Assembly (NCBI RefSeq): GCF_014048475.1
Contig: NZ_NWUS01000001.1
Location: 62,001 to 126,000, forward strand
DNA: 64,000 bases
Origin: Bombella favorum
Lineage (GTDB): Bacteria > Pseudomonadota > Alphaproteobacteria > Acetobacterales > Acetobacteraceae
Direction: 5' to 3'
How positions within the stretch are numbered: position 1 is the first letter of the stretch; every line of letters begins with the position of its first letter. Made by a program: the position numbers and the translations under genes. Under the pieces are notes generated by a model. It saw nothing but the letters and a program-made list of their open reading frames with translations, did not search any database and had not been told where the DNA came from. Of this stretch, positions 1 through 64,000 are shown piece after piece.

Positions 1-243
1 GAAATTTTGCTGGAGGAGCTCGAATTCACTGCTGGCCAGCTTGTAATGCCCACCATGCAGGGCATCAATCCCGTAGTTATAGAGGGTCTCGGCATCTGCC
101 GTGCGTGGCAGCTTTGCCTGTATGTCGGCATCGGAGCTGGAGCAGCCCGTAAGAAGGGCAAGCCCGAGCAGAGCCGGTGCGCCGAGGGCCGAAAGACTGA
201 AACGGTACGAAACCATGTGGGATTTGAGGATGCTGCTGACCAT
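1..243 (-). CDS. bamD: BamD outer membrane assembly lipoprotein, 3' part missing
   Basis: Partial gene cut by the left window edge; 81 N-terminal residues are visible. The product is the tetratricopeptide lipoprotein of the BAM complex that inserts beta-barrel proteins into the outer membrane. Seen: a signal peptide with lipobox LLTGC followed by SSSDAD, then LYNYGIDALHGGHYKLAS, which looks like the first TPR helix pair of BamD/ComL. The ATG at 243 has a weak AGAA upstream; an in-frame ATG at 216 is an alternative. It lies 63 bp downstream of lpxC, the usual alphaproteobacterial neighbour, probably as the tail of the ftsZ-lpxC transcript. The identification rests on the N-terminus plus context, so it is good but not complete. 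Confidence 0.8.
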   Translation of the reverse strand, partial: MVSSILKSHMVSYRFSLSALGAPALLGLALLTGCSSSDADIQAKLPRTADAETLYNYGIDALHGGHYKLASSEFELLQQNF

Positions 244-306
244 GATTTTCTTATAGCATGGGAGTGTTCAGGGGAAAGGGGGTTCTTGCGTCCGGATATG
301 ATATTC

Positions 307-1245
307 TCAACCGGATGAAGGAAGCCTGTGCGGGCTGCCATCAGAGAAACGCCAGTTTTCGGGGGAGGCGAACAGGGTGTGCAAAAGCTGGTTGTTCAGT
401 GCATGGCCTGTTTTATGGCCTTCGAACCGGCCTGAAAGTCTGAATCCGGCACAGTAAAGATCACCGATAGCATCCAACATTTTATGGCGGACACATTCAT
501 TATCAAAGCGTAGCCCATCGGGGTTTAGGATACGGTCATGTTGAATGACCAGTGCATTCTCCAGCGAGCCCCCGAGAGCTAGCCCCTGTGCCTGAAGCAT
601 GGTGATATCCTGATGGTTCACAAAAGTTCGGCAGGGGGCGATGTCATGCTCGAAACTATGTTGAGATAGAACCATCTGGAAAGATTGTTTCCCGATGGCT
701 GGGGCGGGGAAATCAATGGTGAGGGAGAGTTCAAGCTCTTCCGGTCTGCCCGGTAGTAAGCTGGCATAAGCGTCGTTCTTCCCCTTTGCGTGAACTGGAC
801 GAAGAACTTCAATAGTCCGGCGTGGCACTGGTAGGCGGCTACGGCCAGCCGCCTTTATGAGAGAAAGAAATGTGCGGGAACCACCATCTAAAATGGGTAG
901 TTCTGGGCCATCAAGCTGGATGAGCAGGTTATCCACCTCACAGGCATGGAGGGCCGCCATGAGATGTTCCATCGTGGCGACTGTCAGCCCGGGTGTGAGC
1001 GGGGAGGAAGCAACCGTGGCTAGTGGGCTGGAGATGATGCAGTCATATGTCAGGCGGAAAGCAGGAGAGGCCGCTACATCTAGCCGTTGGAACCGAGTAC
1101 CCGTATCAGGCCCTGCTGGGACAAGATGGACTAAGGCGGGTTTGCCACTATGTAGCCCTATGCCCTGACATTGTATGGCACGATCCAATGAGGTCTGCAT
1201 TTGCAGGGATGCCGGTGCTGGCCGGGAGTATGAGGCGTCTGTCAT
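307..1245 (-). CDS. lpxC: UDP-3-O-acyl-N-acetylglucosamine deacetylase LpxC
   Basis: Zinc-dependent deacetylase that makes the committed step of lipid A synthesis in the cytoplasm. Seen: GIGLHSGKP near the N-terminus, MEHLMAAL with the first zinc histidine, and RHKMLDAIGDLY holding the HKxxDxxGD motif with the second histidine and the zinc aspartate. The length (312 residues from this start) fits the family. The reading frame stays open to an ATG at 1302 and there is a later ATG at 1200; none has a good Shine-Dalgarno, so the start is uncertain. It follows ftsZ on the same strand, separated by a GC-rich hairpin, and precedes bamD. The function is secure, the exact N-terminus is not. Confidence 0.93.
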   Translation of the reverse strand: MTDASYSRPAPASLQMQTSLDRAIQCQGIGLHSGKPALVHLVPAGPDTGTRFQRLDVAASPAFRLTYDCIISSPLATVASSPLTPGLTVATMEHLMAALHACEVDNLLIQLDGPELPILDGGSRTFLSLIKAAGRSRLPVPRRTIEVLRPVHAKGKNDAYASLLPGRPEELELSLTIDFPAPAIGKQSFQMVLSQHSFEHDIAPCRTFVNHQDITMLQAQGLALGGSLENALVIQHDRILNPDGLRFDNECVRHKMLDAIGDLYCAGFRLSGRFEGHKTGHALNNQLLHTLFASPENWRFSDGSPHRLPSSG

Positions 1246-1324
1246 GAGGGCAGGTGCTTGGGCATGGGCGACCTTACCCGATGAGGCAGGGCGCGCCCCC
1301 ATAAAGGGGGAGAGGTGGATAACG

Positions 1325-1350
1325 CCCCCAGCCTACAGAAAGGCTGAGGG
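1325..1350 (-). terminator. Hairpin between ftsZ and lpxC
   Basis: Nine-base arms with one mismatch (CCCCCAGCC / GGCTGAGGG) around an 8-base loop, directly after the ftsZ stop. There is no T-run on the minus strand, so it may only attenuate or stabilise the ftsZ message rather than end transcription. Confidence 0.35.
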
Positions 1351-1367
1351 CTTATAGGCAGAGTGGG

Positions 1368-2831
1368 TTACTTCGGGCCACGGCGCAGATAGGTCGGGAT
1401 GCTCAGCTCGTCATCCTCGGGAGGTGTTGTCAGACCGTCACTCTGTGGTGGCTTCCGTTCACCAGAGACAGGCGGTACGTCCCGGCGGTCATGTTCTGGT
1501 GCGGGGCGGGAACGGAAGAAGCGGCTAAACAGCCCACCACCCGTCTGCCCGGCATCTTCTCTTGGGCGGATCGGCTCGGGCGGAATACCGCTGGGGGTGT
1601 GATTAGGGCCGAGATGGGGATCGTAATTGGGGATATGAGGGGGATGGCTCTCAGGCGTTGGCTCGGATGGGTTTTCACCCTCATGCACACCCTCAGCCCC
1701 TTCGGAAGGCCCGTTATGCTCGGTGGTTTCTGCCTCATGCTCCGCAGCCCGATTCCCCTCTGCGGGGGGAGCTGCGTCCTCGGTGGAAGGCGTACGATGA
1801 GGTGCCTCGGCGGGTTTTTCTTCAAAAGGCTCCTGGCGTTTCTGGCCATTCAGCCCCGTAGCGATGACAGAAACCTGTACTTTGCCCTGCATGTTCTCAT
1901 TGACGACAAACCCGCTGTTGATTTCTTCATCTTCACAGTTGGCTGTCTCACGGATGAGATTCATGATCTGGTTATAAGCCAGCAGGCTCATATCTGGACC
2001 AAGCGTCACGTTGACGAGCAGTGCCCGTGCCCCAGCGATGGAGGTTTCCTCCAGGAGTGGGTTAGAGATGGCTCGTTCGGCGGCGGTGATGGCCCAATCC
2101 TCACCGTCTTCTTCAGCCGAGGCGGTACCAATGCCCATCATGGCCTTGCCCATGCCGCTCATGACAGTGCGGACATCGGCGAAGTCAAGATTTTGGTACC
2201 CGGCTTCCACCATCAGGTCCGTCACGCTGCGGACGCCGCTGTATAGAACATCATCAGCCATGGCGAAGGCCTCCACAAGGGAGGTCGTCAACGAGGCACT
2301 GCCAAAGAGGTTCTGGTTAGGGATGACCAGCAGTGTATCAACGTATTTTTCCAGCTCGGCGATGCCGGCTGCTGCTGCCCGACTGCGGCGGGAGCCCTCA
2401 AAGTCGAATGGTTTGGAGACGACACCAATCGTCAGAGCGCCAACTTCATGGGCGATCCGTGCTACGACAGGGGCTGCGCCTGTACCGGTGCCACCGCCCA
2501 TACCAGCCGTAACGAAGACGAGGTCCACACCCTCCAGATGCTGGCGGATTTCGTCTTCCACCTCCTCGGCGGACTGACGCCCGACCTCTGGCTTGGCTCC
2601 TGCGCCTAGTCCGCGTGTCAGGGTTGGGCCAAGCTGGAGACGTGTTTCCGCTTTGGAGAGAGCCAGCTGTTGTGCATCCGTATTGGCAGCAATAAAGGTG
2701 ACGCCCCGTAGGTGGCCATCAATCATGTTATTGACGGCATTGACCCCGCCGCCGCCAACCCCGATGACAGTGATGCGCGGGGGGCTGACAGCGCTAACAC
2801 CAGGGGTCGTCGGGGTCAGGTTCAATGACAT
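1368..2831 (-). CDS. ftsZ: Cell division GTPase FtsZ
   Basis: Tubulin-like GTPase that forms the Z-ring at the inner face of the membrane. Seen: [13 protein letters not shown] near residues 24-36, the tubulin signature GGGTGTG at about 112-118, a long acidic and proline-rich linker (about residues 330-470), and a C-terminal peptide [14 protein letters not shown], the kind that binds FtsA and other membrane anchors. 487 residues, long because of the linker, as in alphaproteobacteria. The frame is open for 56 codons further upstream, but ATG at 2831 followed by SLNLTP matches normal FtsZ N-termini and has GGAG upstream. It sits 127 bp after ftsA, so it may also have its own promoter in that gap. 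Confidence 0.98.
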
Positions 2832-2958
2832 AATGGTCTTGCTCCGGCCGGGGTGGACTATAAAGAGAGCTACAGATGTGCTGTAGCAAACAGATTTCGG
2901 CGATAGAGTAACATCTGGAATGAAAGATGTAATCTGAAATATCGAGGCTAAAGCCTGT

Positions 2959-4284
2959 TTATGTCTTCCTTCGTAGGAAATTTGCAAGACGCCAGGCAAT
3001 ACCCCGTGGGGCTGCTTCAGTCTCGGAGAGGCAGAAACGGTCTTTTGCTCCAGCCGCCCAAGCGAGTAGGCCCGCCGCTGTTGAGAATCCCGCCCAGATG
3101 GAGGGATGGTCTGATTCCGGTAGCCCTCGTATCGCCGTGGGAGAGCGGACCTGCACGGGACGGTTCAGGATTTCCGCCGCTACAGCATCTATCCCATTGA
3201 GTAACGCTCCACCGCCTGTCAGGATGACACGCCCTTCTGCTGGACGACCTAGACCGGCTCCATCAAGCTCATAGCGGAGCATTTCCAGCGTCTCTTCAAC
3301 ACGAGGGGCAATAGCCCGGACGAGGTCGGCCCGGGTGATTTGCCGGACAATATTGCGATGTGAGACAGGGAGGGCGATGGGGATGGAGGTATCATCGGCT
3401 GAGGCATAAGCGACCCCGTAGAGGGTTTTTAGCCGTTCTGCGGTTTCGAGCTGGATAGACAGGGACTGGGCGATGTCACGAGTGATGTGATGCCCGCCAA
3501 CCTTGATGTGCCGTGTGTAAAGGACCCGCCCACGGGCAAAGACGGCAAGAGTGGTTGTCCCGGCCCCCATATCGACAACAGTCACCCCTAGGTCGCGTTC
3601 ATCATGATCGAGCACGGCAAGGCCAGAGGCGATGGGGTTGGAAAGCAGGTCGACAGCCCGCAACTCCGCTTTACGTAGGACGGCATCTAGCGTGTGTAGG
3701 GCGCTCGTCTGGGCATCTACGAGATGAAACTTGCCGACCAGCTTTTCGCAGCGCTGCCCGCAGGGGTTTAGAACAGTGAGGCTGTCGTCAATATTGAAGC
3801 CCAGAGGCATGGCCTGAACAATCCTACGGTCATGCTCGGCGGCGTCGTGGCGGGCCTGCCCGTAGAGGTGCAGAATGTCATCTTTGGTTACTTCCCGCCC
3901 ATTGGGAGCCATGAGGGTATCAATATGGTAGCTGCGCGGATTGCCGCAGGCGAGATTGACCGTTACGTCTCGAATACGGCGGCTGATTTTGCGTTCCGCA
4001 TCCCCAACTGTTGCTCGAATGACCCGCTCCAGTTGGATAGTGTCTACGATAGCCCCGGAGTTCACCCCTTCAGAGCGCCGCCACCCCCAGCTTAGTACAC
4101 GCAGGCCGCCATTTTTCAGCCCTTGCCCAATTAGGCAGGTTGTTTTGGTGGAGCCTATGTCCAGAATAGCCTTCAGCCCTGGTGTCCAGACAAAGCCCTG
4201 CTGTTCTTCTGAGGGAAGAATGGGAAGAACGGCTCGGTTCTGTTGAAGGATGGCGGGGGAATGCTGAGAGGCAGAGCGGGACAT
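2959..4284 (-). CDS. ftsA: Cell division protein FtsA
   Basis: Actin-like ATPase that tethers FtsZ filaments to the membrane. Seen: the phosphate-binding segment AILDIGSTKTTCLIG near residues 39-53, the second one VVDMGAGTTTLAVF in the middle, RVILTGGGALLNGI near the C-terminus, and a C-terminal amphipathic stretch GIAWRLANFLRRKT that would be the membrane-targeting helix. 441 residues, with about 35 unstructured residues before the first domain. Its ATG lies 6 bp after the ftsQ stop, so the two are very probably co-translated; ftsZ follows. Confidence 0.97.
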   Translation of the reverse strand: MSRSASQHSPAILQQNRAVLPILPSEEQQGFVWTPGLKAILDIGSTKTTCLIGQGLKNGGLRVLSWGWRRSEGVNSGAIVDTIQLERVIRATVGDAERKISRRIRDVTVNLACGNPRSYHIDTLMAPNGREVTKDDILHLYGQARHDAAEHDRRIVQAMPLGFNIDDSLTVLNPCGQRCEKLVGKFHLVDAQTSALHTLDAVLRKAELRAVDLLSNPIASGLAVLDHDERDLGVTVVDMGAGTTTLAVFARGRVLYTRHIKVGGHHITRDIAQSLSIQLETAERLKTLYGVAYASADDTSIPIALPVSHRNIVRQITRADLVRAIAPRVEETLEMLRYELDGAGLGRPAEGRVILTGGGALLNGIDAVAAEILNRPVQVRSPTAIRGLPESDHPSIWAGFSTAAGLLAWAAGAKDRFCLSETEAAPRGIAWRLANFLRRKT

Positions 4285-4290
4285 GATGGA

Positions 4291-5178
4291 TCAGTTTTCA
4301 GAGGGCGGAGGCACAGGTGGGACTTCCTGGTCGGCACCCGGAGACGTAGCAGGGTGAATGACCATACGGTCGGGCAGGCGCATGTCAATGGTTTTCAGGG
4401 GGCGGTCTAGGAGCTGATAATCGTGTTGATAGTCATGCAGGCGAGAGAGGGCGGCAGCTTCGGCGCCTTCAGGCAGCATAAGGGTGGTGCCATTCTGCAT
4501 GAGGATATTCCAGCGTCGCTGCCCAATACGGATAAGGGCCAAGGTATGGCTGTTAATGTCAGGGAACTGGTCTAGCAGGGTAATGAGGGTATTCGCCTCC
4601 AGATTAGCCCCGGCACCAACAACAAGAGGCAGCTTGCGGAACACAGAACTGTTATGGGCCGTCAGCTCTTGCCGGGAGACGGTATCTCCCTTCTGGTTGA
4701 TGAGAACGAAATGGCCTTCCATCTGCCAGATGGCGATGGGGTTTTTCTCCTCTACCGTTACACTGATGGTATCTGGCAGATGGCGTTCGACCGTCGAGTG
4801 GTCGATAAAGGGCAGGGCATCAATACGCTCCCGTGCATCTTCGACAGAAAAGCTGAAAAGCGAGTGGTTCAGGCTCGTTCCCAAGGCCTCCATGATCTCG
4901 CTTTCATCAGTCAGGTGCCGCCCGGTGATGATGATGTGCTGAATGCGTAGCGGGTCTAGTGCTGCTAGGCGGGAACGTAGGCTGTCGGCTAGTCTGTGCC
5001 CTCCTTGGCTGCTCCAGGCTAGCCAGCCAGCACCGGCAAGCAGGAAACAGACCACTCCCAAAATACTGAGCCGCCGGAGAAGGATCTTCTGCCTTTGCCA
5101 GAAGAGGGACATGCTGGAGGGGCGGTCCCCGTAGGGATCGAAAGGCTCCTGAGGGCGTTTTCTGAAGAAGGACACCAT
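4291..5178 (-). CDS. ftsQ: Cell division protein FtsQ
   Basis: Bitopic divisome protein that links the early and late division proteins in the periplasm. Seen: a basic cytoplasmic N-terminus, one transmembrane helix near residues 35-55 (LSILGVVCFLLAGAGWLAW), then a POTRA-like domain starting RIQHIIITGRHLTDESEI and an FtsQ/DivIB domain containing FIDHSTVERHLPDTISVTVEEKNP split over the domain junction. 295 residues. It ends in a proline-rich tail. It starts 6 bp after the ddl stop and ends 6 bp before ftsA, within the same operon. Confidence 0.95.
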   Translation of the reverse strand: MVSFFRKRPQEPFDPYGDRPSSMSLFWQRQKILLRRLSILGVVCFLLAGAGWLAWSSQGGHRLADSLRSRLAALDPLRIQHIIITGRHLTDESEIMEALGTSLNHSLFSFSVEDARERIDALPFIDHSTVERHLPDTISVTVEEKNPIAIWQMEGHFVLINQKGDTVSRQELTAHNSSVFRKLPLVVGAGANLEANTLITLLDQFPDINSHTLALIRIGQRRWNILMQNGTTLMLPEGAEAAALSRLHDYQHDYQLLDRPLKTIDMRLPDRMVIHPATSPGADQEVPPVPPPSEN

Positions 5179-5184
5179 GATGTG

Positions 5185-6180
5185 TCAGCGGTTATCTGGT
5201 AGGGGGACAGGATGGAGGGAAAGCGGGTGTGCTTGCCCTAGTGCATCCATCACCAACCAATGGCATAGCAGGGGATAGCTTACGCCACGGGCTGCGGCCT
5301 GCTCGGGTAGTAGGGATGTGGCCGTCATACCCGGTTGGGTGTTGACCTCCAGAATGACCAGCTCATCACTGTCGCTGTTATAGCGGTAATCTGTCCGGCT
5401 AGCGCCCTTGCAGCCTAGAGCTTGATGGGCCTTGCGGGCCAAGGCAAGGGCTTGTTCCGTAATGTGTGCTGGCAGGGGGGCGGGAATAATATGGCGGGAC
5501 CCATTGGCCTGATATTTGGCGGCAAAGTCGTAAAAACCGCCGCTTTCCTGCGGGAGGATTTCCGTCACGGCGAGGGCATCATCCCCCAGTACGGCGACTG
5601 TTAGTTCACGACCGGGAATGAAACGCTCGGCGAGAATCTGAGGGCCGAATGTCCATGAATCAGCAATGGAGGTTCGCCGTTCTGCATCATCCTTATGGAT
5701 GATATGCACCCCAACGGATGATCCTTCTGCTACGGGTTTCAGCACATAGGGGGCTGGTAATGGTGCTTGTTTTTTTAGCTCATCCGGGGTGGTGAGACAG
5801 CCTTCTGCTACGGGCAGTCCAGCCGCTTGAAGGGCCATGCGGGTGCTGGCCTTGTTCATGGCGATGGCAGAAGCCAGCACGCCAGAATGAGTATAGGGCA
5901 GGCCCAGCCATTCTAGCACGCCCTGGATGGCACCATCTTCCCCACCGGGACCATGAAGGGCATTGAAGACGGCATCGGGCTTGCAGGCTTTTAGGGCCTG
6001 AATGGTAGCAGTAATGTCCGGCCCTGCATCAATGGCATGGACATGGTGTCCGGCTTCCTTCAGAGCGGCCATCACAGCCTTGCCGCTGGAGAGGCTGACG
6101 CTTCGTTCACTGGATGTTCCCCCCATCAGTACCGCAATGGAAAGAGGGGTGGAGGTAGGAAGGATGGGTGTGTATGTCAT
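5185..6180 (-). CDS. ddl: D-alanine--D-alanine ligase
   Basis: ATP-grasp ligase that makes the D-Ala-D-Ala dipeptide added by MurF. Seen: VLMGGTSSERSVSLSSGKAV at the N-terminus (Ddl signature 1), NALHGPGGEDGAIQG, the ATP-grasp segment PYVLKPVAEGSSVGVHII, and the C-terminal EVNTQPGMTATSLLPEQA (signature 2). 331 residues from ATG 6180; the open frame runs 23 codons further upstream but those residues are outside the family's usual N-terminus. It starts 17 bp after the murB stop and precedes ftsQ, as in many dcw clusters. Confidence 0.97.
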   Translation of the reverse strand: MTYTPILPTSTPLSIAVLMGGTSSERSVSLSSGKAVMAALKEAGHHVHAIDAGPDITATIQALKACKPDAVFNALHGPGGEDGAIQGVLEWLGLPYTHSGVLASAIAMNKASTRMALQAAGLPVAEGCLTTPDELKKQAPLPAPYVLKPVAEGSSVGVHIIHKDDAERRTSIADSWTFGPQILAERFIPGRELTVAVLGDDALAVTEILPQESGGFYDFAAKYQANGSRHIIPAPLPAHITEQALALARKAHQALGCKGASRTDYRYNSDSDELVILEVNTQPGMTATSLLPEQAAARGVSYPLLCHWLVMDALGQAHPLSLHPVPLPDNR

Positions 6181-6197
6181 GCCCGGATGTCTCACTA

Positions 6198-7115
6198 TCA
6201 GGAGGAAGAAGCAGAAGGAAGAGGGCGGCCCAGCCGTTTGATCTCCCAATGCAAGGCGATGCCGCTTTTATCCAAAACACGGCTACGGACCATTTCGCCT
6301 AGTTCTTCCAGCTCTGTGCTGGTGGCATTGCCTGTGTTGAGCATGAAGTTGCAGTGTTTCTCGCTAATCTGAGCCCCTCCATGTCGTAGCCCCCGGCACC
6401 CGGCAGCATCAATCAGCTCCCATGCCTTATGTCCTTCGGGATTACGGAAGGTGGAACCACCGGTCCGGGCACGCAGGGGTTGGCTGGCCTCACGGCTGGC
6501 ACGCATTTCCTGCATTTTTTGCTGGATAGCGGCAGGTTCTTCATCGCCACGTGCCTTTAGGCGGGCACGTAGGACGATGCTACCTGCTGGCAGAGAGGTA
6601 TGACGATACTGCATGTTTAGTGCCGAGGCGGGCAGACGTTGGAGTGTGCCTTCATGGGTCAGAATCTCTACCCAGTCGAGCAGGGTAGACATGTCCCCCC
6701 CATAGGCTCCTGCATTCATGCAGACGGCACCGCCAATGGAACCGGGAATAGTGGAGAGGAAGGCAAAACCGGCCATGCCTGCCCGTGCTGCTGTTTCAGC
6801 TACGCTGCTATCTAGTGCGGCCGCTCCGACGATCAGGCCATCGTCATCCGCTTCGATGCTTGCAAAACCTCCTGCAAGGCGGATGGTCAGGCCCGGAAGG
6901 CCACCATCCCGGAGGATAACGTTGGAGCAGGCTCCAAGAACCGTCACCGGCAGGTCGGATGGGCACTGGCGCAGGGCGGAGGCGAGGTCTTCGGTATCCT
7001 GCGGGATGAAGAGCCAGTCGGCAGTTCCGCCGGTTCGGAACCAGCTGCGTGAGGCCAAAGGGGCGTGTGCCTTCAGCCGTCCCCGTATATGTTTGAAAGG
7101 TGCAGCAGCCGTCAT
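6198..7115 (-). CDS. murB: UDP-N-acetylenolpyruvoylglucosamine reductase MurB
   Basis: FAD enzyme that reduces enolpyruvyl-UDP-GlcNAc to UDP-MurNAc. Seen: [13 protein letters not shown] near the N-terminus, [17 protein letters not shown] (FAD pyrophosphate binding), [17 protein letters not shown], the catalytic-serine region [16 protein letters not shown] and the C-terminal [16 protein letters not shown]. 305 residues. I chose ATG 7115 because it overlaps the murC stop as ATGA, which is the strongest signal for the start; the frame itself is open to 7193. Confidence 0.97.
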
Positions 7116-8530
7116 GATGCGTCCTGTTTGAGGCTGGTCAGCTGCTCGGGAAGAGCCTGTGCCCAGTGGGTGATGGACCCAGCGCCCAGGCAAAGGACAT
7201 AGTCACCCGGCACGGCTACGTCGGCGATGACGGTGGCTAGATCATCCGGGGAGGTGAGGGGCAGGACATGGCGGTGCCCACGGTCCCGCAACCCTTCGAC
7301 GAGTTGGTCTCTCCCAATGCCTTCGATGGGGCTTTCCCCTGCGGCATAGACGTCTGCCACGATAACGGTATCGGCGTCGTTCATGCAGGTGCAGAAATCA
7401 TTGAATAGTGCATTGAGGCGGGAATAACGGTGCGGCTGGATGACGGCAATGACATGCTTTGCCCCAGCCTGTCGGGCGGCTTTGAGCACAGCGGCAATCT
7501 CCACAGGATGATGGCCGTAATCATCAATGATTTTCACATCATTCCAGGTGCCTGTCAGGGTAAAGCGACGCTGCACGCCTCGGAAGCCGCCAAGGGCATC
7601 GGCGATGACGTGATCGGGAATTTCCATTTCCTGCGCCACGGCGATGGCAGCCACGGCATTGAGGACATTATGGTGCCCGAACATGGGTAGGTGGAACGGT
7701 CCGGCCAGACGTTGGCTGTTGGTGGCTCGGTCTGTGATGGTGACGTTGAAGTTTACGCCCTGACCGTCTGCCCCGGTGATTTCAGCCCGAACATCTGCCT
7801 GTGGGCTGAAGCCGTAGGTTACGACACGGTGGTCGGAAAGCTGAGGGATCATTTGTTGCACGCGCGGATGGTCCACGCAGAGGACGGCAAACCCGTAAAA
7901 AGGGATGTTGGAAACGAATTGTCGGTAACCGGCCTCCATCGCTTCATCGGACCCCCAATGGTCCAGATGTTCGGGGTCCATATTGGTGACAACGGCAATG
8001 ATGGCAGGAAGGCGGAGGAAAGAGCCATCACTTTCGTCGGCTTCCACCACCATCCAGTCACCGGACCCCATGCGGGTGTTGGTGCCGTAGGCCTCGATGA
8101 TGCCACCGTTAATGACGGTCGGGTCCAGCTTGGCCTGTTCTAACACACAGGCCACGAGGCTGGTCGTGGTCGTCTTGCCATGTGTCCCCCCGATGGCCAC
8201 CGCCCAGCGTAGGCGCATCAGCTCGGCCAGCATCTCCGCCCGCCGGACAACGGGAATGAGCCGGGCACGGGCGGCCATGACCTCCGGATTATCCCGCTTC
8301 ACAGCGGTGGAAATGACAACGACCCGCGCTTCCCCCAGATTGGCTTCATCATGGCCAATATGCACTTGAATCCCCGATTTGCGCAGGCGTTTTACATTGG
8401 CATTTTCGGCAATGTCGGACCCCTGAACCTTGTAGCCAAGCATATGCAGTACTTCGGCAATGCCGGACATGCCGATGCCACCAATACCAACGAAGTGAAT
8501 CAAGCCAAGATTGAGGGGTAATGCACGCAT
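7112..8530 (-). CDS. murC: UDP-N-acetylmuramate--L-alanine ligase MurC
   Basis: Mur ligase that adds L-alanine to UDP-MurNAc. Seen: [17 protein letters not shown] (N-terminal Rossmann domain), the ATP-binding [16 protein letters not shown] in the middle domain, [22 protein letters not shown], and the C-terminal domain with [14 protein letters not shown] and IQPHRYSRL. 472 residues, normal for MurC. The stop overlaps the murB start by ATGA. Upstream, 41 bp separate it from murG. Confidence 0.98.
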
Positions 8531-8571
8531 GAGGGGGAACTCCGGCAGGGGATGGGATAGGGGGCAGATAA

Positions 8572-9681
8572 TCAGGCTTTAATGGTCGTTTCAACCAGGT
8601 CGGCCAGTTTTTCGGCAGCACGACGCTGCTGGAGGTTGCGAGCACCTTCTGCGGCCCGCTTCAGCTCTTCAGGGTGGTTGAAGAGATAGGTCAGATGCTT
8701 GCACAGCGCAGAGGAGGAAAAGTCACGCTGACGGACCATCCAGCCGCCCCCCGCCTGTTCCATCGCTTGTGCATTGACACCTTGCTCATCAGAGGCAGCG
8801 ATGGGAAGCGGCACGAGGATGGAGGGACGGCCCGCCATAGCCAGCTCTGCTACCGAGGAGCCACCAGCACGCCCGATGACGAGATGGGCTTTCCCCAGTT
8901 CGGCGGCTACATCGTCAATGAAAGGCGTAACAGTCGCCTTAATGCCGACTTGCTTATAAATGCCGGACAGGACAGGGACCATGTCCGCATGGGCCTGCTG
9001 AGTGACATGGAGGCGGAAGCGGAAGGATGCCGGCAAGTTGCAGAGTGCCTGAGGAACAACAGAACTGAAAATTTCTGCCCCTAATGAGCCTCCCCAAACC
9101 AAAAGATTGATTGGTTCGTTACTGAACATGTTTGGGGTGGTATATTCCGTATCGGCCAGAGCCTCGATAGAGGGGCGGACTGGCATACCCGTCTGCATAA
9201 CCTTCCGGCCTGCTGGTAGGCGGGCGACCCGCGGGTAGGACGTGGCGATGGCATCGCTGAAGCGGGCTAGAAGGGCATTGGCTTGCCCTAGGATGGCATT
9301 GCCTTCGTGGATGATGAGGGCGGGGCGTTTGCCTATCTTCAGGCGGCTACCCAGCAGGGGAGGAATGGATGGATATCCGCCAAATCCGACCACAGCGGCT
9401 GGTTGGTATCCAGCTACGATCTGGCGACCGCCAAGGCAGCTCCAGAGTAGGCTGCCTATGCCTTTGAGCTTGTCGAGAGGTTTTTTCCCGGCCACACCAC
9501 TGCTTTTGAGAACATAGCGGGGGGAGTGGGCAAAGGCACCCAGTTCTGCCCGGGTGTTGCGGGCATCGGTTACGAGAATGGTCTGATGCCCCCGGCGTTG
9601 AAGTTCTGCCCCTAGTGCTTCAGCAGGGAAGAAATGGCCACCAGTACCGCCAGCGGCGATGAGGATTGTTGCGTGTTTCAT
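8572..9681 (-). CDS. murG: Lipid II synthase MurG
   Basis: Membrane-associated GT28 glycosyltransferase that adds GlcNAc to lipid I. Seen: the glycine-rich loop [19 protein letters not shown] at the N-terminus, a second loop [18 protein letters not shown] in the middle, and [20 protein letters not shown] followed by [10 protein letters not shown] for UDP-sugar binding. 369 residues. Its ATG overlaps the ftsW stop as TGATG, so coupling to ftsW is likely. Confidence 0.97.
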
Positions 9682-10883
9682 CAGATGCGATCCTTTGAGG
9701 ATGACGTGGTTAGACGGGGGGTTGTTTCTATTGGAGAGGGATCAGGCGTAAAGGGGCCTGCCTCCACGCGATGGCGGGTTAGTGCCAGAACCATGCCAAT
9801 GGTCAAGGCTACGGAGAGGGCTGAACTCCCCCCGTAGGAAATAAAGGGCAGCGTCATACCTTTGGTGGGAATGAGGTGCAATGACGAACCCATATTGACG
9901 AAGGCCTGTAGGCCGAACCCGGTGATCAGCCCGCTTGCCGAAAGGATGATATAGGGCTTCTTCTCTTCCAAAAGGCGGTTGAGAGTGGAAAATACGAGTG
10001 CGGTAAATATAGCAATGATGAAGAGGCACATCACGAAGCCATATTCCTCACCCGCTACGGAAAAGACGAAGTCAGCATGTGCATCGGGCAACAGGTCTTT
10101 TACCCGGCCTTCACCCGGCCCCCGGCCTAGCAGACCACCATTGCCGAAGGCCCGCATGGAGGTATCAATCTGGTAATGATCCCCCACATCTGGGTGGAGA
10201 AAGCGTTGCACGCGGGAATGGACATGGTCGAACACTAAATAAGCCACCCCGAAGGCACCCAGAGCCGCCGAGACAAGCATCCCAAAAACAACGATGGGGA
10301 GGCCATCAATAAACAGCTGGGTGATGAACACCATGCTGATGACCGAAAGCATCCCGATATCCGGCTGTGCCTGAAGCAGAGCGGCAATGACGATATAGAC
10401 CCCGCAGGCTACTATCCTCCCCGGGAAACGCCACCCGTTGGAGAGCCGTAGGGTATGACGCAGGCTTAGCAGCAGCCCTGTTACAACGGCGAAGCAGGGT
10501 TTAAGAAACTCAGAGGGCTGGACAGACATCAGGGGTAGAGCGATCCAGCGTCTTGCCCCTTTGATCTCCATACCATGGACGAGTGTTAGGAAGGTGGCCC
10601 CCAGTGCTACGATCCCTCCCATGACGGCAATCCGACCAATCATGCGGGGGCTAAGCCGTGAGGTTATAACAACGACCGACCCGGCAAGGGTCAGAAAGAC
10701 CACCTGCTTGAGGATGAACATGTTCCGGGAGGCCCCGATGCGATGCGCCACGGCGGGGCTGGCAGCCAGCATAAGGATATATCCCAGCGCAATAAGGGCG
10801 CCGACACAGCTTAGGCTGACATGGTCGAGGCTACGCCACCATTGGGCCTTCTGGGAACTGTCGGTGCGGTCGGTGAGGGCCAT
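9681..10883 (-). CDS. ftsW: SEDS glycosyltransferase FtsW
   Basis: Polytopic peptidoglycan polymerase of the divisome, partner of FtsI. Seen: about ten hydrophobic segments, QPSEFLKPCFAV in the first half, the extracellular loop with GRGPGEGRVKDLLPDAHADF and EEYGF, and the C-terminal signature MTLPFISYGGSSALSVA. 400 residues. Start and stop overlap murD and murG respectively in TGATG/ATG junctions, which supports this start. Confidence 0.97.
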   Translation of the reverse strand: MALTDRTDSSQKAQWWRSLDHVSLSCVGALIALGYILMLAASPAVAHRIGASRNMFILKQVVFLTLAGSVVVITSRLSPRMIGRIAVMGGIVALGATFLTLVHGMEIKGARRWIALPLMSVQPSEFLKPCFAVVTGLLLSLRHTLRLSNGWRFPGRIVACGVYIVIAALLQAQPDIGMLSVISMVFITQLFIDGLPIVVFGMLVSAALGAFGVAYLVFDHVHSRVQRFLHPDVGDHYQIDTSMRAFGNGGLLGRGPGEGRVKDLLPDAHADFVFSVAGEEYGFVMCLFIIAIFTALVFSTLNRLLEEKKPYIILSASGLITGFGLQAFVNMGSSLHLIPTKGMTLPFISYGGSSALSVALTIGMVLALTRHRVEAGPFTPDPSPIETTPRLTTSSSKDRI

Positions 10884-12235
10884 CAGCAGGGTTCCTCCGC
10901 ACAGAGATGCCGGGCCAATGTCGCAAAGGTCGTGCCTCGTTCCTCGAAATTGCGGAACTGGTCAAAACTGGCACAGGCCGGGGAAAGCAAGATGGGTAGG
11001 GCCTCCTGCGCCTGGGCGAAGGCCCAGGCGGCACGGGTTGCCTGTTCCAGCGTTTCGCTGATCTCGAAGGGAACGCCATGTGCTGCCAGTGTATCGGCCA
11101 GCATTGGCGCATCCTGCCCAATAAGAAAGGCTCGGCGTATATGACCCAAAAGTGGTGCAAGGCTGGCTATGCCGCCTTCCTTGGCGGCGCCTCCAGCAAT
11201 CCACAGGCTTGCAGGAAAAGCGCGGAGCGCATGGAAGCTGGCCTCGGCGTTGGTGGCCTTACTGTCATTGATGAAGTTGATTCCATTAGCCTGAGCTACA
11301 AGCTGGAGGCGGTGGTCGAGCCCGGAAAAACTTTTGATCCCTTGGTTGATCTTCTCTTCCGGGAGACCCAGATGGCGGGCGATGGCTCGGCAGGTTTCGA
11401 TATTTTGGGCATTATGCTGCCCCGGTAGGAATGGTGCCTCTACCTCTGGCACGGCCTGCGTTATGGCAAGCGTCTGCACCGTAATATCCCGTGCCTCCAG
11501 TTGCTGGCGCAGGGCCTCCGCCCACGAGGCGTTTTCTCCCAGAATGGCAAGGTCGCCTTTGGTCATGTTGTCAAAAACATGCGCCTTGGCGTCCAGATAA
11601 CCTTGCATGGAGCCATGCCGGTCCAGATGATCCGGTGTCAGATTAAGCAGAGCAGAGGCGCAGGCGTGGTAGTTCTTCAGTCGTTCCAGCATGTAGGACG
11701 ACATTTCGATGACATAGACGCCATCATCGCCCAGAGGGGGCAGGGCAAGGGAGGCTGTGCCAAAATTGCCCCCGCAGCAGGCCGGAATACCCGCCTGTGT
11801 GAGGATATGGGTTAACAGGGCCGTGGTGGTGGATTTACCGTTTGTTCCCGTGATGGAGACAAACCGTGCTTGAGACCCTGCTTTGCGGACGACCTGCCAG
11901 AGTAGTTCTGCATCTGAGAGGATAGGCACATGTTGTGCTTGTGCCAGTAGAGCCGTGGGGTGTGGTTTGGGCAGGTGGTGAGGGATGCCGGGCGAGAGGA
12001 TCAGGGCCTCCATGCTTGTCAGGTCCGTAAGGGGGGCCAGAGTCAAGCGAGGGTGGGAGGCAAGGGGGGTGGGTAGCTCCGGCTTGTTGTCATCCCATGC
12101 CTGCACGGTTGCCCCCATGCTCAGCAGGGCTTGCACAACGGCAGCTCCATTGCGGCCCAGACCGCAGACAGCGTAACGCTGACCAGCCAGTAGAGTAGTT
12201 GGCCATGCTGTAGGAGAAAGGGATGAGGGTGTCAT
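10883..12235 (-). CDS. murD: UDP-N-acetylmuramoylalanine--D-glutamate ligase MurD
   Basis: Mur ligase that adds D-glutamate. Seen: [18 protein letters not shown] at the N-terminus, [19 protein letters not shown] (ATP loop), [43 protein letters not shown] and [17 protein letters not shown] in the C-terminal domain. 450 residues from ATG 12235, which overlaps the mraY stop; the frame is open for 19 more codons upstream inside mraY, an unlikely start. Confidence 0.98.
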
Positions 12236-13326
12236 CAGCGTAGCTTCAGTGTGGCGAGACCACACAGCCCCAGAATGATGGCGATGATCCAAAAGCGGAC
12301 GACGATCTTCGGCTCCTGCCAGCCTTTCTTCTCAAAATGGTGATGCAGGGGAGCCATGAGGAAGATGCGTTTCCCCGTGCGGCGGAACCAGAAAACCTGA
12401 ATGATGACAGAGATGGTTTCCACCACAAACAGCCCGCCAACGAGGCAGAGGACTAGCTCGTGCTTTACAGCAACGGCCACGGCCCCCAGAGCCCCACCGA
12501 GTGCCAGAGAGCCCGTATCCCCCATGAAAACTTCAGCCGGTGGGGCGTTGAACCAGAGGAAGCCTAACCCGGCCCCAATCAAGGCGGCGCAGAAGATGCT
12601 CAGTTCCCCAGTGCCGGGAACATGATGGAGCTGGAGGTAATCCGCAAAGACATGGTTACCGACCAGATAGGCGATTAGAGCGAAGACCAAGGCTGCGATG
12701 ATGGAGGGAACTGTGGCCAGTCCGTCCAGCCCGTCCGTCAGATTCACGGCATTGCCGAAACCAGTGATCGTGACCATCGCAAAGAGTGGGAAGATATAGC
12801 CAAGATGGAGAACGAAGGTCTTGGCGAAAGGGAAGGCAACAGCATTGCGTAGGTCGGGTGGTGTCAGGGCTTCCATTGCGATACCGGCGAGGCAAGAGAT
12901 CAGAAACTCGCCTCCTAGTCGGACTTTTTTGGAAACGCCCTTACTATTACCCTTGGCCAGCTTGAGATAGTCATCTGCAAAGCCAATGGCTCCGAACCCT
13001 AACGTCGTAAGCAGCACAGCCCAGACAAACCCGTCATACAGATCAGCCCAGAGCAAGGTAGAACAGGCTAGAGAGAAAAGGATGAGGCCGCCACCCATAG
13101 TGGGGGTACCAGCTTTTTCTAGTATGTGTCGCTCCGGTCCGAGGGCACGGATGGGCTGCCCCTGCCGCTGGATGCGCTTAAGCTGGGCAATGAAGGGCTT
13201 GCCGAGCAGCAGGGAGATCACCAGTGCCGTTAGGCAGGCGCACCCGGCTCGGAAGGTCATGTAATGCAGCAGATTGAGCAGGCCGCCATGGGAGGAAGAG
13301 GGTGCAGCAAGAAGGTTGAAGAGCAT
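12235..13326 (-). CDS. mraY: Phospho-N-acetylmuramoyl-pentapeptide transferase MraY
   Basis: Integral membrane enzyme that makes lipid I. Seen: ten hydrophobic segments, [12 protein letters not shown], the catalytic aspartate pair [46 protein letters not shown] and the C-terminal [15 protein letters not shown]. 363 residues, typical. The start overlaps the murF stop as TGATG. The aspartates and the HHH motif are all present. Confidence 0.98.
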
Positions 13327-14741
13327 CAGGCGGACTCTGGGGCGTGGGGTGTTGCAGGTACAGGCTGCTCCAGCAGCGCAATGAGGGCACGCATATTACT
13401 GCCCAGACTTCCCTTTACGAGCAGCACATCCCCGTCTTGCAGGGCGGGTTGCAGTAAGGAGGCAAGCTGGGCTGAAGTTTCAGCATATCCCCCCTGTAGG
13501 GAAGGAGGAAGGGCCTCGTAAAGGGATTTCATATGCGAACCACAGCAGAATGTTAGAATATTATGCTTTGTTAATGGCTCAGAGAGGGCGCGGTGCTCGG
13601 CATCGGCAAATTGGCCTAGTTCTCTTATGTCGCCCAAAGCAGCAAGATGTCGTCCGGCTGGCATGAGGGCTAGCGTTTCTATGGCGGCGCAGATGCTTGG
13701 GCCAGAGGCGTTATAGCTTTCATCCAGCAGTGTGACATTGCCAGGTAACAGGCGTTGCTGGCCTCGTCCGGCCTCGGGGAGGAAATGGCGCAAAGCATCG
13801 GCACCTGCCGCTGGGGAGAGGCCCAGTGCAGCGATGACGCCAAGAGCCAGAGCTGCATTGCGGGCCAGATGCGGGCCGGGGGGCTTGAGCTCCACATAGA
13901 CTTCCCCTTGTGGCGTAAGAAGACGGAAATGACTGCCTTCTGCCGTACAGGCGAGGTCTGTTATCTGAACAATAGCCTGCTCTGTCATGCCTATCTGCCA
14001 GAGGGGTGTGCTAGCAGGCAGAGCGTCTTTCAGGCGGGTAAGGCCCTGTGATTGTTCCGGGCAGAGGGCAATGCCAGAGGCGGGCAGAGCGGCAAATAGG
14101 GCAGCTTTTTCTTTCGCAATGGCGTCTATGCTGCCCATATGGCCTAGATGGGCGTTACCGATGGTAGAAATAACGCTGATATCCGGCCGTATCTGAGCGG
14201 CCAGTGGGGCGATCTCACCGGGGTGGTTCATGCCCACTTCACTGATGCAGAAGCTAGCTTCTTTTGGCAGGCGGGCGAGTGTTAGAGGCACGCCCCAATG
14301 GTTATTGAAGGACGCTACGGAGGCATGAACCTGCCCGTAAGGTACAAGGGCCGTGGCGAGCATGTTCTTGGTGGTTGTTTTGCCCACACTACCCGTGATG
14401 GCGATGACTTTGCCGGTGAACTGGCTACGTCTGTACCGCCCCAAGTCTTCCAGTGCCCGCATGGTGTCATCGACTTGTAGCAGGCGGGGGTCATCTGTCA
14501 GACCTACCTCAGAAACGGCGGTTTTATCATGGGCCATCACGCAGCTGGCTCCAGCCTCTAGTGCCTGCTTCAGGTAGCGATGTCCGTCCGAATTATGGCC
14601 GATCAGAGCAATGAAAAGATCGCCGGGCTGTAGAGTTCGTGTATCGATACAGACACCATGCACTTTCACCTCACCGGGAAGCTGGCCCCGTGTGGCGTCA
14701 CGAAGCTCTTGGCTGGTCCAGAGGACAGGGCTGGCGGGCAT
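13326..14741 (-). CDS. murF: UDP-MurNAc-tripeptide--D-Ala-D-Ala ligase MurF
   Basis: Adds the D-Ala-D-Ala dipeptide to complete the UDP-MurNAc pentapeptide. Seen: [17 protein letters not shown] (UDP-binding domain), [19 protein letters not shown] (ATP loop), [38 protein letters not shown] and [16 protein letters not shown] in the C-terminal domain. 471 residues. Start and stop both overlap neighbours (murE stop, mraY start). Confidence 0.98.
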
Positions 14742-16228
14742 CAGACAAGCTCCTTTGCGAGGGTAGCGGTGAGGGTGCGGTCATCAAAGGGATGTGTCTC
14801 CCCTTTGATGATCTGGCCGGTTTCATGACCTTTTCCAGCGATGAGGAGAACATCGCCTTCTTTTAGTCCAGCAAGGGCGGTCTGGATGGCTTGTTTACGG
14901 TCGCCGATCTCTTTTGCCTGCGGGGCCGTGGCGAGGATTTCGGCCCGGATGGTGGCGGGCTCTTCGCTGCGGGGATTGTCATCGGTGATGATGACTTCAT
15001 CAGCAAGATGGGCGGCAATTTGCCCCATGAGAGGGCGCTTGCCTTTGTCACGGTCTCCGCCCGCCCCAAAGACGACAATCAACCGCCCACTGGCATGAGG
15101 GCGCAGGCTGAGTAGGACATGTTCCAGCGCATCGGGCGTGTGGGCATAATCCACATAGGCGCAGGCACCGTTTGTCAGGTGGGCAACAGGCTCACAACGA
15201 CCGGGCACGCCTTTCAGCTGTGGCAGAAGGTTGATGATGGCTTCAGCCTCTTTGTCATTATCCCAGCAGAGGGCCGCTGCCAGCAGGGCATTTTCCGCCT
15301 GAAAACGGCCCGGTAGCGGGAAATGTAGCGAAGGTAAGGTATGGCCATGTAGCTGAAGTGTTAGATCCATGCCCTGTGGGGTCGGGATGGCTTCAACAAT
15401 GCGGATAGTCTTTCCTGTTGTACCGACCGTGCGAAGGTTCAGTTTCCGGCGTGTGGCAATCTCGCAGAGGGCTTGATAGCTTTCGCTATCCATATCGCTA
15501 TTGACGACAGCCCGGCCCCCTTCTGGCAGTAGTTTTTCAAATAAATGCAACTTGGCGTGCCGGTAGGCTTCCAGCGTGTGGTGATAGTCCAGATGGTCCC
15601 GTGTGAGGTTGGAGAACGCCGCTGCCGTGATGGCAACACCATCCAGCCGGTGTTGTTGAAGCCCATGTGAAGAGGCTTCTAGTGCTACATGATTGACGCC
15701 ATGAGCCTTGAGGGCGGCAAGCGTGTTGGCAAGAGTAACGGCATCTGGTGTGGTTAGGGAGGGCAGAGGGGGAAGGCTGACATCACTAATGAGCCCCAGA
15801 GTGCCGAGGCTGGCAGCCTTTTCATGGCGTAGCTGATGGAGTTGGCGGAGAAAATCTGCCGTGCTGCTTTTGCCGTTGGTACCGGTAATGGCAGCAATGT
15901 GCTCCGGCTGCGGGCCAGCTAGAAGAGCCGCAGAGCGAGCTAGAAAACGGGCCGGGTCGGGCAGTGTGATGATGAGGGCTGTATGACCGTTTTCCGTTTG
16001 CGCCGGCGGATAGTGATGGCCTGCCTCTTCGGCCTGTACGATCGCAGAAGCACCTTGGGCAATGGCTAGGGGGATGAAGTGGCGTCCATCCTGCTTCATG
16101 CCTTTTAGAGCTACAAAAATGCAGCCTTTTCCTACGTTCCGACTATCAGCTGTGATGCTGGAAATTTCCGGGTCGTGAAGGAGGGGTGAGGTAAGACCGT
16201 GGTGCTGGAGCAGGGAGGAGAGTTTCAT
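14741..16228 (-). CDS. murE: UDP-MurNAc-tripeptide synthetase MurE, meso-DAP type
   Basis: Adds the third stem-peptide residue. Seen: [38 protein letters not shown] (ATP loop), ASSHGLQQHRLDGV, LTRDHLDYHHTLEAY, VDYAHTPDALEHVL, FGAGGDRDKGKRPLMG and DDNPRSEEP. The DNPR tetrapeptide is the family signature for meso-diaminopimelate rather than lysine, so the cell wall is DAP-type. 495 residues from ATG 16228; the upstream 44 codons run into the ftsI end and are unlikely to be translated. Confidence 0.97.
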   Translation of the reverse strand: MKLSSLLQHHGLTSPLLHDPEISSITADSRNVGKGCIFVALKGMKQDGRHFIPLAIAQGASAIVQAEEAGHHYPPAQTENGHTALIITLPDPARFLARSAALLAGPQPEHIAAITGTNGKSSTADFLRQLHQLRHEKAASLGTLGLISDVSLPPLPSLTTPDAVTLANTLAALKAHGVNHVALEASSHGLQQHRLDGVAITAAAFSNLTRDHLDYHHTLEAYRHAKLHLFEKLLPEGGRAVVNSDMDSESYQALCEIATRRKLNLRTVGTTGKTIRIVEAIPTPQGMDLTLQLHGHTLPSLHFPLPGRFQAENALLAAALCWDNDKEAEAIINLLPQLKGVPGRCEPVAHLTNGACAYVDYAHTPDALEHVLLSLRPHASGRLIVVFGAGGDRDKGKRPLMGQIAAHLADEVIITDDNPRSEEPATIRAEILATAPQAKEIGDRKQAIQTALAGLKEGDVLLIAGKGHETGQIIKGETHPFDDRTLTATLAKELV

Positions 16229-16268
16229 GGGGGTGCCTTCATGATGGGGGCAGTAATGGAATTCTGGT

Positions 16269-18227
16269 TTAGTGCGTATGTTTGGCGCTATGTTTGGCTG
16301 CCAGACGGTTGACTGTGGCCGCTCCCGGATCATTCCCGGGGCCAAGTGGATGACGGACACCAGGTGGCACCGGTGGCGTCAACGATAAGGCGAGTTGGTC
16401 ATCAATCTGCTGGGCTTTGTCTGGCTCCAGCGGGAAGAGCCCCAGCATGGGGGCTGTGCGTGTCACAATGCGGGAGAAGGTAGGGGCGGCAATCCAGCCT
16501 GCCGTTGTCCAGCCGTGCGTTTCTGCCGTGCCCTGCGGGGCATCCAGCATGACATAAAGGGCATATTTAGGGTTGTTCATGGGGAACATGCCCGTAAAGG
16601 CTGTAATGTTGACGTGCTTTAGATAGCCCCCATGTGCGCCGATCTTCTCTGCCGTACCGGTCTTCCCACCAACAAGATAGCCAGGACTTTCGGCCTTCTT
16701 ACCGATTCCCTTGGTTACTACGAGACGGAGAATACGGCGGAGAAGTTCGGAGTTCTTGGCAGAAATCAGGTGCGGCCCTTTCTGATCCTCGGCCATGACG
16801 ACATCATCATTGAGATGATCATGAGCCAGCAGTGTAGGTGTGACGAGATACCCCCCATTGCCGGTACAGGCCGTACCCCTGACAATGGCTAGCGGAGATT
16901 CCGCCACGCCGTGACCGAAGCCGACCGTCATGACTGTGGTCTCTCCCCAGTTTTTGAGAGACGGCACCAGAGGCCGCCCCGCCTCGGGAAGTTCAACCGG
17001 CACACGGTCCAGAAAGCCCATGTTTTTTAGCCAGTCATGTTGGCGGTCTCGCCCCACATCCAACGCAATATGGGCGGAAGCCGGGTTGGAGGAATAAGCC
17101 ATAACGGAAGGTAGAGCCAACCATGGGGCGAAATGGTCCGTTTTAAGGTCGGAGATCGTGAATCGGCCAACATGGATGGGAATAGTGGAGAATTGGTCCC
17201 AAGGATGGGCCACGCCGAGTTCCAGAGCCATGGCGGCTGTTTGAAGTTTGAAGGTGGATCCCGGTTCATACATGCCTGTTACGGCCCGATTGAAGCGGGC
17301 ATCGTCTGCGGCATGGGCGAAGTCGTTGGCGTCATAATCCGGGAGGCTGACCATGGCTAGTATTTCCCCGGTATGGACATCCATCAGAATGGCCGAGGCA
17401 CCAATAGCCCGGAAACGCAGCTTTGCTTCATTGAGCTCATCCCGGACGGCCGCCTGCACCCGGGCATCAATGGAAAGACGGAGCGGTGTATGGTTTGCTA
17501 GCAGACGTTGATTGAAGAACTTCTCGACCCCAGCAATGCCGTGATTGTCGATATCCACACTGCCGAGAATCTGGGCGGCAACATTCCCTAGTGGATAGTG
17601 ACGTTGTTCGCCATTTTCAAAATAGATGCCGGGGATTCCCAGATTATTGATAGCCAGTTCATCCGTTGGGGCGATGTTGCGGGCCAGATAGACGAATTGT
17701 TTTTTCTGCTTCAGGCGGCGGGCCGTTTCTGCCACGTTGAGGTTGGGTAGGATCGTCCGGAGTTTTTTGGCAACGTCCTCCGGCTCAATGATCTCCATGG
17801 GGTTGGCATAGACCTGCACGACAGGGAGCGAGAGCGCCAGCGGTTGCCCGTTGCGGTCTACGATGCTGGCACGTTTGATATCAGGGAGAACGAACCCATT
17901 GCCCGCCATGGCTTTGGGGTCCGGGTGGGGGATTTCCGGTATTGTGTTGCCAATCTGGTTAGGCAAAGGGGCCATGGGGGCCAGAATGGTCGCAAAAAGT
18001 GCCTTTATGGCAACGCCACCATAGAGAAACAGAAATCCCATGCCGAGATAGACCAGCCTATTACGGCTTTTCTCTAGCCAGCTCATGGGGTTCTGCCTGT
18101 ATTCAAGCCACCAGTTTTTGATACGACCTAGTAAAGATGGCTTCCTCGCCGGCCCATCTTTATGGTCCGGTCCAGGTCTATTGGTCTTGTGGGACGGTCT
18201 GGATGCCATAGGGCGTAGGCTCGGCAT
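16269..18227 (-). CDS. ftsI: Peptidoglycan DD-transpeptidase FtsI (PBP3)
   Basis: Divisome penicillin-binding protein that cross-links septal peptidoglycan. Seen: a basic 50-residue cytoplasmic tail, one membrane anchor at about residues 58-82, the PBP dimerisation domain beginning SIVDRNGQPLALSLPVV, then the transpeptidase domain with STFK at about 324-327 (catalytic serine), SSN at about 379-381, and GGKTGTAEK (KTG motif). 652 residues, slightly long because of the tails. ATG 18227 is used; ATG 18209 is an alternative. It lies 41 bp after ftsL and 40 bp before murE. Confidence 0.97.
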   Translation of the reverse strand: MPSLRPMASRPSHKTNRPGPDHKDGPARKPSLLGRIKNWWLEYRQNPMSWLEKSRNRLVYLGMGFLFLYGGVAIKALFATILAPMAPLPNQIGNTIPEIPHPDPKAMAGNGFVLPDIKRASIVDRNGQPLALSLPVVQVYANPMEIIEPEDVAKKLRTILPNLNVAETARRLKQKKQFVYLARNIAPTDELAINNLGIPGIYFENGEQRHYPLGNVAAQILGSVDIDNHGIAGVEKFFNQRLLANHTPLRLSIDARVQAAVRDELNEAKLRFRAIGASAILMDVHTGEILAMVSLPDYDANDFAHAADDARFNRAVTGMYEPGSTFKLQTAAMALELGVAHPWDQFSTIPIHVGRFTISDLKTDHFAPWLALPSVMAYSSNPASAHIALDVGRDRQHDWLKNMGFLDRVPVELPEAGRPLVPSLKNWGETTVMTVGFGHGVAESPLAIVRGTACTGNGGYLVTPTLLAHDHLNDDVVMAEDQKGPHLISAKNSELLRRILRLVVTKGIGKKAESPGYLVGGKTGTAEKIGAHGGYLKHVNITAFTGMFPMNNPKYALYVMLDAPQGTAETHGWTTAGWIAAPTFSRIVTRTAPMLGLFPLEPDKAQQIDDQLALSLTPPVPPGVRHPLGPGNDPGAATVNRLAAKHSAKHTH

Positions 18228-18268
18228 AAGGAAGGATTAAACGTAGGCGAGGGCCGCCAAAGGGCCGA

Positions 18269-19045
18269 TCAGTCCGCTAGAGGGACAGGCGGAGGCAGCG
18301 GGGCGGGCTCGTTCGCAGGGGCCGAAGCCGTGCGGATTCCACTCATATGGCTGCGCTTTGCGGCCTGGTGGGCAGGCAGGTGCCAAGCCACATCCTCTGT
18401 TGGCTCGTTGTGCGGATGGTCAGGTGCCGGGTGGGGCTTCCGATGGTTTGGAAGGGCCGTAGTATCCGCAGTGCCATGCAGGTGATGCCGGGGCAGGGTG
18501 CCGCTATCCTGGGCGCTGAGCAGTGCTAGACTCCGCTCTAGCTGGCGGTCCGCTTCACCTGCATCATCCTTGCGAGCATGGAGATGCGCAATCTTGCGTT
18601 CCAGATGGTCGGCACTAGCCGTAGTCTCCCGCAGAGAGTGCGGTGCAGCAGCCTGCACCATTGCGGCGGCACTCGCCTGATGGGCTGGGGCTGTGAGGGC
18701 TGCTAGCTCCTTCTGGGCTTGGCCTTTGCCCGGTGTCATGGGGATGATGCGGTGATCAATAGCCGGAAGGCGTTTCCGCAGGTCTGTCAGCTGCACGAAC
18801 TGTGTGGGGTCGACCTGGCTCATTTCCGGTAGAACCCGCTGTGCCAGAGCGTTAAGGCGGTCTGGCTGGTTCAGCAGAGCCCATTGTGTGCGCAGGATGG
18901 CTGTCTGCTGCTGGATACGACGTGTATCCTCAATGGTTTTTCTGATTTCCTGATTCAGCACGAGAGTTTCGTGTTTCTTCGTATAAAGGAAGAGGCCAGA
19001 ACCAGCCGCCATAGCGGCACAGAGCAGGGTGACAAAACGAATCAT
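18269..19045 (-). CDS. ftsL: FtsL-like divisome protein with long C-terminal extension
   Basis: Position between rsmH and ftsI and the N-terminal half mark this as FtsL: a membrane segment at about residues 3-21 ([19 protein letters not shown]), then a predicted coiled coil and the pattern [20 protein letters not shown] typical of FtsL. FtsL is usually about 90-130 residues, but this protein has 258. The extra 150 residues are rich in Ala, His and Pro and end in [13 protein letters not shown] recognise no domain in them. The ATG overlaps the rsmH stop as ATGA. The role in the FtsQLB-FtsI link is inferred from family and context. Confidence 0.85.
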
Positions 19046-20016
19046 GCGGAAGCTCCATGAACGGGAAGGCGTCGCAGGGCACGCAGGCGTGCACTGCGGG
19101 AGCGGGGGTTAAGGTTCAGTTCGTGATCAGTCGGCGTGCGTGGCCGTGTGTGCAGGAGTTCAAAAGACGGAGCTTCTGTCTGCTGCATGGAAAGGGGAGT
19201 ATGGCGGGAGGGGCCAGCTGTACGGCCAGCTAGCCGGGCAAGGGCCCGTTTTGTCATCCGGTCTTCCAAGGAATGGAAGGTCACGATGCAGAAGACACCT
19301 CCCGGCGCAAGAAGTTCTGGTGCAGCGTTGAGCGTCCGTTCTAACTCGCCGAGTTCATCATTCACGGCGATGCGGAGGGCCTGAAAGCTGCGTGTGGCTG
19401 GGTCAAAATTAGGTCGCTCTTTCGGTACGGCCTTACGGATGATCTCAGCAAGTTGTCCCGTGGTTTGGATTGGGCCGCTCTGGCGAGCATCGACGATGGC
19501 CCGAGCAACACGGCGGGAGCGGCGTTCTTCCCCATAGTGATAGAGGATATCGGCCAGCACACCTTCTTTTTCGCCATTGACGATATCTGCTGCACTTTGG
19601 CCGTCAATGCTCATGCGCATATCTAGTGGCCCATCATGGCGGAAGGAGAACCCACGGTCTTCCTGATCCAGCTGGAAGGAGGAAACGCCGAGGTCCAGCA
19701 CGATACCATTGAGCGGGCCGACATGGCCGACCAGTTCTTTCATGGCACTGAATGTACCCTGGTGAAGGTGTAGTCGCCCCTCGGAGGCTGCTACCAGTGG
19801 CTGCCCACGTTTGATGGCATCAGGGTCACGGTCAATAGCATGGACGGTGCAGTTCGCCGCACGAAGCAGGGCACGGCTATAGCCACCACCGCCGAATGTA
19901 CCATCCAGATACACACCGCCATCCTGCGGGTTCAGGCTCTCCAGCACTTCCGGTAGCATGACTGGGAAATGACCCTCCTGCCGCATTTCTTCAGCAATTT
20001 GGTAGGCGTAGGTCAT
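19042..20016 (-). CDS. rsmH: 16S rRNA m4C1402 methyltransferase RsmH (MraW)
   Basis: SAM-dependent N4-methyltransferase acting on C1402 in the ribosomal P site. Seen: [27 protein letters not shown] (SAM motif I), [56 protein letters not shown] and [12 protein letters not shown]. 324 residues, normal. The ATG overlaps the mraZ stop as ATGA. Confidence 0.98.
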
Positions 20017-20492
20017 AGTGCTGTTCTTTCTCTGGTCTCGGCGTGCTGCTTACGGTGGCCGAGTTCCCGCGTGCGGCTGCGGGCCTGTTTCCGGCGCTCC
20101 TCTGCGAGAGTGGGGTTCCATATCTGGAAGACACGGCCCAGCCCCATGAAGCTGACATCGTCCTCCAATCCGGCATGTTCTTTCAGTGCTTTTGGTAGGC
20201 TGACCCGTCCTTCTTTGTCGCAGTCCAGCGGATAGGCATCAGCGTAGAGGCTGGTGGCCAGATCATCATGATCTGCCGAGAAAGGGTCATATTCATCAAG
20301 AGCACCAGAAAAGGCGAAGAAGGCGGAGGCGGACCAGCCTTCCAGACAATCATGGAGGTGGGACGGCCTGATGATCATTAAGGCCTCACCCGGCCGTGCT
20401 TGCTCACGCAGAACGGCACGGAAAGGGGAAGGAATGGAAATGCGTCCTTTGGCATCCACACGGCTGGCATGGGTTCCGAGAAACATGGTCAT
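20013..20492 (-). CDS. mraZ: Transcriptional regulator MraZ
   Basis: First gene of the dcw operon; in E. coli MraZ is a DNA-binding repressor of its own operon. Seen: two AbrB-like swapped-hairpin domains, [19 protein letters not shown] with FRAVL, and [23 protein letters not shown] with [15 protein letters not shown]. 159 residues; ATG 20492, with a second ATG two codons later, both close to normal MraZ N-termini. A GGGAGGGG tract lies 14 bp upstream, somewhat far. Four TGGGR boxes in 10-bp phase lie upstream, so autoregulation is likely. Confidence 0.95.
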
Positions 20493-20523
20493 GGTCTGAA
20501 ACGTTTCCCCTCCCTGTCTGTCA

Positions 20524-20593
20524 TGGGTGGACACACTCCTGCACCTTTATGGTGGGAACTCATGGGGTATCATGGGATTTTATGGGACGTCAA
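20524..20593 (-). promoter_or_regulatory. mraZ/dcw promoter with MraZ-type boxes in reverse orientation
   Basis: TGGGA, TGGGG, TGGGA and TGGGA begin at 20553, 20563, 20573 and 20583, exactly 10 bp apart, on the plus strand; a further TGGGT starts at 20524. This is the spacing of the MraZ binding signature, but mraZ is on the minus strand. A minus-strand promoter fits the same place: -35 TTGACG (20593-20588) and -10 GATACC (20571-20566) with 16 bp between. The boxes would cover the promoter, consistent with repression. Confidence 0.7.
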
Positions 20594-20599
20594 AGTTTT

Positions 20600-20853
20600 A
20601 TTACGGAAAATGACATCGGAGCGTTGTTTTATTGTATAGTATTCTAGATAGGCGCGATGTGTGTTGTATTTATTAAAAAAATATTTCTTTATATTATGCT
20701 TTATAACATCGCCTTGTATTGGGCAGTAAGTGCGATAATCTGGCAGACAAAGAGGGCTATCCTGATAGTATAGCCTTGTGCACGAGGTGTAATGAAGGCC
20801 TTTTGCAAGGTATTAGACGTGTTTTTGTCTAGGGGGAGGCTTGGTAAATAAAA
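20600..20853. other. AT-rich intergenic stretch between mraZ promoter and rnpB
   Basis: No gene was found here. The part around 20660-20715 is strongly AT-rich and could hold further upstream promoter elements for the dcw operon. No clear terminator follows rnpB on the minus strand, so some rnpB read-through toward mraZ cannot be excluded. Confidence 0.5.
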
Positions 20854-20855
20854 GG

Positions 20856-21258
<403 letters not shown>

Positions 21259-21264
21259 GGGGTG

Positions 21265-21293
21265 CTTATGCCTGCCTGCCGGGGGCGGGTCAA
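21265..21293 (-). promoter_or_regulatory. rnpB promoter
   Basis: -35 TTGACC (21293-21288), 17-bp spacer, -10 CATAAG (21270-21265). The predicted start, about 7 bp further, coincides with the conserved 5' end of RNase P RNA near 21258. The spacer is part of a GC-rich inverted repeat (CTGCCTGCCG / CGGCAGGCAG, 21272-21303). Confidence 0.75.
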
Positions 21294-21318
21294 GCGGCAG
21301 GCAGGATGAGTGGCATTA

Positions 21319-21774
21319 TCAGGGTGTAAGAAGGTGGTACATGTCGGGTGAGCCTGCATCTGTCATGATGCTCTGGCCTGCACGATCTACCCGGACATGA
21401 AAGAGCAATTCTGCTGAAGGTTTGTCCCCGGGGCACCCGTTCCCATGCCGTCCCAATACGTCAATTGTGGGTGTGTTCACGCTGCTGTCACCGTTGACAA
21501 CCATAACGAGGCAGCGTCTGGGCAGAGGGGTCAGCCCTTTGCGGGTGATGAGGGTCCGTAGATGTTCCACAAGGGCGGTATTGTCGAACCAGCTTAGCTT
21601 GCTGAAGGTGAATTGGTCATACAGGCTGTCCAACACTCCCGTTCGGACGACAAAGAACATGAGCAGAAAGGCCGGTAGCAGAACGACGAGCCGCCGGATG
21701 ATATGCTGCTTTAGGGAACGGGGTTGCTTCGGGCGGCGGCGGCCGAGACGGGGAGGGGTGGTTGGTTCGGTCAT
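21319..21774 (-). CDS. Small single-pass membrane protein, unknown function
   Basis: I do not recognise this 151-residue protein. Seen: a basic, proline-rich N-terminus (PPRLGRRRPKQPRSLKQHII), one hydrophobic segment at about residues 30-50 (LVVLLPAFLLMFFVVRTGVL), then a soluble domain with CLVMVVNGDSS and a cysteine in RHGNGCPGD. The basic N-terminus suggests N-in topology with the rest outside the cytoplasm. ATG 21774 is preferred over 21825 because the upstream residues run into the zwf terminator region. It lies between zwf and rnpB, all on the minus strand; coding-like amino acid composition supports it being real. Confidence 0.65.
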   Translation of the reverse strand: MTEPTTPPRLGRRRPKQPRSLKQHIIRRLVVLLPAFLLMFFVVRTGVLDSLYDQFTFSKLSWFDNTALVEHLRTLITRKGLTPLPRRCLVMVVNGDSSVNTPTIDVLGRHGNGCPGDKPSAELLFHVRVDRAGQSIMTDAGSPDMYHLLTP

Positions 21775-21823
21775 GATAGGTCTGCCCCATGAGAGTGATG
21801 AAGAATACAGAGGCTGGATAGGC

Positions 21824-21853
21824 AAAACCGCCCTGCCAGGGAGGCAGGACGGT
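21824..21853 (-). terminator. zwf intrinsic terminator
   Basis: Stem ACCGTCCTGCC / GGCAGGGCGGT (11 bp with one G-T pair) and a TTTT run on the minus strand, about 46 bp after the zwf stop. Confidence 0.75.
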
Positions 21854-21899
21854 TCTGGGAGCCATATGGCGGAGTGGCCAGAGTGTGATCCGGTCAGGA

Positions 21900-23372
21900 T
21901 CAGTCGGCCATGTCCTCATGCCAAGAATCGCCTGTTGTAGCGATAAAGTGGCGTGCTTCTTCCGGCCCGTAGCTCCCAGCGGCATAATGAGCCATTGGCA
22001 CTTTGTTGGCAGCCCATGTCTTCAGTGTCGGCTCGACCCATGCCCATGCGGCTTCTACCTCATCACGACGGATGAAGAGTGCCGGATAACCACGGACGGC
22101 ATCCAGCATGAGGCGTTCGTAGGAATCCGGGATGAGGGAGCCATCAGCCGGGGCGAATTTGCCGGACATGCTGCCGTGTTGGAGGTCGAACCCAGCAGCG
22201 GAAGGATTCTTGATGTTCAGAGCAAGTCCAAACCCTTCATCTGGCTGGAGACGGATGACCAGACGGTTGGAGGCAGCAGATGAGCCGAACAGGGAGGAAG
22301 CAGACTTCCGGAAGGTCACGATGACCTCGCTAACCTTTTTGGTCGAACGCTTGGCCGTGCGGATGTAGAAGGGCACACCCTTCCAGCGTGGCGTGTCGAT
22401 ATAGGCCCGCATGGCGGCGTAGGTCTCGGTGTGGCTGTCTTCGCCCAACTCTTCCAGATAACCCGGAACCGGCTTACCCTTCATTTCACCTTTGATATAC
22501 TGAGCACGGACCGTCTCGCTAGCCACTTTGTCTTCCGGAATGGGACGTAGGGCCTTCAGGACATTCACTTTGGCATCACGGACTGTATCTGCCTCAAGGT
22601 CCGCAGGAGCTTCCATAGCGCAGAGGCTGAGAACCTGCAGCAGATGGTTCTGGATCATGTCCCGCAGAGCACCGGATGTGTCGTAATAGGCAGCACGGCC
22701 TTCTACGCCTACAGTCTCGGCAGCGGTGATCTGGATGCTCTGGATGTGTTCAGCAGACCAAATGGCATTGAAGATAGGATTAGCAAAGCGCAGGGCGATG
22801 ATATCCTGCACGGTTTCCTTGCCCAGGTAATGGTCAATGCGGAAGATCTGCTTTTCATCAAAGAAGCGGCTTACGCCATCATTGATAGCTTTGGCGGAGG
22901 CACTGTCCGTTCCGATTGGCTTCTCCAGTACGACGCGGGACTGCGGAGTGATGAAACCGAAACGGTGGAGATTCTCGCTGATGGCTTCGAAAAGCTGCGG
23001 TGCCGTGGAGTAGTAGAAGACACGGATGCGATCAGCCGGAGACTGGTCCAGAACGGCCTTCAGGTCGTCCCAGTTATGGTCGCTCTTTGTGCCATCCAGC
23101 GTGACATAATGCACTTTTTTGAGAAAGCGTTCGATCAGCTCGGCATTTTTATGCTGTTCTGGCAGGAAGGTTTCCAGAGCTTCACGCGCCCGGATAATGT
23201 ACTCATCACGGGACAGGGAAGAGCGGGCGGTCCCGATGATGCGGGCTTCCTCCGGAACATGCCCGATACGGAGCTGATTGTAGAGGGCCGGGAGCAGTTT
23301 GCGCATCGTCAGATCGCCCGTGGCGCCGAAGATGACGTAGTCAAACGGTGCGGTCTGCTGAGAGTGGGCCAT
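21900..23372 (-). CDS. zwf: Glucose-6-phosphate 1-dehydrogenase
   Basis: Oxidises glucose-6-phosphate to 6-phosphogluconolactone with NAD(P)+, entry to the pentose phosphate and Entner-Doudoroff routes. Seen: the coenzyme motif FGATGDLTMRKLLPALY at the N-terminus, EKPIGTDSASA, and the active-site signature RIDHYLGKETVQDI with the catalytic histidine. 490 residues. ATG 23372 has AGGAAAGG upstream and gives the normal family N-terminus; the frame is open another 33 codons. It is monocistronic with its own terminator and is divergent from gapR. Confidence 0.97.
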   Translation of the reverse strand: MAHSQQTAPFDYVIFGATGDLTMRKLLPALYNQLRIGHVPEEARIIGTARSSLSRDEYIIRAREALETFLPEQHKNAELIERFLKKVHYVTLDGTKSDHNWDDLKAVLDQSPADRIRVFYYSTAPQLFEAISENLHRFGFITPQSRVVLEKPIGTDSASAKAINDGVSRFFDEKQIFRIDHYLGKETVQDIIALRFANPIFNAIWSAEHIQSIQITAAETVGVEGRAAYYDTSGALRDMIQNHLLQVLSLCAMEAPADLEADTVRDAKVNVLKALRPIPEDKVASETVRAQYIKGEMKGKPVPGYLEELGEDSHTETYAAMRAYIDTPRWKGVPFYIRTAKRSTKKVSEVIVTFRKSASSLFGSSAASNRLVIRLQPDEGFGLALNIKNPSAAGFDLQHGSMSGKFAPADGSLIPDSYERLMLDAVRGYPALFIRRDEVEAAWAWVEPTLKTWAANKVPMAHYAAGSYGPEEARHFIATTGDSWHEDMAD

Positions 23373-23704
23373 GATAAGGCGTACCTTTCCTGTCTGGAAA
23401 CTCTGGTGAGACATTAGGTCTGTCTCTAGTCTTGTTTCTGCCCTTCTTTTAGAGCCTGTCTCATGTCCCATTCAAGCCATAACCGGAGGAATGGGGGGCA
23501 GTAACGGATGGAAAAATATCCTTGAAGCTTCGAAAAAAAGGCGCAGTAGGCAGCGGGGTGATGCAGGGAGGGGCGGGCGTATAGGGTGTTGGGCAGTCCG
23601 CAACCATGTATTCACATTTGCGTTTTTCCCACTTTGCGGCTTTTCTTGTGCCCGAATGGGGCGTCTTCCGCTTGCGTGGCGTATCAAGAAAACGTCTTTG
23701 CGGT
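23373..23704. other. Intergenic region between zwf and gapR
   Basis: Upstream region shared by two divergent genes. Apart from the inverted repeat at 23705-23724, no gene, repeat or RNA structure was recognised; small open frames here have no supporting signals. Confidence 0.5.
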
Positions 23705-23730
23705 GGCATGGTATTGACCATGCCCATAAG
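23705..23730 (+). promoter_or_regulatory. Perfect inverted repeat abutting a -10 ahead of gapR
   Basis: GGCATGGT-ATTG-ACCATGCC (8-bp arms, 4-base centre, 23705-23724) is followed directly by CATAAG (23725-23730), the -10 hexamer also seen at rnpB and rpmB. It lies 56 bp before the gapR start. An operator or a 5' end hairpin are both possible; no good -35 is at 17 bp. Confidence 0.5.
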
Positions 23731-23785
23731 GGAGCGATAAGCCGCCCTGTAACCCGGTGTCTGAGCAGAGTTGAGGAGTATGGTT

Positions 23786-24052
23786 ATGGGTATGGGAAGT
23801 GGTGACGAAGGGGCCGTAACGGGCGGTATTGCGGTGGATCGTCTGCGGTCCATCATCGACCGTGTCGAACGTCTGGAAGAAGAGCGCAAAGCGCTTGGTT
23901 CTGATATCCGTGATGTGTTCCAGGAAGCAAAATCAGCTGGGTTTGATGTCAAGGTCGTCAAGCAGCTGCTTAAGCTGCGTAAGCAGGAGCCGGCCGAGGT
24001 GGAAGAGCAGGAGACGCTGCTGGATATCTACCGCCGTGCGTTGGGCATGTAA
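23786..24052 (+). CDS. gapR: GapR/DUF2312 nucleoid-associated protein
   Basis: Small alphaproteobacterial chromosome-structuring protein; in Caulobacter GapR binds overtwisted DNA ahead of replication and transcription. Seen: VDRLRSIIDRVERLEEERKA, a coiled coil, followed by DIRDVFQEAKSAGFDVKVVK and QLLKLRK, the conserved DUF2312 core, ending in DIYRRALGM. 88 residues from the ATG at 23786, which is 7 bp after GAGGAG; ATGs at 23780 and 23792 are alternatives. Monocistronic, with a promoter-proximal inverted repeat and its own terminator. Functional assignment is by family. Confidence 0.92.
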   Translation: MGMGSGDEGAVTGGIAVDRLRSIIDRVERLEEERKALGSDIRDVFQEAKSAGFDVKVVKQLLKLRKQEPAEVEEQETLLDIYRRALGM

Positions 24053-24080
24053 GCGAACCTGTTTTCTGGTTTGTTATTCA

Positions 24081-24134
24081 AGAAAAGCCTTTCTTTGCTG
24101 GTTCAAGGAGCCCGCAGAGAAAGGCTTTCTTTTT
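24081..24134 (+). terminator. Terminator between convergent gapR and alsR-type gene
   Basis: Stem AGAAAAGCCTTTCT / AGAAAGGCTTTCT with a T-run on both strands (CTTTTT on plus, CTTTTCTT on minus), placed between two convergent stop codons, so it can serve both genes. Confidence 0.85.
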
Positions 24135-24153
24135 GTGTGGCTTATGCGGGTTG

Positions 24154-25062
24154 TCAGGCGGGCAATTCCATATGGGTTTTGCAGGCCTGTTGCAGAACAG
24201 TGATGAAGTGATGGATCAACGGTGGCTGTTCGCCCATCCGTATGCCTATGGCGAGCGTAGCATGGGGGGCTGGTCGGGCGATTTTGTGGAAGGTCACACC
24301 CCCTGTATGAAGCTGGTGCAGGGATTGCGGAACGATGGATACGCCCAGTCCAGCGGCAACTAGCGGGATAGTACCGGCAATCTGCGGTGCCTGCTGGCCA
24401 AGGGAAGGGGTGATACCAGCATCTCTGTAGGCTGCAAGAATGGCATCAAAAAAACCCGGTCCTAACTCACGAGGGAAGATGATGAGCGGCTCGGCAGCTA
24501 GTCTGCTGAGATGTATTTCCGGCAGGTTTGTGAAGGGGTGACCTTTGGGTAGGGCGATCAGTGTTGGTTCGTCTAATAGAGGGATGACTCGTACATTGGC
24601 TTGATCGGGAACAGGCGGACGCAGGATTGTGATGTCCATGCGGTAAGAAAGCAGGGCTTCGCATAAGGCGGGTGTATTGCTTTCCTCCAGCGAGAGGGTA
24701 ACGCCCGGCGCAATATTGCTGAACTGCCGGATGGCGAAAGGAATGCTGGGCAGGAGAGGAACCGCACCGGCCAGTCCGATGCGGAGATGGCCCTTCTTGC
24801 CTTGGGCGAGCCCGTGAGCGTCCTCAATGAACTGGCGGCGGAGATCGAGGATCAGCCGTGCATGAGGTAGGAGGGTAAGGCCAGCCTCTGTCAGGCTCAC
24901 CCCACGGGGCTGGCGGCGGAAAAGCGAGACGCCCAGCGAGCTTTCCAGACGGCGGATCTGCTGGCTGAGAGGAGGTTGCTCCATGCCAAGTTTTTCAGCG
25001 GCTTTTGTGATGTTGCCGGTCTCGGCAATGGTGACGAAATAGCGGAAATGACGGATATCCAT
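24154..25062 (-). CDS. alsR: LysR-type regulator, AlsR-like
   Basis: Probable activator of the divergent alsD-alsS acetoin genes. Seen: an N-terminal winged helix-turn-helix (MDIRHFRYFVTIAETGNITK, then AAEKLGMEQPPLSQQIRRLE), then a LysR substrate-binding domain. 302 residues from ATG 25062; the longer open frame would remove the intergenic region. The name follows from the divergent arrangement with alsD and overall similarity to the AlsR/BudR group; the inducer (acetate in known cases) is inferred. A perfect 17-bp dyad lies 5 bp ahead of its start. Confidence 0.85.
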   Translation of the reverse strand: MDIRHFRYFVTIAETGNITKAAEKLGMEQPPLSQQIRRLESSLGVSLFRRQPRGVSLTEAGLTLLPHARLILDLRRQFIEDAHGLAQGKKGHLRIGLAGAVPLLPSIPFAIRQFSNIAPGVTLSLEESNTPALCEALLSYRMDITILRPPVPDQANVRVIPLLDEPTLIALPKGHPFTNLPEIHLSRLAAEPLIIFPRELGPGFFDAILAAYRDAGITPSLGQQAPQIAGTIPLVAAGLGVSIVPQSLHQLHTGGVTFHKIARPAPHATLAIGIRMGEQPPLIHHFITVLQQACKTHMELPA

Positions 25063-25066
25063 AAGC

Positions 25067-25083
25067 CATATATAAAATATATG
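25067..25083. promoter_or_regulatory. Dyad operator candidate between alsR and alsD
   Basis: CATATAT-AAA-ATATATG, a perfect inverted repeat in the 99-bp divergent gap. Its position between a LysR gene and its likely target, and its A/T-rich dyad form, fit a LysR binding site. A possible alsD -10 (TATATT) is at 25100-25105. Confidence 0.6.
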
Positions 25084-25161
25084 GAGACAATGAAAACTAT
25101 ATATTTGTAGGAGTTTATGTCCTGCCTTACAGAAAGGAGCATTCACAACGCAGGGGGCAAT

Positions 25162-25893
25162 ATGACTCGACCTTCAGGTGTAAAGCCAAACCGTCTCTTT
25201 CAGACATCAACGATGGCTGCTTTGCTGGATGCCGTTTATGATGGGGAGATGACGCTGGGCGAGCTGGTTCAGCATGGTGATTTCGGTCTGGGGACATTCG
25301 ATGCTCTGGATGGCGAAATGATCGTGACGGAAGGCGAGGTCCGTCAGTTCCGCTCCGAGGGGATCGCCTCTGGCACAACGGCGGATATGAAGACACCGTT
25401 TGCCTGTGTGACTTATTTTGAGCCGGAAAAAACGGTTACAATCGATAAGCCCATGGGCAAGGAAGAGTTTGAAGAGCTCGTCAATGGGCTTATCGACAAC
25501 CCCAATCTTTTTGGTGCCGTGCGCTTTACGGGAGAGTTTGAGAAAGTCGATACTCGTACGGTGTTCTGCCAGCACAAGCCTTATCCGGGCATGCTGGAGG
25601 TTGTTGCTAAACAGCCGACATTCCGCATGGGTGAGATCAGTGGCGTGATGCTGGGTTTCCGTACACCTCCCTACATGCAGGGGATCAACGTTGCTGGCTA
25701 TCACCTCCATGTCCTTAGTGACGACCGCAAGCATGGTGGCCATGTGACAGATTACCGTGTGAAGTCCGGTAAGCTGGAAGTTGCTCGCATTTCCGATCTG
25801 GAGATTTCCCTCCCGAAGACGGAAGATTTTGCCAAGGCTGATCTTCAGCCAGCTGGTCTGCATGAGGCCATCCGTACGGCAGAAGGCGGCTAA
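25162..25893 (+). CDS. alsD: Alpha-acetolactate decarboxylase
   Basis: Converts (S)-2-acetolactate to (R)-acetoin. Seen: STMAALLDAVYDGEMTLGEL, HGDFGLGTFDALDGEM, then the zinc-binding cluster GYHLHVLSDDRKHGGHV with three histidines; all match the family closely. 243 residues from ATG 25162, which has GGGGG 5 bp upstream and leaves room for a promoter; an in-frame ATG at 25117 would add 15 residues. It is followed by alsS 78 bp later with no terminator between, so they should form one operon, here with the decarboxylase first. Confidence 0.95.
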   Translation: MTRPSGVKPNRLFQTSTMAALLDAVYDGEMTLGELVQHGDFGLGTFDALDGEMIVTEGEVRQFRSEGIASGTTADMKTPFACVTYFEPEKTVTIDKPMGKEEFEELVNGLIDNPNLFGAVRFTGEFEKVDTRTVFCQHKPYPGMLEVVAKQPTFRMGEISGVMLGFRTPPYMQGINVAGYHLHVLSDDRKHGGHVTDYRVKSGKLEVARISDLEISLPKTEDFAKADLQPAGLHEAIRTAEGG

Positions 25894-25971
25894 GGGTTCC
25901 GTCCCCAGGTTGAGACAGACTACACAGGCCCGTCTGGTGTTTTCAGGGCGGGCATGATCAGGAAAAGCATC

Positions 25972-27654
25972 ATGACACAGAAAAAATCTCACAAGGCAGC
26001 ACAGACAGCCGCCGATCTGATCGTCCGCAATCTTGAAGCCCACGGTGTTGATCATATCGTTGGTATTCCCGGTGCAAAGATCGACCGCCTCTTTGAGGCG
26101 CTGGAAGATTCCCCCATCCGCACGATTGTTGCCCGCCATGAGCAGAACGCTGTCTTCATGGCCGGTGGTATTGGCCGTCTTACGGGCAAGGCTGGTGTGG
26201 CTATTGCAACATCTGGCCCCGGTGTTTCCAATCTGGCGACCGGCCTGGCAACGGCAACATCTGAAGGCGACCCGGTCCTGACAATCGGCGGTGCTGTTGG
26301 GCGTGCTGACCTGCTGAAGCTGACCCACCAGAGCATGGATACGGTCAGCATGCTGCGCCCAGTGACGAAATATAGTGCAGAGATCGGGGCCCCGGCTGCT
26401 ACGTCAGAGGTCATCGCTAATGCGTTCCGCGCTGCTGAAAGCCCCCGTCAGGGTGGTGCTTTTGTTAGCGTGCCGATGGATGTGCTGAATGCTGAGATCA
26501 CCGAAGATTATCCGGTGATGGGCAACCGTAATGCTGTGAAGCAGGGGCCGGCTCCGGAAGATGTCATCAAGGACGCTGCCGCTACGCTGAAGAAGGCTAA
26601 AAAGCCGGTTGTCCTGCTGGGCATGAAGGCTAGTAAGCCAGAGAATGCTGAAGCTATCCGTGCATTTTTGAAGAAGACAAACCTGCCGGTTGTGGGCACT
26701 TATCAGGCTGCTGGTGCTGTCTCCAAAGACCTGGTCTCCCGTTTTGGTGGGCGTGTTGGGCTGTTCCATAACCAGTATGGTGATTATCTGCTGGATGAAG
26801 CTGATCTGGTCATTGCCATCGGTTACAACCCGATCGAATATGATCCCTGCCTGTGGAACAGGAAGGCCGCACGGCCGATCATCAATATTGATGTTGTTCC
26901 GGCTCAGCTGGATAATGCCTTCAATCCCGAGATTGAGCTGATCGGCTCCATCGCTCTGACAATGCAGCATCTGACCCGTGAGACAGGGGCTCTGACATCC
27001 GGTGCTGCGCTGGATAAGATTCTGGAAGTTTACCGTGCTTCCCAGAAGGCCGCTTTTGCTAAGGCAAAAAGTACCCAGCAGGGAATGCTCCATCCGCTTG
27101 AGGTCATCAAGGTGATGGAAGATATCGTGGCGCAGGACATCACGATCTGTCTGGATATGGGGTCTTTCCATATCTGGCATGCACGCTTCCTTGAGGTTTT
27201 CCGTGCCCGCCAGATGCTGATCAGCAATGGCCAGCAGACAATGGGTGTGGCCCTGCCGTGGGGTATGTCCGCCAGCATCGTGAACCCATCCCAGAAGGTT
27301 ATTTCCGTCTCTGGGGATGGTAGCTTCATGATGTCTTCTATGGACCTGGAAACGGCTGTTCGCCTGAAGAGCAATCTGATCCATATCATCTGGGTGGATC
27401 AGCACTTCAACATGGTTCGTATTCAGGAAGAAAAGAAGTACGGGCGTGATGCTGCCGTGGCCTTCGGCCCGATTGACTTTGCTGCCTTTGCCCGTTCCTG
27501 CGGTGCCAAAGGTATCAATGTTAACAGCGTGGATGGCCTGAAGGCTGCTCTGCGTGAGGGTATGGAAACACAGGGTCCGGTAGTGATCGCCGTTCCGGTC
27601 GATTATGCTGATAACCCAGCTCTGATGAACCCGCTGCCGGAACTTTCCAAGTAA
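25972..27654 (+). CDS. alsS: Catabolic acetolactate synthase
   Basis: Thiamine diphosphate enzyme condensing two pyruvates to acetolactate. Seen: VDHIVGIPGAKIDRLFEAL and ARHEQNAVFMAGG with the catalytic glutamate, GPGVSNLATGLATA, and the ThDP signature GDGSFMMSSMDLETAVRL. 560 residues from ATG 25972 with AGGAAAAG upstream (an ATG 18 bp earlier is weaker). The absence of a small regulatory subunit gene and the adjacent alsD indicate the FAD-independent catabolic type rather than IlvB. Codon use is strongly biased, suggesting high expression. Confidence 0.95.
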   Translation: MTQKKSHKAAQTAADLIVRNLEAHGVDHIVGIPGAKIDRLFEALEDSPIRTIVARHEQNAVFMAGGIGRLTGKAGVAIATSGPGVSNLATGLATATSEGDPVLTIGGAVGRADLLKLTHQSMDTVSMLRPVTKYSAEIGAPAATSEVIANAFRAAESPRQGGAFVSVPMDVLNAEITEDYPVMGNRNAVKQGPAPEDVIKDAAATLKKAKKPVVLLGMKASKPENAEAIRAFLKKTNLPVVGTYQAAGAVSKDLVSRFGGRVGLFHNQYGDYLLDEADLVIAIGYNPIEYDPCLWNRKAARPIINIDVVPAQLDNAFNPEIELIGSIALTMQHLTRETGALTSGAALDKILEVYRASQKAAFAKAKSTQQGMLHPLEVIKVMEDIVAQDITICLDMGSFHIWHARFLEVFRARQMLISNGQQTMGVALPWGMSASIVNPSQKVISVSGDGSFMMSSMDLETAVRLKSNLIHIIWVDQHFNMVRIQEEKKYGRDAAVAFGPIDFAAFARSCGAKGINVNSVDGLKAALREGMETQGPVVIAVPVDYADNPALMNPLPELSK

Positions 27655-27694
27655 GGCGGTCTCATCCTTGTTTGATGAGGTAGGGTTGTAAAGA

Positions 27695-27726
27695 AGAGGG
27701 GGCGTCTTTTGGCGTCCCCTCTTTTT
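27695..27726 (+). terminator. alsS intrinsic terminator
   Basis: Stem AGAGGGGGCG / GCGTCCCCTCT with CTTTTT after it, about 40 bp downstream of the alsS stop. Confidence 0.85.
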
Positions 27727-27736
27727 ATAGCCTCTG

Positions 27737-27756
27737 GATAATTGAGAGTAATTATC
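27737..27756. promoter_or_regulatory. Inverted repeat ahead of lutABC, Fur-box-like
   Basis: GATAATT-GAGAGT-AATTATC, perfect 7-bp arms over 20 bp, 110 bp ahead of lutA. The arms resemble the GATAAT/ATTATC ends of a Fur box; since LutA and LutB carry iron-sulfur clusters, iron control is plausible but unproven. A lactate-responsive GntR-type regulator is an alternative reader. Confidence 0.45.
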
Positions 27757-27865
27757 ATTTATATTTAAATCGTATCCTAAAGTTCTTAACGGTGCGGATT
27801 TTAATAAAGTCAGTCACGTTTTGTTTTATTGATGTTGTTGGGGTGTTTTCATAGGATACCTCATT

Positions 27866-28609
27866 ATGAAAATCGGTTTATTTATTCCCTGCTACATGGA
27901 TGCTTTCTATCCCCAAACAGGTATTGCAACGTTGGAGTTGCTAGAAAAGTTGGGGCATGAGGTCGAATATCCTATGGATCAGACCTGCTGCGGCCAGCCC
28001 ATGGCGAATTCTGGTTGCAATCGTGATGCCAAGGAGACGGAAGCTCTCTTCATCCGCAACTTCTCGAAATATGAGGTGATCGTTTCCCCATCGGGAAGCT
28101 GTGTCCATCATATCCGGGATAATTTCGATGCTATCGAGCAGACGGATGAGGTTCGGCACGTACGGCAGAACACGTATGAGCTTGTCGAGTTCATCCATGA
28201 TGTCTTGAAGGTGCGTGAATTCCCGTGGGCGGAGTTCCCGCATAGGGTCGGGCTGCATAACAGTTGCGCCACATTACGTTCCCTGCGGACAGCCAGCATG
28301 TCCGAATTGGGTGAGCCGTTCTTCTCTAAACCTAAGACCCTTCTTTCCGCCGTGAAGGGCATTTCTTTTGCGACACCGAAACGCCCAGATGAATGTTGTG
28401 GCTTTGGTGGTACTTATTCCGTGACGGAAGAAGCCGTCTCAGCCCGTATGGGGCTGGATAAAGTGACGGACCATCATGATGCTGGGGCGGAATATATAGT
28501 ATCGGCCGATACATCTTGCATGATGCATCAGCAAGGTTGTGCTGAGCGCAATGGCGTGCCTATTCGCTTCATCCATATCGCAGAGATTCTGAATGGAGCA
28601 CGGGCATGA
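27866..28609 (+). CDS. lutA: Lactate utilisation protein LutA (YkgE-like)
   Basis: Component of the LutABC L-lactate oxidising complex that yields pyruvate. Seen: two cysteine-rich CCG domains, QTCCGQPMANSGCN near residue 45 and DECCGFGGTYSVTEE near 175, plus PSGSCVHHIR and SADTSCMMHQ; these bind iron-sulfur or related cofactors as in heterodisulfide reductase subunits. 247 residues. The stop overlaps the lutB start as ATGA. A terminator and an inverted repeat lie upstream, making it the first gene of the operon. Confidence 0.93.
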   Translation: MKIGLFIPCYMDAFYPQTGIATLELLEKLGHEVEYPMDQTCCGQPMANSGCNRDAKETEALFIRNFSKYEVIVSPSGSCVHHIRDNFDAIEQTDEVRHVRQNTYELVEFIHDVLKVREFPWAEFPHRVGLHNSCATLRSLRTASMSELGEPFFSKPKTLLSAVKGISFATPKRPDECCGFGGTYSVTEEAVSARMGLDKVTDHHDAGAEYIVSADTSCMMHQQGCAERNGVPIRFIHIAEILNGARA

Positions 28610-30018
28610 GTAACAAACCAGTCCCCCATGCCAAGCTGGCGGCAGAGTTTCTGAAAGATGAGCCTCACCGTCATTTCCATGATGAACGTCTGTGGGACAT
28701 GCGCCAGAAGCGTGATGAGCAGATGCATATCATGCCAGAGTGGCAGGAGCTGCGGGAGCAAGCCTCCCGGTTGAAGGAGCATACGCTGGCCCATTTGCCC
28801 CAGTATTTGGAGCAATTCGAGGAAAATGCCCGCCGTAATGGTATTCATGTCCATTGGGCGCGGGATGGTGCGGAGCACAACCGCATCGTGGAACAAATCC
28901 TCAAGGATCATGGCCACTCATCCATCATCAAAAGCAAGTCGATGATTACCGATGAGTGCGAGATGCGGGAGTATCTGGAGCCAAAAGGCATCAGTGTTAC
29001 CGAGACAGACCTTGGCGAACGCATCCAGCAGCTGGATAATGAGTTGCCTAGCCATGTGGTCGTGCCAGCGGTCCAGAAGTTGACCACGGATGTAGCGAAG
29101 ACCTTCGCCAAATATTACCATACAGACCCGGATATTGATGACCCGCACGCTCTGGCAGAGGCGCAGCGTAATGCGGCCCGTCCTGTTTTGCTGAGCGGTG
29201 ATACGGGCATGACGGGCGGTAATTTCCTCGTGGCGGAAACGGGCAGTTTTGTCGTCTGCACGAATGAGGGCAATGCGGACCTGAGTGCCAATCTGCCGAA
29301 TTTGCACATTGCTACTCTTGGGATTGAGCGTCTGGTTCCTCGTATGGCGGACCTCGGTGTGTTCATCCGGCTGTTGTCCCGTAGTGCGCTTGGCTCGCCG
29401 ATTACCCAGTATACGACCCATTTCCGTAAGCCCAAGAAGGGCGGGGAGATGCATGTCATTCTCGTGGATAATGGCCGGTCCGAACGTCTGGGGATGGATG
29501 ATTTTTGGACTTCGCTAAAATGCATCCGTTGCGGCGCCTGCATGAATACTTGCCCGGTCTATCGCCGTTCTGGTGGGCAATCCTACGGGTCTGTTTATTC
29601 CGGGCCGATCGGGGCGATTATCGACCCGACCTTTAATGCCAAGAAGTTCAGCACGCTGCCTTTTGCCTCCACAATGAATGGAAGCTGTACCAATGTTTGC
29701 CCGGTGAAGATCGACATTCACGAGCAGCTTTATAAATGGCGGCGTGTTCTGGCAGAACGGCATGAAATTCCGTTCGTTAAACGGGAAATTATGAAGATGG
29801 CTGGCCGACTGTTGGCCCAGCCGGCTATGTATCGTCTAGCTATTAGCGGGACGGAAGTAGCCCTGAAGACCATGCCTCGCTTTGCGCTGTATAATTACCT
29901 AAATCCATGGGGCAAACATCGTGAGCTACCCCATCCGGTGAAGGAGACATTCCATAGCTGGTATAAGAAGAACCGTCTGAATAAGCCCAAGGCACAGCGT
30001 GAGGAGACACAGGCATGA
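28606..30018 (+). CDS. lutB: Lactate utilisation iron-sulfur protein LutB (YkgF-like)
   Basis: Central subunit of the LutABC lactate oxidase. Seen: an N-terminal LUD domain (about residues 60-290, including GNADLSANLPNLHIA), then two 4Fe-4S motifs, CIRCGACMNTCPVYRRSGG near 306 and GSCTNVCPVKIDIHEQL near 363, and a C-terminal DUF3390-like tail ending in NPWGKHRELP. 470 residues. Both ends overlap neighbours as ATGA, so translation of lutABC is coupled. Confidence 0.94.
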   Translation: MSNKPVPHAKLAAEFLKDEPHRHFHDERLWDMRQKRDEQMHIMPEWQELREQASRLKEHTLAHLPQYLEQFEENARRNGIHVHWARDGAEHNRIVEQILKDHGHSSIIKSKSMITDECEMREYLEPKGISVTETDLGERIQQLDNELPSHVVVPAVQKLTTDVAKTFAKYYHTDPDIDDPHALAEAQRNAARPVLLSGDTGMTGGNFLVAETGSFVVCTNEGNADLSANLPNLHIATLGIERLVPRMADLGVFIRLLSRSALGSPITQYTTHFRKPKKGGEMHVILVDNGRSERLGMDDFWTSLKCIRCGACMNTCPVYRRSGGQSYGSVYSGPIGAIIDPTFNAKKFSTLPFASTMNGSCTNVCPVKIDIHEQLYKWRRVLAERHEIPFVKREIMKMAGRLLAQPAMYRLAISGTEVALKTMPRFALYNYLNPWGKHRELPHPVKETFHSWYKKNRLNKPKAQREETQA

Positions 30019-30620
30019 GCGATGAGACGATGAGTGCCCGTGATGTCATCATGCAACGCCTGAAGGCAAAGAAGTCCCCGCAGGAAGGGGCGCATCCTTT
30101 GCCGCCAGTCGTGACATTGGGGGATCAGGATGCTAGCCCGGAACGGTTCGAGGCCAGTTTGGCCCTGATGGGCGGTAAGATGCTGCCTTTGCAGGATGGA
30201 GAAGGGATTGAGCAGGCGATCAAGCGGGCTTTCCCGGAGCTGCGCAACCTCTGCACTGCCGTGCCAGAGGTAGAAGGGACGCTGCGGATTGAGGACCTAG
30301 AAACGCACGAACAGGCCGACAAGGTTGATGTTATGGTCGTGCGGGCTGCGTTTGGCGTGGCGGAAACTGGCGGCGTTTTTCTGAGTGAGGTGGAATTAAA
30401 AGATCATCTGGCTGATGTGCATTTGGCGCAGCATCTGATCGTTCTGCTCTCGAAGAATGAGCTAGTGGGCAATATGCACAATGCCTATCAAGAGCGTTCG
30501 GAATTTCGGACGGCGGGCTATGGCGTGTTGATGAGTGGCCCATCTGCCACGGCTGATATTCAGGGTGTCCTTATCCGTGGGGCGCAGGGTGTGAGAAGTC
30601 TCTCCGTCATCTGGGCTTGA
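30015..30620 (+). CDS. lutC: Lactate utilisation protein LutC (YkgG-like)
   Basis: Third component of the LutABC system; a LUD-domain protein without iron-sulfur motifs. Seen: a basic N-terminus, then VMVVRAAFGVAETGGVFLSE, LIVLLSKNELVGNMHNAYQ and GYGVLMSGPSATADIQGVLI, the conserved LUD core. 201 residues, slightly short of many LutC proteins. It ends the operon, followed by a strong bidirectional terminator. Confidence 0.92.
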   Translation: MSDETMSARDVIMQRLKAKKSPQEGAHPLPPVVTLGDQDASPERFEASLALMGGKMLPLQDGEGIEQAIKRAFPELRNLCTAVPEVEGTLRIEDLETHEQADKVDVMVVRAAFGVAETGGVFLSEVELKDHLADVHLAQHLIVLLSKNELVGNMHNAYQERSEFRTAGYGVLMSGPSATADIQGVLIRGAQGVRSLSVIWA

Positions 30621-30641
30621 TAGCTTCGGAGAGCAGAACAT

Positions 30642-30682
30642 AAAAAAGGGCCGTGCGATATAATGTCGCACGGCCCTTTTTT
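30642..30682 (+). terminator. Bidirectional terminator between lutC and obgE
   Basis: Perfect 17-bp stem AAAAAAGGGCCGTGCGA / TCGCACGGCCCTTTTTT with a 7-base loop, T-rich on both strands, set between convergent stop codons. Confidence 0.95.
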
Positions 30683-30690
30683 GGGGTGGA

Positions 30691-31803
<1,113 letters not shown>

Positions 31804-32070
31804 TTATTCGGCAGCTTCTGCCAGTGCAACGGAAACATGCACCTTGCCACCAGCACGACGCTGGAAGCGTACACGACCATCGACCAGAGAGAAGAGGGTA
31901 TGGTCACGGCCCATACCAACGTTCTCACCCGGGTGCACCTTTGTGCCACGCTGACGCATGATGATGTTACCGGCGATGACGCTCTGGCCACCAAACTTCT
32001 TCACACCAAGACGGCGGCCGGCGCTATCGCGTCCGTTACGGCTGGAACCACCTGCTTTTTTTTGTGCCAT
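31804..32070 (-). CDS. rpmA: 50S ribosomal protein L27
   Basis: Large-subunit protein whose N-terminal tail reaches the peptidyl transferase centre. Seen: [40 protein letters not shown], and [20 protein letters not shown], all diagnostic. 88 residues. The N-terminus begins MAQKKAGG, so no cleaved extension of the Firmicutes type. It is 28 bp after rplU. Confidence 0.98.
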
Positions 32071-32098
32071 GACTGTGTCTCCTTAGGAACGGGCGAAA

Positions 32099-32413
32099 TT
32101 ACGCAGCGTTGATTGCGGTAATGCGCAGAACGGTGACCGGCTGACGGTGGCCATTCTTGCGGCGGCTGTTCTGACGGCGGCGCTTCTTGAAGATGATGAC
32201 GGTCGGCAGACGGTCCTGTGCGACAACTTCAGCAGTTACGCTTGCACCTTCAACCAGCGGTGCGCCGATTTTCGTGCTGCCTTCGCCACCGACCATAAGA
32301 ACGTCGGAGAAGGTGACTGTGCTGCCAGCTTCGACATCCAGCTTCTCAACTTTCAGGATGGCGTCCTTGGCAACGCGATACTGTTTCCCGCCCGTGCGGA
32401 TGACTGCAAACAT
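32099..32413 (-). CDS. rplU: 50S ribosomal protein L21
   Basis: Large-subunit protein that binds 23S rRNA. Seen: [40 protein letters not shown] and [13 protein letters not shown], all diagnostic. 104 residues. AGAGAG precedes the start. First gene of rplU-rpmA, with a promoter about 130-160 bp upstream. Confidence 0.98.
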
Positions 32414-32549
32414 GCAAAACTCTCTTTATGTTACCGAAGCCTATGGCCCTTCCTGTGCCTTTTTAAACAAAGGAGGTGCCCCGCTCGCTTTTTGTCATTG
32501 GTTCAAATAGCCCCCTGTCTGAATCAGAAAGCTATGGGAACAGAGGGGT

Positions 32550-32578
32550 TCTTTACTGCCTTGTTTGAGGATCGTCAA
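32550..32578 (-). promoter_or_regulatory. rplU-rpmA promoter candidate
   Basis: -35 TTGACG (32578-32573), 17-bp spacer, -10 TAAAGA (32555-32550) on the minus strand. It would give a leader of about 130 nt before rplU, long enough for leader-mediated control; I could not define a specific structure. The rest of 32414-32713 holds no gene. Confidence 0.5.
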
Positions 32579-32630
32579 TAAAAAAGCAGGCATTATGATC
32601 TGGAAGCGGGATGAGAGGATGTGCAGCCTC

Positions 32631-32659
32631 TTGCCAATTTAGTAAAATTTCGTCATAAG
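32631..32659 (+). promoter_or_regulatory. tRNA-Ser promoter
   Basis: -35 TTGCCA (32631-32636), 17-bp spacer, -10 CATAAG (32654-32659), about 55 bp ahead of the tRNA. The same -10 and spacing occur at rnpB and rpmB. Confidence 0.6.
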
Positions 32660-32713
32660 GTGCCGCATTCGCTGGCGATGAGGTATCATTGTATTTTTCT
32701 CATCCCAAGCCCC

Positions 32714-32803
32714 GGAGAGGTGCCAGAGTGGTCGATTGGGGCGGTCTCGAAAACCGTTGAGCGTGCAAGCGTTCCGAGGGTTCGAATCCCTCTCTCTCCG
32801 CCA
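32714..32803 (+). tRNA. tRNA-Ser (anticodon CGA)
   Basis: Ninety nucleotides including an encoded CCA. Acceptor GGAGAGG pairs with TCTCTCC; the anticodon stem GCGGT/ACCGT closes the loop CTCGAAA with CGA at 32748-32750; the long variable arm around GAGCGTGCAAGCGTTC is typical of serine tRNAs; the T arm has GGTTCGAATCC. It reads codon UCG. Confidence 0.96.
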
Positions 32804-32978
32804 TGATGACCGTTCCCGTCCCATGCAGTCTTCCATTACCAGGCATGTTGGCCCGAAAGCTGGTCTACTGCCTGATGGCTGGTTATGTTCGCCTTCCATG
32901 CACTATGGGCTCCTCCTTCATGCCGGTTCACGGGGGTGAAGCCGTCGCCGTACACCGGGGCCTTTGGGAGAGAACAAC

Positions 32979-34499
32979 ATGCAGATGTCCGAACTGATGG
33001 TCGGCACCGTCATCATTGTCATCGTGGCGTTTCTGGCCGCCGGGCTGGGGTATCTGCTGGCCATGAGGCGGGCCGGGTGGCAGATGTCCGATCTTGCCAT
33101 GCAGGTCCGGCAGATGGAGGTGGCTTTCCAGAAGGCCAGTGACCAGAATGTCAGGGATGGGGAGGAGCTTGCCCAGCTCAGGAGCAGGCTTCATGACGTG
33201 GAGCTTTCGGACAATACGGCCCGCACGCAGCTGCGCAATGCCCATGAGACGGTCCAGCGGCTGGATGCGGCCTTGACGGAACGGGGCGGACAGTATGAGG
33301 CCCTCCTGCAGAAATATGGCATGCTGGAAAAAGAGCATGTGGAAATCAGGACGACGCTGGAGCGGAAAGAGGAACATTTCCGGGAGCAGATGCAGCAGCT
33401 TGGCGAAGCCAGGCAGTCACTGGGGAAAGAGTTCGAAAATCTGGCCAACAGGATATTCGAGGAAAAAGGTAAAACCTTTGCCGATGCCAGTCAGGTCAGT
33501 CTGTCGTCCATGCTGAAGCCGTTCCGGGAGCAGATCGAAGGGTTTCAGAAGCGGGTCAACGAGGTGCATGATGCGTCTCTCCAGGGGAACAGCACCCTCA
33601 ATGCGGAGATCAGGAAGGTTCTGGAGATCGGCCTGAAGATGAGTCAGGAGGCCACCAACCTGACATCAGCCCTGAAGGGGGATTCCCAGCAGCGTGGTGC
33701 CTGGGGGGAGGCGCAGCTTCGCCGGACCCTAGAAATGAGCGGTCTTGTGGAAGAAGCCCATTATGAGGTCCAGAGTTCCTTCCGGGATGCGGAGGGGCGG
33801 CAGAAACAGACGGACTATCTGATCCGGCTGCCCGAAGGCAAACACATCATCATCGACAGCAAGGTGTCACTGAATGCCTATGACCGGGCCGTGGCGGCGG
33901 AGAGCCAGACGGAGCACGAGGCCGCTCTCAGGGAGCATGTGAAATCCGTCCGCCGGCACATGGATGATCTGGCCTCCAAGGATTACACGAACCTGATCGG
34001 GATGCGCAGTCCCGGTTTTGTCCTCATGTTCATGCCGATCGAGCCGGCCTACATCAGTGCCCTGAAAGCAGATCGGGACCTGTTTGACTATGGGTACAGG
34101 AAGGGCATCGTGCTTGTGTCCCACACGACACTCATTCCCATCCTGCGGACGGTCGCCAATCTGTGGATGATCGAACGGAGCCACCGGGAAGCCCGTGAGA
34201 TCAGCGAGAAGGCAGGGGACATCTACAATTCGGTATGCCTTGTGGCCGAAAGATTGAATAAGCTGGGTGGAAGTCTGAACACGGCGAGTAACCATTACAA
34301 CAGTGCCGTCAGGGCATTGGCCGGGCAGCAGGGGCTGTATGGCCGGGTGGACCGTTTCAGGCAGCTTTCAGCCAAGGTCAGCAAAAACCTGCCCCGGCTG
34401 GAGGCGGTTCATATGGATTTTGAAACGGAACGTCTGGGCCTGATCGTGGAGCCAGTGGAAGATGATACCGGACAGCCGGTACCAGAAACCGGTCCCTGA
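32979..34499 (+). CDS. rmuC: RmuC family DNA recombination protein
   Basis: Predicted membrane-anchored coiled-coil protein with a nuclease-like fold; RmuC limits inversion at short repeats in E. coli. Seen: an N-terminal membrane segment (VGTVIIVIVAFLAAGLGYLL, about residues 8-27), a coiled coil to about residue 170, then the RmuC core with RGAWGEAQLRRTLEMSGLVE, DYLIRLPEGKHIIIDSKVSL, and MFMPIEPAYISAL. 506 residues. ATG 32979 follows GGGAGAG by 5 bp. Arginine codons favour CGG and the gene looks more GC-rich than nearby genes. It starts right after a tRNA, and ends 11 bp from a convergent flagellin gene. Confidence 0.93.
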   Translation: MQMSELMVGTVIIVIVAFLAAGLGYLLAMRRAGWQMSDLAMQVRQMEVAFQKASDQNVRDGEELAQLRSRLHDVELSDNTARTQLRNAHETVQRLDAALTERGGQYEALLQKYGMLEKEHVEIRTTLERKEEHFREQMQQLGEARQSLGKEFENLANRIFEEKGKTFADASQVSLSSMLKPFREQIEGFQKRVNEVHDASLQGNSTLNAEIRKVLEIGLKMSQEATNLTSALKGDSQQRGAWGEAQLRRTLEMSGLVEEAHYEVQSSFRDAEGRQKQTDYLIRLPEGKHIIIDSKVSLNAYDRAVAAESQTEHEAALREHVKSVRRHMDDLASKDYTNLIGMRSPGFVLMFMPIEPAYISALKADRDLFDYGYRKGIVLVSHTTLIPILRTVANLWMIERSHREAREISEKAGDIYNSVCLVAERLNKLGGSLNTASNHYNSAVRALAGQQGLYGRVDRFRQLSAKVSKNLPRLEAVHMDFETERLGLIVEPVEDDTGQPVPETGP

Positions 34500-34510
34500 A
34501 CACGCCGCCC

Positions 34511-35485
34511 TTACTGGAAGAGGGACAGGATGTTCTGTGACTGGCCATTGGCGATGGAAAGGGACTTGATGCCGAGGGACTGTTTGGTCTGGAGAGATGT
34601 CAGTTTGGCAGACTCGGCAGACGTGTCAGCATCCGTCAGCGCACCGGATGCTGCCGTGAGGGAATCGGACGATTTCTGCCCATAGGCACTCATGGAGTTG
34701 ATGAGCTGCATGTTGGCGCCAAGGTCGGATGTGACGTTGGTCATCGCCTGGATGGCGTTCTGCGTGATCTGGATCATTCTGGGAAGACGCTGGGCCGTAT
34801 CCGTCGCATTGAATCCATCGCTGACACGGGCACCATCCGGGGTTGCAGTCAGGAAGTTGTTCACGGTGGGGTCTTCGCCAGGCATTGCGCTGCCAGGTGT
34901 CATGCCGAACAGTTCTGTCATGATGTGGCCGATCCCGTAACCGGTCGTGAGGCCGATCATGTAACCGTAGCTGTTCAGTGTCTGCGTGTCTCCCTGGAGG
35001 CTGGTGACAAAGGTCAGGCTGTTGGAGGTAATGCCCATTCCGTCCCCCGTGCCGCTCAGCGTGCCGCCGGAAAGAAGATTGACGCCTTTCACCGTGGCGT
35101 TTCGGGCGATGGTGTCGATGCTCTTCATGTAACCTGTCAGCTCTTTGTTGAGCTGGCTGAGAGATGATTCATTGCCGATGTTGTTGCCAACGGTTGTCAC
35201 GGCATTCTGGACATTCTGAAGAACCTTGATGATGCTGTTGGCCGCAGAGTTGGTGGCGCTGAGAACCTGGGAGGCATAGCTTAGCCCGTCATTGACAGCA
35301 CTTTGTCCTGCAATGTCCCCGCCAATTTGGGAGGCAATGCCGAAAGCGGCTGGATTGTCGGAGGCATTGGCCACTTTCTTGCCAGTGGAAACAGCGTTTT
35401 CCGTGTGGGCCAGATCCGTCTGTGTCGTGTTCAGTGTTTCCAGGGCAGCCAAGGAAGACTGGTTGGTGTTGATGGAAAGACTCAG
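34511..35485 (-). CDS. Flagellin, apparent CTG start
   Basis: Structural filament protein. Seen: the conserved N-terminal D0/D1 region SLSINTNQSSLAALETLN, then VSTGKKVANASDNPAAFGIA, and the C-terminal region AKLTSLQTKQSLGIKSLSIA ending NGQSQNILSLFQ. The middle part (about residues 150-240) is variable. 324 residues. Flagellins begin M-S-L-S-I-N, but here the codon before SLSIN is CTG (35485-35483), with GGGAG 8 bp upstream. The only other in-frame option nearby is TTG at 35518 with no ribosome binding site. No other flagellar gene is in the window. It could be expressed weakly, or be decaying. Confidence 0.85.
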   Translation of the reverse strand: MSLSINTNQSSLAALETLNTTQTDLAHTENAVSTGKKVANASDNPAAFGIASQIGGDIAGQSAVNDGLSYASQVLSATNSAANSIIKVLQNVQNAVTTVGNNIGNESSLSQLNKELTGYMKSIDTIARNATVKGVNLLSGGTLSGTGDGMGITSNSLTFVTSLQGDTQTLNSYGYMIGLTTGYGIGHIMTELFGMTPGSAMPGEDPTVNNFLTATPDGARVSDGFNATDTAQRLPRMIQITQNAIQAMTNVTSDLGANMQLINSMSAYGQKSSDSLTAASGALTDADTSAESAKLTSLQTKQSLGIKSLSIANGQSQNILSLFQ

Positions 35486-35944
35486 GGCCCTTTCTCCCAG
35501 TTCATTAAGCGGAACCAACGGACATCTGCTGGCGGATGCAAGGAAACACGAAAATTTTACAAGCTTCTTAAATTTTGAATGAAAAATGGTTCTTTACTTG
35601 TTTTATGAAAGTCACATTAGAGCGTCATTAATATTCATCATGTCGAGAGATGATTTTTTATAATAGAGAAATATGAGTAATGTTTTAATTATATGAGATG
35701 GATTTCATGGCGACATGTCGTGAAAATGGCATATGTGCATTTCAACTTCATGAGCCAAGGACTGTCAGGATGACATTGGTTTCTTCCGGTCCGGTATTGT
35801 GAAACCAGTGCTCCATGTCCACGAGAACAATGGCCATCCAGCTGGTGGCAGGTGAAAATGGCGCGGGCAGGCGGTGGATTCAGAGGACAGTTCTGTAAGT
35901 ATCTGTTTCTGTCATTCTGTCTTTCATGGGGTTGTTCTGTTTTT
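35486..35944. other. Intergenic region upstream of flagellin
   Basis: About 460 bp between the flagellin gene and the end of the FAH-family gene. The part at 35555-35720 is AT-rich and should carry the flagellin promoter, but I could not assign a sigma-28 or sigma-54 type sequence. A 7-codon frame (ATG 35505 to TGA 35482) overlaps the presumed CTG start. Longer open frames here are not convincing. Confidence 0.45.
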
Positions 35945-36793
35945 TCATCGTGTCCATCGCACGAGTGTCTGCTTCTGTTCCCCCAGCCCTTCAATGCCAA
36001 GCCGCATTTCATCACCCTCCTGCAACCATAGGGGCGGGTTGTGGCCCATTCCGACACCGGGCGGCGTGCCAGTAGCGATGATGTCGCCGGGTAGGAGTGT
36101 CATGTAACGGCTGAGGTAGGCGATGATTTCACGCACGGAAAAAATCATGGTGGATGTCGAACCATCCTGACGTCGGACACCGTTTACATCCAGCCAGAGA
36201 TGCAGGTTTTGTGGATCAGCTACCTCATCTGCCGTTACGAGGAAAGGACCGACAGGGCCAAAATTGTCGCATCCTTTTCCTTTGTCCCACTGTGATGATT
36301 GCATTTGGAAGCTACGTTCCGAAACATCATTGATAACGCAGTAACCGGCAACGTGTTTTAGGGCATCGGCCTCTTTGACATGATGTGTCGTGCTGCCAAT
36401 GACAACGCCCAGTTCAACCTCCCAATCTATCTTGGAGGCATGGGGAGGAATAGGAATGGCATCGTACGCACCGCAGAGCGCTGAAGGTGCCTTCAGGAAC
36501 ACGATAGGCTCCTGCGGGATGGGCAGCCCTGCCTCTTTTGCGTGATCGGTATAGTTTAGCCCGATACAGACACATTTAGAAACCTGACTGACAGGAATCC
36601 CGAAGCGGGGAGAACCACTGACGGCCGGTAGAGAAGAAACGTCAATATCGGCCAGCCTGCTTAGGGAGTGTGGAGCTAGACGCTCCGGTGTCAGGTCATT
36701 CCAGAGGCTGGACAGGTCACGCAATGTACCGGAACTGTCTACCAAACCCGGCTTTTCAGAGCCGGGGCGGCCATAACGGCAGAGTTTTGTCAT
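35945..36793 (-). CDS. Fumarylacetoacetate hydrolase family protein
   Basis: Metal-dependent enzyme of the FAH superfamily, which acts on beta-dicarbonyl or 2-keto acids (fumarylpyruvate, acylpyruvate, oxaloacetate decarboxylation and related). Seen: CIGLNYTDHAKEAGLPIP, EPIVFLKAPSAL, the metal-ligand segment KIDWEVELGVVIG, GYCVINDVSERSFQM, DNFGPVGPFLV, and GDIIATGTPPGVGMG. 282 residues. The ATG overlaps the stop of the GT4 gene upstream as ATGA. The substrate cannot be told from the sequence. Confidence 0.9.
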   Translation of the reverse strand: MTKLCRYGRPGSEKPGLVDSSGTLRDLSSLWNDLTPERLAPHSLSRLADIDVSSLPAVSGSPRFGIPVSQVSKCVCIGLNYTDHAKEAGLPIPQEPIVFLKAPSALCGAYDAIPIPPHASKIDWEVELGVVIGSTTHHVKEADALKHVAGYCVINDVSERSFQMQSSQWDKGKGCDNFGPVGPFLVTADEVADPQNLHLWLDVNGVRRQDGSTSTMIFSVREIIAYLSRYMTLLPGDIIATGTPPGVGMGHNPPLWLQEGDEMRLGIEGLGEQKQTLVRWTR

Positions 36794-37899
36794 GACGGGG
36801 CTTTTCCTGAGGGTTGTGGGTTGGTCATCCGCTCCAGTTTTTCAACAATGTTTCCGCATCGTTGCGTGAAGGCTTCCCGGCTGTAATGCTGTTCGATGTA
36901 CCGTTTTGCGGCTTTGCCATAGTCGTTCAGCAGGGCCGGGTTCTGAAAAATCTCCGCCAGCGTGTTGCAGAAGGTTTCAGGAATCCTGTCAGGTTGCAGC
37001 AGGAATCCTGTTTGGTCAGGCTGGACGCTGTTGCGCATTTCCCCGACCGGTGTCGCCACGACAGGCAGGCTCATGTTCATGGCTTCATGGGCAGCCAGAC
37101 ACATGCCTTCATAACGTGAGGGCTGTGCGTAAAGCTGGAGGGTGCGGAGAAAAGCCGGAACATCCGTCTGGAAGCCTTTCAGTGAGACGTGGTTTTCCAG
37201 CCCGTGCTGCCGGATGAGAGCTTCAAGCTCCGGCCGCTGGGGGCCATCGCCTGCAAAGGACAGATGCACGAGGTCTGCCCACTGGGGATGACGGGCGCGG
37301 AACAGGGCCAGACCTTCGATGAGCAGGGGATAGTTTTTCACCTCATGCAGTCGCCCCGTACTGCCGATGTGCAGAGGCGTCCCGTCATTCCAGTCCGGGG
37401 CCGGGTGGTTTTCGGGGGCGGCCACATAAAGAGGCCAGGACGTGATTTTCTCCGGCGGAATGTTCATTTTTTCCCGAAGGAAACGGGCTACATAAGCGGA
37501 ATCTGCAACCCATAGCCGGGTAATGCGACGGCCTACCGTGGTGGTGAAACGGATGCTGGCACTGTTTTTCCAGCTGACAACGGGAATATTGAGGAGTGCT
37601 CCGGCCAGCTGGCCCAGCAGCGTGGCCCGGCTCAGGGAAGTCCAGATGATGTCGGGCCGGTTCCGGCGGAGCAGGCGCAGGAGACGGATCAGTGTGAGGA
37701 AGAAACTGCGGCGCCGGCTGTCCAGAAGATGGTAGGGGATTCCGGCCTGTTCCAGATGGGGGGCTGCCCCCATGTCCCGAGGCTCGCAGGCGGTGACATC
37801 CACCTGATGGCCGAACTGTTCGAGGGTTTTTACGATATCCGGGATGGCAAATTCAGCCCCACCTGTTTCCAGGCTTGTGACAATATAATGGATCTTCAT
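36790..37899 (-). CDS. GT4 family glycosyltransferase
   Basis: Retaining GT-B fold glycosyltransferase. Seen: MKIHYIVTSLETGGAEFAIP (N-terminal domain start), the acceptor-side region ending WVADSAYVARFL, the donor domain with HIGSTGRLHEVKNYPLLIEG, and the EX7E-type region RYEGMCLAAHEAMNMSLPVV then ATPVGEM. 369 residues. It is coupled by ATGA to the following FAH-family gene, and lies upstream of a flagellin gene, so flagellin or surface-polysaccharide glycosylation is possible; neither is shown. Codon use is GC-rich compared with the following region. Confidence 0.9.
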   Translation of the reverse strand: MKIHYIVTSLETGGAEFAIPDIVKTLEQFGHQVDVTACEPRDMGAAPHLEQAGIPYHLLDSRRRSFFLTLIRLLRLLRRNRPDIIWTSLSRATLLGQLAGALLNIPVVSWKNSASIRFTTTVGRRITRLWVADSAYVARFLREKMNIPPEKITSWPLYVAAPENHPAPDWNDGTPLHIGSTGRLHEVKNYPLLIEGLALFRARHPQWADLVHLSFAGDGPQRPELEALIRQHGLENHVSLKGFQTDVPAFLRTLQLYAQPSRYEGMCLAAHEAMNMSLPVVATPVGEMRNSVQPDQTGFLLQPDRIPETFCNTLAEIFQNPALLNDYGKAAKRYIEQHYSREAFTQRCGNIVEKLERMTNPQPSGKAPS

Positions 37900-37962
37900 G
37901 GAGACGGCAGAACCTCGGACAAGGGCAGGGAGGCAGAAGTCTGGCTGCCCACAGGCGGGAGA

Positions 37963-40158
37963 TCAAGCCCTTTGCGGGTGGCCTGCGTATGAATCCTCAT
38001 CATGGGGCAGGGGGATGGGGCTTTCACCACGGAAGGGTTTGCTTGCATCCAGAAAGTTTTCATTTGTTCGCAAGGTATGTTCGATCACCACAAGATGGGT
38101 CAGGGCACGGGTAATTTCTAGCCGGATGATGGCTTCATGGTCTTGTGTGTCCAGCTCACGCAGGCGGCGGATGGCAGCGCGAGTTATACGGGCAGCTCTG
38201 CCGTGGCGTCGTGAGGCATGTTCGATGTGATGAAGTACCAGCATGATGGGGCGGCGGGCACTTTCGGGTAGATATTCACGGTTGAGAAGACCACGGAGGC
38301 GGATGATGTTCAGCCCCAATGTCAGGGTGGCTAACGTACCTTGAATCCCGGCTTCTACACGTGGTGTCATGGTAGTGACGTGGCTTAGAAGACGGGAGAA
38401 GCGGTCCGTACTATGGCCGATCCATGCGCTGATCTGTGGGGTACTGTGTAGGCTGGCAAGGTTACGCAGCTCTCGCAGTGTCGCACGGCGCAAGCGGAAT
38501 TCTTCGGCTTTGCGGTTGAAAGGCAGAATACTGCGGAAAATTAGAACAGCCGTTACACCGGCGAGCATGATGGCAAGGTTAGTGTTGTAGAATTTGGCTT
38601 CATCAATAACATGATGATTCTGGATACCCAACATAAGCGGCATCAGCAAGTTGAAGGCCGAGGCAGCCGGGGCCGTAGCTGGATTAGCACGCGCAAGCCC
38701 CCCCACCATCATCACGGAGGACAGAATGAGAATGAGCGGCTCATAGGTCGTGACCATGGGAATAAAGATGAAACAGAGGACCCAGGCCACACACCACCCT
38801 ACGGCGAGCCCTTTGAGAAATTTTATTGTTCCTAGTACGGGGTTTTCCTTTGTGGCGAATAGCCCACAAATCAGCGCAGTAATACTGATGAGTGTATTAC
38901 CGTTGGACCATGCCGTGATTTCGTAAATGAAAGATGTGACAAGAATTGTCAGGGCTGCCCGAAAGCCGTTATTGAAGGCAAGTCGCCCATCCCGATATGT
39001 ATGACGTTGGAACTGGAAGTGATCGCCCCGCACGCTATGGGTACTGGCGTGATATTCTGTAATGGCTTCTTCTAGATCACCGATCAGATCCCCAAGGGAT
39101 GAGAAGAGAATACGTTCATCCAGTGCGGAATGAGTAATAATAGTGGTTTTATCCTCCAGCATTGTGGTTTGACCGGGCGTGGAGATGACTTTTTGCCGAT
39201 GGGGTGTTGCGTAGCGGCGGCAGATGTCCCGGAGGTGCTGGAGTTCGGCAAGGAGTTCTGAGATTTCTTCTTCTTTGGGGAGGCGGGTTGAAAAGCCCTG
39301 AAGGAACTGCCGGAACGCTTTGGCAACCGTATCAAAGTCTTGGTGATTGGAGGAAAGCAGCTCCAACCGTGTCGCCATACCAAAACTGCGGGATAGTAAG
39401 GCGGAGACCGCTGCCAGAGCAGCCCGGGCATGGTCGCCTTCATGCCCATGAGCCCCCATTTCCAGCTCGGCAAATTCAATCTGATCGTTGATGGAGAGAA
39501 TGGTTCCGAATAATTTACGGGCTTCTGTGAGGGCACTGGTATCGCGCTGAAGAATATGGCCTAGCGTGTCGGCTACCAGAGTTAGAGCAGATTCCAGTTT
39601 CTGTCGTATTTTTAAATGGGCCAGACGATCCTGATTGAAGGCGAAGAGGAGGCCGATAAAGGCTTCGCACAGCACGCCGAGGATGATGTAGCTGGCACGG
39701 GAGACGGCAAACATAAAAATGCTGCCTGTGTACGGGACCACGTCCATGCAGATGATAGCGCATGTATAGCCAGACAGAACGAGCGCATAAGAGCGGAAAT
39801 TGCTGACAAAGGTCGCTAATCCGCTACATAGGCCGATCCATAAGGCAATGAGTGGAAAGAACAACCATGGGGCCTGCGGGTAGATACCGACAAATATCAG
39901 GGCCGCTACACCACCGGTCAATGTTCCGATGATGCGCCAGCGGGCTTTGGAAAGACTTTCCCCTCGGGAAAGCTGCGCTACAGACCAAACCGTCATAGGG
40001 GCCCAGATGGGGCTATCCAGTTCCAACCACAGGGCGATCCCTAGAGACAGACACGCTGCAATAGTGGTGCGCAGGGCAAATAGGAATCCATCCAAAGAAG
40101 GGGTGAATATCCAGTAGAAAAAGGACGGGGTCCTGAAGTTCAGAAAACGGGTAATCAT
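37963..40158 (-). CDS. FUSC family membrane protein (aromatic acid efflux type)
   Basis: Large inner membrane protein of the fusaric acid resistance/YccS family, probably an efflux pump for aromatic or amphiphilic acids. Seen: an N-terminal block of about six hydrophobic segments (residues about 20-185) including SPIWAPMTVWSVAQLSRGES, a long soluble part (about 190-390), a second hydrophobic block (about 395-560) and a basic C-terminal helical domain with HHIEHASRRHGRAARITRAA. 731 residues, normal for the family. No membrane fusion partner gene is adjacent, so it would work alone or with distant partners. Confidence 0.88.
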   Translation of the reverse strand: MITRFLNFRTPSFFYWIFTPSLDGFLFALRTTIAACLSLGIALWLELDSPIWAPMTVWSVAQLSRGESLSKARWRIIGTLTGGVAALIFVGIYPQAPWLFFPLIALWIGLCSGLATFVSNFRSYALVLSGYTCAIICMDVVPYTGSIFMFAVSRASYIILGVLCEAFIGLLFAFNQDRLAHLKIRQKLESALTLVADTLGHILQRDTSALTEARKLFGTILSINDQIEFAELEMGAHGHEGDHARAALAAVSALLSRSFGMATRLELLSSNHQDFDTVAKAFRQFLQGFSTRLPKEEEISELLAELQHLRDICRRYATPHRQKVISTPGQTTMLEDKTTIITHSALDERILFSSLGDLIGDLEEAITEYHASTHSVRGDHFQFQRHTYRDGRLAFNNGFRAALTILVTSFIYEITAWSNGNTLISITALICGLFATKENPVLGTIKFLKGLAVGWCVAWVLCFIFIPMVTTYEPLILILSSVMMVGGLARANPATAPAASAFNLLMPLMLGIQNHHVIDEAKFYNTNLAIMLAGVTAVLIFRSILPFNRKAEEFRLRRATLRELRNLASLHSTPQISAWIGHSTDRFSRLLSHVTTMTPRVEAGIQGTLATLTLGLNIIRLRGLLNREYLPESARRPIMLVLHHIEHASRRHGRAARITRAAIRRLRELDTQDHEAIIRLEITRALTHLVVIEHTLRTNENFLDASKPFRGESPIPLPHDEDSYAGHPQRA

Positions 40159-40368
40159 TGCGCATCCAGTGGCTTCCGGGAGGGGAGATTACTGCCCTTT
40201 GCTCACAGATGCGAGGGGTAACACTTATAATTGAACAAAAATATCACAATGCTTTCAGAGGTCATGTTTTTTCATGAGCATGGAATATTTTGCTTTTTTG
40301 TTTAAAGGAAAAATAGTAAAACTTTTCTGAAAATCCTACTGAAGACTTGTAGCTGTGAAGGTTATTCA

Positions 40369-40851
40369 ATGACAGACAATACCCCAGCCGGAGGGACCCA
40401 GGCTTCTCCGAATGAAGAGCGTAGAAAACTGCTTGAGTTGACGACAGATATTGTCGTTGCAAAGCTAGCTGGCTCTGATGTTGCTGTAGATAGCTTGCCA
40501 GGACTGATCCGTCAGGTCTATGAAGCACTTGCAGGACAGGGGAATGAAAACCAGACTGCAGCAGAACAGAACAAGCAGCAGCCTGCTGTCCCTGTGCGTA
40601 AGTCTGTTTATCCTGACTACATCATCTGTTTGGAAGATGGGAAAAAGCTCAAGATGCTGAAGCGTCATCTTAAGAGCACATACGATATGACGCCAGATCA
40701 GTACCGTGAGAAATGGGGCTTGCCTTCGGATTACCCCATGGTGGCACCGGCTTATGCTGCACGCCGTTCCGAGCTGGCTAGAACAATTGGACTGGGACGC
40801 AATATTGGTGTTTCTGCAGAGAATAAACGAGATACTGAAAAGAAAAAGTAA
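40369..40851 (+). CDS. mucR: MucR/Ros family zinc-finger transcriptional regulator
   Basis: Alphaproteobacterial regulator with one prokaryotic C2H2-like zinc finger; homologues silence AT-rich DNA and control exopolysaccharide, motility and cell cycle genes. Seen: the conserved core ICLEDGKKLKMLKRHLKSTY followed by DMTPDQYREKWGLPSDYPMV and APAYAARRSELARTIGLGR. 160 residues with an acidic N-terminal half. Only one cysteine is evident in the finger region, as in some MucR members. It has a 200-bp AT-rich upstream region, which fits autoregulation, and its own terminator. Confidence 0.93.
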   Translation: MTDNTPAGGTQASPNEERRKLLELTTDIVVAKLAGSDVAVDSLPGLIRQVYEALAGQGNENQTAAEQNKQQPAVPVRKSVYPDYIICLEDGKKLKMLKRHLKSTYDMTPDQYREKWGLPSDYPMVAPAYAARRSELARTIGLGRNIGVSAENKRDTEKKK

Positions 40852-40874
40852 AATTCTTTATTAACAGCAGGTAT

Positions 40875-40906
40875 GGAAAAAGCCGGGTTAAAGCCCGGCT
40901 TTTTCC
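40875..40906 (+). terminator. mucR intrinsic terminator
   Basis: Perfect 13-bp stem GGAAAAAGCCGGG / CCCGGCTTTTTCC closing a short TTAAAG loop, 23 bp after the mucR stop. The T-run is inside the 3' arm. Confidence 0.85.
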
Positions 40907-40984
40907 ATAATTGAGCGTTTTTTCTTGACGTATCTGGTTTCCTCTTGTCAATCTTAGGTGGGTAATCAGTGACGGAGAGTACGG

Positions 40985-41272
40985 ATGACACGCTCGGAAT
41001 TTGTCGCTTTACTGGCCTCCCGTCTGGAAGGTCTTTCCAGAGATAAGGTCGATCAGGCTGTAGATGGGGTGTTTTCCTGCATTGCTGCCGGTCTAGCGGC
41101 GGGCAATAGAGCTGAGTTGCGCGGGATAGGTAGTTTTGGAACACGCCAGCACACTGCCCATCAGGGAAGAAATCCGAGGACAGGGCAGTCCGTAGCGGTG
41201 GAGGCTAAGCGTGTTCCTTTTTTTCGCGCAGGGAAGGACCTGCGGGAGCGGGTTAATCAGCCGAAGAAATGA
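40985..41272 (+). CDS. ihfB: Integration host factor beta subunit
   Basis: DNA-bending nucleoid protein, partner of the IHF alpha subunit encoded at 50904. Seen: MTRSEFVALLASRL, RAELRGIGSFGTRQHTAHQG, GRNPRTGQSVAVEAKRVPFF and RAGKDLRERVN, the HU/IHF fold with the DNA-inserting arm GRNPRTG. 95 residues. A possible -35 TTGACG is at 40925-40930. The last 20 bp overlap the end of the convergent LysR gene. Confidence 0.93.
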   Translation: MTRSEFVALLASRLEGLSRDKVDQAVDGVFSCIAAGLAAGNRAELRGIGSFGTRQHTAHQGRNPRTGQSVAVEAKRVPFFRAGKDLRERVNQPKK

Positions 41273-42197
41273 ACGGCTCCGCACTATGTGATGGAACATC
41301 CTTGCCTGTGCGTGCCGTGTTGAGCTCTTCCAGCAGGAAGTCCCGGAAGACGGAAATACGCTTGGAGCTTTTCAGTTCCTCAGGATAGACAAAGAAGGCC
41401 TCTGCCAGCGGGCCATGTACGTCCGGCAGAATACGGACGAGATTTGGGTGGGCAGAAGCGGTATAGAAAGGCAGGGTGCCGATACCGTTACCCTGTGCAA
41501 TAGCCAGACCAACAGCGGCAATATTATTGACAGCGAGAGGGACCTTAGGCTGAAGGATAATCTTGTCCTTTACAAGCCGTTCGATCAGCCAGTTCACATG
41601 GGGAAGGGGAAGATGCCAGCCCGCAAAGCCGATCAGATTATGGTCTGCTAGGTCCTTCAGTGTCTTGGGGGTGCCGTGTTCTTCCAGATACTCCCGACTG
41701 GCGTAGATGGGCATATGGAAGCTGGCCAGATGACGCTGGATGAGATCAGGCTGGGTCGGGGGATGCAGGCGGATGGCCACATCAGCTTCACGCATGCTCA
41801 GATCAAGGTCAGAATCTTCCAGCAGGAGCGTAACCTCAACATGGGGGTGCCGTTCCATGAAGTGGTGTAGGCGAGGGGTCAGCCATGAGAGGCCAAAGCC
41901 CGATGTGGTCGTGACCTTGATCTTCCCTGCCGCTTTCTCCCGGTTTTCACTTAGAAAGGCCTGTGTCAGAGCTAGTTTGGAGAAGACCTCTCGGGCGGTA
42001 CGGTGCAGCACTTCGCCTTGTTCTGTCAGGATCAGACCACGGGCATGGCGGTGGAAGAGGGGCACGCCCAACACGTCTTCCAGAGCAGAAATTTGCCGGG
42101 ATACAGCTGACTGACTTAGATTGAGACGGTCGCCTGCATGAGTGAAAGAGCCTGCCTCGGCCACGGTGTGAAAGATACGGAGTTTATCCCAGTCCAT
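41253..42197 (-). CDS. LysR-type transcriptional regulator
   Basis: Seen: an N-terminal winged helix-turn-helix (MDWDKLRIFHTVAEAGSFTH, AGDRLNLSQSAVSRQISALE) and a LysR substrate-binding domain from about residue 90, starting KIKVTTTSGFGLSWL. 314 residues from ATG 42197; the longer open frame adds 21 unlikely residues. It belongs to the group of LysR proteins with a VxxT/GLSWL periplasmic-binding-like domain often found near trxB in alphaproteobacteria. Its target is unknown. It overlaps ihfB by 20 bp tail to tail and follows trxB on the same strand after a hairpin. Confidence 0.9.
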   Translation of the reverse strand: MDWDKLRIFHTVAEAGSFTHAGDRLNLSQSAVSRQISALEDVLGVPLFHRHARGLILTEQGEVLHRTAREVFSKLALTQAFLSENREKAAGKIKVTTTSGFGLSWLTPRLHHFMERHPHVEVTLLLEDSDLDLSMREADVAIRLHPPTQPDLIQRHLASFHMPIYASREYLEEHGTPKTLKDLADHNLIGFAGWHLPLPHVNWLIERLVKDKIILQPKVPLAVNNIAAVGLAIAQGNGIGTLPFYTASAHPNLVRILPDVHGPLAEAFFVYPEELKSSKRISVFRDFLLEELNTARTGKDVPSHSAEPFISSAD

Positions 42198-42446
42198 TTT
42201 CTGATTCCCGTATGCCCCTTCGCAATAATCATGGCCTGCTCTGCTCATAACGCCCCGCATCGTAACCTTAACCGTATGTCCAATTTATGAAAAATTCCCG
42301 AAAAGAAACGATCGGTCAAGAGTAGAATGGCGTCAAAGTTGGTTAGAGCTCTATTAATTGGTAGGCAGAAGGCCCAGTAAAGGACCAGCTCTGTCCCTTT
42401 TGTCTTGTAGCAATCCAACCTTCAGAGGGGTAGCTTACCGTTCAGG

Positions 42447-42480
42447 GAAAGGGAGGATGGAAATGTATCCTATCCTCCCG
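42447..42480 (-). terminator. trxB terminator
   Basis: Perfect 8-bp stem GGGAGGAT / ATCCTCCC (minus strand) followed by TTTCCC, 12 bp after the trxB stop. The T-run is weak. Confidence 0.55.
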
Positions 42481-42491
42481 TTGTTATGTCA

Positions 42492-43463
42492 TTAGCTATT
42501 GTACTTTTTTTCGGCAAGGTAACGTTCCGCTTCCAGAGCGGCCATGCAGCCTGTGCCAGCAGCCGTAACGGCCTGACGATAGATTTTATCCTGAATATCA
42601 CCAGCAGCAAAGATACCGGGAATGGATGTTGTGGCTGTTCCTGGTTGTGTTGTGATGTAGCCTTCCTCATCGCAGAGGACTTCATTCCGGAAAGGCCCTG
42701 TGCTGGGGCTGTGCCCAATGGCTACGAACACGCCATCTACAGCGAGACGCTCCGTGTTGGTGCTGTTCTGGGTATCGGTGAGTTCAAGAGCCGTTACGAC
42801 AGCAGGGGAGCCTTCGCCGATGATTTCACGGACAGCCCGGTTCCAATGAACCTTGATTTTGGGGTTATCATGCAAACGCTTCTGCAGGATGCGTTCGGCC
42901 TTCAGGCTGTCACGTCGGTGGATGAGATGCACAGTGGAGGCGTGATGGGTCAGGTATAGAGCTTCTTCCACGGCTGTATTGCCACCGCCTATGACGGCAA
43001 CTTCTTTTCCACGGTAGAAGAAGCCATCACATGTTGCGCAGGCTGATACGCCCGCCCCTTGATATTTTTTTTCAGAATCGAGGCCGAGCCATTTGGCTTG
43101 CGCTCCTGTAGCAATGACAACCGTACGGGCACGGAACTGGTCGCCGGAATCACCCTTTAGATGGAAATAGCCACCTTCATCTGGCCCCTGTTTGAGGGGG
43201 GCCTCTGTAATGAGGTCATAAATGAGTTTCGTGCCGACATGCTCGGCCTGCTCTCTCATCTGTTCCATCAGCCATGGGCCCTGAACGGGCTGCGCAAAGC
43301 CGGGGAAATTTTCAATTTCATCAGTGATGGTCAGCTGGCCGCCCGGCTGCATCCCGGTTACCAGTATGGGGTTCATGCCCGCCCGTGCCGCATAAATGGC
43401 CGCTGTGTAACCTGCCGGGCCAGCCCCAACGATCAGCATGTCGGTATGATGTGTCTCTGCCAT
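42492..43463 (-). CDS. trxB: Thioredoxin reductase
   Basis: NADPH- and FAD-dependent reductase of thioredoxin in the cytoplasm. Seen: MLIVGAGPAGYTAAIYAARA (FAD loop), the redox-active pair in SACATCDGFFYRG, VIGGGNTAVEEALYL (NADPH loop), and GIFAAGDIQDKIYRQAVTAA at the C-terminus. 323 residues. ATG 43463 has GGAG 6 bp upstream; a second ATG four codons earlier is less likely. It is divergent from the lrp-type gene. Confidence 0.97.
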   Translation of the reverse strand: MAETHHTDMLIVGAGPAGYTAAIYAARAGMNPILVTGMQPGGQLTITDEIENFPGFAQPVQGPWLMEQMREQAEHVGTKLIYDLITEAPLKQGPDEGGYFHLKGDSGDQFRARTVVIATGAQAKWLGLDSEKKYQGAGVSACATCDGFFYRGKEVAVIGGGNTAVEEALYLTHHASTVHLIHRRDSLKAERILQKRLHDNPKIKVHWNRAVREIIGEGSPAVVTALELTDTQNSTNTERLAVDGVFVAIGHSPSTGPFRNEVLCDEEGYITTQPGTATTSIPGIFAAGDIQDKIYRQAVTAAGTGCMAALEAERYLAEKKYNS

Positions 43464-43610
43464 TGAACGCTCCATGATTAAAGGGATGTGACCCGGCTTA
43501 TGGGGAAAGGAATGGTTTCTAAGGGTAGGCTGATAGTATGGTCGCCGCCGGCTCGGGGATAATAGATATAGTATATGAAAGAGTTCGACAAAAATGATTA
43601 TACCAAAGGG

Positions 43611-43656
43611 AACGAAATAATATTTCGTTTTCCCATGGGAAGCGTTTTCACATAAG
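43611..43656 (+). promoter_or_regulatory. Palindromic operator candidate ahead of lrp-type gene
   Basis: AACGAAAT-AAT-ATTTCGTT, a perfect 19-bp inverted repeat (43611-43629), is followed by the 10-bp palindrome TCCCATGGGA (43631-43640) and by CATAAG (43651-43656), a -10 hexamer used elsewhere in this window. Autoregulation by the Lrp-type protein is the simplest reading; control of trxB is also possible. Confidence 0.55.
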
Positions 43657-43758
43657 AAAGATCAGTCTATACAGGCAGGTGCAGAGGCCCTCTGTGGGCG
43701 TGCTTGTCCTCTTCTGGGCCGTTGGGAGGCCTCCGTGAGCAGAGTTGCTGGGAATCAT

Positions 43759-44223
43759 ATGAGCATTGCAGACCTTGATGATATTGACCGCAGCATTCTG
43801 GCTGAGCTTCAGCAGGATGGACGTATTACGAATGTAGAACTCGCCCGGCGGGTCGGAATTTCTGCGCCACCTTGTCTACGTCGTGTAAGACGGCTGGAAG
43901 AGATGGGGCTCATTCAGGGTTACCATGCGACATTGGCCCCGGCGATGCTGGGATGGTCCATCAGTTTTTTTGTTCTGGTCGGATTGGATAGCCAAAAAGG
44001 GGCGGTACTGGCAGAGTTTGAGGCTCTGGTTGCCGAATGGCCAGAAACACGGGAGTGTCACATGATCCGGGGAGGTGAGGATTTTCTACTCCGCCTCATG
44101 GCCCGGGATGCCGAACATCAGAATCGTCTGACACGGGACCTGATCGAAGTGGCGCATGTCGTTCGTGTACAGACATTCCAGGTTATTCGGACAAGTTGCG
44201 AGAGGGCTGGCGTGCCTCTTTAA
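43759..44223 (+). CDS. Lrp/AsnC family transcriptional regulator
   Basis: Feast/famine type regulator. Seen: the N-terminal helix-turn-helix (LDDIDRSILAELQQDGRITN, VELARRVGISAPPCLRRVRR), then a RAM effector-binding domain with GYHATLAPAMLGWSISFFVL and MIRGGEDFLLRLMARD. 154 residues from ATG 43759; a GTG at 43735 would add eight residues. It is divergent from trxB and 12 bp ahead of a GT39 gene. An effector (usually an amino acid) cannot be named. Confidence 0.92.
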   Translation: MSIADLDDIDRSILAELQQDGRITNVELARRVGISAPPCLRRVRRLEEMGLIQGYHATLAPAMLGWSISFFVLVGLDSQKGAVLAEFEALVAEWPETRECHMIRGGEDFLLRLMARDAEHQNRLTRDLIEVAHVVRVQTFQVIRTSCERAGVPL

Positions 44224-44235
44224 GGGTAGACCATA

Positions 44236-45639
44236 ATGAAGTCTGGCAGTTTCAGGTACTGGAGCCCGCATTATATACTGCCCTGTGTTGCTGGACTGCT
44301 TCTCATGTTGAGACTGATCATGGCTGCGCAGATGCCGTTGGTCCCGGATGAGGCTTATTATTGGCTTTGGTCCCGGCATTTGCAGGGGGGGTATCTGGAT
44401 CATCCCTTCATGGTGGCTTTGTGGGTTTGGTTGGGGGCGGCCCTGTGGGGGGATACGCCGTTTGGTGTTCGGTTCTGTGGTCTGGTGGGATTTATCCTAG
44501 CCAATATATGGTTGTTTCTGGCGGCAAGGCGTTTTTTCCCCCTTCATGAAGGAGTGGGGCTGCGGGCGATCCTGTTGTTGAATGTAACGCTGATGGCCTC
44601 CGTAGGGCTTGTCCCTGCCACGCCCGATAGTCCTCTGTTTGTGTTTCTCTGCTTGGCTCTTTGGGCGTTATCTGAGGCTTTGTACGCACGAGAAGGCCAC
44701 GCCGCCTGTGGTTGGTGGGGGCTATGCGGAATTAGCCTCGGGCTGGCAGTCGACTCTAAATATACGGCTTTGTTGTGGGGCGTGGGCCTTGTTGGGTTTG
44801 TGCTGTTCGGTGGCCGTGGGTTGTGGCGCACGATAGGGCCTTGGCTGGGGGGTACCTGCGCTACATTGGCGATGATACCGACTCTTGTCTGGAATGATCA
44901 TCATGGATGGGCTGGGCTGTTAAAGCAGGGCGGGCGAGCGTCTCAATGGCATCCTGGCCGGGCCGGGCAGTTTCTAGGGGAGCTGGTTGCTGGGCAGTTG
45001 GCTCTTTTGACGCCCTGGGTCGCTGTATTGTGCGGTGTGGGATTATGGCGTGCCCGCCATGAAAAGCGTGTGCTGCTATGGCTGTCTGTTCCTGCCATGG
45101 TGCTGTTTTTGGTGAATGTAACGGGTGAACGTGTACAGCCTAATTGGGTTTGGGTGTTGTACCCTGTCCTGATTCTTGCAGGTGCTGCTTATGGGAAGCG
45201 GATTAGAGGGGCGGTGATGGTGGGAGGGCTCTGTACAGCACTGGTCTATGCTCAGTGCCTAACAGGGGGCTTGCCGCTGTCATCGCATTTGAATGTCGTA
45301 GCGAGGCTGGGGGCAGGTTGGAACGGAATGGCGCAGGATTTGGTCGGAGAGGCCAGCAAAGCCGGCACGCCTTTTCTGGTAACGGATGATTACGCACTGG
45401 CCTCTATTCTAGCCTTTCAGAAACCGGCGGGCCTTACATTGATCGGAAGAGATTCTCGTTGGGGTTATATCACTGGCTTGCCCTGGAAGACGGTCGGAAC
45501 GGCTCTATACTTGAAAGATGAACATTACGGGCCAGCCAGGCCGGGAGTAGGGGCACTTTGGCGAAAAGATAGAGGCCGCCCCCTACGGCTCTATTCATTG
45601 GAAATAAAGCACGATCTTTCTGGCTGGGTTGTTCAGTAG
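44236..45639 (+). CDS. GT39/ArnT-like membrane glycosyltransferase
   Basis: Polytopic transferase of the PMT_2 family, using polyprenyl-phosphate sugars on the periplasmic side. Seen: PLVPDEAYYWLWSRHLQGGY with the catalytic-type aspartate-glutamate pair (about residues 35-54), YLDHPFMVALWVWLG, about ten further hydrophobic segments, DSKYTAL, and a short soluble C-terminal domain. 467 residues, shorter than ArnT. The acceptor (lipid A, hopanoid or protein) is unknown. It probably shares a transcript with the lrp-type gene 12 bp upstream. Confidence 0.85.
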   Translation: MKSGSFRYWSPHYILPCVAGLLLMLRLIMAAQMPLVPDEAYYWLWSRHLQGGYLDHPFMVALWVWLGAALWGDTPFGVRFCGLVGFILANIWLFLAARRFFPLHEGVGLRAILLLNVTLMASVGLVPATPDSPLFVFLCLALWALSEALYAREGHAACGWWGLCGISLGLAVDSKYTALLWGVGLVGFVLFGGRGLWRTIGPWLGGTCATLAMIPTLVWNDHHGWAGLLKQGGRASQWHPGRAGQFLGELVAGQLALLTPWVAVLCGVGLWRARHEKRVLLWLSVPAMVLFLVNVTGERVQPNWVWVLYPVLILAGAAYGKRIRGAVMVGGLCTALVYAQCLTGGLPLSSHLNVVARLGAGWNGMAQDLVGEASKAGTPFLVTDDYALASILAFQKPAGLTLIGRDSRWGYITGLPWKTVGTALYLKDEHYGPARPGVGALWRKDRGRPLRLYSLEIKHDLSGWVVQ

Positions 45640-45668
45640 CGTTAGCGAGAGGAAAAGTAGCAGATATG

Positions 45669-45699
45669 AAAAAAGCCACCCGATATGGATGGCTTTCTC
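45669..45699 (+). terminator. Bidirectional terminator between GT39 gene and rpsU
   Basis: Stem AAAGCCACCC / GGATGGCTTT with one mismatch, A-rich on one side and T-rich on the other, between convergent stop codons. It serves rpsU better (TTTTTTC on the minus strand). Confidence 0.75.
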
Positions 45700-45725
45700 A
45701 TTCGTAAAGTACGAACAGGCTAAAC

Positions 45726-45929
45726 TTAGAAGCCTTCGCGCTCCAGACGCTTACGCTCCATCTTGCGAGCGCGGCGGACTGCTTCAGCAACCTCACGAGC
45801 GCGACGCTCGGACGGCTTTTCAAAGTGGCGACGGAGCTTCATCTCACGGAAGACGCCTTCGCGCTGCATTTTCTTCTTAAGGGCTTTCAGCGCCTGATCA
45901 ACATTATTGTCACGAACGAGAACCTGCAC
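45726..45929 (-). CDS. rpsU: 30S ribosomal protein S21
   Basis: Small-subunit protein important in initiation. Seen: [40 protein letters not shown] and the basic tail [16 protein letters not shown]. 67 residues. The start is GTG at 45929 (AAGGAG 11 bp upstream), which gives the standard alphaproteobacterial N-terminus; the frame is open upstream to 45986 but those residues do not match S21. Confidence 0.95.
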
Positions 45930-46122
45930 GGTGTCGTCATCTCCTTTGGGGTTCTGATCCTTCCCGAGCGGTGTCTGTAGCATCACCCATTGAAGGACGC
46001 GGATCCGATTACAGTGTGAGTTGGCCTATCATACTCTAAAACGTGAGACAATAGTTTCTGCAGCTGGAAATACTGAAGAGCTACTTTATCTGTGGATTGT
46101 TTCGTATGTTTGATGGCTCCTC

Positions 46123-46668
46123 ATGGCTGGGAAGCGTATGCTGCATGTGGATGAGCGTGTGAAAAACAGCAGGAGCAAGACGGTGGCACAGAATGACACA
46201 CGAACCATGGTCGATGCGCATCTGTACCTGAGGGAACATTCCATCAGGCAGTCTTTTGAGGGCTTTCTTTCGCTTTGGCGTTCCCTCTCTGTTGCGTGTG
46301 AGAGTGGGCTAGATGCTCATGGCCTGGGGCCTGCCCATCATCGGATCATGTTCCTGTTGGGTAGTCATGAGGGGTTGTTACCCAGCGAGCTTTGCAGGCG
46401 CCTTGGCATCACCAAGCAGTCACTGGGACGAGCATTGGGAGAGCTAAAGGGGAAAAGGCTAGTCGAGCAACGGCACGACGGTGCTGATCGACGTAAACGG
46501 CCTATTTTCTTAACAAATGAAGGAAGACGGCTGGAGGCGGAACTCTTCATGGCCATCCGCACAGTGTTGACACTGGCCTACCGGCAGGTTGATGGTAGTG
46601 CTGTTGATGGCTTCCGGCGTGTCCTACGTGCTGCTGAACAGGTTAGTCAGCTTCCTGATGGGTCGTAG
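46123..46668 (+). CDS. MarR family transcriptional regulator
   Basis: Seen: a MarR-type winged helix with LGPAHHRIMFLLGSHEGLLP, SELCRRLGITKQSLGRALGE and RLVEQRHDGADRRKRPIFLT (wing), flanked by dimerisation helices. 181 residues with an N-terminal extension of about 45. The start is uncertain (ATG 46123, 46138 or 46207). It resembles the PetP-like MarR group of alphaproteobacteria. It stands alone between rpsU and bamE; the target and ligand are unknown. Confidence 0.82.
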   Translation: MAGKRMLHVDERVKNSRSKTVAQNDTRTMVDAHLYLREHSIRQSFEGFLSLWRSLSVACESGLDAHGLGPAHHRIMFLLGSHEGLLPSELCRRLGITKQSLGRALGELKGKRLVEQRHDGADRRKRPIFLTNEGRRLEAELFMAIRTVLTLAYRQVDGSAVDGFRRVLRAAEQVSQLPDGS

Positions 46669-46736
46669 GAGAGGGAAGGACTTTCCTCGCTGGATGAGGA
46701 TTCGTCCTCCCTGTACTTTATTATCCTGTTAGGGGA

Positions 46737-47363
46737 TCAGGGCATCGAGTTGCCAACGCCACCGTTACCGGTTCCCTGGCCACTCATCGGGCCAGCGCCC
46801 ATACCGCCGCCGCTGCCTCCCAGCCCGCCGAACGTGCTGCCCATGCTGCTCATCGGGTTGTAGCGGCCAACGTTACCCAGCAGTTCCTGAATAACAGAAA
46901 TATGCGTTCCCGGTGTCGGGGTAGCACCGCCCGCCATGGAGACACGGATGGCATCGTGCTTATTCAGCACATTCATTTTGCGGAGAACGCCCGCATTATC
47001 GAAGTTCAGTACCAGAATCTGCTGCTTGTCCACGACAGGGTGAGCCAGCGGGACAAGGTCCTTCGTCATGGAGATATAGATCCATGTGTTGTCATTGAAG
47101 GTCGCATGCGCCGTTGGAGATCCCAGAATGCTCAGCGCATCATTCTGCGTGCTGGAATTGAGGACAAGCTGGTCATAATCCAGTTTCTCAATCAGTGCCC
47201 CACGGGGGATGGGAGGAGGACTGATGGCTTCACAACCGCTGAGCATGAGTATTCCCCCAGCCAGCAGGCCCGTCCAGCAACGGCGATGCATTGCCATGAA
47301 GCGGGTCAGGCGGAGAAAACGGGAGCTCTTGTCTGAGGTGGCGGCAGTAGAAAAGCTGGTCAT
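46737..47363 (-). CDS. bamE: BamE/SmpA/OmlA outer membrane assembly lipoprotein
   Basis: Small lipoprotein that stabilises the BAM complex. Seen: a signal sequence with lipobox LMLSGC, followed by the SmpA/OmlA domain with LIEKLDYDQLVLNSSTQNDA, LSILGSPTAHATFNDNTWIY and the strand ILVLNFDNAGVLRKMNVL. The C-terminal 45 residues are an unusual Gly/Met/Ser-rich tail (GGLGGSGGGMGAGPMSGQG). 208 residues from ATG 47363; ATG 47297, nearer the signal peptide, is also possible. It is divergent from the DUF177 gene. Confidence 0.9.
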   Translation of the reverse strand: MTSFSTAATSDKSSRFLRLTRFMAMHRRCWTGLLAGGILMLSGCEAISPPPIPRGALIEKLDYDQLVLNSSTQNDALSILGSPTAHATFNDNTWIYISMTKDLVPLAHPVVDKQQILVLNFDNAGVLRKMNVLNKHDAIRVSMAGGATPTPGTHISVIQELLGNVGRYNPMSSMGSTFGGLGGSGGGMGAGPMSGQGTGNGGVGNSMP

Positions 47364-47554
47364 GAAGGGCAAACTGTCCTGATAGTATGCGGGCAAGCCG
47401 TACGTGCTCTTTCCGGTGCCTCAGAGAGGGCGGTATGTCAATCTTTTTCGTGGGCCGTCATCCCTCAGCTCCGCAGTCAGCACAGTTTTATCTTGACTTC
47501 ACAGCCATGCCTCCTTCTGAAAGAGGCACATTATAGAACTACCGGGAGGTCATC

Positions 47555-48154
47555 ATGTCATCTGGAGGAAAAGCAGACACTGGAGCACAGTCTGAAGGAA
47601 AGAGTACGCCGGAATTTTCGCACCGTATTCCTTTGGCAAAGACGGGTCGCCCCCTCAAGGAGCATGTGGAAGCCAATGCGGAGGAAAGAGAAGGCCTGCG
47701 GAAGCGTTTTGGCCTGCTGTCTCTCGACCGGCTTGCCTGTACCTTTGACCTCAAGCGGGGGGCGGAGAATATCGTCTTGGCAGAAGGCCATATTCAGGCA
47801 CAGCTAGAACAGGCTTGCATCATTACGGGTGAGCCGGTGGCAGAGGTGATTGATGAGTCTTTCAGCTTGCGCTTCGTTCCAGCCTCCGAGATGCCTGATG
47901 ATGAGGATATTGATATCGAGGCTCTCCTTCAGGAGGATGCTGATGATATCCCCTATGATGGCCGTATGATTGACTTGGGCGAGGCAGCGGCCGAACAGCT
48001 AGCTTTATGCCTTACTCCTTACCCTCGCCGGGCAGGGGCTGGGCTGGAGACGTTTGTAGAGGTCACGCCGTCTGATGATGAGCTGGATGAACGCCGTGAT
48101 ACTGCCCGGGAAAATCCGTTTGATGTACTGAAAAAATTACGGAAAGAGTCGTAA
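47555..48154 (+). CDS. DUF177 (YceD-like) protein
   Basis: Member of the YceD/DUF177 family, linked to 23S rRNA accumulation and commonly encoded just before rpmF. Seen: FDLKRGAENIVLAEGHIQAQ, LEQACIITGEPVAEVIDESF (the conserved CxxTxxPv-like core), an acidic stretch PDDEDIDIEALLQED, and the C-terminal LALCLTPYPRRAGA and ENPFDVLKKLRKES. 199 residues; GGGAGG is 5 bp before the ATG. Divergent from bamE. Confidence 0.9.
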   Translation: MSSGGKADTGAQSEGKSTPEFSHRIPLAKTGRPLKEHVEANAEEREGLRKRFGLLSLDRLACTFDLKRGAENIVLAEGHIQAQLEQACIITGEPVAEVIDESFSLRFVPASEMPDDEDIDIEALLQEDADDIPYDGRMIDLGEAAAEQLALCLTPYPRRAGAGLETFVEVTPSDDELDERRDTARENPFDVLKKLRKES

Positions 48155-48202
48155 GGGAGTGGTAATTCCTCCAGTCTTCTGTTAAAGGCGGGAGGCAAGG
48201 AG

Positions 48203-48276
48203 CAATGCCGTAGTGGCATTGATGGCTTGCAGAGAGTTATTCTCTCTGCTAGAGCCCCACGCCTGAGCACCGTGGC
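48203..48276 (+). promoter_or_regulatory. Structured leader ahead of rpmF
   Basis: Between DUF177 and rpmF lie three successive hairpins: CAATGCC-GTAGT-GGCATTG (48203-48221), GCAGAGAG-TTATT-CTCTCTGC (48229-48249) and CCACG / CGTGG (about 48258-48276). None is followed by a T-run. They could be a regulatory leader for rpmF-plsX-fabH or processing sites. Confidence 0.5.
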
Positions 48277-48375
48277 TTATGGCGGTGGTGAACACCTAGT
48301 GAGATTTCTCTGGCTTGAGGCCGCGCCGTGCGGTAGCAGAAGCCGGATACGCAACCCAGTGAGAGGCAGAAACCC

Positions 48376-48582
48376 ATGGCCGTCCCCAAGAGAAAGACTA
48401 CGCCGTCCCGTCGTGGCATGCGTCGCAGCCATCAGGCTCTTCGTATTGAGGCACACGCTGAATGTGCAAACTGCGGCGAAATGAAGCGCCCGCATCATGT
48501 ATGCAGCCACTGCGGCCATTATGATGGCCGTGAGGTTGTCAGCGCAGAGGGCCGCGCCCTGAAGACAGCTGTCCGCGCCTGA
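48376..48582 (+). CDS. rpmF: 50S ribosomal protein L32
   Basis: Small basic protein near the peptide exit tunnel. Seen: [20 protein letters not shown], then a zinc-binding type pattern [20 protein letters not shown] with four cysteines, and DGREVV. 68 residues. Being the C+ (four-cysteine) form, it should bind zinc. It is followed by a terminator and plsX. Confidence 0.97.
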
Positions 48583-48606
48583 TAGTCTGTATCCTTAATT
48601 GGATAA

Positions 48607-48639
48607 AGCCCCGGACTCTTAGTCCGGGGCTGCATTTTG
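48607..48639 (+). terminator. Terminator between rpmF and plsX
   Basis: Perfect 10-bp stem AGCCCCGGAC / GTCCGGGGCT with a 5-base loop, then GCATTTTGTG. It probably lets rpmF be made in excess over plsX-fabH by partial read-through. Confidence 0.7.
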
Positions 48640-48687
48640 TGTGTCCTGCTTAAGCAGGAAAACAAGGATTTTCTGGGGGCTGCACTC

Positions 48688-49791
48688 ATGACGGAGGCGT
48701 CTGGCGTTAGAGCTGAGGGTGGAGTCGAGAAACAGACTGCACATTCTCCCGCTCCTTTTACCCTGGCCGTTGATGCCATGGGGGGAGATAACGCCCCCGG
48801 GATCGTTCTTGCCGGATTGGAGATGGCGGCTATCCGTCACCCAGATATCCGGATTCTTCTCATCGGTGATGAGAAGATGCTGAACGCATCGCTTGCGAAT
48901 TATCCCAAACTTTCAGCTCTGTGCACCGTGCGTCATGCGCCGGAGAGTATCCCGATGGAGATGAAGCCCACTGCGGCCCTCCGTGTACGGGGATCATCCA
49001 TGCGGATTGCCATGGAAGCTGTGGCGTCTGGTGAGGCACGGGGCGTTGTTTCTGCTGGCAATAGCGGTGCCATGCTTGCGCTGGCGAAAATCATCGTAAA
49101 GGCACTTCCCGGAATTTCACGTCCAGCCATGGCGGCAGTTCAGCCATCAGCCCGTGGCGATGTTGTCATGCTCGACCTTGGCGCAAATATCGTTTGTGAT
49201 GCCCGCAATCTGGTCGAGTTCGCCATTATGGGTGAGGCCTTTGCACAGGCTGCTTTGTCCCTCAAAGCACCCAGTATCGGTCTGCTAAATGTCGGCTCAG
49301 AAGAGCTGAAGGGTGATGAACGTCTGAAACAAGCGGCAGAGCGGCTGCGGGACAGCGTTCTGTCTGACCGCTTCTATGGCTTTGTAGAAGGTCACGATAT
49401 CACTGCAGGCGTGACCGATGTTGTTGTGACGGATGGTTTTACGGGTAATGTCGCACTGAAGACAGGTGAGGGAGCACTAAAGCTGGCGTTCGGGTTGCTC
49501 AGAAGTGTGTTCATGAGCAACTGGTTGACCAAACTTGGTTATATTCTGGTGCGGCCCGGTCTGCGTCGGATGAAGGAATGGATTGATCCCAGCCGCTATA
49601 ACGGTGCTGTGTTTGTGGGGCTGAATGGCATCGTTGTGAAGTCACATGGCGGAGCCGATGCGGAAGGTTTCGCCTCTGCTGTGGATGTTGCTATAGACGC
49701 CGTAGAGAACCGTCTGAACGACAAGATCCGCCACCGTCTGGACCAGCTAGGTATGCTGGGGCAGTCTGGAGAGAACAAAGAGCAGGAGTGA
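48688..49791 (+). CDS. plsX: Phosphate acyltransferase PlsX
   Basis: Peripheral membrane enzyme that makes acyl-phosphate from acyl-ACP for phospholipid synthesis. Seen: LAVDAMGGDNAPGIVLAGLE, VVSAGNSGAMLALAKIIVKA, PGISRPAMAA, LDLGANIVCDARNLVEFA, and VTDGFTGNVALKTGEGALKL. 367 residues from ATG 48688 (GGGGG upstream); the open frame starts earlier at a GTG. It starts 105 bp after rpmF and ends 9 bp before fabH. Confidence 0.96.
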   Translation: MTEASGVRAEGGVEKQTAHSPAPFTLAVDAMGGDNAPGIVLAGLEMAAIRHPDIRILLIGDEKMLNASLANYPKLSALCTVRHAPESIPMEMKPTAALRVRGSSMRIAMEAVASGEARGVVSAGNSGAMLALAKIIVKALPGISRPAMAAVQPSARGDVVMLDLGANIVCDARNLVEFAIMGEAFAQAALSLKAPSIGLLNVGSEELKGDERLKQAAERLRDSVLSDRFYGFVEGHDITAGVTDVVVTDGFTGNVALKTGEGALKLAFGLLRSVFMSNWLTKLGYILVRPGLRRMKEWIDPSRYNGAVFVGLNGIVVKSHGGADAEGFASAVDVAIDAVENRLNDKIRHRLDQLGMLGQSGENKEQE

Positions 49792-49800
49792 CGTCTTCAT

Positions 49801-50796
49801 ATGGCGCAGGATAAACAGGCCCGGAACAAGGTAACGGGTGCCCGTCTGATAGGTGTCGGCAGTGCTCTTCCGCAGCGCGCTTTCAGTAATGATGAGCTGG
49901 CTGCTGAGTTCAATCTTGATACATCAGATGAGTGGATACGGACCAGAACGGGAATCCAGCAGCGTCATATCGTCTCAGGGGATGAGACAGCTGTTTCACT
50001 TGCTCATAAGGCAGCGCAGAGGGCACTGGATCACGCTGGTAAAACAGCCGACGATGTTGATGCTATCATTGTGGCGACATCAACGCCGGATCAGGTTTTC
50101 CCGTCTGTTGCTGTGCGTGTTCAAGCGGCTCTGGGTATGGAGCGGGGCTTTGGCTTTGATGTCAGTGCAGCCTGTTCCGGTTTCGTCTATGCCCTAACGA
50201 TTGGCGATTCCATGATCCGCTCTGGTCAGGCCAAGCGTATTATGGTGATTGGCGTGGAAGTCTTTTCCCGTCTGCTGGATTGGGAAGACCGGTCTACCTG
50301 TGTTCTGTTCGGTGATGGTGCTGGCGCTGTCCTGCTGGAGGCAGGCGCAGGGGAGGGTGAGGGCATATTGTCGACTCATCTTCATGCAGATGGGCGGCTC
50401 GGTGATCTCCTTTATGTTGATGGGGCCGTTGGGTGTACATCCGGCAAGGTAGCTCTGAAGATGCATGGGCGGGAGGTATTCCGTCATGCTGTTGTCAATC
50501 TGGCTGCCGCTGTTGATGAAGCCCTAGAGACCAACGGTCTCAAGGGGACAGACATTCAGTGGATGGTGCCACATCAGGCGAATCTAAGAATTATCGATGG
50601 CATGGCCAAGAAACTTTCTTTGCCATCGGATCGTGTTGTGGTGACGGTGGATCGCCACGCCAACACTTCAGCTGCTTCCATTCCATTGGCGCTGGATGAA
50701 GCTGTCCGTGATGGGCGGATCAGGCAGGGTGATCTGGTCCTGATGGAGGCTCTGGGTGGTGGTCTGACGTGGGGTTCAGCACTTATAAGAATGTGA
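49801..50796 (+). CDS. fabH: Beta-ketoacyl-ACP synthase III
   Basis: Starts fatty acid synthesis by condensing acetyl-CoA with malonyl-ACP. Seen: the catalytic cysteine in FDVSAACSGFVYALTIGDSM, the histidine in WMVPHQANLRIIDGMAKKL, and the asparagine in DRHANTSAASIPLALDEAV. 331 residues. It lies 9 bp after plsX, so the pair is one unit; a terminator follows. Confidence 0.97.
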   Translation: MAQDKQARNKVTGARLIGVGSALPQRAFSNDELAAEFNLDTSDEWIRTRTGIQQRHIVSGDETAVSLAHKAAQRALDHAGKTADDVDAIIVATSTPDQVFPSVAVRVQAALGMERGFGFDVSAACSGFVYALTIGDSMIRSGQAKRIMVIGVEVFSRLLDWEDRSTCVLFGDGAGAVLLEAGAGEGEGILSTHLHADGRLGDLLYVDGAVGCTSGKVALKMHGREVFRHAVVNLAAAVDEALETNGLKGTDIQWMVPHQANLRIIDGMAKKLSLPSDRVVVTVDRHANTSAASIPLALDEAVRDGRIRQGDLVLMEALGGGLTWGSALIRM

Positions 50797-50828
50797 GGCT
50801 GTTCAGTTTCGGGTAAGGTGCTTGTGGG

Positions 50829-50864
50829 ATCCCCTGATTTATATGCAGGGGATTTCGTTTTTTC
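50829..50864 (+). terminator. fabH intrinsic terminator
   Basis: Perfect 8-bp stem ATCCCCTG / CAGGGGAT then TTCGTTTTTTC. ihfA, 40 bp further, should therefore have its own promoter or depend on read-through. Confidence 0.8.
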
Positions 50865-50903
50865 AGTGTGCTAATTAGATAGCTCGTGATACGTTTTCTC
50901 ATT

Positions 50904-51224
50904 ATGGAGACAATTGCACGCGCTGATCTGATAGAGCTCCTTCAGGAGGAGCATGGCTTTTCCCGGCAGCAGGCTATCCTGTTTCTGGAGGAAATGTTCG
51001 AGCTGTTTGTCCAGACGCTCGAACAGGGTAAGTCGTTGAAAATCAGCGGCTTTGGAACGTTTGCCGTGCGGGATAAAGCACCTCGTCTAGGGCGGAATCC
51101 CCTTACGGGGGAGGAAGCCGTCATCTCGGCACGGCGTGTACCGTTTTTCCGTCCGTCCCGTTTGTTGCGGGAGAGTGTTAACGGTAGATCAGTAACGCAG
51201 GGTGCCCCTAATGACTTCCACTGA
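50904..51224 (+). CDS. ihfA: Integration host factor alpha subunit
   Basis: DNA-bending nucleoid protein; pairs with IHF beta at 40985. Seen: ARADLIELLQEEHGFSRQQA, SLKISGFGTFAVRDKAPRLG, the arm GRNPLTGEEAVI, and ARRVPFFRPSRLLRESVN. 106 residues from ATG 50904; a GTG at 50886 is an alternative start. The end overlaps the MerR-type gene by 14 bp, so the two are coupled, as usual in alphaproteobacteria. Confidence 0.93.
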   Translation: METIARADLIELLQEEHGFSRQQAILFLEEMFELFVQTLEQGKSLKISGFGTFAVRDKAPRLGRNPLTGEEAVISARRVPFFRPSRLLRESVNGRSVTQGAPNDFH

Positions 51225-53031
51225 TTCATCTCAGCGTCAGCATGATGCTCTGAGGACGGCAGCTAGTGTTGCCGAAGAGCTGGGCCTACCCCTGTATCGT
51301 TTGCGCTCGTGGGAAAGTCTCTATCCCGTTTTTAAGACGGAGCAGCGTGGAGACGGGCAGAGCTATTACGACGAGCGGGCCGTCATGATCGTGCGGAATA
51401 TTGCCCGGCTGCTTTATCAAGATGGTGCTCGAAGCCATGAAGTTGTCCCACAGTTAAAGCGTGAGGGGATTATCGGTGATGATACCGCATCCTCGTCTCA
51501 TAGGAGTGAGGAGACGGCCGATGAGGATGTGTCGCCGCAATCTGATCAGCTGAAGGAACTTCAACAGGAAAACAGGACGCTTAATGAGCGTCTTGAAGAA
51601 TTTGGTCGTATTGCTCTGTCTCTCAAGACATTGGAAGATGAGAACACTTCTTTGAAGGAGGCACTTGAGCAAGCTCATGATGCGGTGCCTCAAAAGGAAG
51701 ACGAAAAAGTTTATCTAGCGGAGCTTGAAGAGCAGAATCTTGTTTTGCAGGAAGCTGTTGAGCGCCTGACGGCAGAAAAGAAGGCGCATCAGCAGGCAGA
51801 GGCTGGCGAGAAAGAGCGACAATTACAGCTTGATGAGCTGCGTTCGGAATTAACCAAGTTGCAGGATGAGCGTGGGGAAGCACAAGCCCTGCGTGAAAAG
51901 TTGGAAGTTGTGCAGGCTAGTGCTCGACGTTTCGAATCTGAGAATGAAGCTCTGCGTGCAGCAGGGCAGAAACAGCGAGAGGCGGAGCGTGGGGAAGCAC
52001 AAGCCTTGCGTGAAAAGCTGGAAGCTGTGCAGGCCAGTGCTCGACGTCTCGAATCTGAGAATGAAGCTCTGCGTGTAGCGGGGCAGAAACAGCGTGAAGC
52101 AGAGGCAGCTCGTGGCCGAACGTTAGAAGAGCGCAATCACGAGTTGCAAAGAACGATTGAGCAGCTGAGGTCTCAGGCAAAAGAGCATCAGAGAGAGGCA
52201 GAGTCCCGCAAGGAGCGGCTGACTCAGCTTGAAGGGCTAAGGGGAAAGCTGGCGGACATGCAAGTCGAGCATGGGCGAGTTCAGGAGCTGACCAAAGAAC
52301 TGGAAGAGGTTCGGGCGGAAGCAGAACGCTGCCAGGCTCTGGAAGCTGAGAATGAAACGCTGCGTGCTACTGATATAAAACAGAGGGAAGCTGCACAGCT
52401 TAGATATCAGAAGTTGGAAGAAGAGACTATCAGCCTGAGGGAGACAGTCGAGCGTCTGACAACTGAAATGGAAAAGCAGCTGCAAAATGCAGAGGTCAAA
52501 CAGGGTGAGTTTGATGCGTTGCATGGTCGGTTTACGACGTTGCAGGCGGAGCAGGAACAGCTTCATTCGTTGCAGCAAGAAGAGGCCCTTCAGCATAAAA
52601 AGCGTGCCAGCCAGCTAGAGACCTTGAGTGGGGAACGGCAGGAGCTTGTACGGAAGTTGGAGCAGTCTGTTCTGATCATGCAGTCGCTTGAGGATGAGAA
52701 TGTGCGCCTCAAGCGTTCGTTGAAAGAAGGCGAAGAGAAGCAGGCTGCGCAAGCTGTTATTGTTGAGAAGGTGGAACGCCTCGAAGCGGAGAATAGTGAG
52801 CTGCGGCAGGAGCAGGCCGGTTTTGCCGAAGAACGTGAGCGGCATGCGGAATCTCTGGAACGCATCCGTGCTTTGGAAGGGGAGGGCGTTGTCCTCCAGC
52901 AAAGGCTGGCAGCGCAAGAGATGGATAGCCGCCTTCAGGCTAAGCGGAAAAGCGAGTTGGACGGTCTCTTGCATGATCTTCTCGGCGAACTAGCCGGAAT
53001 GAGAAAGACCTTACTTGCTGAAAAATGTTAA
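51211..53031 (+). CDS. MerR-type DNA-binding protein fused to a long coiled coil
   Basis: The N-terminal 80 residues form a MerR-like winged helix: RTAASVAEELGLPLYRLRSW, ESLYPVFKTEQRGDGQSYYD and VMIVRNIARLLYQDG, the protein normally encoded after ihfA. In relatives it is about 120-250 residues; here 606. Residues from about 110 to 600 are almost entirely heptad-like, rich in Glu, Gln, Leu, Lys and Arg. At about residues 221-298 a 39-residue unit occurs twice (RGEAQALREKLEVVQASARR and so on). The start ATG 51211 lies inside ihfA. Role unknown: the head suggests DNA binding, the rod suggests a structural or tethering role. Confidence 0.85.
   Translation: MTSTDSSQRQHDALRTAASVAEELGLPLYRLRSWESLYPVFKTEQRGDGQSYYDERAVMIVRNIARLLYQDGARSHEVVPQLKREGIIGDDTASSSHRSEETADEDVSPQSDQLKELQQENRTLNERLEEFGRIALSLKTLEDENTSLKEALEQAHDAVPQKEDEKVYLAELEEQNLVLQEAVERLTAEKKAHQQAEAGEKERQLQLDELRSELTKLQDERGEAQALREKLEVVQASARRFESENEALRAAGQKQREAERGEAQALREKLEAVQASARRLESENEALRVAGQKQREAEAARGRTLEERNHELQRTIEQLRSQAKEHQREAESRKERLTQLEGLRGKLADMQVEHGRVQELTKELEEVRAEAERCQALEAENETLRATDIKQREAAQLRYQKLEEETISLRETVERLTTEMEKQLQNAEVKQGEFDALHGRFTTLQAEQEQLHSLQQEEALQHKKRASQLETLSGERQELVRKLEQSVLIMQSLEDENVRLKRSLKEGEEKQAAQAVIVEKVERLEAENSELRQEQAGFAEERERHAESLERIRALEGEGVVLQQRLAAQEMDSRLQAKRKSELDGLLHDLLGELAGMRKTLLAEKC
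51871..52104 (+). repeat. 117-bp tandem duplication inside the coiled-coil gene
   Basis: Copy 1 at 51871-51987 and copy 2 at 51988-52104 differ at only a few positions (for example GTTGTGCAGGCT versus GCTGTGCAGGCC). The unit is 39 codons, so the frame is kept. High nucleotide identity indicates a recent duplication. Confidence 0.95.
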
Positions 53032-53036
53032 AAAAG

Positions 53037-53069
53037 AGCCTCGGACCATTGCAAGAATAGTCCGAGGCT
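53037..53069 (+). terminator. Hairpin after the MerR coiled-coil gene
   Basis: Perfect 10-bp stem AGCCTCGGAC / GTCCGAGGCT with a 13-base loop, but no T-run after it. It lies just before the tRNA and may be a processing hairpin instead of a true terminator. Confidence 0.4.
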
Positions 53070-53095
53070 GCTAGAGCTTCCTCACCGCAGGACGA

Positions 53096-53172
53096 CGGGC
53101 AGTAGCGCAGTCTGGTAGCGCATCAGTCTGGGGGACTGGGGGTCGTGGGTTCGAATCCCGCCTGCCCGACCA
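53096..53172 (+). tRNA. tRNA-Pro (anticodon GGG)
   Basis: Seventy-seven nucleotides including CCA. Acceptor CGGGCAG pairs with CTGCCCG; the anticodon stem TCAGT/ACTGG encloses CTGGGGG with GGG at 53130-53132; the T arm has GGGTTCGAATCCC. It reads CCC and CCU. Confidence 0.96.
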
Positions 53173-53184
53173 TCTCCTGCGGTT

Positions 53185-54300
53185 TCATTCCTTCACAATA
53201 TGTGTTGCACGCTGGGCAGAGACCTTATTGCTGGTCCATAGTGTCCATAGTAGATGCAATCCCGCCATAATGGCCGGGCCGATGAACAGGCCCATTAGCT
53301 GCCATGTTTCTGCACCTCCCAGAATACCCATCAGAACCCAGAGGAACGGCACCTTCGTACTGCCGCCGATCAGAACAGGACGAATGAAGTGATCGGCTAC
53401 GAAAAGTACGATCGCACCGATTAGCCATACGATGGCGGCAGCCAGCATGCTGCCTTTAAAGGCGATCAGCAGGCAGACCCCTGTTACGGCAATCCAGCCC
53501 AGTAGGGGCACCATAGCAGCAATGGCTGTTGCCAAGCCGAAGATAAGCGGTTGTGGCGCACCGGCGACTACATAGCACACGCCCATGATGGCCCCTTCGC
53601 CAAGACCCACCAGAACCAGCCCGGAAACCGTGCCATGAATGGAGGCGATGATCTGCCGTGCCAAGCTTTCCCCTTGTGCTCCAAAGAGACGCTGCGACCC
53701 GATCATGCATTTGCGGATGATGCTGTCGCCATCCTTGAGCAAGAAGAAAAGTGTCAGCATGGAGAAACCGAACAAGATACCCCGATGCAGAACCTCTGAT
53801 CCAAACTGTTTGCCCACAGCAACACTGTGACCGACATTCAGAGAATGAAAGAGCTCGTTCAGGGTGTCGGGGTTGCTGAGATGCTCTGTCCAGATCGCCT
53901 TAACCTGTCCAGAAGCCACAGGTAGGCGATCCAGCCAAGCAGGAGCGGGTAGCCCTTGGTGGCGGATTGTATCGAGCCACAGGAAGGCAGAATGGACCTC
54001 GTCCGCTGTTTTGATGCTGATGAAGGAAACGGGCACTAGAAAGACCAGCGCCAGCACGCCGGTGAAGAGTAGCGGCAGCCAGACGGTTTGGCCAAAGCGC
54101 TGTACCGATCGCCTGTAAAGCGGCCAGAGGGCGATTGCGAAGATGCCGCCCCATAGCAGGGCCGGCAGCATGCTTCTAAGTGTCCAGAGTGCAGCGAGGA
54201 TGAAGAACAACGCAAGAAAACCGCGGGCGCGTTTCTGTAGGGTTTTGGAGGGCAGGGTAAGCCTGATTTGTGGAGTACCCTTGTCGGAATGAGTGGTCAT
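53185..54300 (-). CDS. AI-2E family (PerM-like) transporter
   Basis: Polytopic membrane protein of the AI-2 exporter/PerM family; some members export AI-2, others are Na+/H+ antiporters. Seen: seven to eight hydrophobic segments, including LFFILAALWTLRSMLPALLW near residue 31, a conserved ILFGFSMLTLFFLLKDGDSI, and the C-terminal half with GLVLVGLGEGAIMGVCYVVA and VPFLWVLMGILGGAETWQLM. 371 residues. It is convergent with the tRNA-Pro; the substrate is not indicated. Confidence 0.88.
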   Translation of the reverse strand: MTTHSDKGTPQIRLTLPSKTLQKRARGFLALFFILAALWTLRSMLPALLWGGIFAIALWPLYRRSVQRFGQTVWLPLLFTGVLALVFLVPVSFISIKTADEVHSAFLWLDTIRHQGLPAPAWLDRLPVASGQVKAIWTEHLSNPDTLNELFHSLNVGHSVAVGKQFGSEVLHRGILFGFSMLTLFFLLKDGDSIIRKCMIGSQRLFGAQGESLARQIIASIHGTVSGLVLVGLGEGAIMGVCYVVAGAPQPLIFGLATAIAAMVPLLGWIAVTGVCLLIAFKGSMLAAAIVWLIGAIVLFVADHFIRPVLIGGSTKVPFLWVLMGILGGAETWQLMGLFIGPAIMAGLHLLWTLWTSNKVSAQRATHIVKE

Positions 54301-54380
54301 AGTGTGTGGTGTCTCGGTCAGCTTGCCAGAATGAAGGAGGGCGTCACATTGCTGTGGGGCGGTCCGGAAAGGGTAGTCAA

Positions 54381-55223
54381 TTAGACGTGCCCATGTAAAT
54401 TCTCCGCCAGAATTGAGCCGTCTTGCTTATCGAACATCCCAAGCCGGAGGAAAAGGTCCAGAAGGACAAGATTAACGTTAAATTTGAAATCGTCCGTATC
54501 CCGTACCCGCTGAAATACGTCCTCGACCGGCATGAGGTGGAAGGATTCTACTTCGCCATCATTGATATGGGGAATAAAATCTTCCGGGAGGAGGAGGTCG
54601 TAACAATAAAGTCGGTCACGGCGCAGCCCTTCCGGGCGGGACATGGCATAATGGAGCGTACTGGCATGGCGGGCCTGACGAGAGAGGTGGGCCGGGATGG
54701 CCGCTTCTTCCTCAGCCTCTTTAATGACTGTTTCTTCTGCTGTGAGGCCGCTGCTCATGCCCCCAGCTACCAGATGATCCAGCTTGCCGGGGTCTAGCCG
54801 TTTGTGGGGGCTCCGGCGGGCAACCCAGAGATGCAGGCCCGTATCCTTCTGGACAAGGCCGTTTAGATGGACGCCAGAGGCCTCCACACCGAAAACCGGG
54901 ATTAAGCCACGGTCAATTTGTCCGATGATCTGCCCCTTGGGAGAGCGGACATCAAACCACTCCTTGAACGGCACATAACGTTCCTGCTGTGCCAGAATAG
55001 TGCTGATCCGTTGTAGGTTCTGCCCGTCTGGTAGGAGGATATGATCTTCATTCACACTCAGTAGGCCAGCGCATGCAGGGTTGGTCATCCAGCTCAGGCA
55101 GGCAGGGTCTACCAGGCCGATGGTTATGCCGTCATGTAGTAGAGGAAGACGCCCTGCCGGAAGGGTGACATTACGGCACCGTTCTATGTGGCGGAGGAAA
55201 GGAGAGGCAGCGGAGGACAGCAT
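54381..55223 (-). CDS. DUF4743-Nudix hydrolase
   Basis: Two-domain protein: an N-terminal DUF4743 domain (residues about 1-115) and a C-terminal Nudix domain with LVAGGMSSGLTAEETVIKEA then EEEAAIP as the Nudix box. This layout is the one found beside thiamine pyrophosphokinase in yeast (Tnr3) and in proteins reported to act on oxidised thiamine diphosphates. Here it stands alone. 280 residues from ATG 55223 with GAGAG upstream. The substrate is inferred from family only. Confidence 0.85.
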   Translation of the reverse strand: MLSSAASPFLRHIERCRNVTLPAGRLPLLHDGITIGLVDPACLSWMTNPACAGLLSVNEDHILLPDGQNLQRISTILAQQERYVPFKEWFDVRSPKGQIIGQIDRGLIPVFGVEASGVHLNGLVQKDTGLHLWVARRSPHKRLDPGKLDHLVAGGMSSGLTAEETVIKEAEEEAAIPAHLSRQARHASTLHYAMSRPEGLRRDRLYCYDLLLPEDFIPHINDGEVESFHLMPVEDVFQRVRDTDDFKFNVNLVLLDLFLRLGMFDKQDGSILAENLHGHV

Positions 55224-55395
55224 GAGGTCTCTCAAAAATGTTCATTCATGATGTGGAGATGGGGGCGGTGGCGTCAGGGACGCACCCGTTCCAGCGGCAT
55301 TGTCAACAGGTAGATGCTGGCAGAAAGGATGGGAGGGTGTAAAGTTCTTCTAGGGACGGCTCTTATCTCAGCAGTGTAATATTTATCAGGTTTTT

Positions 55396-57201
55396 ATGGC
55401 AGCAATAAAAAACGGACGTCTGTCTCTTCGGGCTTTTTGGCGGCAAGTGCGCCCTTCTTCCCTTAAAGGTTGGTCTCTGCGCTTTTGTTGCGCTTGTATT
55501 CTGCTGGTTTTGGAGAGTGTGACAGCGGTTGCCACGCCTTGGCTGTTCAGTGGCATGGTAGGTAGGCTTTCAGGGCATGAGACCGCTTTGGTGGCCATCA
55601 TGGCTCTTCTAGCAAGCTATACAGTCCTGCGTATGTTGGGGGCGGTAGCGGGGCCGGCGCGTAGCCTGCTTATGGTGCCGATAAGAACGGTGCTGCGGGA
55701 GCGGATTAGTCTACGGGGATTGGAACATATCCATCAACTCAGTGCCCGTTTCCACCAGCAACGGCAGACCGGGGCTTTGACCCGTGTCATCGACCGAGGC
55801 GCCGATGCGGCTAGCACGATTGTGGATATGGCGTTTTCTAATGTCATGCCAAACTTGTTGGGGTTGGGGCTGACATTTATTGTGGTGCTGCATGTTTTTG
55901 ATGGCTGGTACCTGGTGCTGCTCTGCGGCACGTTGCTCCTCTATGCGGGCGTATCATTTCTTTTCACGCGTTGGCGGATGCAGGCCCGTAGGGAGCGTAA
56001 TCAGGCAAACAGCAACGCACACCGTCATCTTGTAGATAGTTTGCTCAATGCGGATATTGTCCGGGCTTTTGGTAATGCCGCTTATGAAAGCCGACGGCAG
56101 GAAAAGATATGGAAGTCTTTAAGCGCAGCTGAAGCACGGTTGCAGAAACTTATTGGAAGTTCTCAGGCCATTCGCAATATTCTGATTGCTTTAGCAACGG
56201 CCTCGTTACTGGGGATGGCTATATTAGATATTGAGGCTCATCGACTCGGTGTTGCACAGTTTGTGCTGATTGGCACTTATCTTCGGAGTGTTTATGCCTC
56301 AGTCGGGGCTTTGAATTATGTCGGGGCGGGCTGGCGTAATGCTCGTGTGGATATGGAGGCTTATCTGGAGCTTATGGCTTTGAAGCCAGAGATACAGTCC
56401 CCGTCCAAGCCTGCGCCATTGCCCATAGGGCAGCCCGGAGGCGTTACGCTGGAGATGCAGCACGTTACCTTTGGGTATGAGCCGGGCAGGTTGATCCTAC
56501 AGGATGTTAGCTTCCGGTTGGAGGCTGGCAGAATGCTTGCAGTGGTGGGGCGTAGCGGGTCTGGTAAATCGACATTAGCGAAGCTCATCAGCCGTCTGTA
56601 TGACCCGCAGGAAGGAAAAGTGCTGATGGAAGGTGTGGCCCTTCCTGATCTGTCGTTGGAGGTCCTGCGGGCGCAAATTGGCGTGGTGGCGCAGGATACA
56701 TCGCTTTTTAATGCCACGATTGCCGAAAATATTGCCTATGGTCGGGTAGGGGCTGGAATGGAGGAGATCCGACGGGCTGCCGAAGCTGCGCAGTTAGGGC
56801 CACTTATTGAGAGATTGCCAGATGGGTTCGCCACACTGGTTGGAGAACGAGGTGTGCGCCTTTCTGGTGGGGAGAGGCAGAGAATGGCCATTGCCCGTAT
56901 CCTATTGCGCAGCCCCCGCCTGCTAGTGCTGGATGAGGCGACTAGTGCCCTGGATACTAAAACGGAGGACGCCATACAGCAGGAGCTTTTGGCTTTGTCA
57001 TCCGGCCGGACAACGGTTGTGATTGCCCATCGTCTTTCTACGATCCAGCGTGCTGACCATATTCTTGTTATGGAGGGCGGAAAGGTGATGGAGGAGGGAA
57101 CCCATCATGACCTGCTAGAAAAAGAAGGTATTTACGCAGGAATGTGGAGATTGCAGGCAAGAGGGGGTTCCGTTGAAAGTCATTCGGTTGTAGAGGGGTA
57201 G
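55396..57201 (+). CDS. ABC exporter, Atm1/HMT1-like half transporter
   Basis: Fused membrane and ATPase domains. Seen: six hydrophobic segments in residues about 20-310, with NSNAHRHLVDSLLNADIVRA FGN split as in the Atm1 group, then the ATPase domain with VVGRSGSGKSTLAKLIS (Walker A), IGVVAQDTSLFNATI (Q loop), VRLSGGERQRMAIARILL (signature), LLVLDEATSALD (Walker B) and VIAHRLSTI (H loop). 601 residues. Atm1-type proteins export glutathione-linked compounds; the match is to the group, so the substrate is open. It acts as a homodimer. Confidence 0.88.
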   Translation: MAAIKNGRLSLRAFWRQVRPSSLKGWSLRFCCACILLVLESVTAVATPWLFSGMVGRLSGHETALVAIMALLASYTVLRMLGAVAGPARSLLMVPIRTVLRERISLRGLEHIHQLSARFHQQRQTGALTRVIDRGADAASTIVDMAFSNVMPNLLGLGLTFIVVLHVFDGWYLVLLCGTLLLYAGVSFLFTRWRMQARRERNQANSNAHRHLVDSLLNADIVRAFGNAAYESRRQEKIWKSLSAAEARLQKLIGSSQAIRNILIALATASLLGMAILDIEAHRLGVAQFVLIGTYLRSVYASVGALNYVGAGWRNARVDMEAYLELMALKPEIQSPSKPAPLPIGQPGGVTLEMQHVTFGYEPGRLILQDVSFRLEAGRMLAVVGRSGSGKSTLAKLISRLYDPQEGKVLMEGVALPDLSLEVLRAQIGVVAQDTSLFNATIAENIAYGRVGAGMEEIRRAAEAAQLGPLIERLPDGFATLVGERGVRLSGGERQRMAIARILLRSPRLLVLDEATSALDTKTEDAIQQELLALSSGRTTVVIAHRLSTIQRADHILVMEGGKVMEEGTHHDLLEKEGIYAGMWRLQARGGSVESHSVVEG

Positions 57202-57237
57202 CGGGCTACTTCTGTCGGTATGAAAGGCAGGAAAGAC

Positions 57238-57266
57238 TTGACGTATCAGCGTCTATACGTCATAAG
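57238..57266 (+). promoter_or_regulatory. rpmB promoter with inverted repeat in the spacer
   Basis: -35 TTGACG (57238-57243), 17-bp spacer, -10 CATAAG (57261-57266). The inverted repeat GACGTAT-N8-ATACGTC (57240-57261) fills the spacer and overlaps both hexamers, so a dimeric regulator could block the polymerase here. Confidence 0.65.
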
Positions 57267-57334
57267 CCCGCCTTATTTACGGAACACGCTAAGCCGTTTT
57301 GCGGCTCTGCGTATCACAGTATCGAGGAAGTTCT

Positions 57335-57640
57335 ATGTCTCGCCGTTGCCATGTCACGGGCAAAGGGGTGCTGACGGGCAATAACGTCAGCCACGCCAAT
57401 AACAAATCCCGTCGCCGTTTCCTCCCGAACCTTCAGGAAGCCACGCTCCTGTCCGATATCCTCGAGGCACCGGTGCGTATGCGCCTGTCTGCCAAGGGTA
57501 TCCGTACAGTTGAGCATAATGGCGGACTTGATTCCTTCCTGCTGGGTACACCGAACCGGAAACTGACGCCGGAGGCTCTTGTTATCAAGCGTCGTATCCT
57601 GCGCGTTCAGGAACGTAAGGCTGCCCAGCCGGCTGCCTGA
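57335..57640 (+). CDS. rpmB: 50S ribosomal protein L28
   Basis: Large-subunit protein. Seen: [34 protein letters not shown] and [20 protein letters not shown]. 101 residues, somewhat long with an Ala/Lys/Gln-rich tail, usual in alphaproteobacteria. ATG 57335 has GAGGAAG upstream. It has its own promoter; a GC-rich hairpin (57654-57677) without a T-run follows. Confidence 0.96.
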
Positions 57641-57793
57641 TTTAGGTAGCTGAGCCCGTCCTTAGTATAGGGCGGGCGGCTGTTCCGGGGTGACTCTGCC
57701 GGCGCAGTCCGTTTTTCTGGTATTCATACAGGGTCTGATGAGGGTGCCCCGGCGCAGGCGGTGGCACCTTTCCTTGCATTTTGGAGGTTTCCC

Positions 57794-59905
57794 GTGACCG
57801 ACGACAGCGTTCAGGGCGCGAAGTCCGCTCTCTCAAAGATTCGCAACATCGGTATTACCGCTCACATTGACGCCGGTAAGACGACGACGACAGAGCGCAT
57901 GCTCTATTACACCGGTATGTCCCACCGTATCGGTGAAGTGCATGACGGGAACACCACGACCGACTACATGGAGCAGGAGCGTGAGCGTGGCATCACCATC
58001 ACCTCCGCTGCTGTGACCTGTGAGTGGGACGGCCACCGCATCAACATCATCGACACCCCTGGCCATATCGACTTCAACATTGAGGTGAACCGCTCCCTCC
58101 GTGTGCTCGATGGCGCTATCTTCGTGATCGAAGGTGTGGCCGGTGTGCAGCCGCAGTCCGAAACCAACTGGCGTCTGGCTGACCGCTATAACGTGCCCCG
58201 TATCATCTTCATCAACAAGCTGGACCGTACCGGTGCCGACTTCGACTACGCCTTCAGCACACTGAAGGAGAAGCTGGATATCGTGGCCATTCCGCTTCAG
58301 CTGCCGATTGGCGCCGAAGAGAACATGGTCGGTGTCGTGGACTTGGTGGAAATGCGTGCCATCGTCTGGGAAGGTGGTGAGCTGGGTGCTAAGTTCCACT
58401 ACGAAGAAATTCCGGCCGATATGAAGGAGCGTGCTGAAGAAGCACGTCAGAACCTGCTTGATACGGCTCTGAGCGTCGATACCGCCGCTATGGAAGAGTA
58501 TTTCGAGAAGGGCGAGGTAGACCTTGCTACTCTGAAGCGCTGCATCAAGAAGGGTACGATCTCTGGTGAGTTCCGCCCTGTCCTGTGTGGTACGGCCTTC
58601 AAGAACAAGGGTGTGCAGCCGCTGCTGGATGCCGTGATCGACTACCTCCCGGCTCCGGATGAGGTTGAGGGTATTCGTATTGCTCCGCCGGAAGATAAGG
58701 AAGTTGATGAGAGCTTCCTGCCGATCATCCCGGTTGACCCGGAAGGCAAGTTCGCCGGTCTCGCCTTTAAGATCATCTCCGATAAGTATGGTACACTGAC
58801 CTTCGTTCGTGTCTATCGTGGCGTGCTGAATACGGGTGACACCGTGCTGAACACCACAAAGGGCACCAAGGAGCGTGTTGGCCGCATGTTCCAGATGCAC
58901 GCTGACAAGCGTCAGGAAGTGAAGTCTGTCGGCGCTGGTGACATTGCTGCCTTCGTTGGTCTGAAAGACACCGTGACCGGTGACACACTGGCCGATGCAG
59001 CTGACCCGGTTGTTCTGGAGCGTATGCAGTTCCCGGTTCCGGTGATCGATATTTCTGTCGAGCCGAAGACCAAGGATGCCGTCGAGAAGATGACGCTGGC
59101 CCTCCAGAAGCTGACAGCTGAAGATCCGTCTCTGCACCTGCGGACAGATCAGGAAACAGGTCAGACCATTCTTTCCGGTATGGGTGAGCTGCATCTGGAC
59201 ATCATCGTGGACCGTCTGCGCCGTGAGTATGGCGTTGATGCGAACATCGGTGCTCCGCAGGTTGCCTACCGTGAGGCGATCACTCAGTCCCACACCGAGA
59301 CCTACACTCATAAGAAGCAGTCCGGTGGTTCTGGTCAGTTCGCTGAGGTGAAGATCACCTTCGAGCCGCTGCCGGAGAAGGGTGACGAAGAGATCATCTT
59401 CGAGAACAAGATCGTCGGTGGTGCTGTGCCGAAGGAATACATCCCGGCTGTCGAAAAGGGCGTGCGTATGCAGTCCACGACAGGTGTGCTGGCTGGCTTC
59501 GAAACGGTGGGCTTCAAGTTCACTCTGGAAGACGGTAAGTACCACGATGTTGACTCCTCGGCTCTGGCCTTCGAAATCGCCGCTAAGGCCTGCTTCCGTG
59601 AAGGTATGAAGAAGGCTGGTCCGGTCATTCTGGAGCCGATCATGGATGTGGAAATCACCACCCCGAACGATCACGTTGGTGACGTGGTGGGTGACCTGAA
59701 CCGCCGCCGTGGTATCATTCAGAACCAGGAGACATCTGGCTCCACCGTTCTGATCCGTTCTCAGGTGCCGCTGAAGGAAATGTTCGGTTACATTTCTCAT
59801 CTGCGTTCTGCAACGAAGGGTCGTGCATCCTTCACCATGCAGTTCCACCACTACGAGCCGGTGCCGCGCAACGTGCAGGATGAGATCATCGCAGAGCGTT
59901 CCTGA
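57794..59905 (+). CDS. fusA: Elongation factor G
   Basis: GTPase that drives ribosomal translocation and recycling. Seen: [20 protein letters not shown] (G1), [10 protein letters not shown] (G2), [14 protein letters not shown] (G3), [12 protein letters not shown] (G4), and the C-terminal domains with [15 protein letters not shown] and [12 protein letters not shown]. 703 residues. The start is GTG 57794, with GGAGG 6 bp upstream; an earlier GTG at 57761 is less likely. It is not in a str operon here: rpmB is upstream and tufA is absent. Codon use is strongly optimised, so it is highly expressed; whether a second EF-G exists elsewhere cannot be told. Confidence 0.97.
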
Positions 59906-59937
59906 TACGCCCTGTAACGATCCTTCTTTAAGGAGGG

Positions 59938-59972
59938 CCCTCCGTCAGTTCGCTGGCGGAGGGTTTTCTTTT
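59938..59972 (+). terminator. fusA intrinsic terminator
   Basis: Stem CCCTCCGTCAG / CTGGCGGAGGG closed by a TTCG tetraloop, followed by TTTTCTTTT. Confidence 0.95.
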
Positions 59973-59985
59973 GTCCCATCCCAGC

Positions 59986-60014
59986 TTGACAGACCATCTT
60001 ACGGTGGTGTTACT
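59986..60014 (+). promoter_or_regulatory. Promoter ahead of the fluoride riboswitch
   Basis: A consensus -35 TTGACA (59986-59991), then GTTACT or TTACTT at 17-18 bp as -10. The predicted start near 60021 lies just before the riboswitch. Confidence 0.6.
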
Positions 60015-60024
60015 TACACGAGCA

Positions 60025-60102
60025 TACGGTGATGGATTACCACCGGGCCGCTAGGCCGAACCGCCCACCCGAGGAATCGGGAAAGGCTGATGATTCCTGC
60101 CA
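60025..60102 (+). ncRNA. Fluoride riboswitch (crcB motif)
   Basis: The conserved crcB pattern is present: CGGTGATGGATTACCACC forming P1 with the GATGG core, GAACCGCC (60059-60065), a short hairpin CCCGAGGAATCGGG, then GGCTGATGATTCCTGCC near 60085-60101. It precedes a CLC-F gene, one of the two main partners of this RNA. The following segment forms CCTCTCATA / TATGAGGGG (60111-60133), whose 3' arm runs into the purine-rich ribosome binding site of the transporter, so translational control is likely. Confidence 0.92.
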
Positions 60103-60152
60103 ATTAAGACCTCTCATAAGACCGTATGAGGGGGAGGGTGGAGGAGTCTCTT

Positions 60153-61493
60153 ATGTTGTCTTCAAAAGATGTGATGTCGTTTGCGTTGAACCTGCTCCGC
60201 TGGTTTGGTCTGCTGGTACCATTGGCCATGGTTGTAGGGAGTTCTTGCGCTCTCTTTCTCTGGATGCTGGAATGGGTAACGCACTACCGTTTTGTTCATC
60301 CGGCTATTTTGTATGGTCTGCCCTTTGCTGGTGTGGCGGTGGCTTTGTCCTATTACTGGTGGGGCGGTCGTGCAGGTGGTGGTAATAATCTCATCCTTGA
60401 TGAGATTCATAATCCATCGGAAGGCGTGCCGCTGCGCATGGCGCCGCTTGTTTTTATTGGTACGGTAATCAGTCATCTTTTCGGGGCCTCTGTTGGGCGT
60501 GAGGGGACAGCCGTGCAGATGGGCGGGAGCCTTGCCAGTAGTTTTGCCAAACTCTTCCAATTGGATAAGCGCAACACAAGCATCTTGCTGACAGCTGGTG
60601 TGGCGTCCGGTCTAGGGGCTGTGTATGGCACGCCCATCACGGGGGCTGTTTTTGGGCTAGAGGTTCTGACCCTTGGTGCGCTGGATTACTCGGCCCTATT
60701 GCCGGTGGCGGTCGCCTCTATCATCGCCGATTGGACATGTCATCAGTGGGGTATTCATCACGCTGTCTATCCAGTTACCTTCAAGGGGCTGGCTTCACCG
60801 GGGCAGATACCTTTCCATGTGGATGCTACATTGTGGGCAAAAGTAGCCGTTGCTGCCGTGATGTTCGGCTTTGCTAGCCGTGCTTTTGCAGAAGGTGTTT
60901 ATCGGCTTGGTCCTGTTGTGAAGAAAATTTGCCCGACACCGTGGTTACAACCTGCCATCGGTGGCATTGCAACCATTCTGCTGGTCTGGCTTTTGGGCAC
61001 ACGGGATTATCTGGGGCTTGGTGTTGTGGCTCCAGAGGCTGGAGGGGCCTCCATCATCAATTTTTTCAGTACAGCCCATTATGATTGGAGCTGGCTGTTG
61101 AAGCTGGTTTTTACCGTCATTGCTCTCGCTACAGGCTATAAGGGAGGAGAGGTGACGCCGCTATTTTTCGTCGGGGCTGGCTTGGGGAATGCCCTTGCGC
61201 CAGTGTTGGGTGTTCCCAATGATCTTCTAGCGGGTGTGGGCATGGTGGCTGTTTTTGGTGGTGCCGTGAATACCCCTCTGGCCTGTACGATCATGGGAGT
61301 GGAACTCTTTGGCGGGGCGAATATCGTTTATTACGCCACGGGTTGTTTTATTGCCTATCTCTGTTCTGGTCATACGGGAATTTATCTGTCCCAGAAGGTA
61401 GGGGTGCCTAAAATATGGCGGTCTGATTTCGTGCCGGGCATAGCTTTGCGTCGCACCAGAGAAGGTATTTGGAAGGAAGAAGATCAGCTCTGA
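60153..61493 (+). CDS. clcF: CLC-F type fluoride/proton antiporter
   Basis: Membrane exporter that removes fluoride from the cytoplasm. Seen: about 12 hydrophobic segments; GASVGREGTAVQMGGSLAS, where ordinary CLC chloride transporters have GREGP; GGGNNLILDEIHNP where they have GSGIP; VYGTPITGAVFGLEVL; and GGEVTPLFFVGAGLGNALA. The changed selectivity motifs match the fluoride-specific clade. 446 residues from ATG 60153, with GGAGGAG 6 bp upstream. The riboswitch in its leader confirms the substrate by context. A terminator follows. Confidence 0.93.
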   Translation: MLSSKDVMSFALNLLRWFGLLVPLAMVVGSSCALFLWMLEWVTHYRFVHPAILYGLPFAGVAVALSYYWWGGRAGGGNNLILDEIHNPSEGVPLRMAPLVFIGTVISHLFGASVGREGTAVQMGGSLASSFAKLFQLDKRNTSILLTAGVASGLGAVYGTPITGAVFGLEVLTLGALDYSALLPVAVASIIADWTCHQWGIHHAVYPVTFKGLASPGQIPFHVDATLWAKVAVAAVMFGFASRAFAEGVYRLGPVVKKICPTPWLQPAIGGIATILLVWLLGTRDYLGLGVVAPEAGGASIINFFSTAHYDWSWLLKLVFTVIALATGYKGGEVTPLFFVGAGLGNALAPVLGVPNDLLAGVGMVAVFGGAVNTPLACTIMGVELFGGANIVYYATGCFIAYLCSGHTGIYLSQKVGVPKIWRSDFVPGIALRRTREGIWKEEDQL

Positions 61494-61499
61494 ATTGAA

Positions 61500-61536
61500 A
61501 AAGGGCCTCTTCCCGGGAGGGAAAGAGGCCCTTTCT
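61500..61536 (+). terminator. Bidirectional terminator between clcF and the ppc-like gene
   Basis: Perfect 12-bp stem AAAGGGCCTCTT / AAGAGGCCCTTT around CCCGGGAGGGA, between convergent stop codons; TTTCTGT on the plus strand and TTTTTC on the minus strand follow. Confidence 0.9.
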
Positions 61537-61563
61537 GTAGTGTCTCTATAACAGAGAGTGGCG

Positions 61564-64000
61564 TCAGCCGAAGCAGTGATTGGCGTGCATGATGGCGACA
61601 CCGACCTCACGGAGCAGATCGAACGCTTCTCGTAACGGCTGGAAGATTTCCCGATGCTCACGGGCAAAGCCCTGTGCCACACCAGCACCGCCGGGTTCGC
61701 CGAAATCGAGATCGGCAATGCTGGGGGCTGTGATGGGGAAGAGGTCATCCAGCAGGCGCAAGGCCCGTGGGACATCGAGGCAGAGGATAAGCGTTGTGAT
61801 GGCTTCCCGGGTTAGCGTGCCACGGGGGCCGAAATAGGGGATGTGTGTCCCTAGTGTCCAGATGCGGTCCATCAAGGCAAAGCGGATGACGTGTAGCAGC
61901 TTCTCGTCCACGTTCATGCGGGGGGCTTCCGGCCATGCGGAGCGTAGGGCGATGTCTTCCCGCTGGATGCGACGGAAGAGAGCCGGAACGCTCTTCCAGA
62001 ACTCCAGCTCTTCCAGGTCACGGGCAATATTGAGGAAATGTACCCGATCATCGGCATTGTCGCAGTCAGCTGCACGGTTCAGCCATGTGCCGGGGTCCAG
62101 CTGATGAATGGTGGCTCGTAGAACATCCAGGTCTGAATGTTTCAGAGCCTGGGACGCAAAATCCATGAGCTGGCGGAAACGGGGAGAGCTGTGGCGCAGT
62201 TGCTCGAACTGTTCCGTATGGCGGCGGGCGGCCCCGCCAAGGCCGTGCAGAACATTAGCCCACCAGCCTAGCTGCTGGAGAATGGCATTATTGGGAATGG
62301 CACGGATCTGGCTCGGATGAGTGATGCGTGTCACCCGTGCTGTGTCGGACTGACGTGCAGAAGGGCGGGAGCCGGTTTTGTCCACCAATGCAGGGCCGAA
62401 AGCACTAAGTAGGGCAGTATAGCCGGGGTCATCAACCAGATCCCCCATCTTCAGGGCGATGGTGGAGAAGAAATCCATAGCAAAATCGGGCTTGCTGAAG
62501 AGCGGATCATTCAGTGCCTCTGCGGCAATGGGTTCTCCCTGCGCAGCAACGAATTCAGCCAGTGTTGCAATGGTAGAGGCGGCAAGGTTCTCTGTTCCGA
62601 AGGAGAGATAGCCGTCCCCTCCCTGAAAAGCCGCTTCGACCCGGCTTGTAATCCCTGCTTTGCGCAGGGCCTGCCGTGTGTTAGCCGGGGAGAAATATTC
62701 CAGACGCTCTTTTAGGCTGAAAGGATGGGCACCACGGCCAATGCTTTCGCCATGAGTGTCGAACATGGTCAAGGCGATATCGTCTAGCCCATGTTCTTTC
62801 ATCAGTTCCAGCGTACGCAGGCGGAGGCGTTCGACCATGGGGCCAGCTGCTAGCTGCCCGACATAACGCCCGGAATCCGAATAACCGAACTGGAGGGAGA
62901 GACGCCCGTTAGCCCGGAGATAGGCCCGCCAGTGTGGAGAGCGGAAGGCTTCCTCCAAAATTTCCGCACCGTTTTCCAGAGCACTCTCTGTCTCGAAAAG
63001 CGGGGAAATTTCAATCTGGTCATCACGGATGCCAAAGAGGCGGGCCAGCCATAGTGTGGCAAGCAGCGTATAGCCACTTTCCGTCTCGGCAATCAGGAAG
63101 CGGATGGGAGACCCAGAATCAACGTGCTTGAGGATCTGCGCCATGGTCATCATCAGGCGTGATGCGGCACTAGGTTCTACCAGCAGAGCGCCGAAGTCGA
63201 TGGCCAGGGGCTTTAGATCATCCATGGCGGCATCAATGTGCGAGAGTAGAGCCCGACGATGGAAAGGCAGGGTCGGGTCATCCGTCAGGCCGAGCCTTGT
63301 ACGGGCTACGTTATAAATCTGCGCCGCATTGAGACGGGTGTGGATGTGAGACAGCCCTAGCCCATGATTGAGGAAGCCCGTACGGATGACATCCAGCTGA
63401 CGGGCTGTTGTATCATCCAGGCCGGCGGCTTCTGCCTCGAAGAGGGGAAGTAGTTCTTTAGCGTTGAGGAGAGCCGTTTCCCGCAGGTCAATCAGGGTGT
63501 GGGAAAAACGGGCAATATCTTCCGGCTTCATGGTCTGGCCGGGGATGGAACGGGGGCAGGCCTCCCGCTGTTGCTGTGTGGCCTGCAGAGCAGAGATAAC
63601 CCGTTTGCCGAGGGCGGAATCTTTCAGGCCAATCCGCTCCAACCCTTCGAGCAGGCGTTCCAGCTGGGCGATCTTGAGGCCCAGACGGATGCGGATTGTA
63701 TCCCACCAGCCGATGTCATTACGGCCATCCGTATCAAAACCCACCCAGCTGGCCAGTCGGACAGGGGCCGGGGTCAGCTCTTTAGAATCAGGCCAGCGGC
63801 GATGTGCAGCCTGAAGGATTTCTGCTGAGAGTTTGTCCAGCGCATCACGCCCACGAGTGATAGCGGCAAGGGCTAGAGCCTGCTCTTCATCCAGTGTTGG
63901 CGGTGTAGCGCGGCGATGTGTCGGCAGGGAAGGTACTGGGCAGGCTGGGTCTTCTGCCCGGCGGGCGAGAAGCTCATAGACATCATTGGCCAGGGCAAAG
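61564..64000 (-). CDS. PEP-carboxylase-like protein, 5' end outside the window
   Basis: The frame is open to the right edge; 811 residues are visible and the N-terminus is missing. The layout follows PEP carboxylase: SWVGFDTDGRNDIGWW where PEPC has GGDRDGNPNVT, ISPLFETESALENGAEILEE, RLSLQFGYSDSGRYVGQLAA (PEPC GYSDSxKDxG), and TMFDTHGESIGRGAHPF (PEPC FHGRGGxxGRGGGP). But the catalytic FHGRGG arginine is replaced, RVTEQGE is GYLSFGTEN, and the C-terminus is ANHCFG instead of RNTG. So it is clearly in the family but may not be a normal PEPC. Ends 23 bp from the terminator shared with clcF. Confidence 0.75.
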   Translation of the reverse strand, partial: FALANDVYELLARRAEDPACPVPSLPTHRRATPPTLDEEQALALAAITRGRDALDKLSAEILQAAHRRWPDSKELTPAPVRLASWVGFDTDGRNDIGWWDTIRIRLGLKIAQLERLLEGLERIGLKDSALGKRVISALQATQQQREACPRSIPGQTMKPEDIARFSHTLIDLRETALLNAKELLPLFEAEAAGLDDTTARQLDVIRTGFLNHGLGLSHIHTRLNAAQIYNVARTRLGLTDDPTLPFHRRALLSHIDAAMDDLKPLAIDFGALLVEPSAASRLMMTMAQILKHVDSGSPIRFLIAETESGYTLLATLWLARLFGIRDDQIEISPLFETESALENGAEILEEAFRSPHWRAYLRANGRLSLQFGYSDSGRYVGQLAAGPMVERLRLRTLELMKEHGLDDIALTMFDTHGESIGRGAHPFSLKERLEYFSPANTRQALRKAGITSRVEAAFQGGDGYLSFGTENLAASTIATLAEFVAAQGEPIAAEALNDPLFSKPDFAMDFFSTIALKMGDLVDDPGYTALLSAFGPALVDKTGSRPSARQSDTARVTRITHPSQIRAIPNNAILQQLGWWANVLHGLGGAARRHTEQFEQLRHSSPRFRQLMDFASQALKHSDLDVLRATIHQLDPGTWLNRAADCDNADDRVHFLNIARDLEELEFWKSVPALFRRIQREDIALRSAWPEAPRMNVDEKLLHVIRFALMDRIWTLGTHIPYFGPRGTLTREAITTLILCLDVPRALRLLDDLFPITAPSIADLDFGEPGGAGVAQGFAREHREIFQPLREAFDLLREVGVAIMHANHCFG

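Follow-up and report, generated by a model that had tools for sequence, protein, structure and literature searches.

A candidate ZapT orthologue with a long coiled-coil arm encoded after ihfA in Bombella

Described links between DNA and the division ring

Two links between the chromosomal terminus and the divisome, MatP-ZapB-ZapA and ZapT-ZauP-ZapA, are named in passages of two papers (PMC7188993, PMC7858052). According to these passages ZapT is a MerR-family protein which is encoded in an operon with ihfA in Caulobacter, favours terminus-proximal DNA, exhibits low sequence specificity in vitro and functions at the Z-ring alongside ZauP and ZapA (PMC7188993, PMC7858052). ZauP binds ZapA on the Z-ring, and zauP and zapA form an operon in Caulobacter. 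A ZapT homologue is recognised there as a MerR gene flanking ihfA in a genome with zapA and zauP (PMC7188993, PMC7858052). The C-terminal domain of ZapT binds ZauP, and leucines are conserved in it (PMC7858052). As described in these passages Caulobacter ZapT is short, with 21 kDa for the tagged protein and a C-terminal construct of G113-G141; a ZapT with a long rod does not occur in them, and Acetobacter and Gluconobacter are unnamed in the text of one of the papers.

With ZapT of Caulobacter crescentus (CCNA_01434) the Bombella protein described here shares a MerR head and the gene position directly after ihfA. Also shared are zapA and an adjacent ZauP-like gene, and the C-terminus is leucine-rich by eye. 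In contrast to the ZapT of these passages, the Bombella form has roughly 460 residues predicted to be helical, and its wing is altered. MatP-ZapB-ZapA of E. coli likewise leads from terminus DNA to the Z-ring via a coiled coil, but its DNA-binding protein is unrelated and its coiled coil comes from another protein. RacA of Bacillus subtilis resembles the Bombella protein in its MerR-type head, which gives the best fold match, and in its coiled coil, and it anchors the chromosome. However, RacA binds DivIVA, has a role in sporulation and is only 16% identical to the Bombella protein over the head. It is also shorter and is not known to be linked to ihfA. RocS of Streptococcus, Par of pSK1 and TubY are described with an N-terminal MerR-type winged helix, a coiled coil and a role in DNA segregation; their genome context differs from that in Bombella, and RocS and TubY carry a membrane-binding tail. 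KfrA of the plasmids RA3 and R751 combines a DNA-binding head with a long coiled-coil tail and forms filaments with DNA but, unlike the Bombella gene, is plasmid-borne.

The ihfA-linked gene and its ZapT-like surroundings

The stretch of 64,000 nucleotides analyzed here, called the window, belongs to a Bombella genome of 1.97 Mb. A zapT-like protein of 606 amino acids is encoded at window positions 51211-53031 (+). Its ATG overlaps the stop codon of the upstream gene of the operon, ihfA (50904-51224, +; start codon picked by eye), by 14 nt. The ihfA product matched Pfam Bac_DNA_binding with E 8.2e-26 and NCBIfam IHF-alpha with E 5.2e-31 and 106.8 bits, which is slightly below the 111-bit cut-off. 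The overlap amounted to 4 or 14 nt, and the order fabH-ihfA-MerR was found, in 11/11 Bombella genomes. Thus, the ihfA-flanking MerR gene in a possible operon, by which ZapT homologues are recognised, is present in the window and throughout these genomes. Of the 36 loci from relatives, 33 had a recognisable ihfA and 34 a recognisable fabH; the three loci without a recognised ihfA between fabH and the MerR gene were L076 (G039), L077 (G125) and L078 (G079), of which the genome G079 is rod-bearing and the other two carry the short form. The preliminary description had placed the gene directly after ihfA and had counted this coupling towards a tethering role. The position was borne out, but the operon is old and not peculiar to the rod form.

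Further features of the window were noted. A tRNA-Pro (ggg) lies shortly downstream of the zapT-like gene at 53096-53172 (+). A 672-aa open frame (57833-59851, -) runs antisense across an elongation-factor-G-type gene (57761-59905, +); it gave no Pfam match at E 0.001 and is most likely a codon-usage shadow. A 726-aa frame at 61564-63744 (-) matched PEP carboxylase partially (E 1.9e-15, residues 210-541) and is possibly a diverged enzyme.

The gene for ZapA was found in the genome of the window (C5:44785-45027) and in 35/35 relatives given, in G001 by a partial match only. That match (C5:7499-7615) covers profile positions 1-39 within a 1721-aa open frame; two genes may be fused here, or a frameshift or contig problem may be the cause. 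An 87-residue open reading frame without a Pfam match at the cut-off lies 5 nt upstream of zapA in the genome of the window. Homologues of this frame were located upstream of zapA in 13/13 rod-genome loci given (E 9e-50 to 5.5e-6), which stand for 13 of the 15 rod genomes, as G001 and G010 gave no locus. They also occurred upstream of zapA in the medium-rod genome G144 and in the short-form genomes G035, G255 and G032, and no homologue at E 10 was detected in 14 of 31 zapA loci. The putative ZapT-ZauP-ZapA module is complete by position. A replacement of ZauP by the rod was rejected because the ZauP-like frame is kept in all 13 rod-genome loci.

The leucine-rich C-terminus (residues 586-602; 52966-53016, +) is the proposed ZauP-binding tip. 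It was aligned by eye with 16 orthologues, and E593 was nearly invariant. A strict leucine pattern was present in 18/37 orthologues of the family and in 13/28 class-wide loci, the class-wide tails coming from 29 of the best-scoring 30 loci and hence not from a fair draw; the 606-aa protein does not fit this pattern. A profile of short C-termini, built from 9/15 short tails because the pattern misplaced the others, ranked the true end first in 6/15 rod or medium proteins and the true end of the 606-aa protein third of 504 windows. The likeness of this C-terminus to that of other ZapT proteins is one by eye and counts as weak evidence. Two class-wide loci of one genus (L119, L120) contain MerR orthologues that extend 252 and 264 residues past the LRxWE motif; their ends differ from the leucine-rich C-terminus.

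Synteny and head similarity tip the balance modestly towards the 606-aa protein being the Bombella orthologue of ZapT equipped with a coiled-coil arm. A ZapT-like function and a contact with ZauP would then follow the Caulobacter example, from which we infer them. The preliminary description was not aware of any comparable system, which is superseded by ZapT as reported for Caulobacter (PMC7188993, PMC7858052); its suggestion of chromosome tethering is still the best guess for function by analogy.

Tethering of another kind is conceivable but unlikely: a RacA- or RocS-like protein whose head binds scattered DNA sites while the rod anchors at the pole or membrane independently of the Z-ring, perhaps as a stand-in for PopZ. 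The head (residues 14-84; 51250-51462, +) matched Pfam MerR_1 (E 7.9e-7, residues 18-71) and was modelled with a pLDDT of 89.6, so that both the family profile and the fold are those of a MerR-type winged helix. Using Foldseek, its top match was the RacA-DNA complex 5i44 (E 2.1e-3, rmsd 1.4), as such a tether would lead one to expect; however, no structure reached E 0.001, and the heads of HiNmlR, SoxR and CarH scored nearly as high. When solved structures were searched by sequence, CarA was the sole match for the single head, and the head alignment retrieved 10 sequences up to E 1 with CarA and CarH on top. The profile PF10691 (tool label DUF2497), which we take to be PopZ, was not found in the genome of the window by a profile search, which may miss diverged forms, whereas Caulobacter gave a match. 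PF10691 matched in 229/299 Acetobacteraceae genomes and was without match in 70, and 12/12 long-rod and 2/2 medium-rod genomes fell outside the 229 (five of these fourteen absences were inferred from the presence list, and 50 of the 70 non-matching genomes are unlisted by name), while 229 of the other 285 matched. ParB and SMC are present. Against it, 56 of those 285 genomes do not match either, and the genomes with the rod are closely related to one another. Therefore, the lack of a PF10691 match offers no more than a lead. The retained ZauP-ZapA pair also argues against a function independent of the Z-ring.

The rod and its growth by internal duplication

AlphaFold2 (17 orthologues) predicted three helices that follow a winged-helix head and a linker modelled at low confidence. 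The linker comprises residues 85-110 (51463-51540, +), with mean pLDDT values of 39 for residues 91-100 and 42 for residues 101-110. The rod helices span residues 111-155 (51541-51675, +), 165-374 (51703-52332, +) and 398-604 (52402-53022, +). The model of the 606-aa protein reached a mean pLDDT of 78.8 and a pTM of 0.25; this pTM is low, and therefore the model says nothing on the placement of the head relative to the rod. About 460 residues are predicted to be helical with heptad periodicity. The hydrophobic spacing exhibited a spectral peak at 3.48 residues with a power of 3.37, compared to a maximum of 1.78 among 1000 shuffles. Eleven of 15 orthologues tested in this way exceeded all of their own shuffles; L063, L067, L071 and L072 did not. 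The heptad register score, with scores set by hand, was 58 versus at most 34 in 30 shuffles. NCBIfam profiles searched with the entire protein gave weak coiled-coil matches alone, far under cut-off. The MerR-type head on a long predicted coiled coil, as originally described, was confirmed.

Nine asparagines occupy position a of the heptads, and leucine prevails at position d. This combination is the rule for parallel dimeric coiled coils, and the a and d residues suggest that the rod is probably a parallel dimer. A helix rises 0.149 nm per residue. A rod of 460-490 residues would consequently reach roughly 70 nm at most, if straight.

The head was present in 316/385 genomes of the class and in 278/299 of the family Acetobacteraceae. 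Its closest relative is that of B. intestini (93%), and its near relatives comprise five Bombella records, one of Parasaccharibacter apium and one of Acetobacteraceae. Among the class-wide matches listed, frames were 125-391 aa long, the window's own excepted. The long form follows ihfA in 11/11 Bombella genomes with 349-748 aa, so rod length differs twofold within the genus. Fourteen of the orthologues from 36 relatives were at least 349 aa long (10 other Bombella, three of g101, one of g70), the two of g61 were of medium length (251 and 258 aa), and the 20 short ones had 127-304 aa, some starts being picked by hand, with linkers that by eye are mostly Pro-, Ala- and Glu-rich. Compared to these short orthologues, the 606-aa gene is indeed unusually long. 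In a FabH tree of 32 rows, whose root serves drawing only, the 15 long-rod genomes clustered with a support of 93/92, slightly below the program's mark for firm support. This grouping fits one origin of the rod.

The ratio dN/dS of the rod was 0.107 versus G003, 0.095 versus G009 and 0.125 versus G001; for some further pairs synonymous sites were saturated and no value was obtainable. Judged from these ratios of about 0.1, the rod is under purifying selection. Together with the long gene without internal stop in 11/11 Bombella genomes they rule out an untranslated rod. The idea that relatives carry only a short gene, or that the rod is not translated, thus did not hold.

Rod helix 2 contains a tandem duplication of a 39-residue unit (copy 1, 51871-51987, +; copy 2, 51988-52104, +). 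The copies are in frame with 39 codons apiece, and 107 of their 117 bases are identical; TRF reported a period of 117, 1.9 copies and 93% matches. The duplication itself is as first noted, but the very high identity claimed for it amounts to 91.5%. An assembly artefact was rejected as its source, because the copies differ at 10/117 bases and two other genomes hold 2 and 3 copies. The two copies have a dS of 0.29, and the gene has a dS of 0.29-0.33 to the B. intestini orthologue. The duplication in the window thus dates to roughly the time when B. intestini split off, and it is recent, as had been proposed, only in relative terms.

The number of 39-residue units was 1 in G001, 2 in G009, 2 in the window and 3 in B. 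intestini; in the other seven Bombella genomes no copy exceeded the threshold of 75 matching bases. Of the three B. intestini copies, two were at a dS of 0.156 from each other with the third at 0.329 from them, and the G009 copies were at 0.165, far less than separates the G009 gene from its relatives. These low values between copies indicate that copying or gene conversion recurred. A larger periodicity was also observed. The self-match at 94 or 97 residues exceeded the best of 20 block shuffles in 6/10 Bombella proteins tested, and the rod of G110 carries a 96-residue unit about 2.8 times. The repeat self-match was not above block shuffles in L066, L067 and G079, and in L070 it was barely above them at a spacing other than 94 or 97. 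The rod apparently grew via nested in-frame internal duplications, with old 94-97-residue units and a younger 39-residue unit above them, in agreement with the initial suggestion that recombination changes its length. Compared with the ZapT of the two papers above, the rod and this putative mode of growth are new.

The span from 349 to 748 aa inside one genus could also mean that an ordinary MerR transcription regulator has had its post-head helix lengthened by slippage or recombination to no functional effect, and repeat growth is common in coiled coils. We regard this as quite unlikely given the purifying selection along the rod and the long rod in 11/11 Bombella and four other genomes of the tree group. 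Moreover, the ihfA-linked MerR protein of Caulobacter acts, in the passages describing it, at the terminus and Z-ring.

The altered wing and the proposed arm

The wing of the head reads GQSYY in the 606-aa protein, and the basic wing GRRYY of the orthologue family is not kept. The residues concerned are Gln50-Ser51 (51358-51363, +). In a comparison from which G008 and G208 are left out, all 20 short orthologues had G-R-R, whereas the first arginine was replaced by Gln or Thr in 15/15 rod or medium-length heads; the second was retained in four of these 15 and both were gone in 11. Heads of the 15 rod or medium proteins carried a net charge between -4 and +4, those of the 20 short ones between 0 and +8. 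In BldC, two wing arginines are reported to dock to the minor groove. The loss of the wing arginines and the lower charge therefore make it possible that DNA binding is weak or gone, and DNA binding by the Bombella head is an assumption. A head that lacks most of the basic wing of its family is likewise new. The head is the least-changing part of the protein (dN/dS 0, 0.042 and 0.101 versus three relatives) and keeps the first-helix core RLRSWE, similar by eye to the DNA-contacting helix of BldC.

That the protein is a structural rod which has lost DNA binding and uses its head as a protein-binding domain, serving as a scaffold in the divisome or at another place, would suit the lost arginines and charge and the slow change of the head, but is very unlikely in view of the kept RLRSWE core, which by eye resembles that BldC helix, and of the low sequence specificity in vitro reported for Caulobacter ZapT as well.

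Under the ZapT reading, the head would hold DNA, the leucine-rich C-terminus would attach to ZauP-ZapA on the Z-ring, and the coiled coil between them would set the reach and help to cluster many heads, with a length that would still be changing through in-frame internal duplication. Dimer state, orientation, reach and the importance of rod length are what we infer for this arrangement. The twofold variation in length among species means that the rod is not a strict ruler; therefore, reach or clustering is a more plausible role than exact spacing. A more far-reaching proposal is speculative and stands at rather low confidence. In this proposal the rod-bearing ZapT would link terminus DNA to the division ring as an arm of adjustable length, with in-frame duplication tuning that length from one sister species to the next. 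Heads weakened by the loss of the basic wing would hold DNA via avidity from rod-driven clustering, and the arm would have assumed a larger share of chromosome positioning in a lineage that has no PopZ.

The long rod was gained in the same lineage in which most of the conserved basic wing disappeared from the MerR-type head. In the Acetobacteraceae genomes without a PF10691 match, the anchor of the origin becomes a question. Between species of bee bacteria a change in linker length can be observed. The ZapT-like proteins form a series of about 130 to 748 aa, with visible repeats in the rods. This natural series could be used to test the importance of reach for the link, and whether a ZapT-like link can be lengthened harmlessly.
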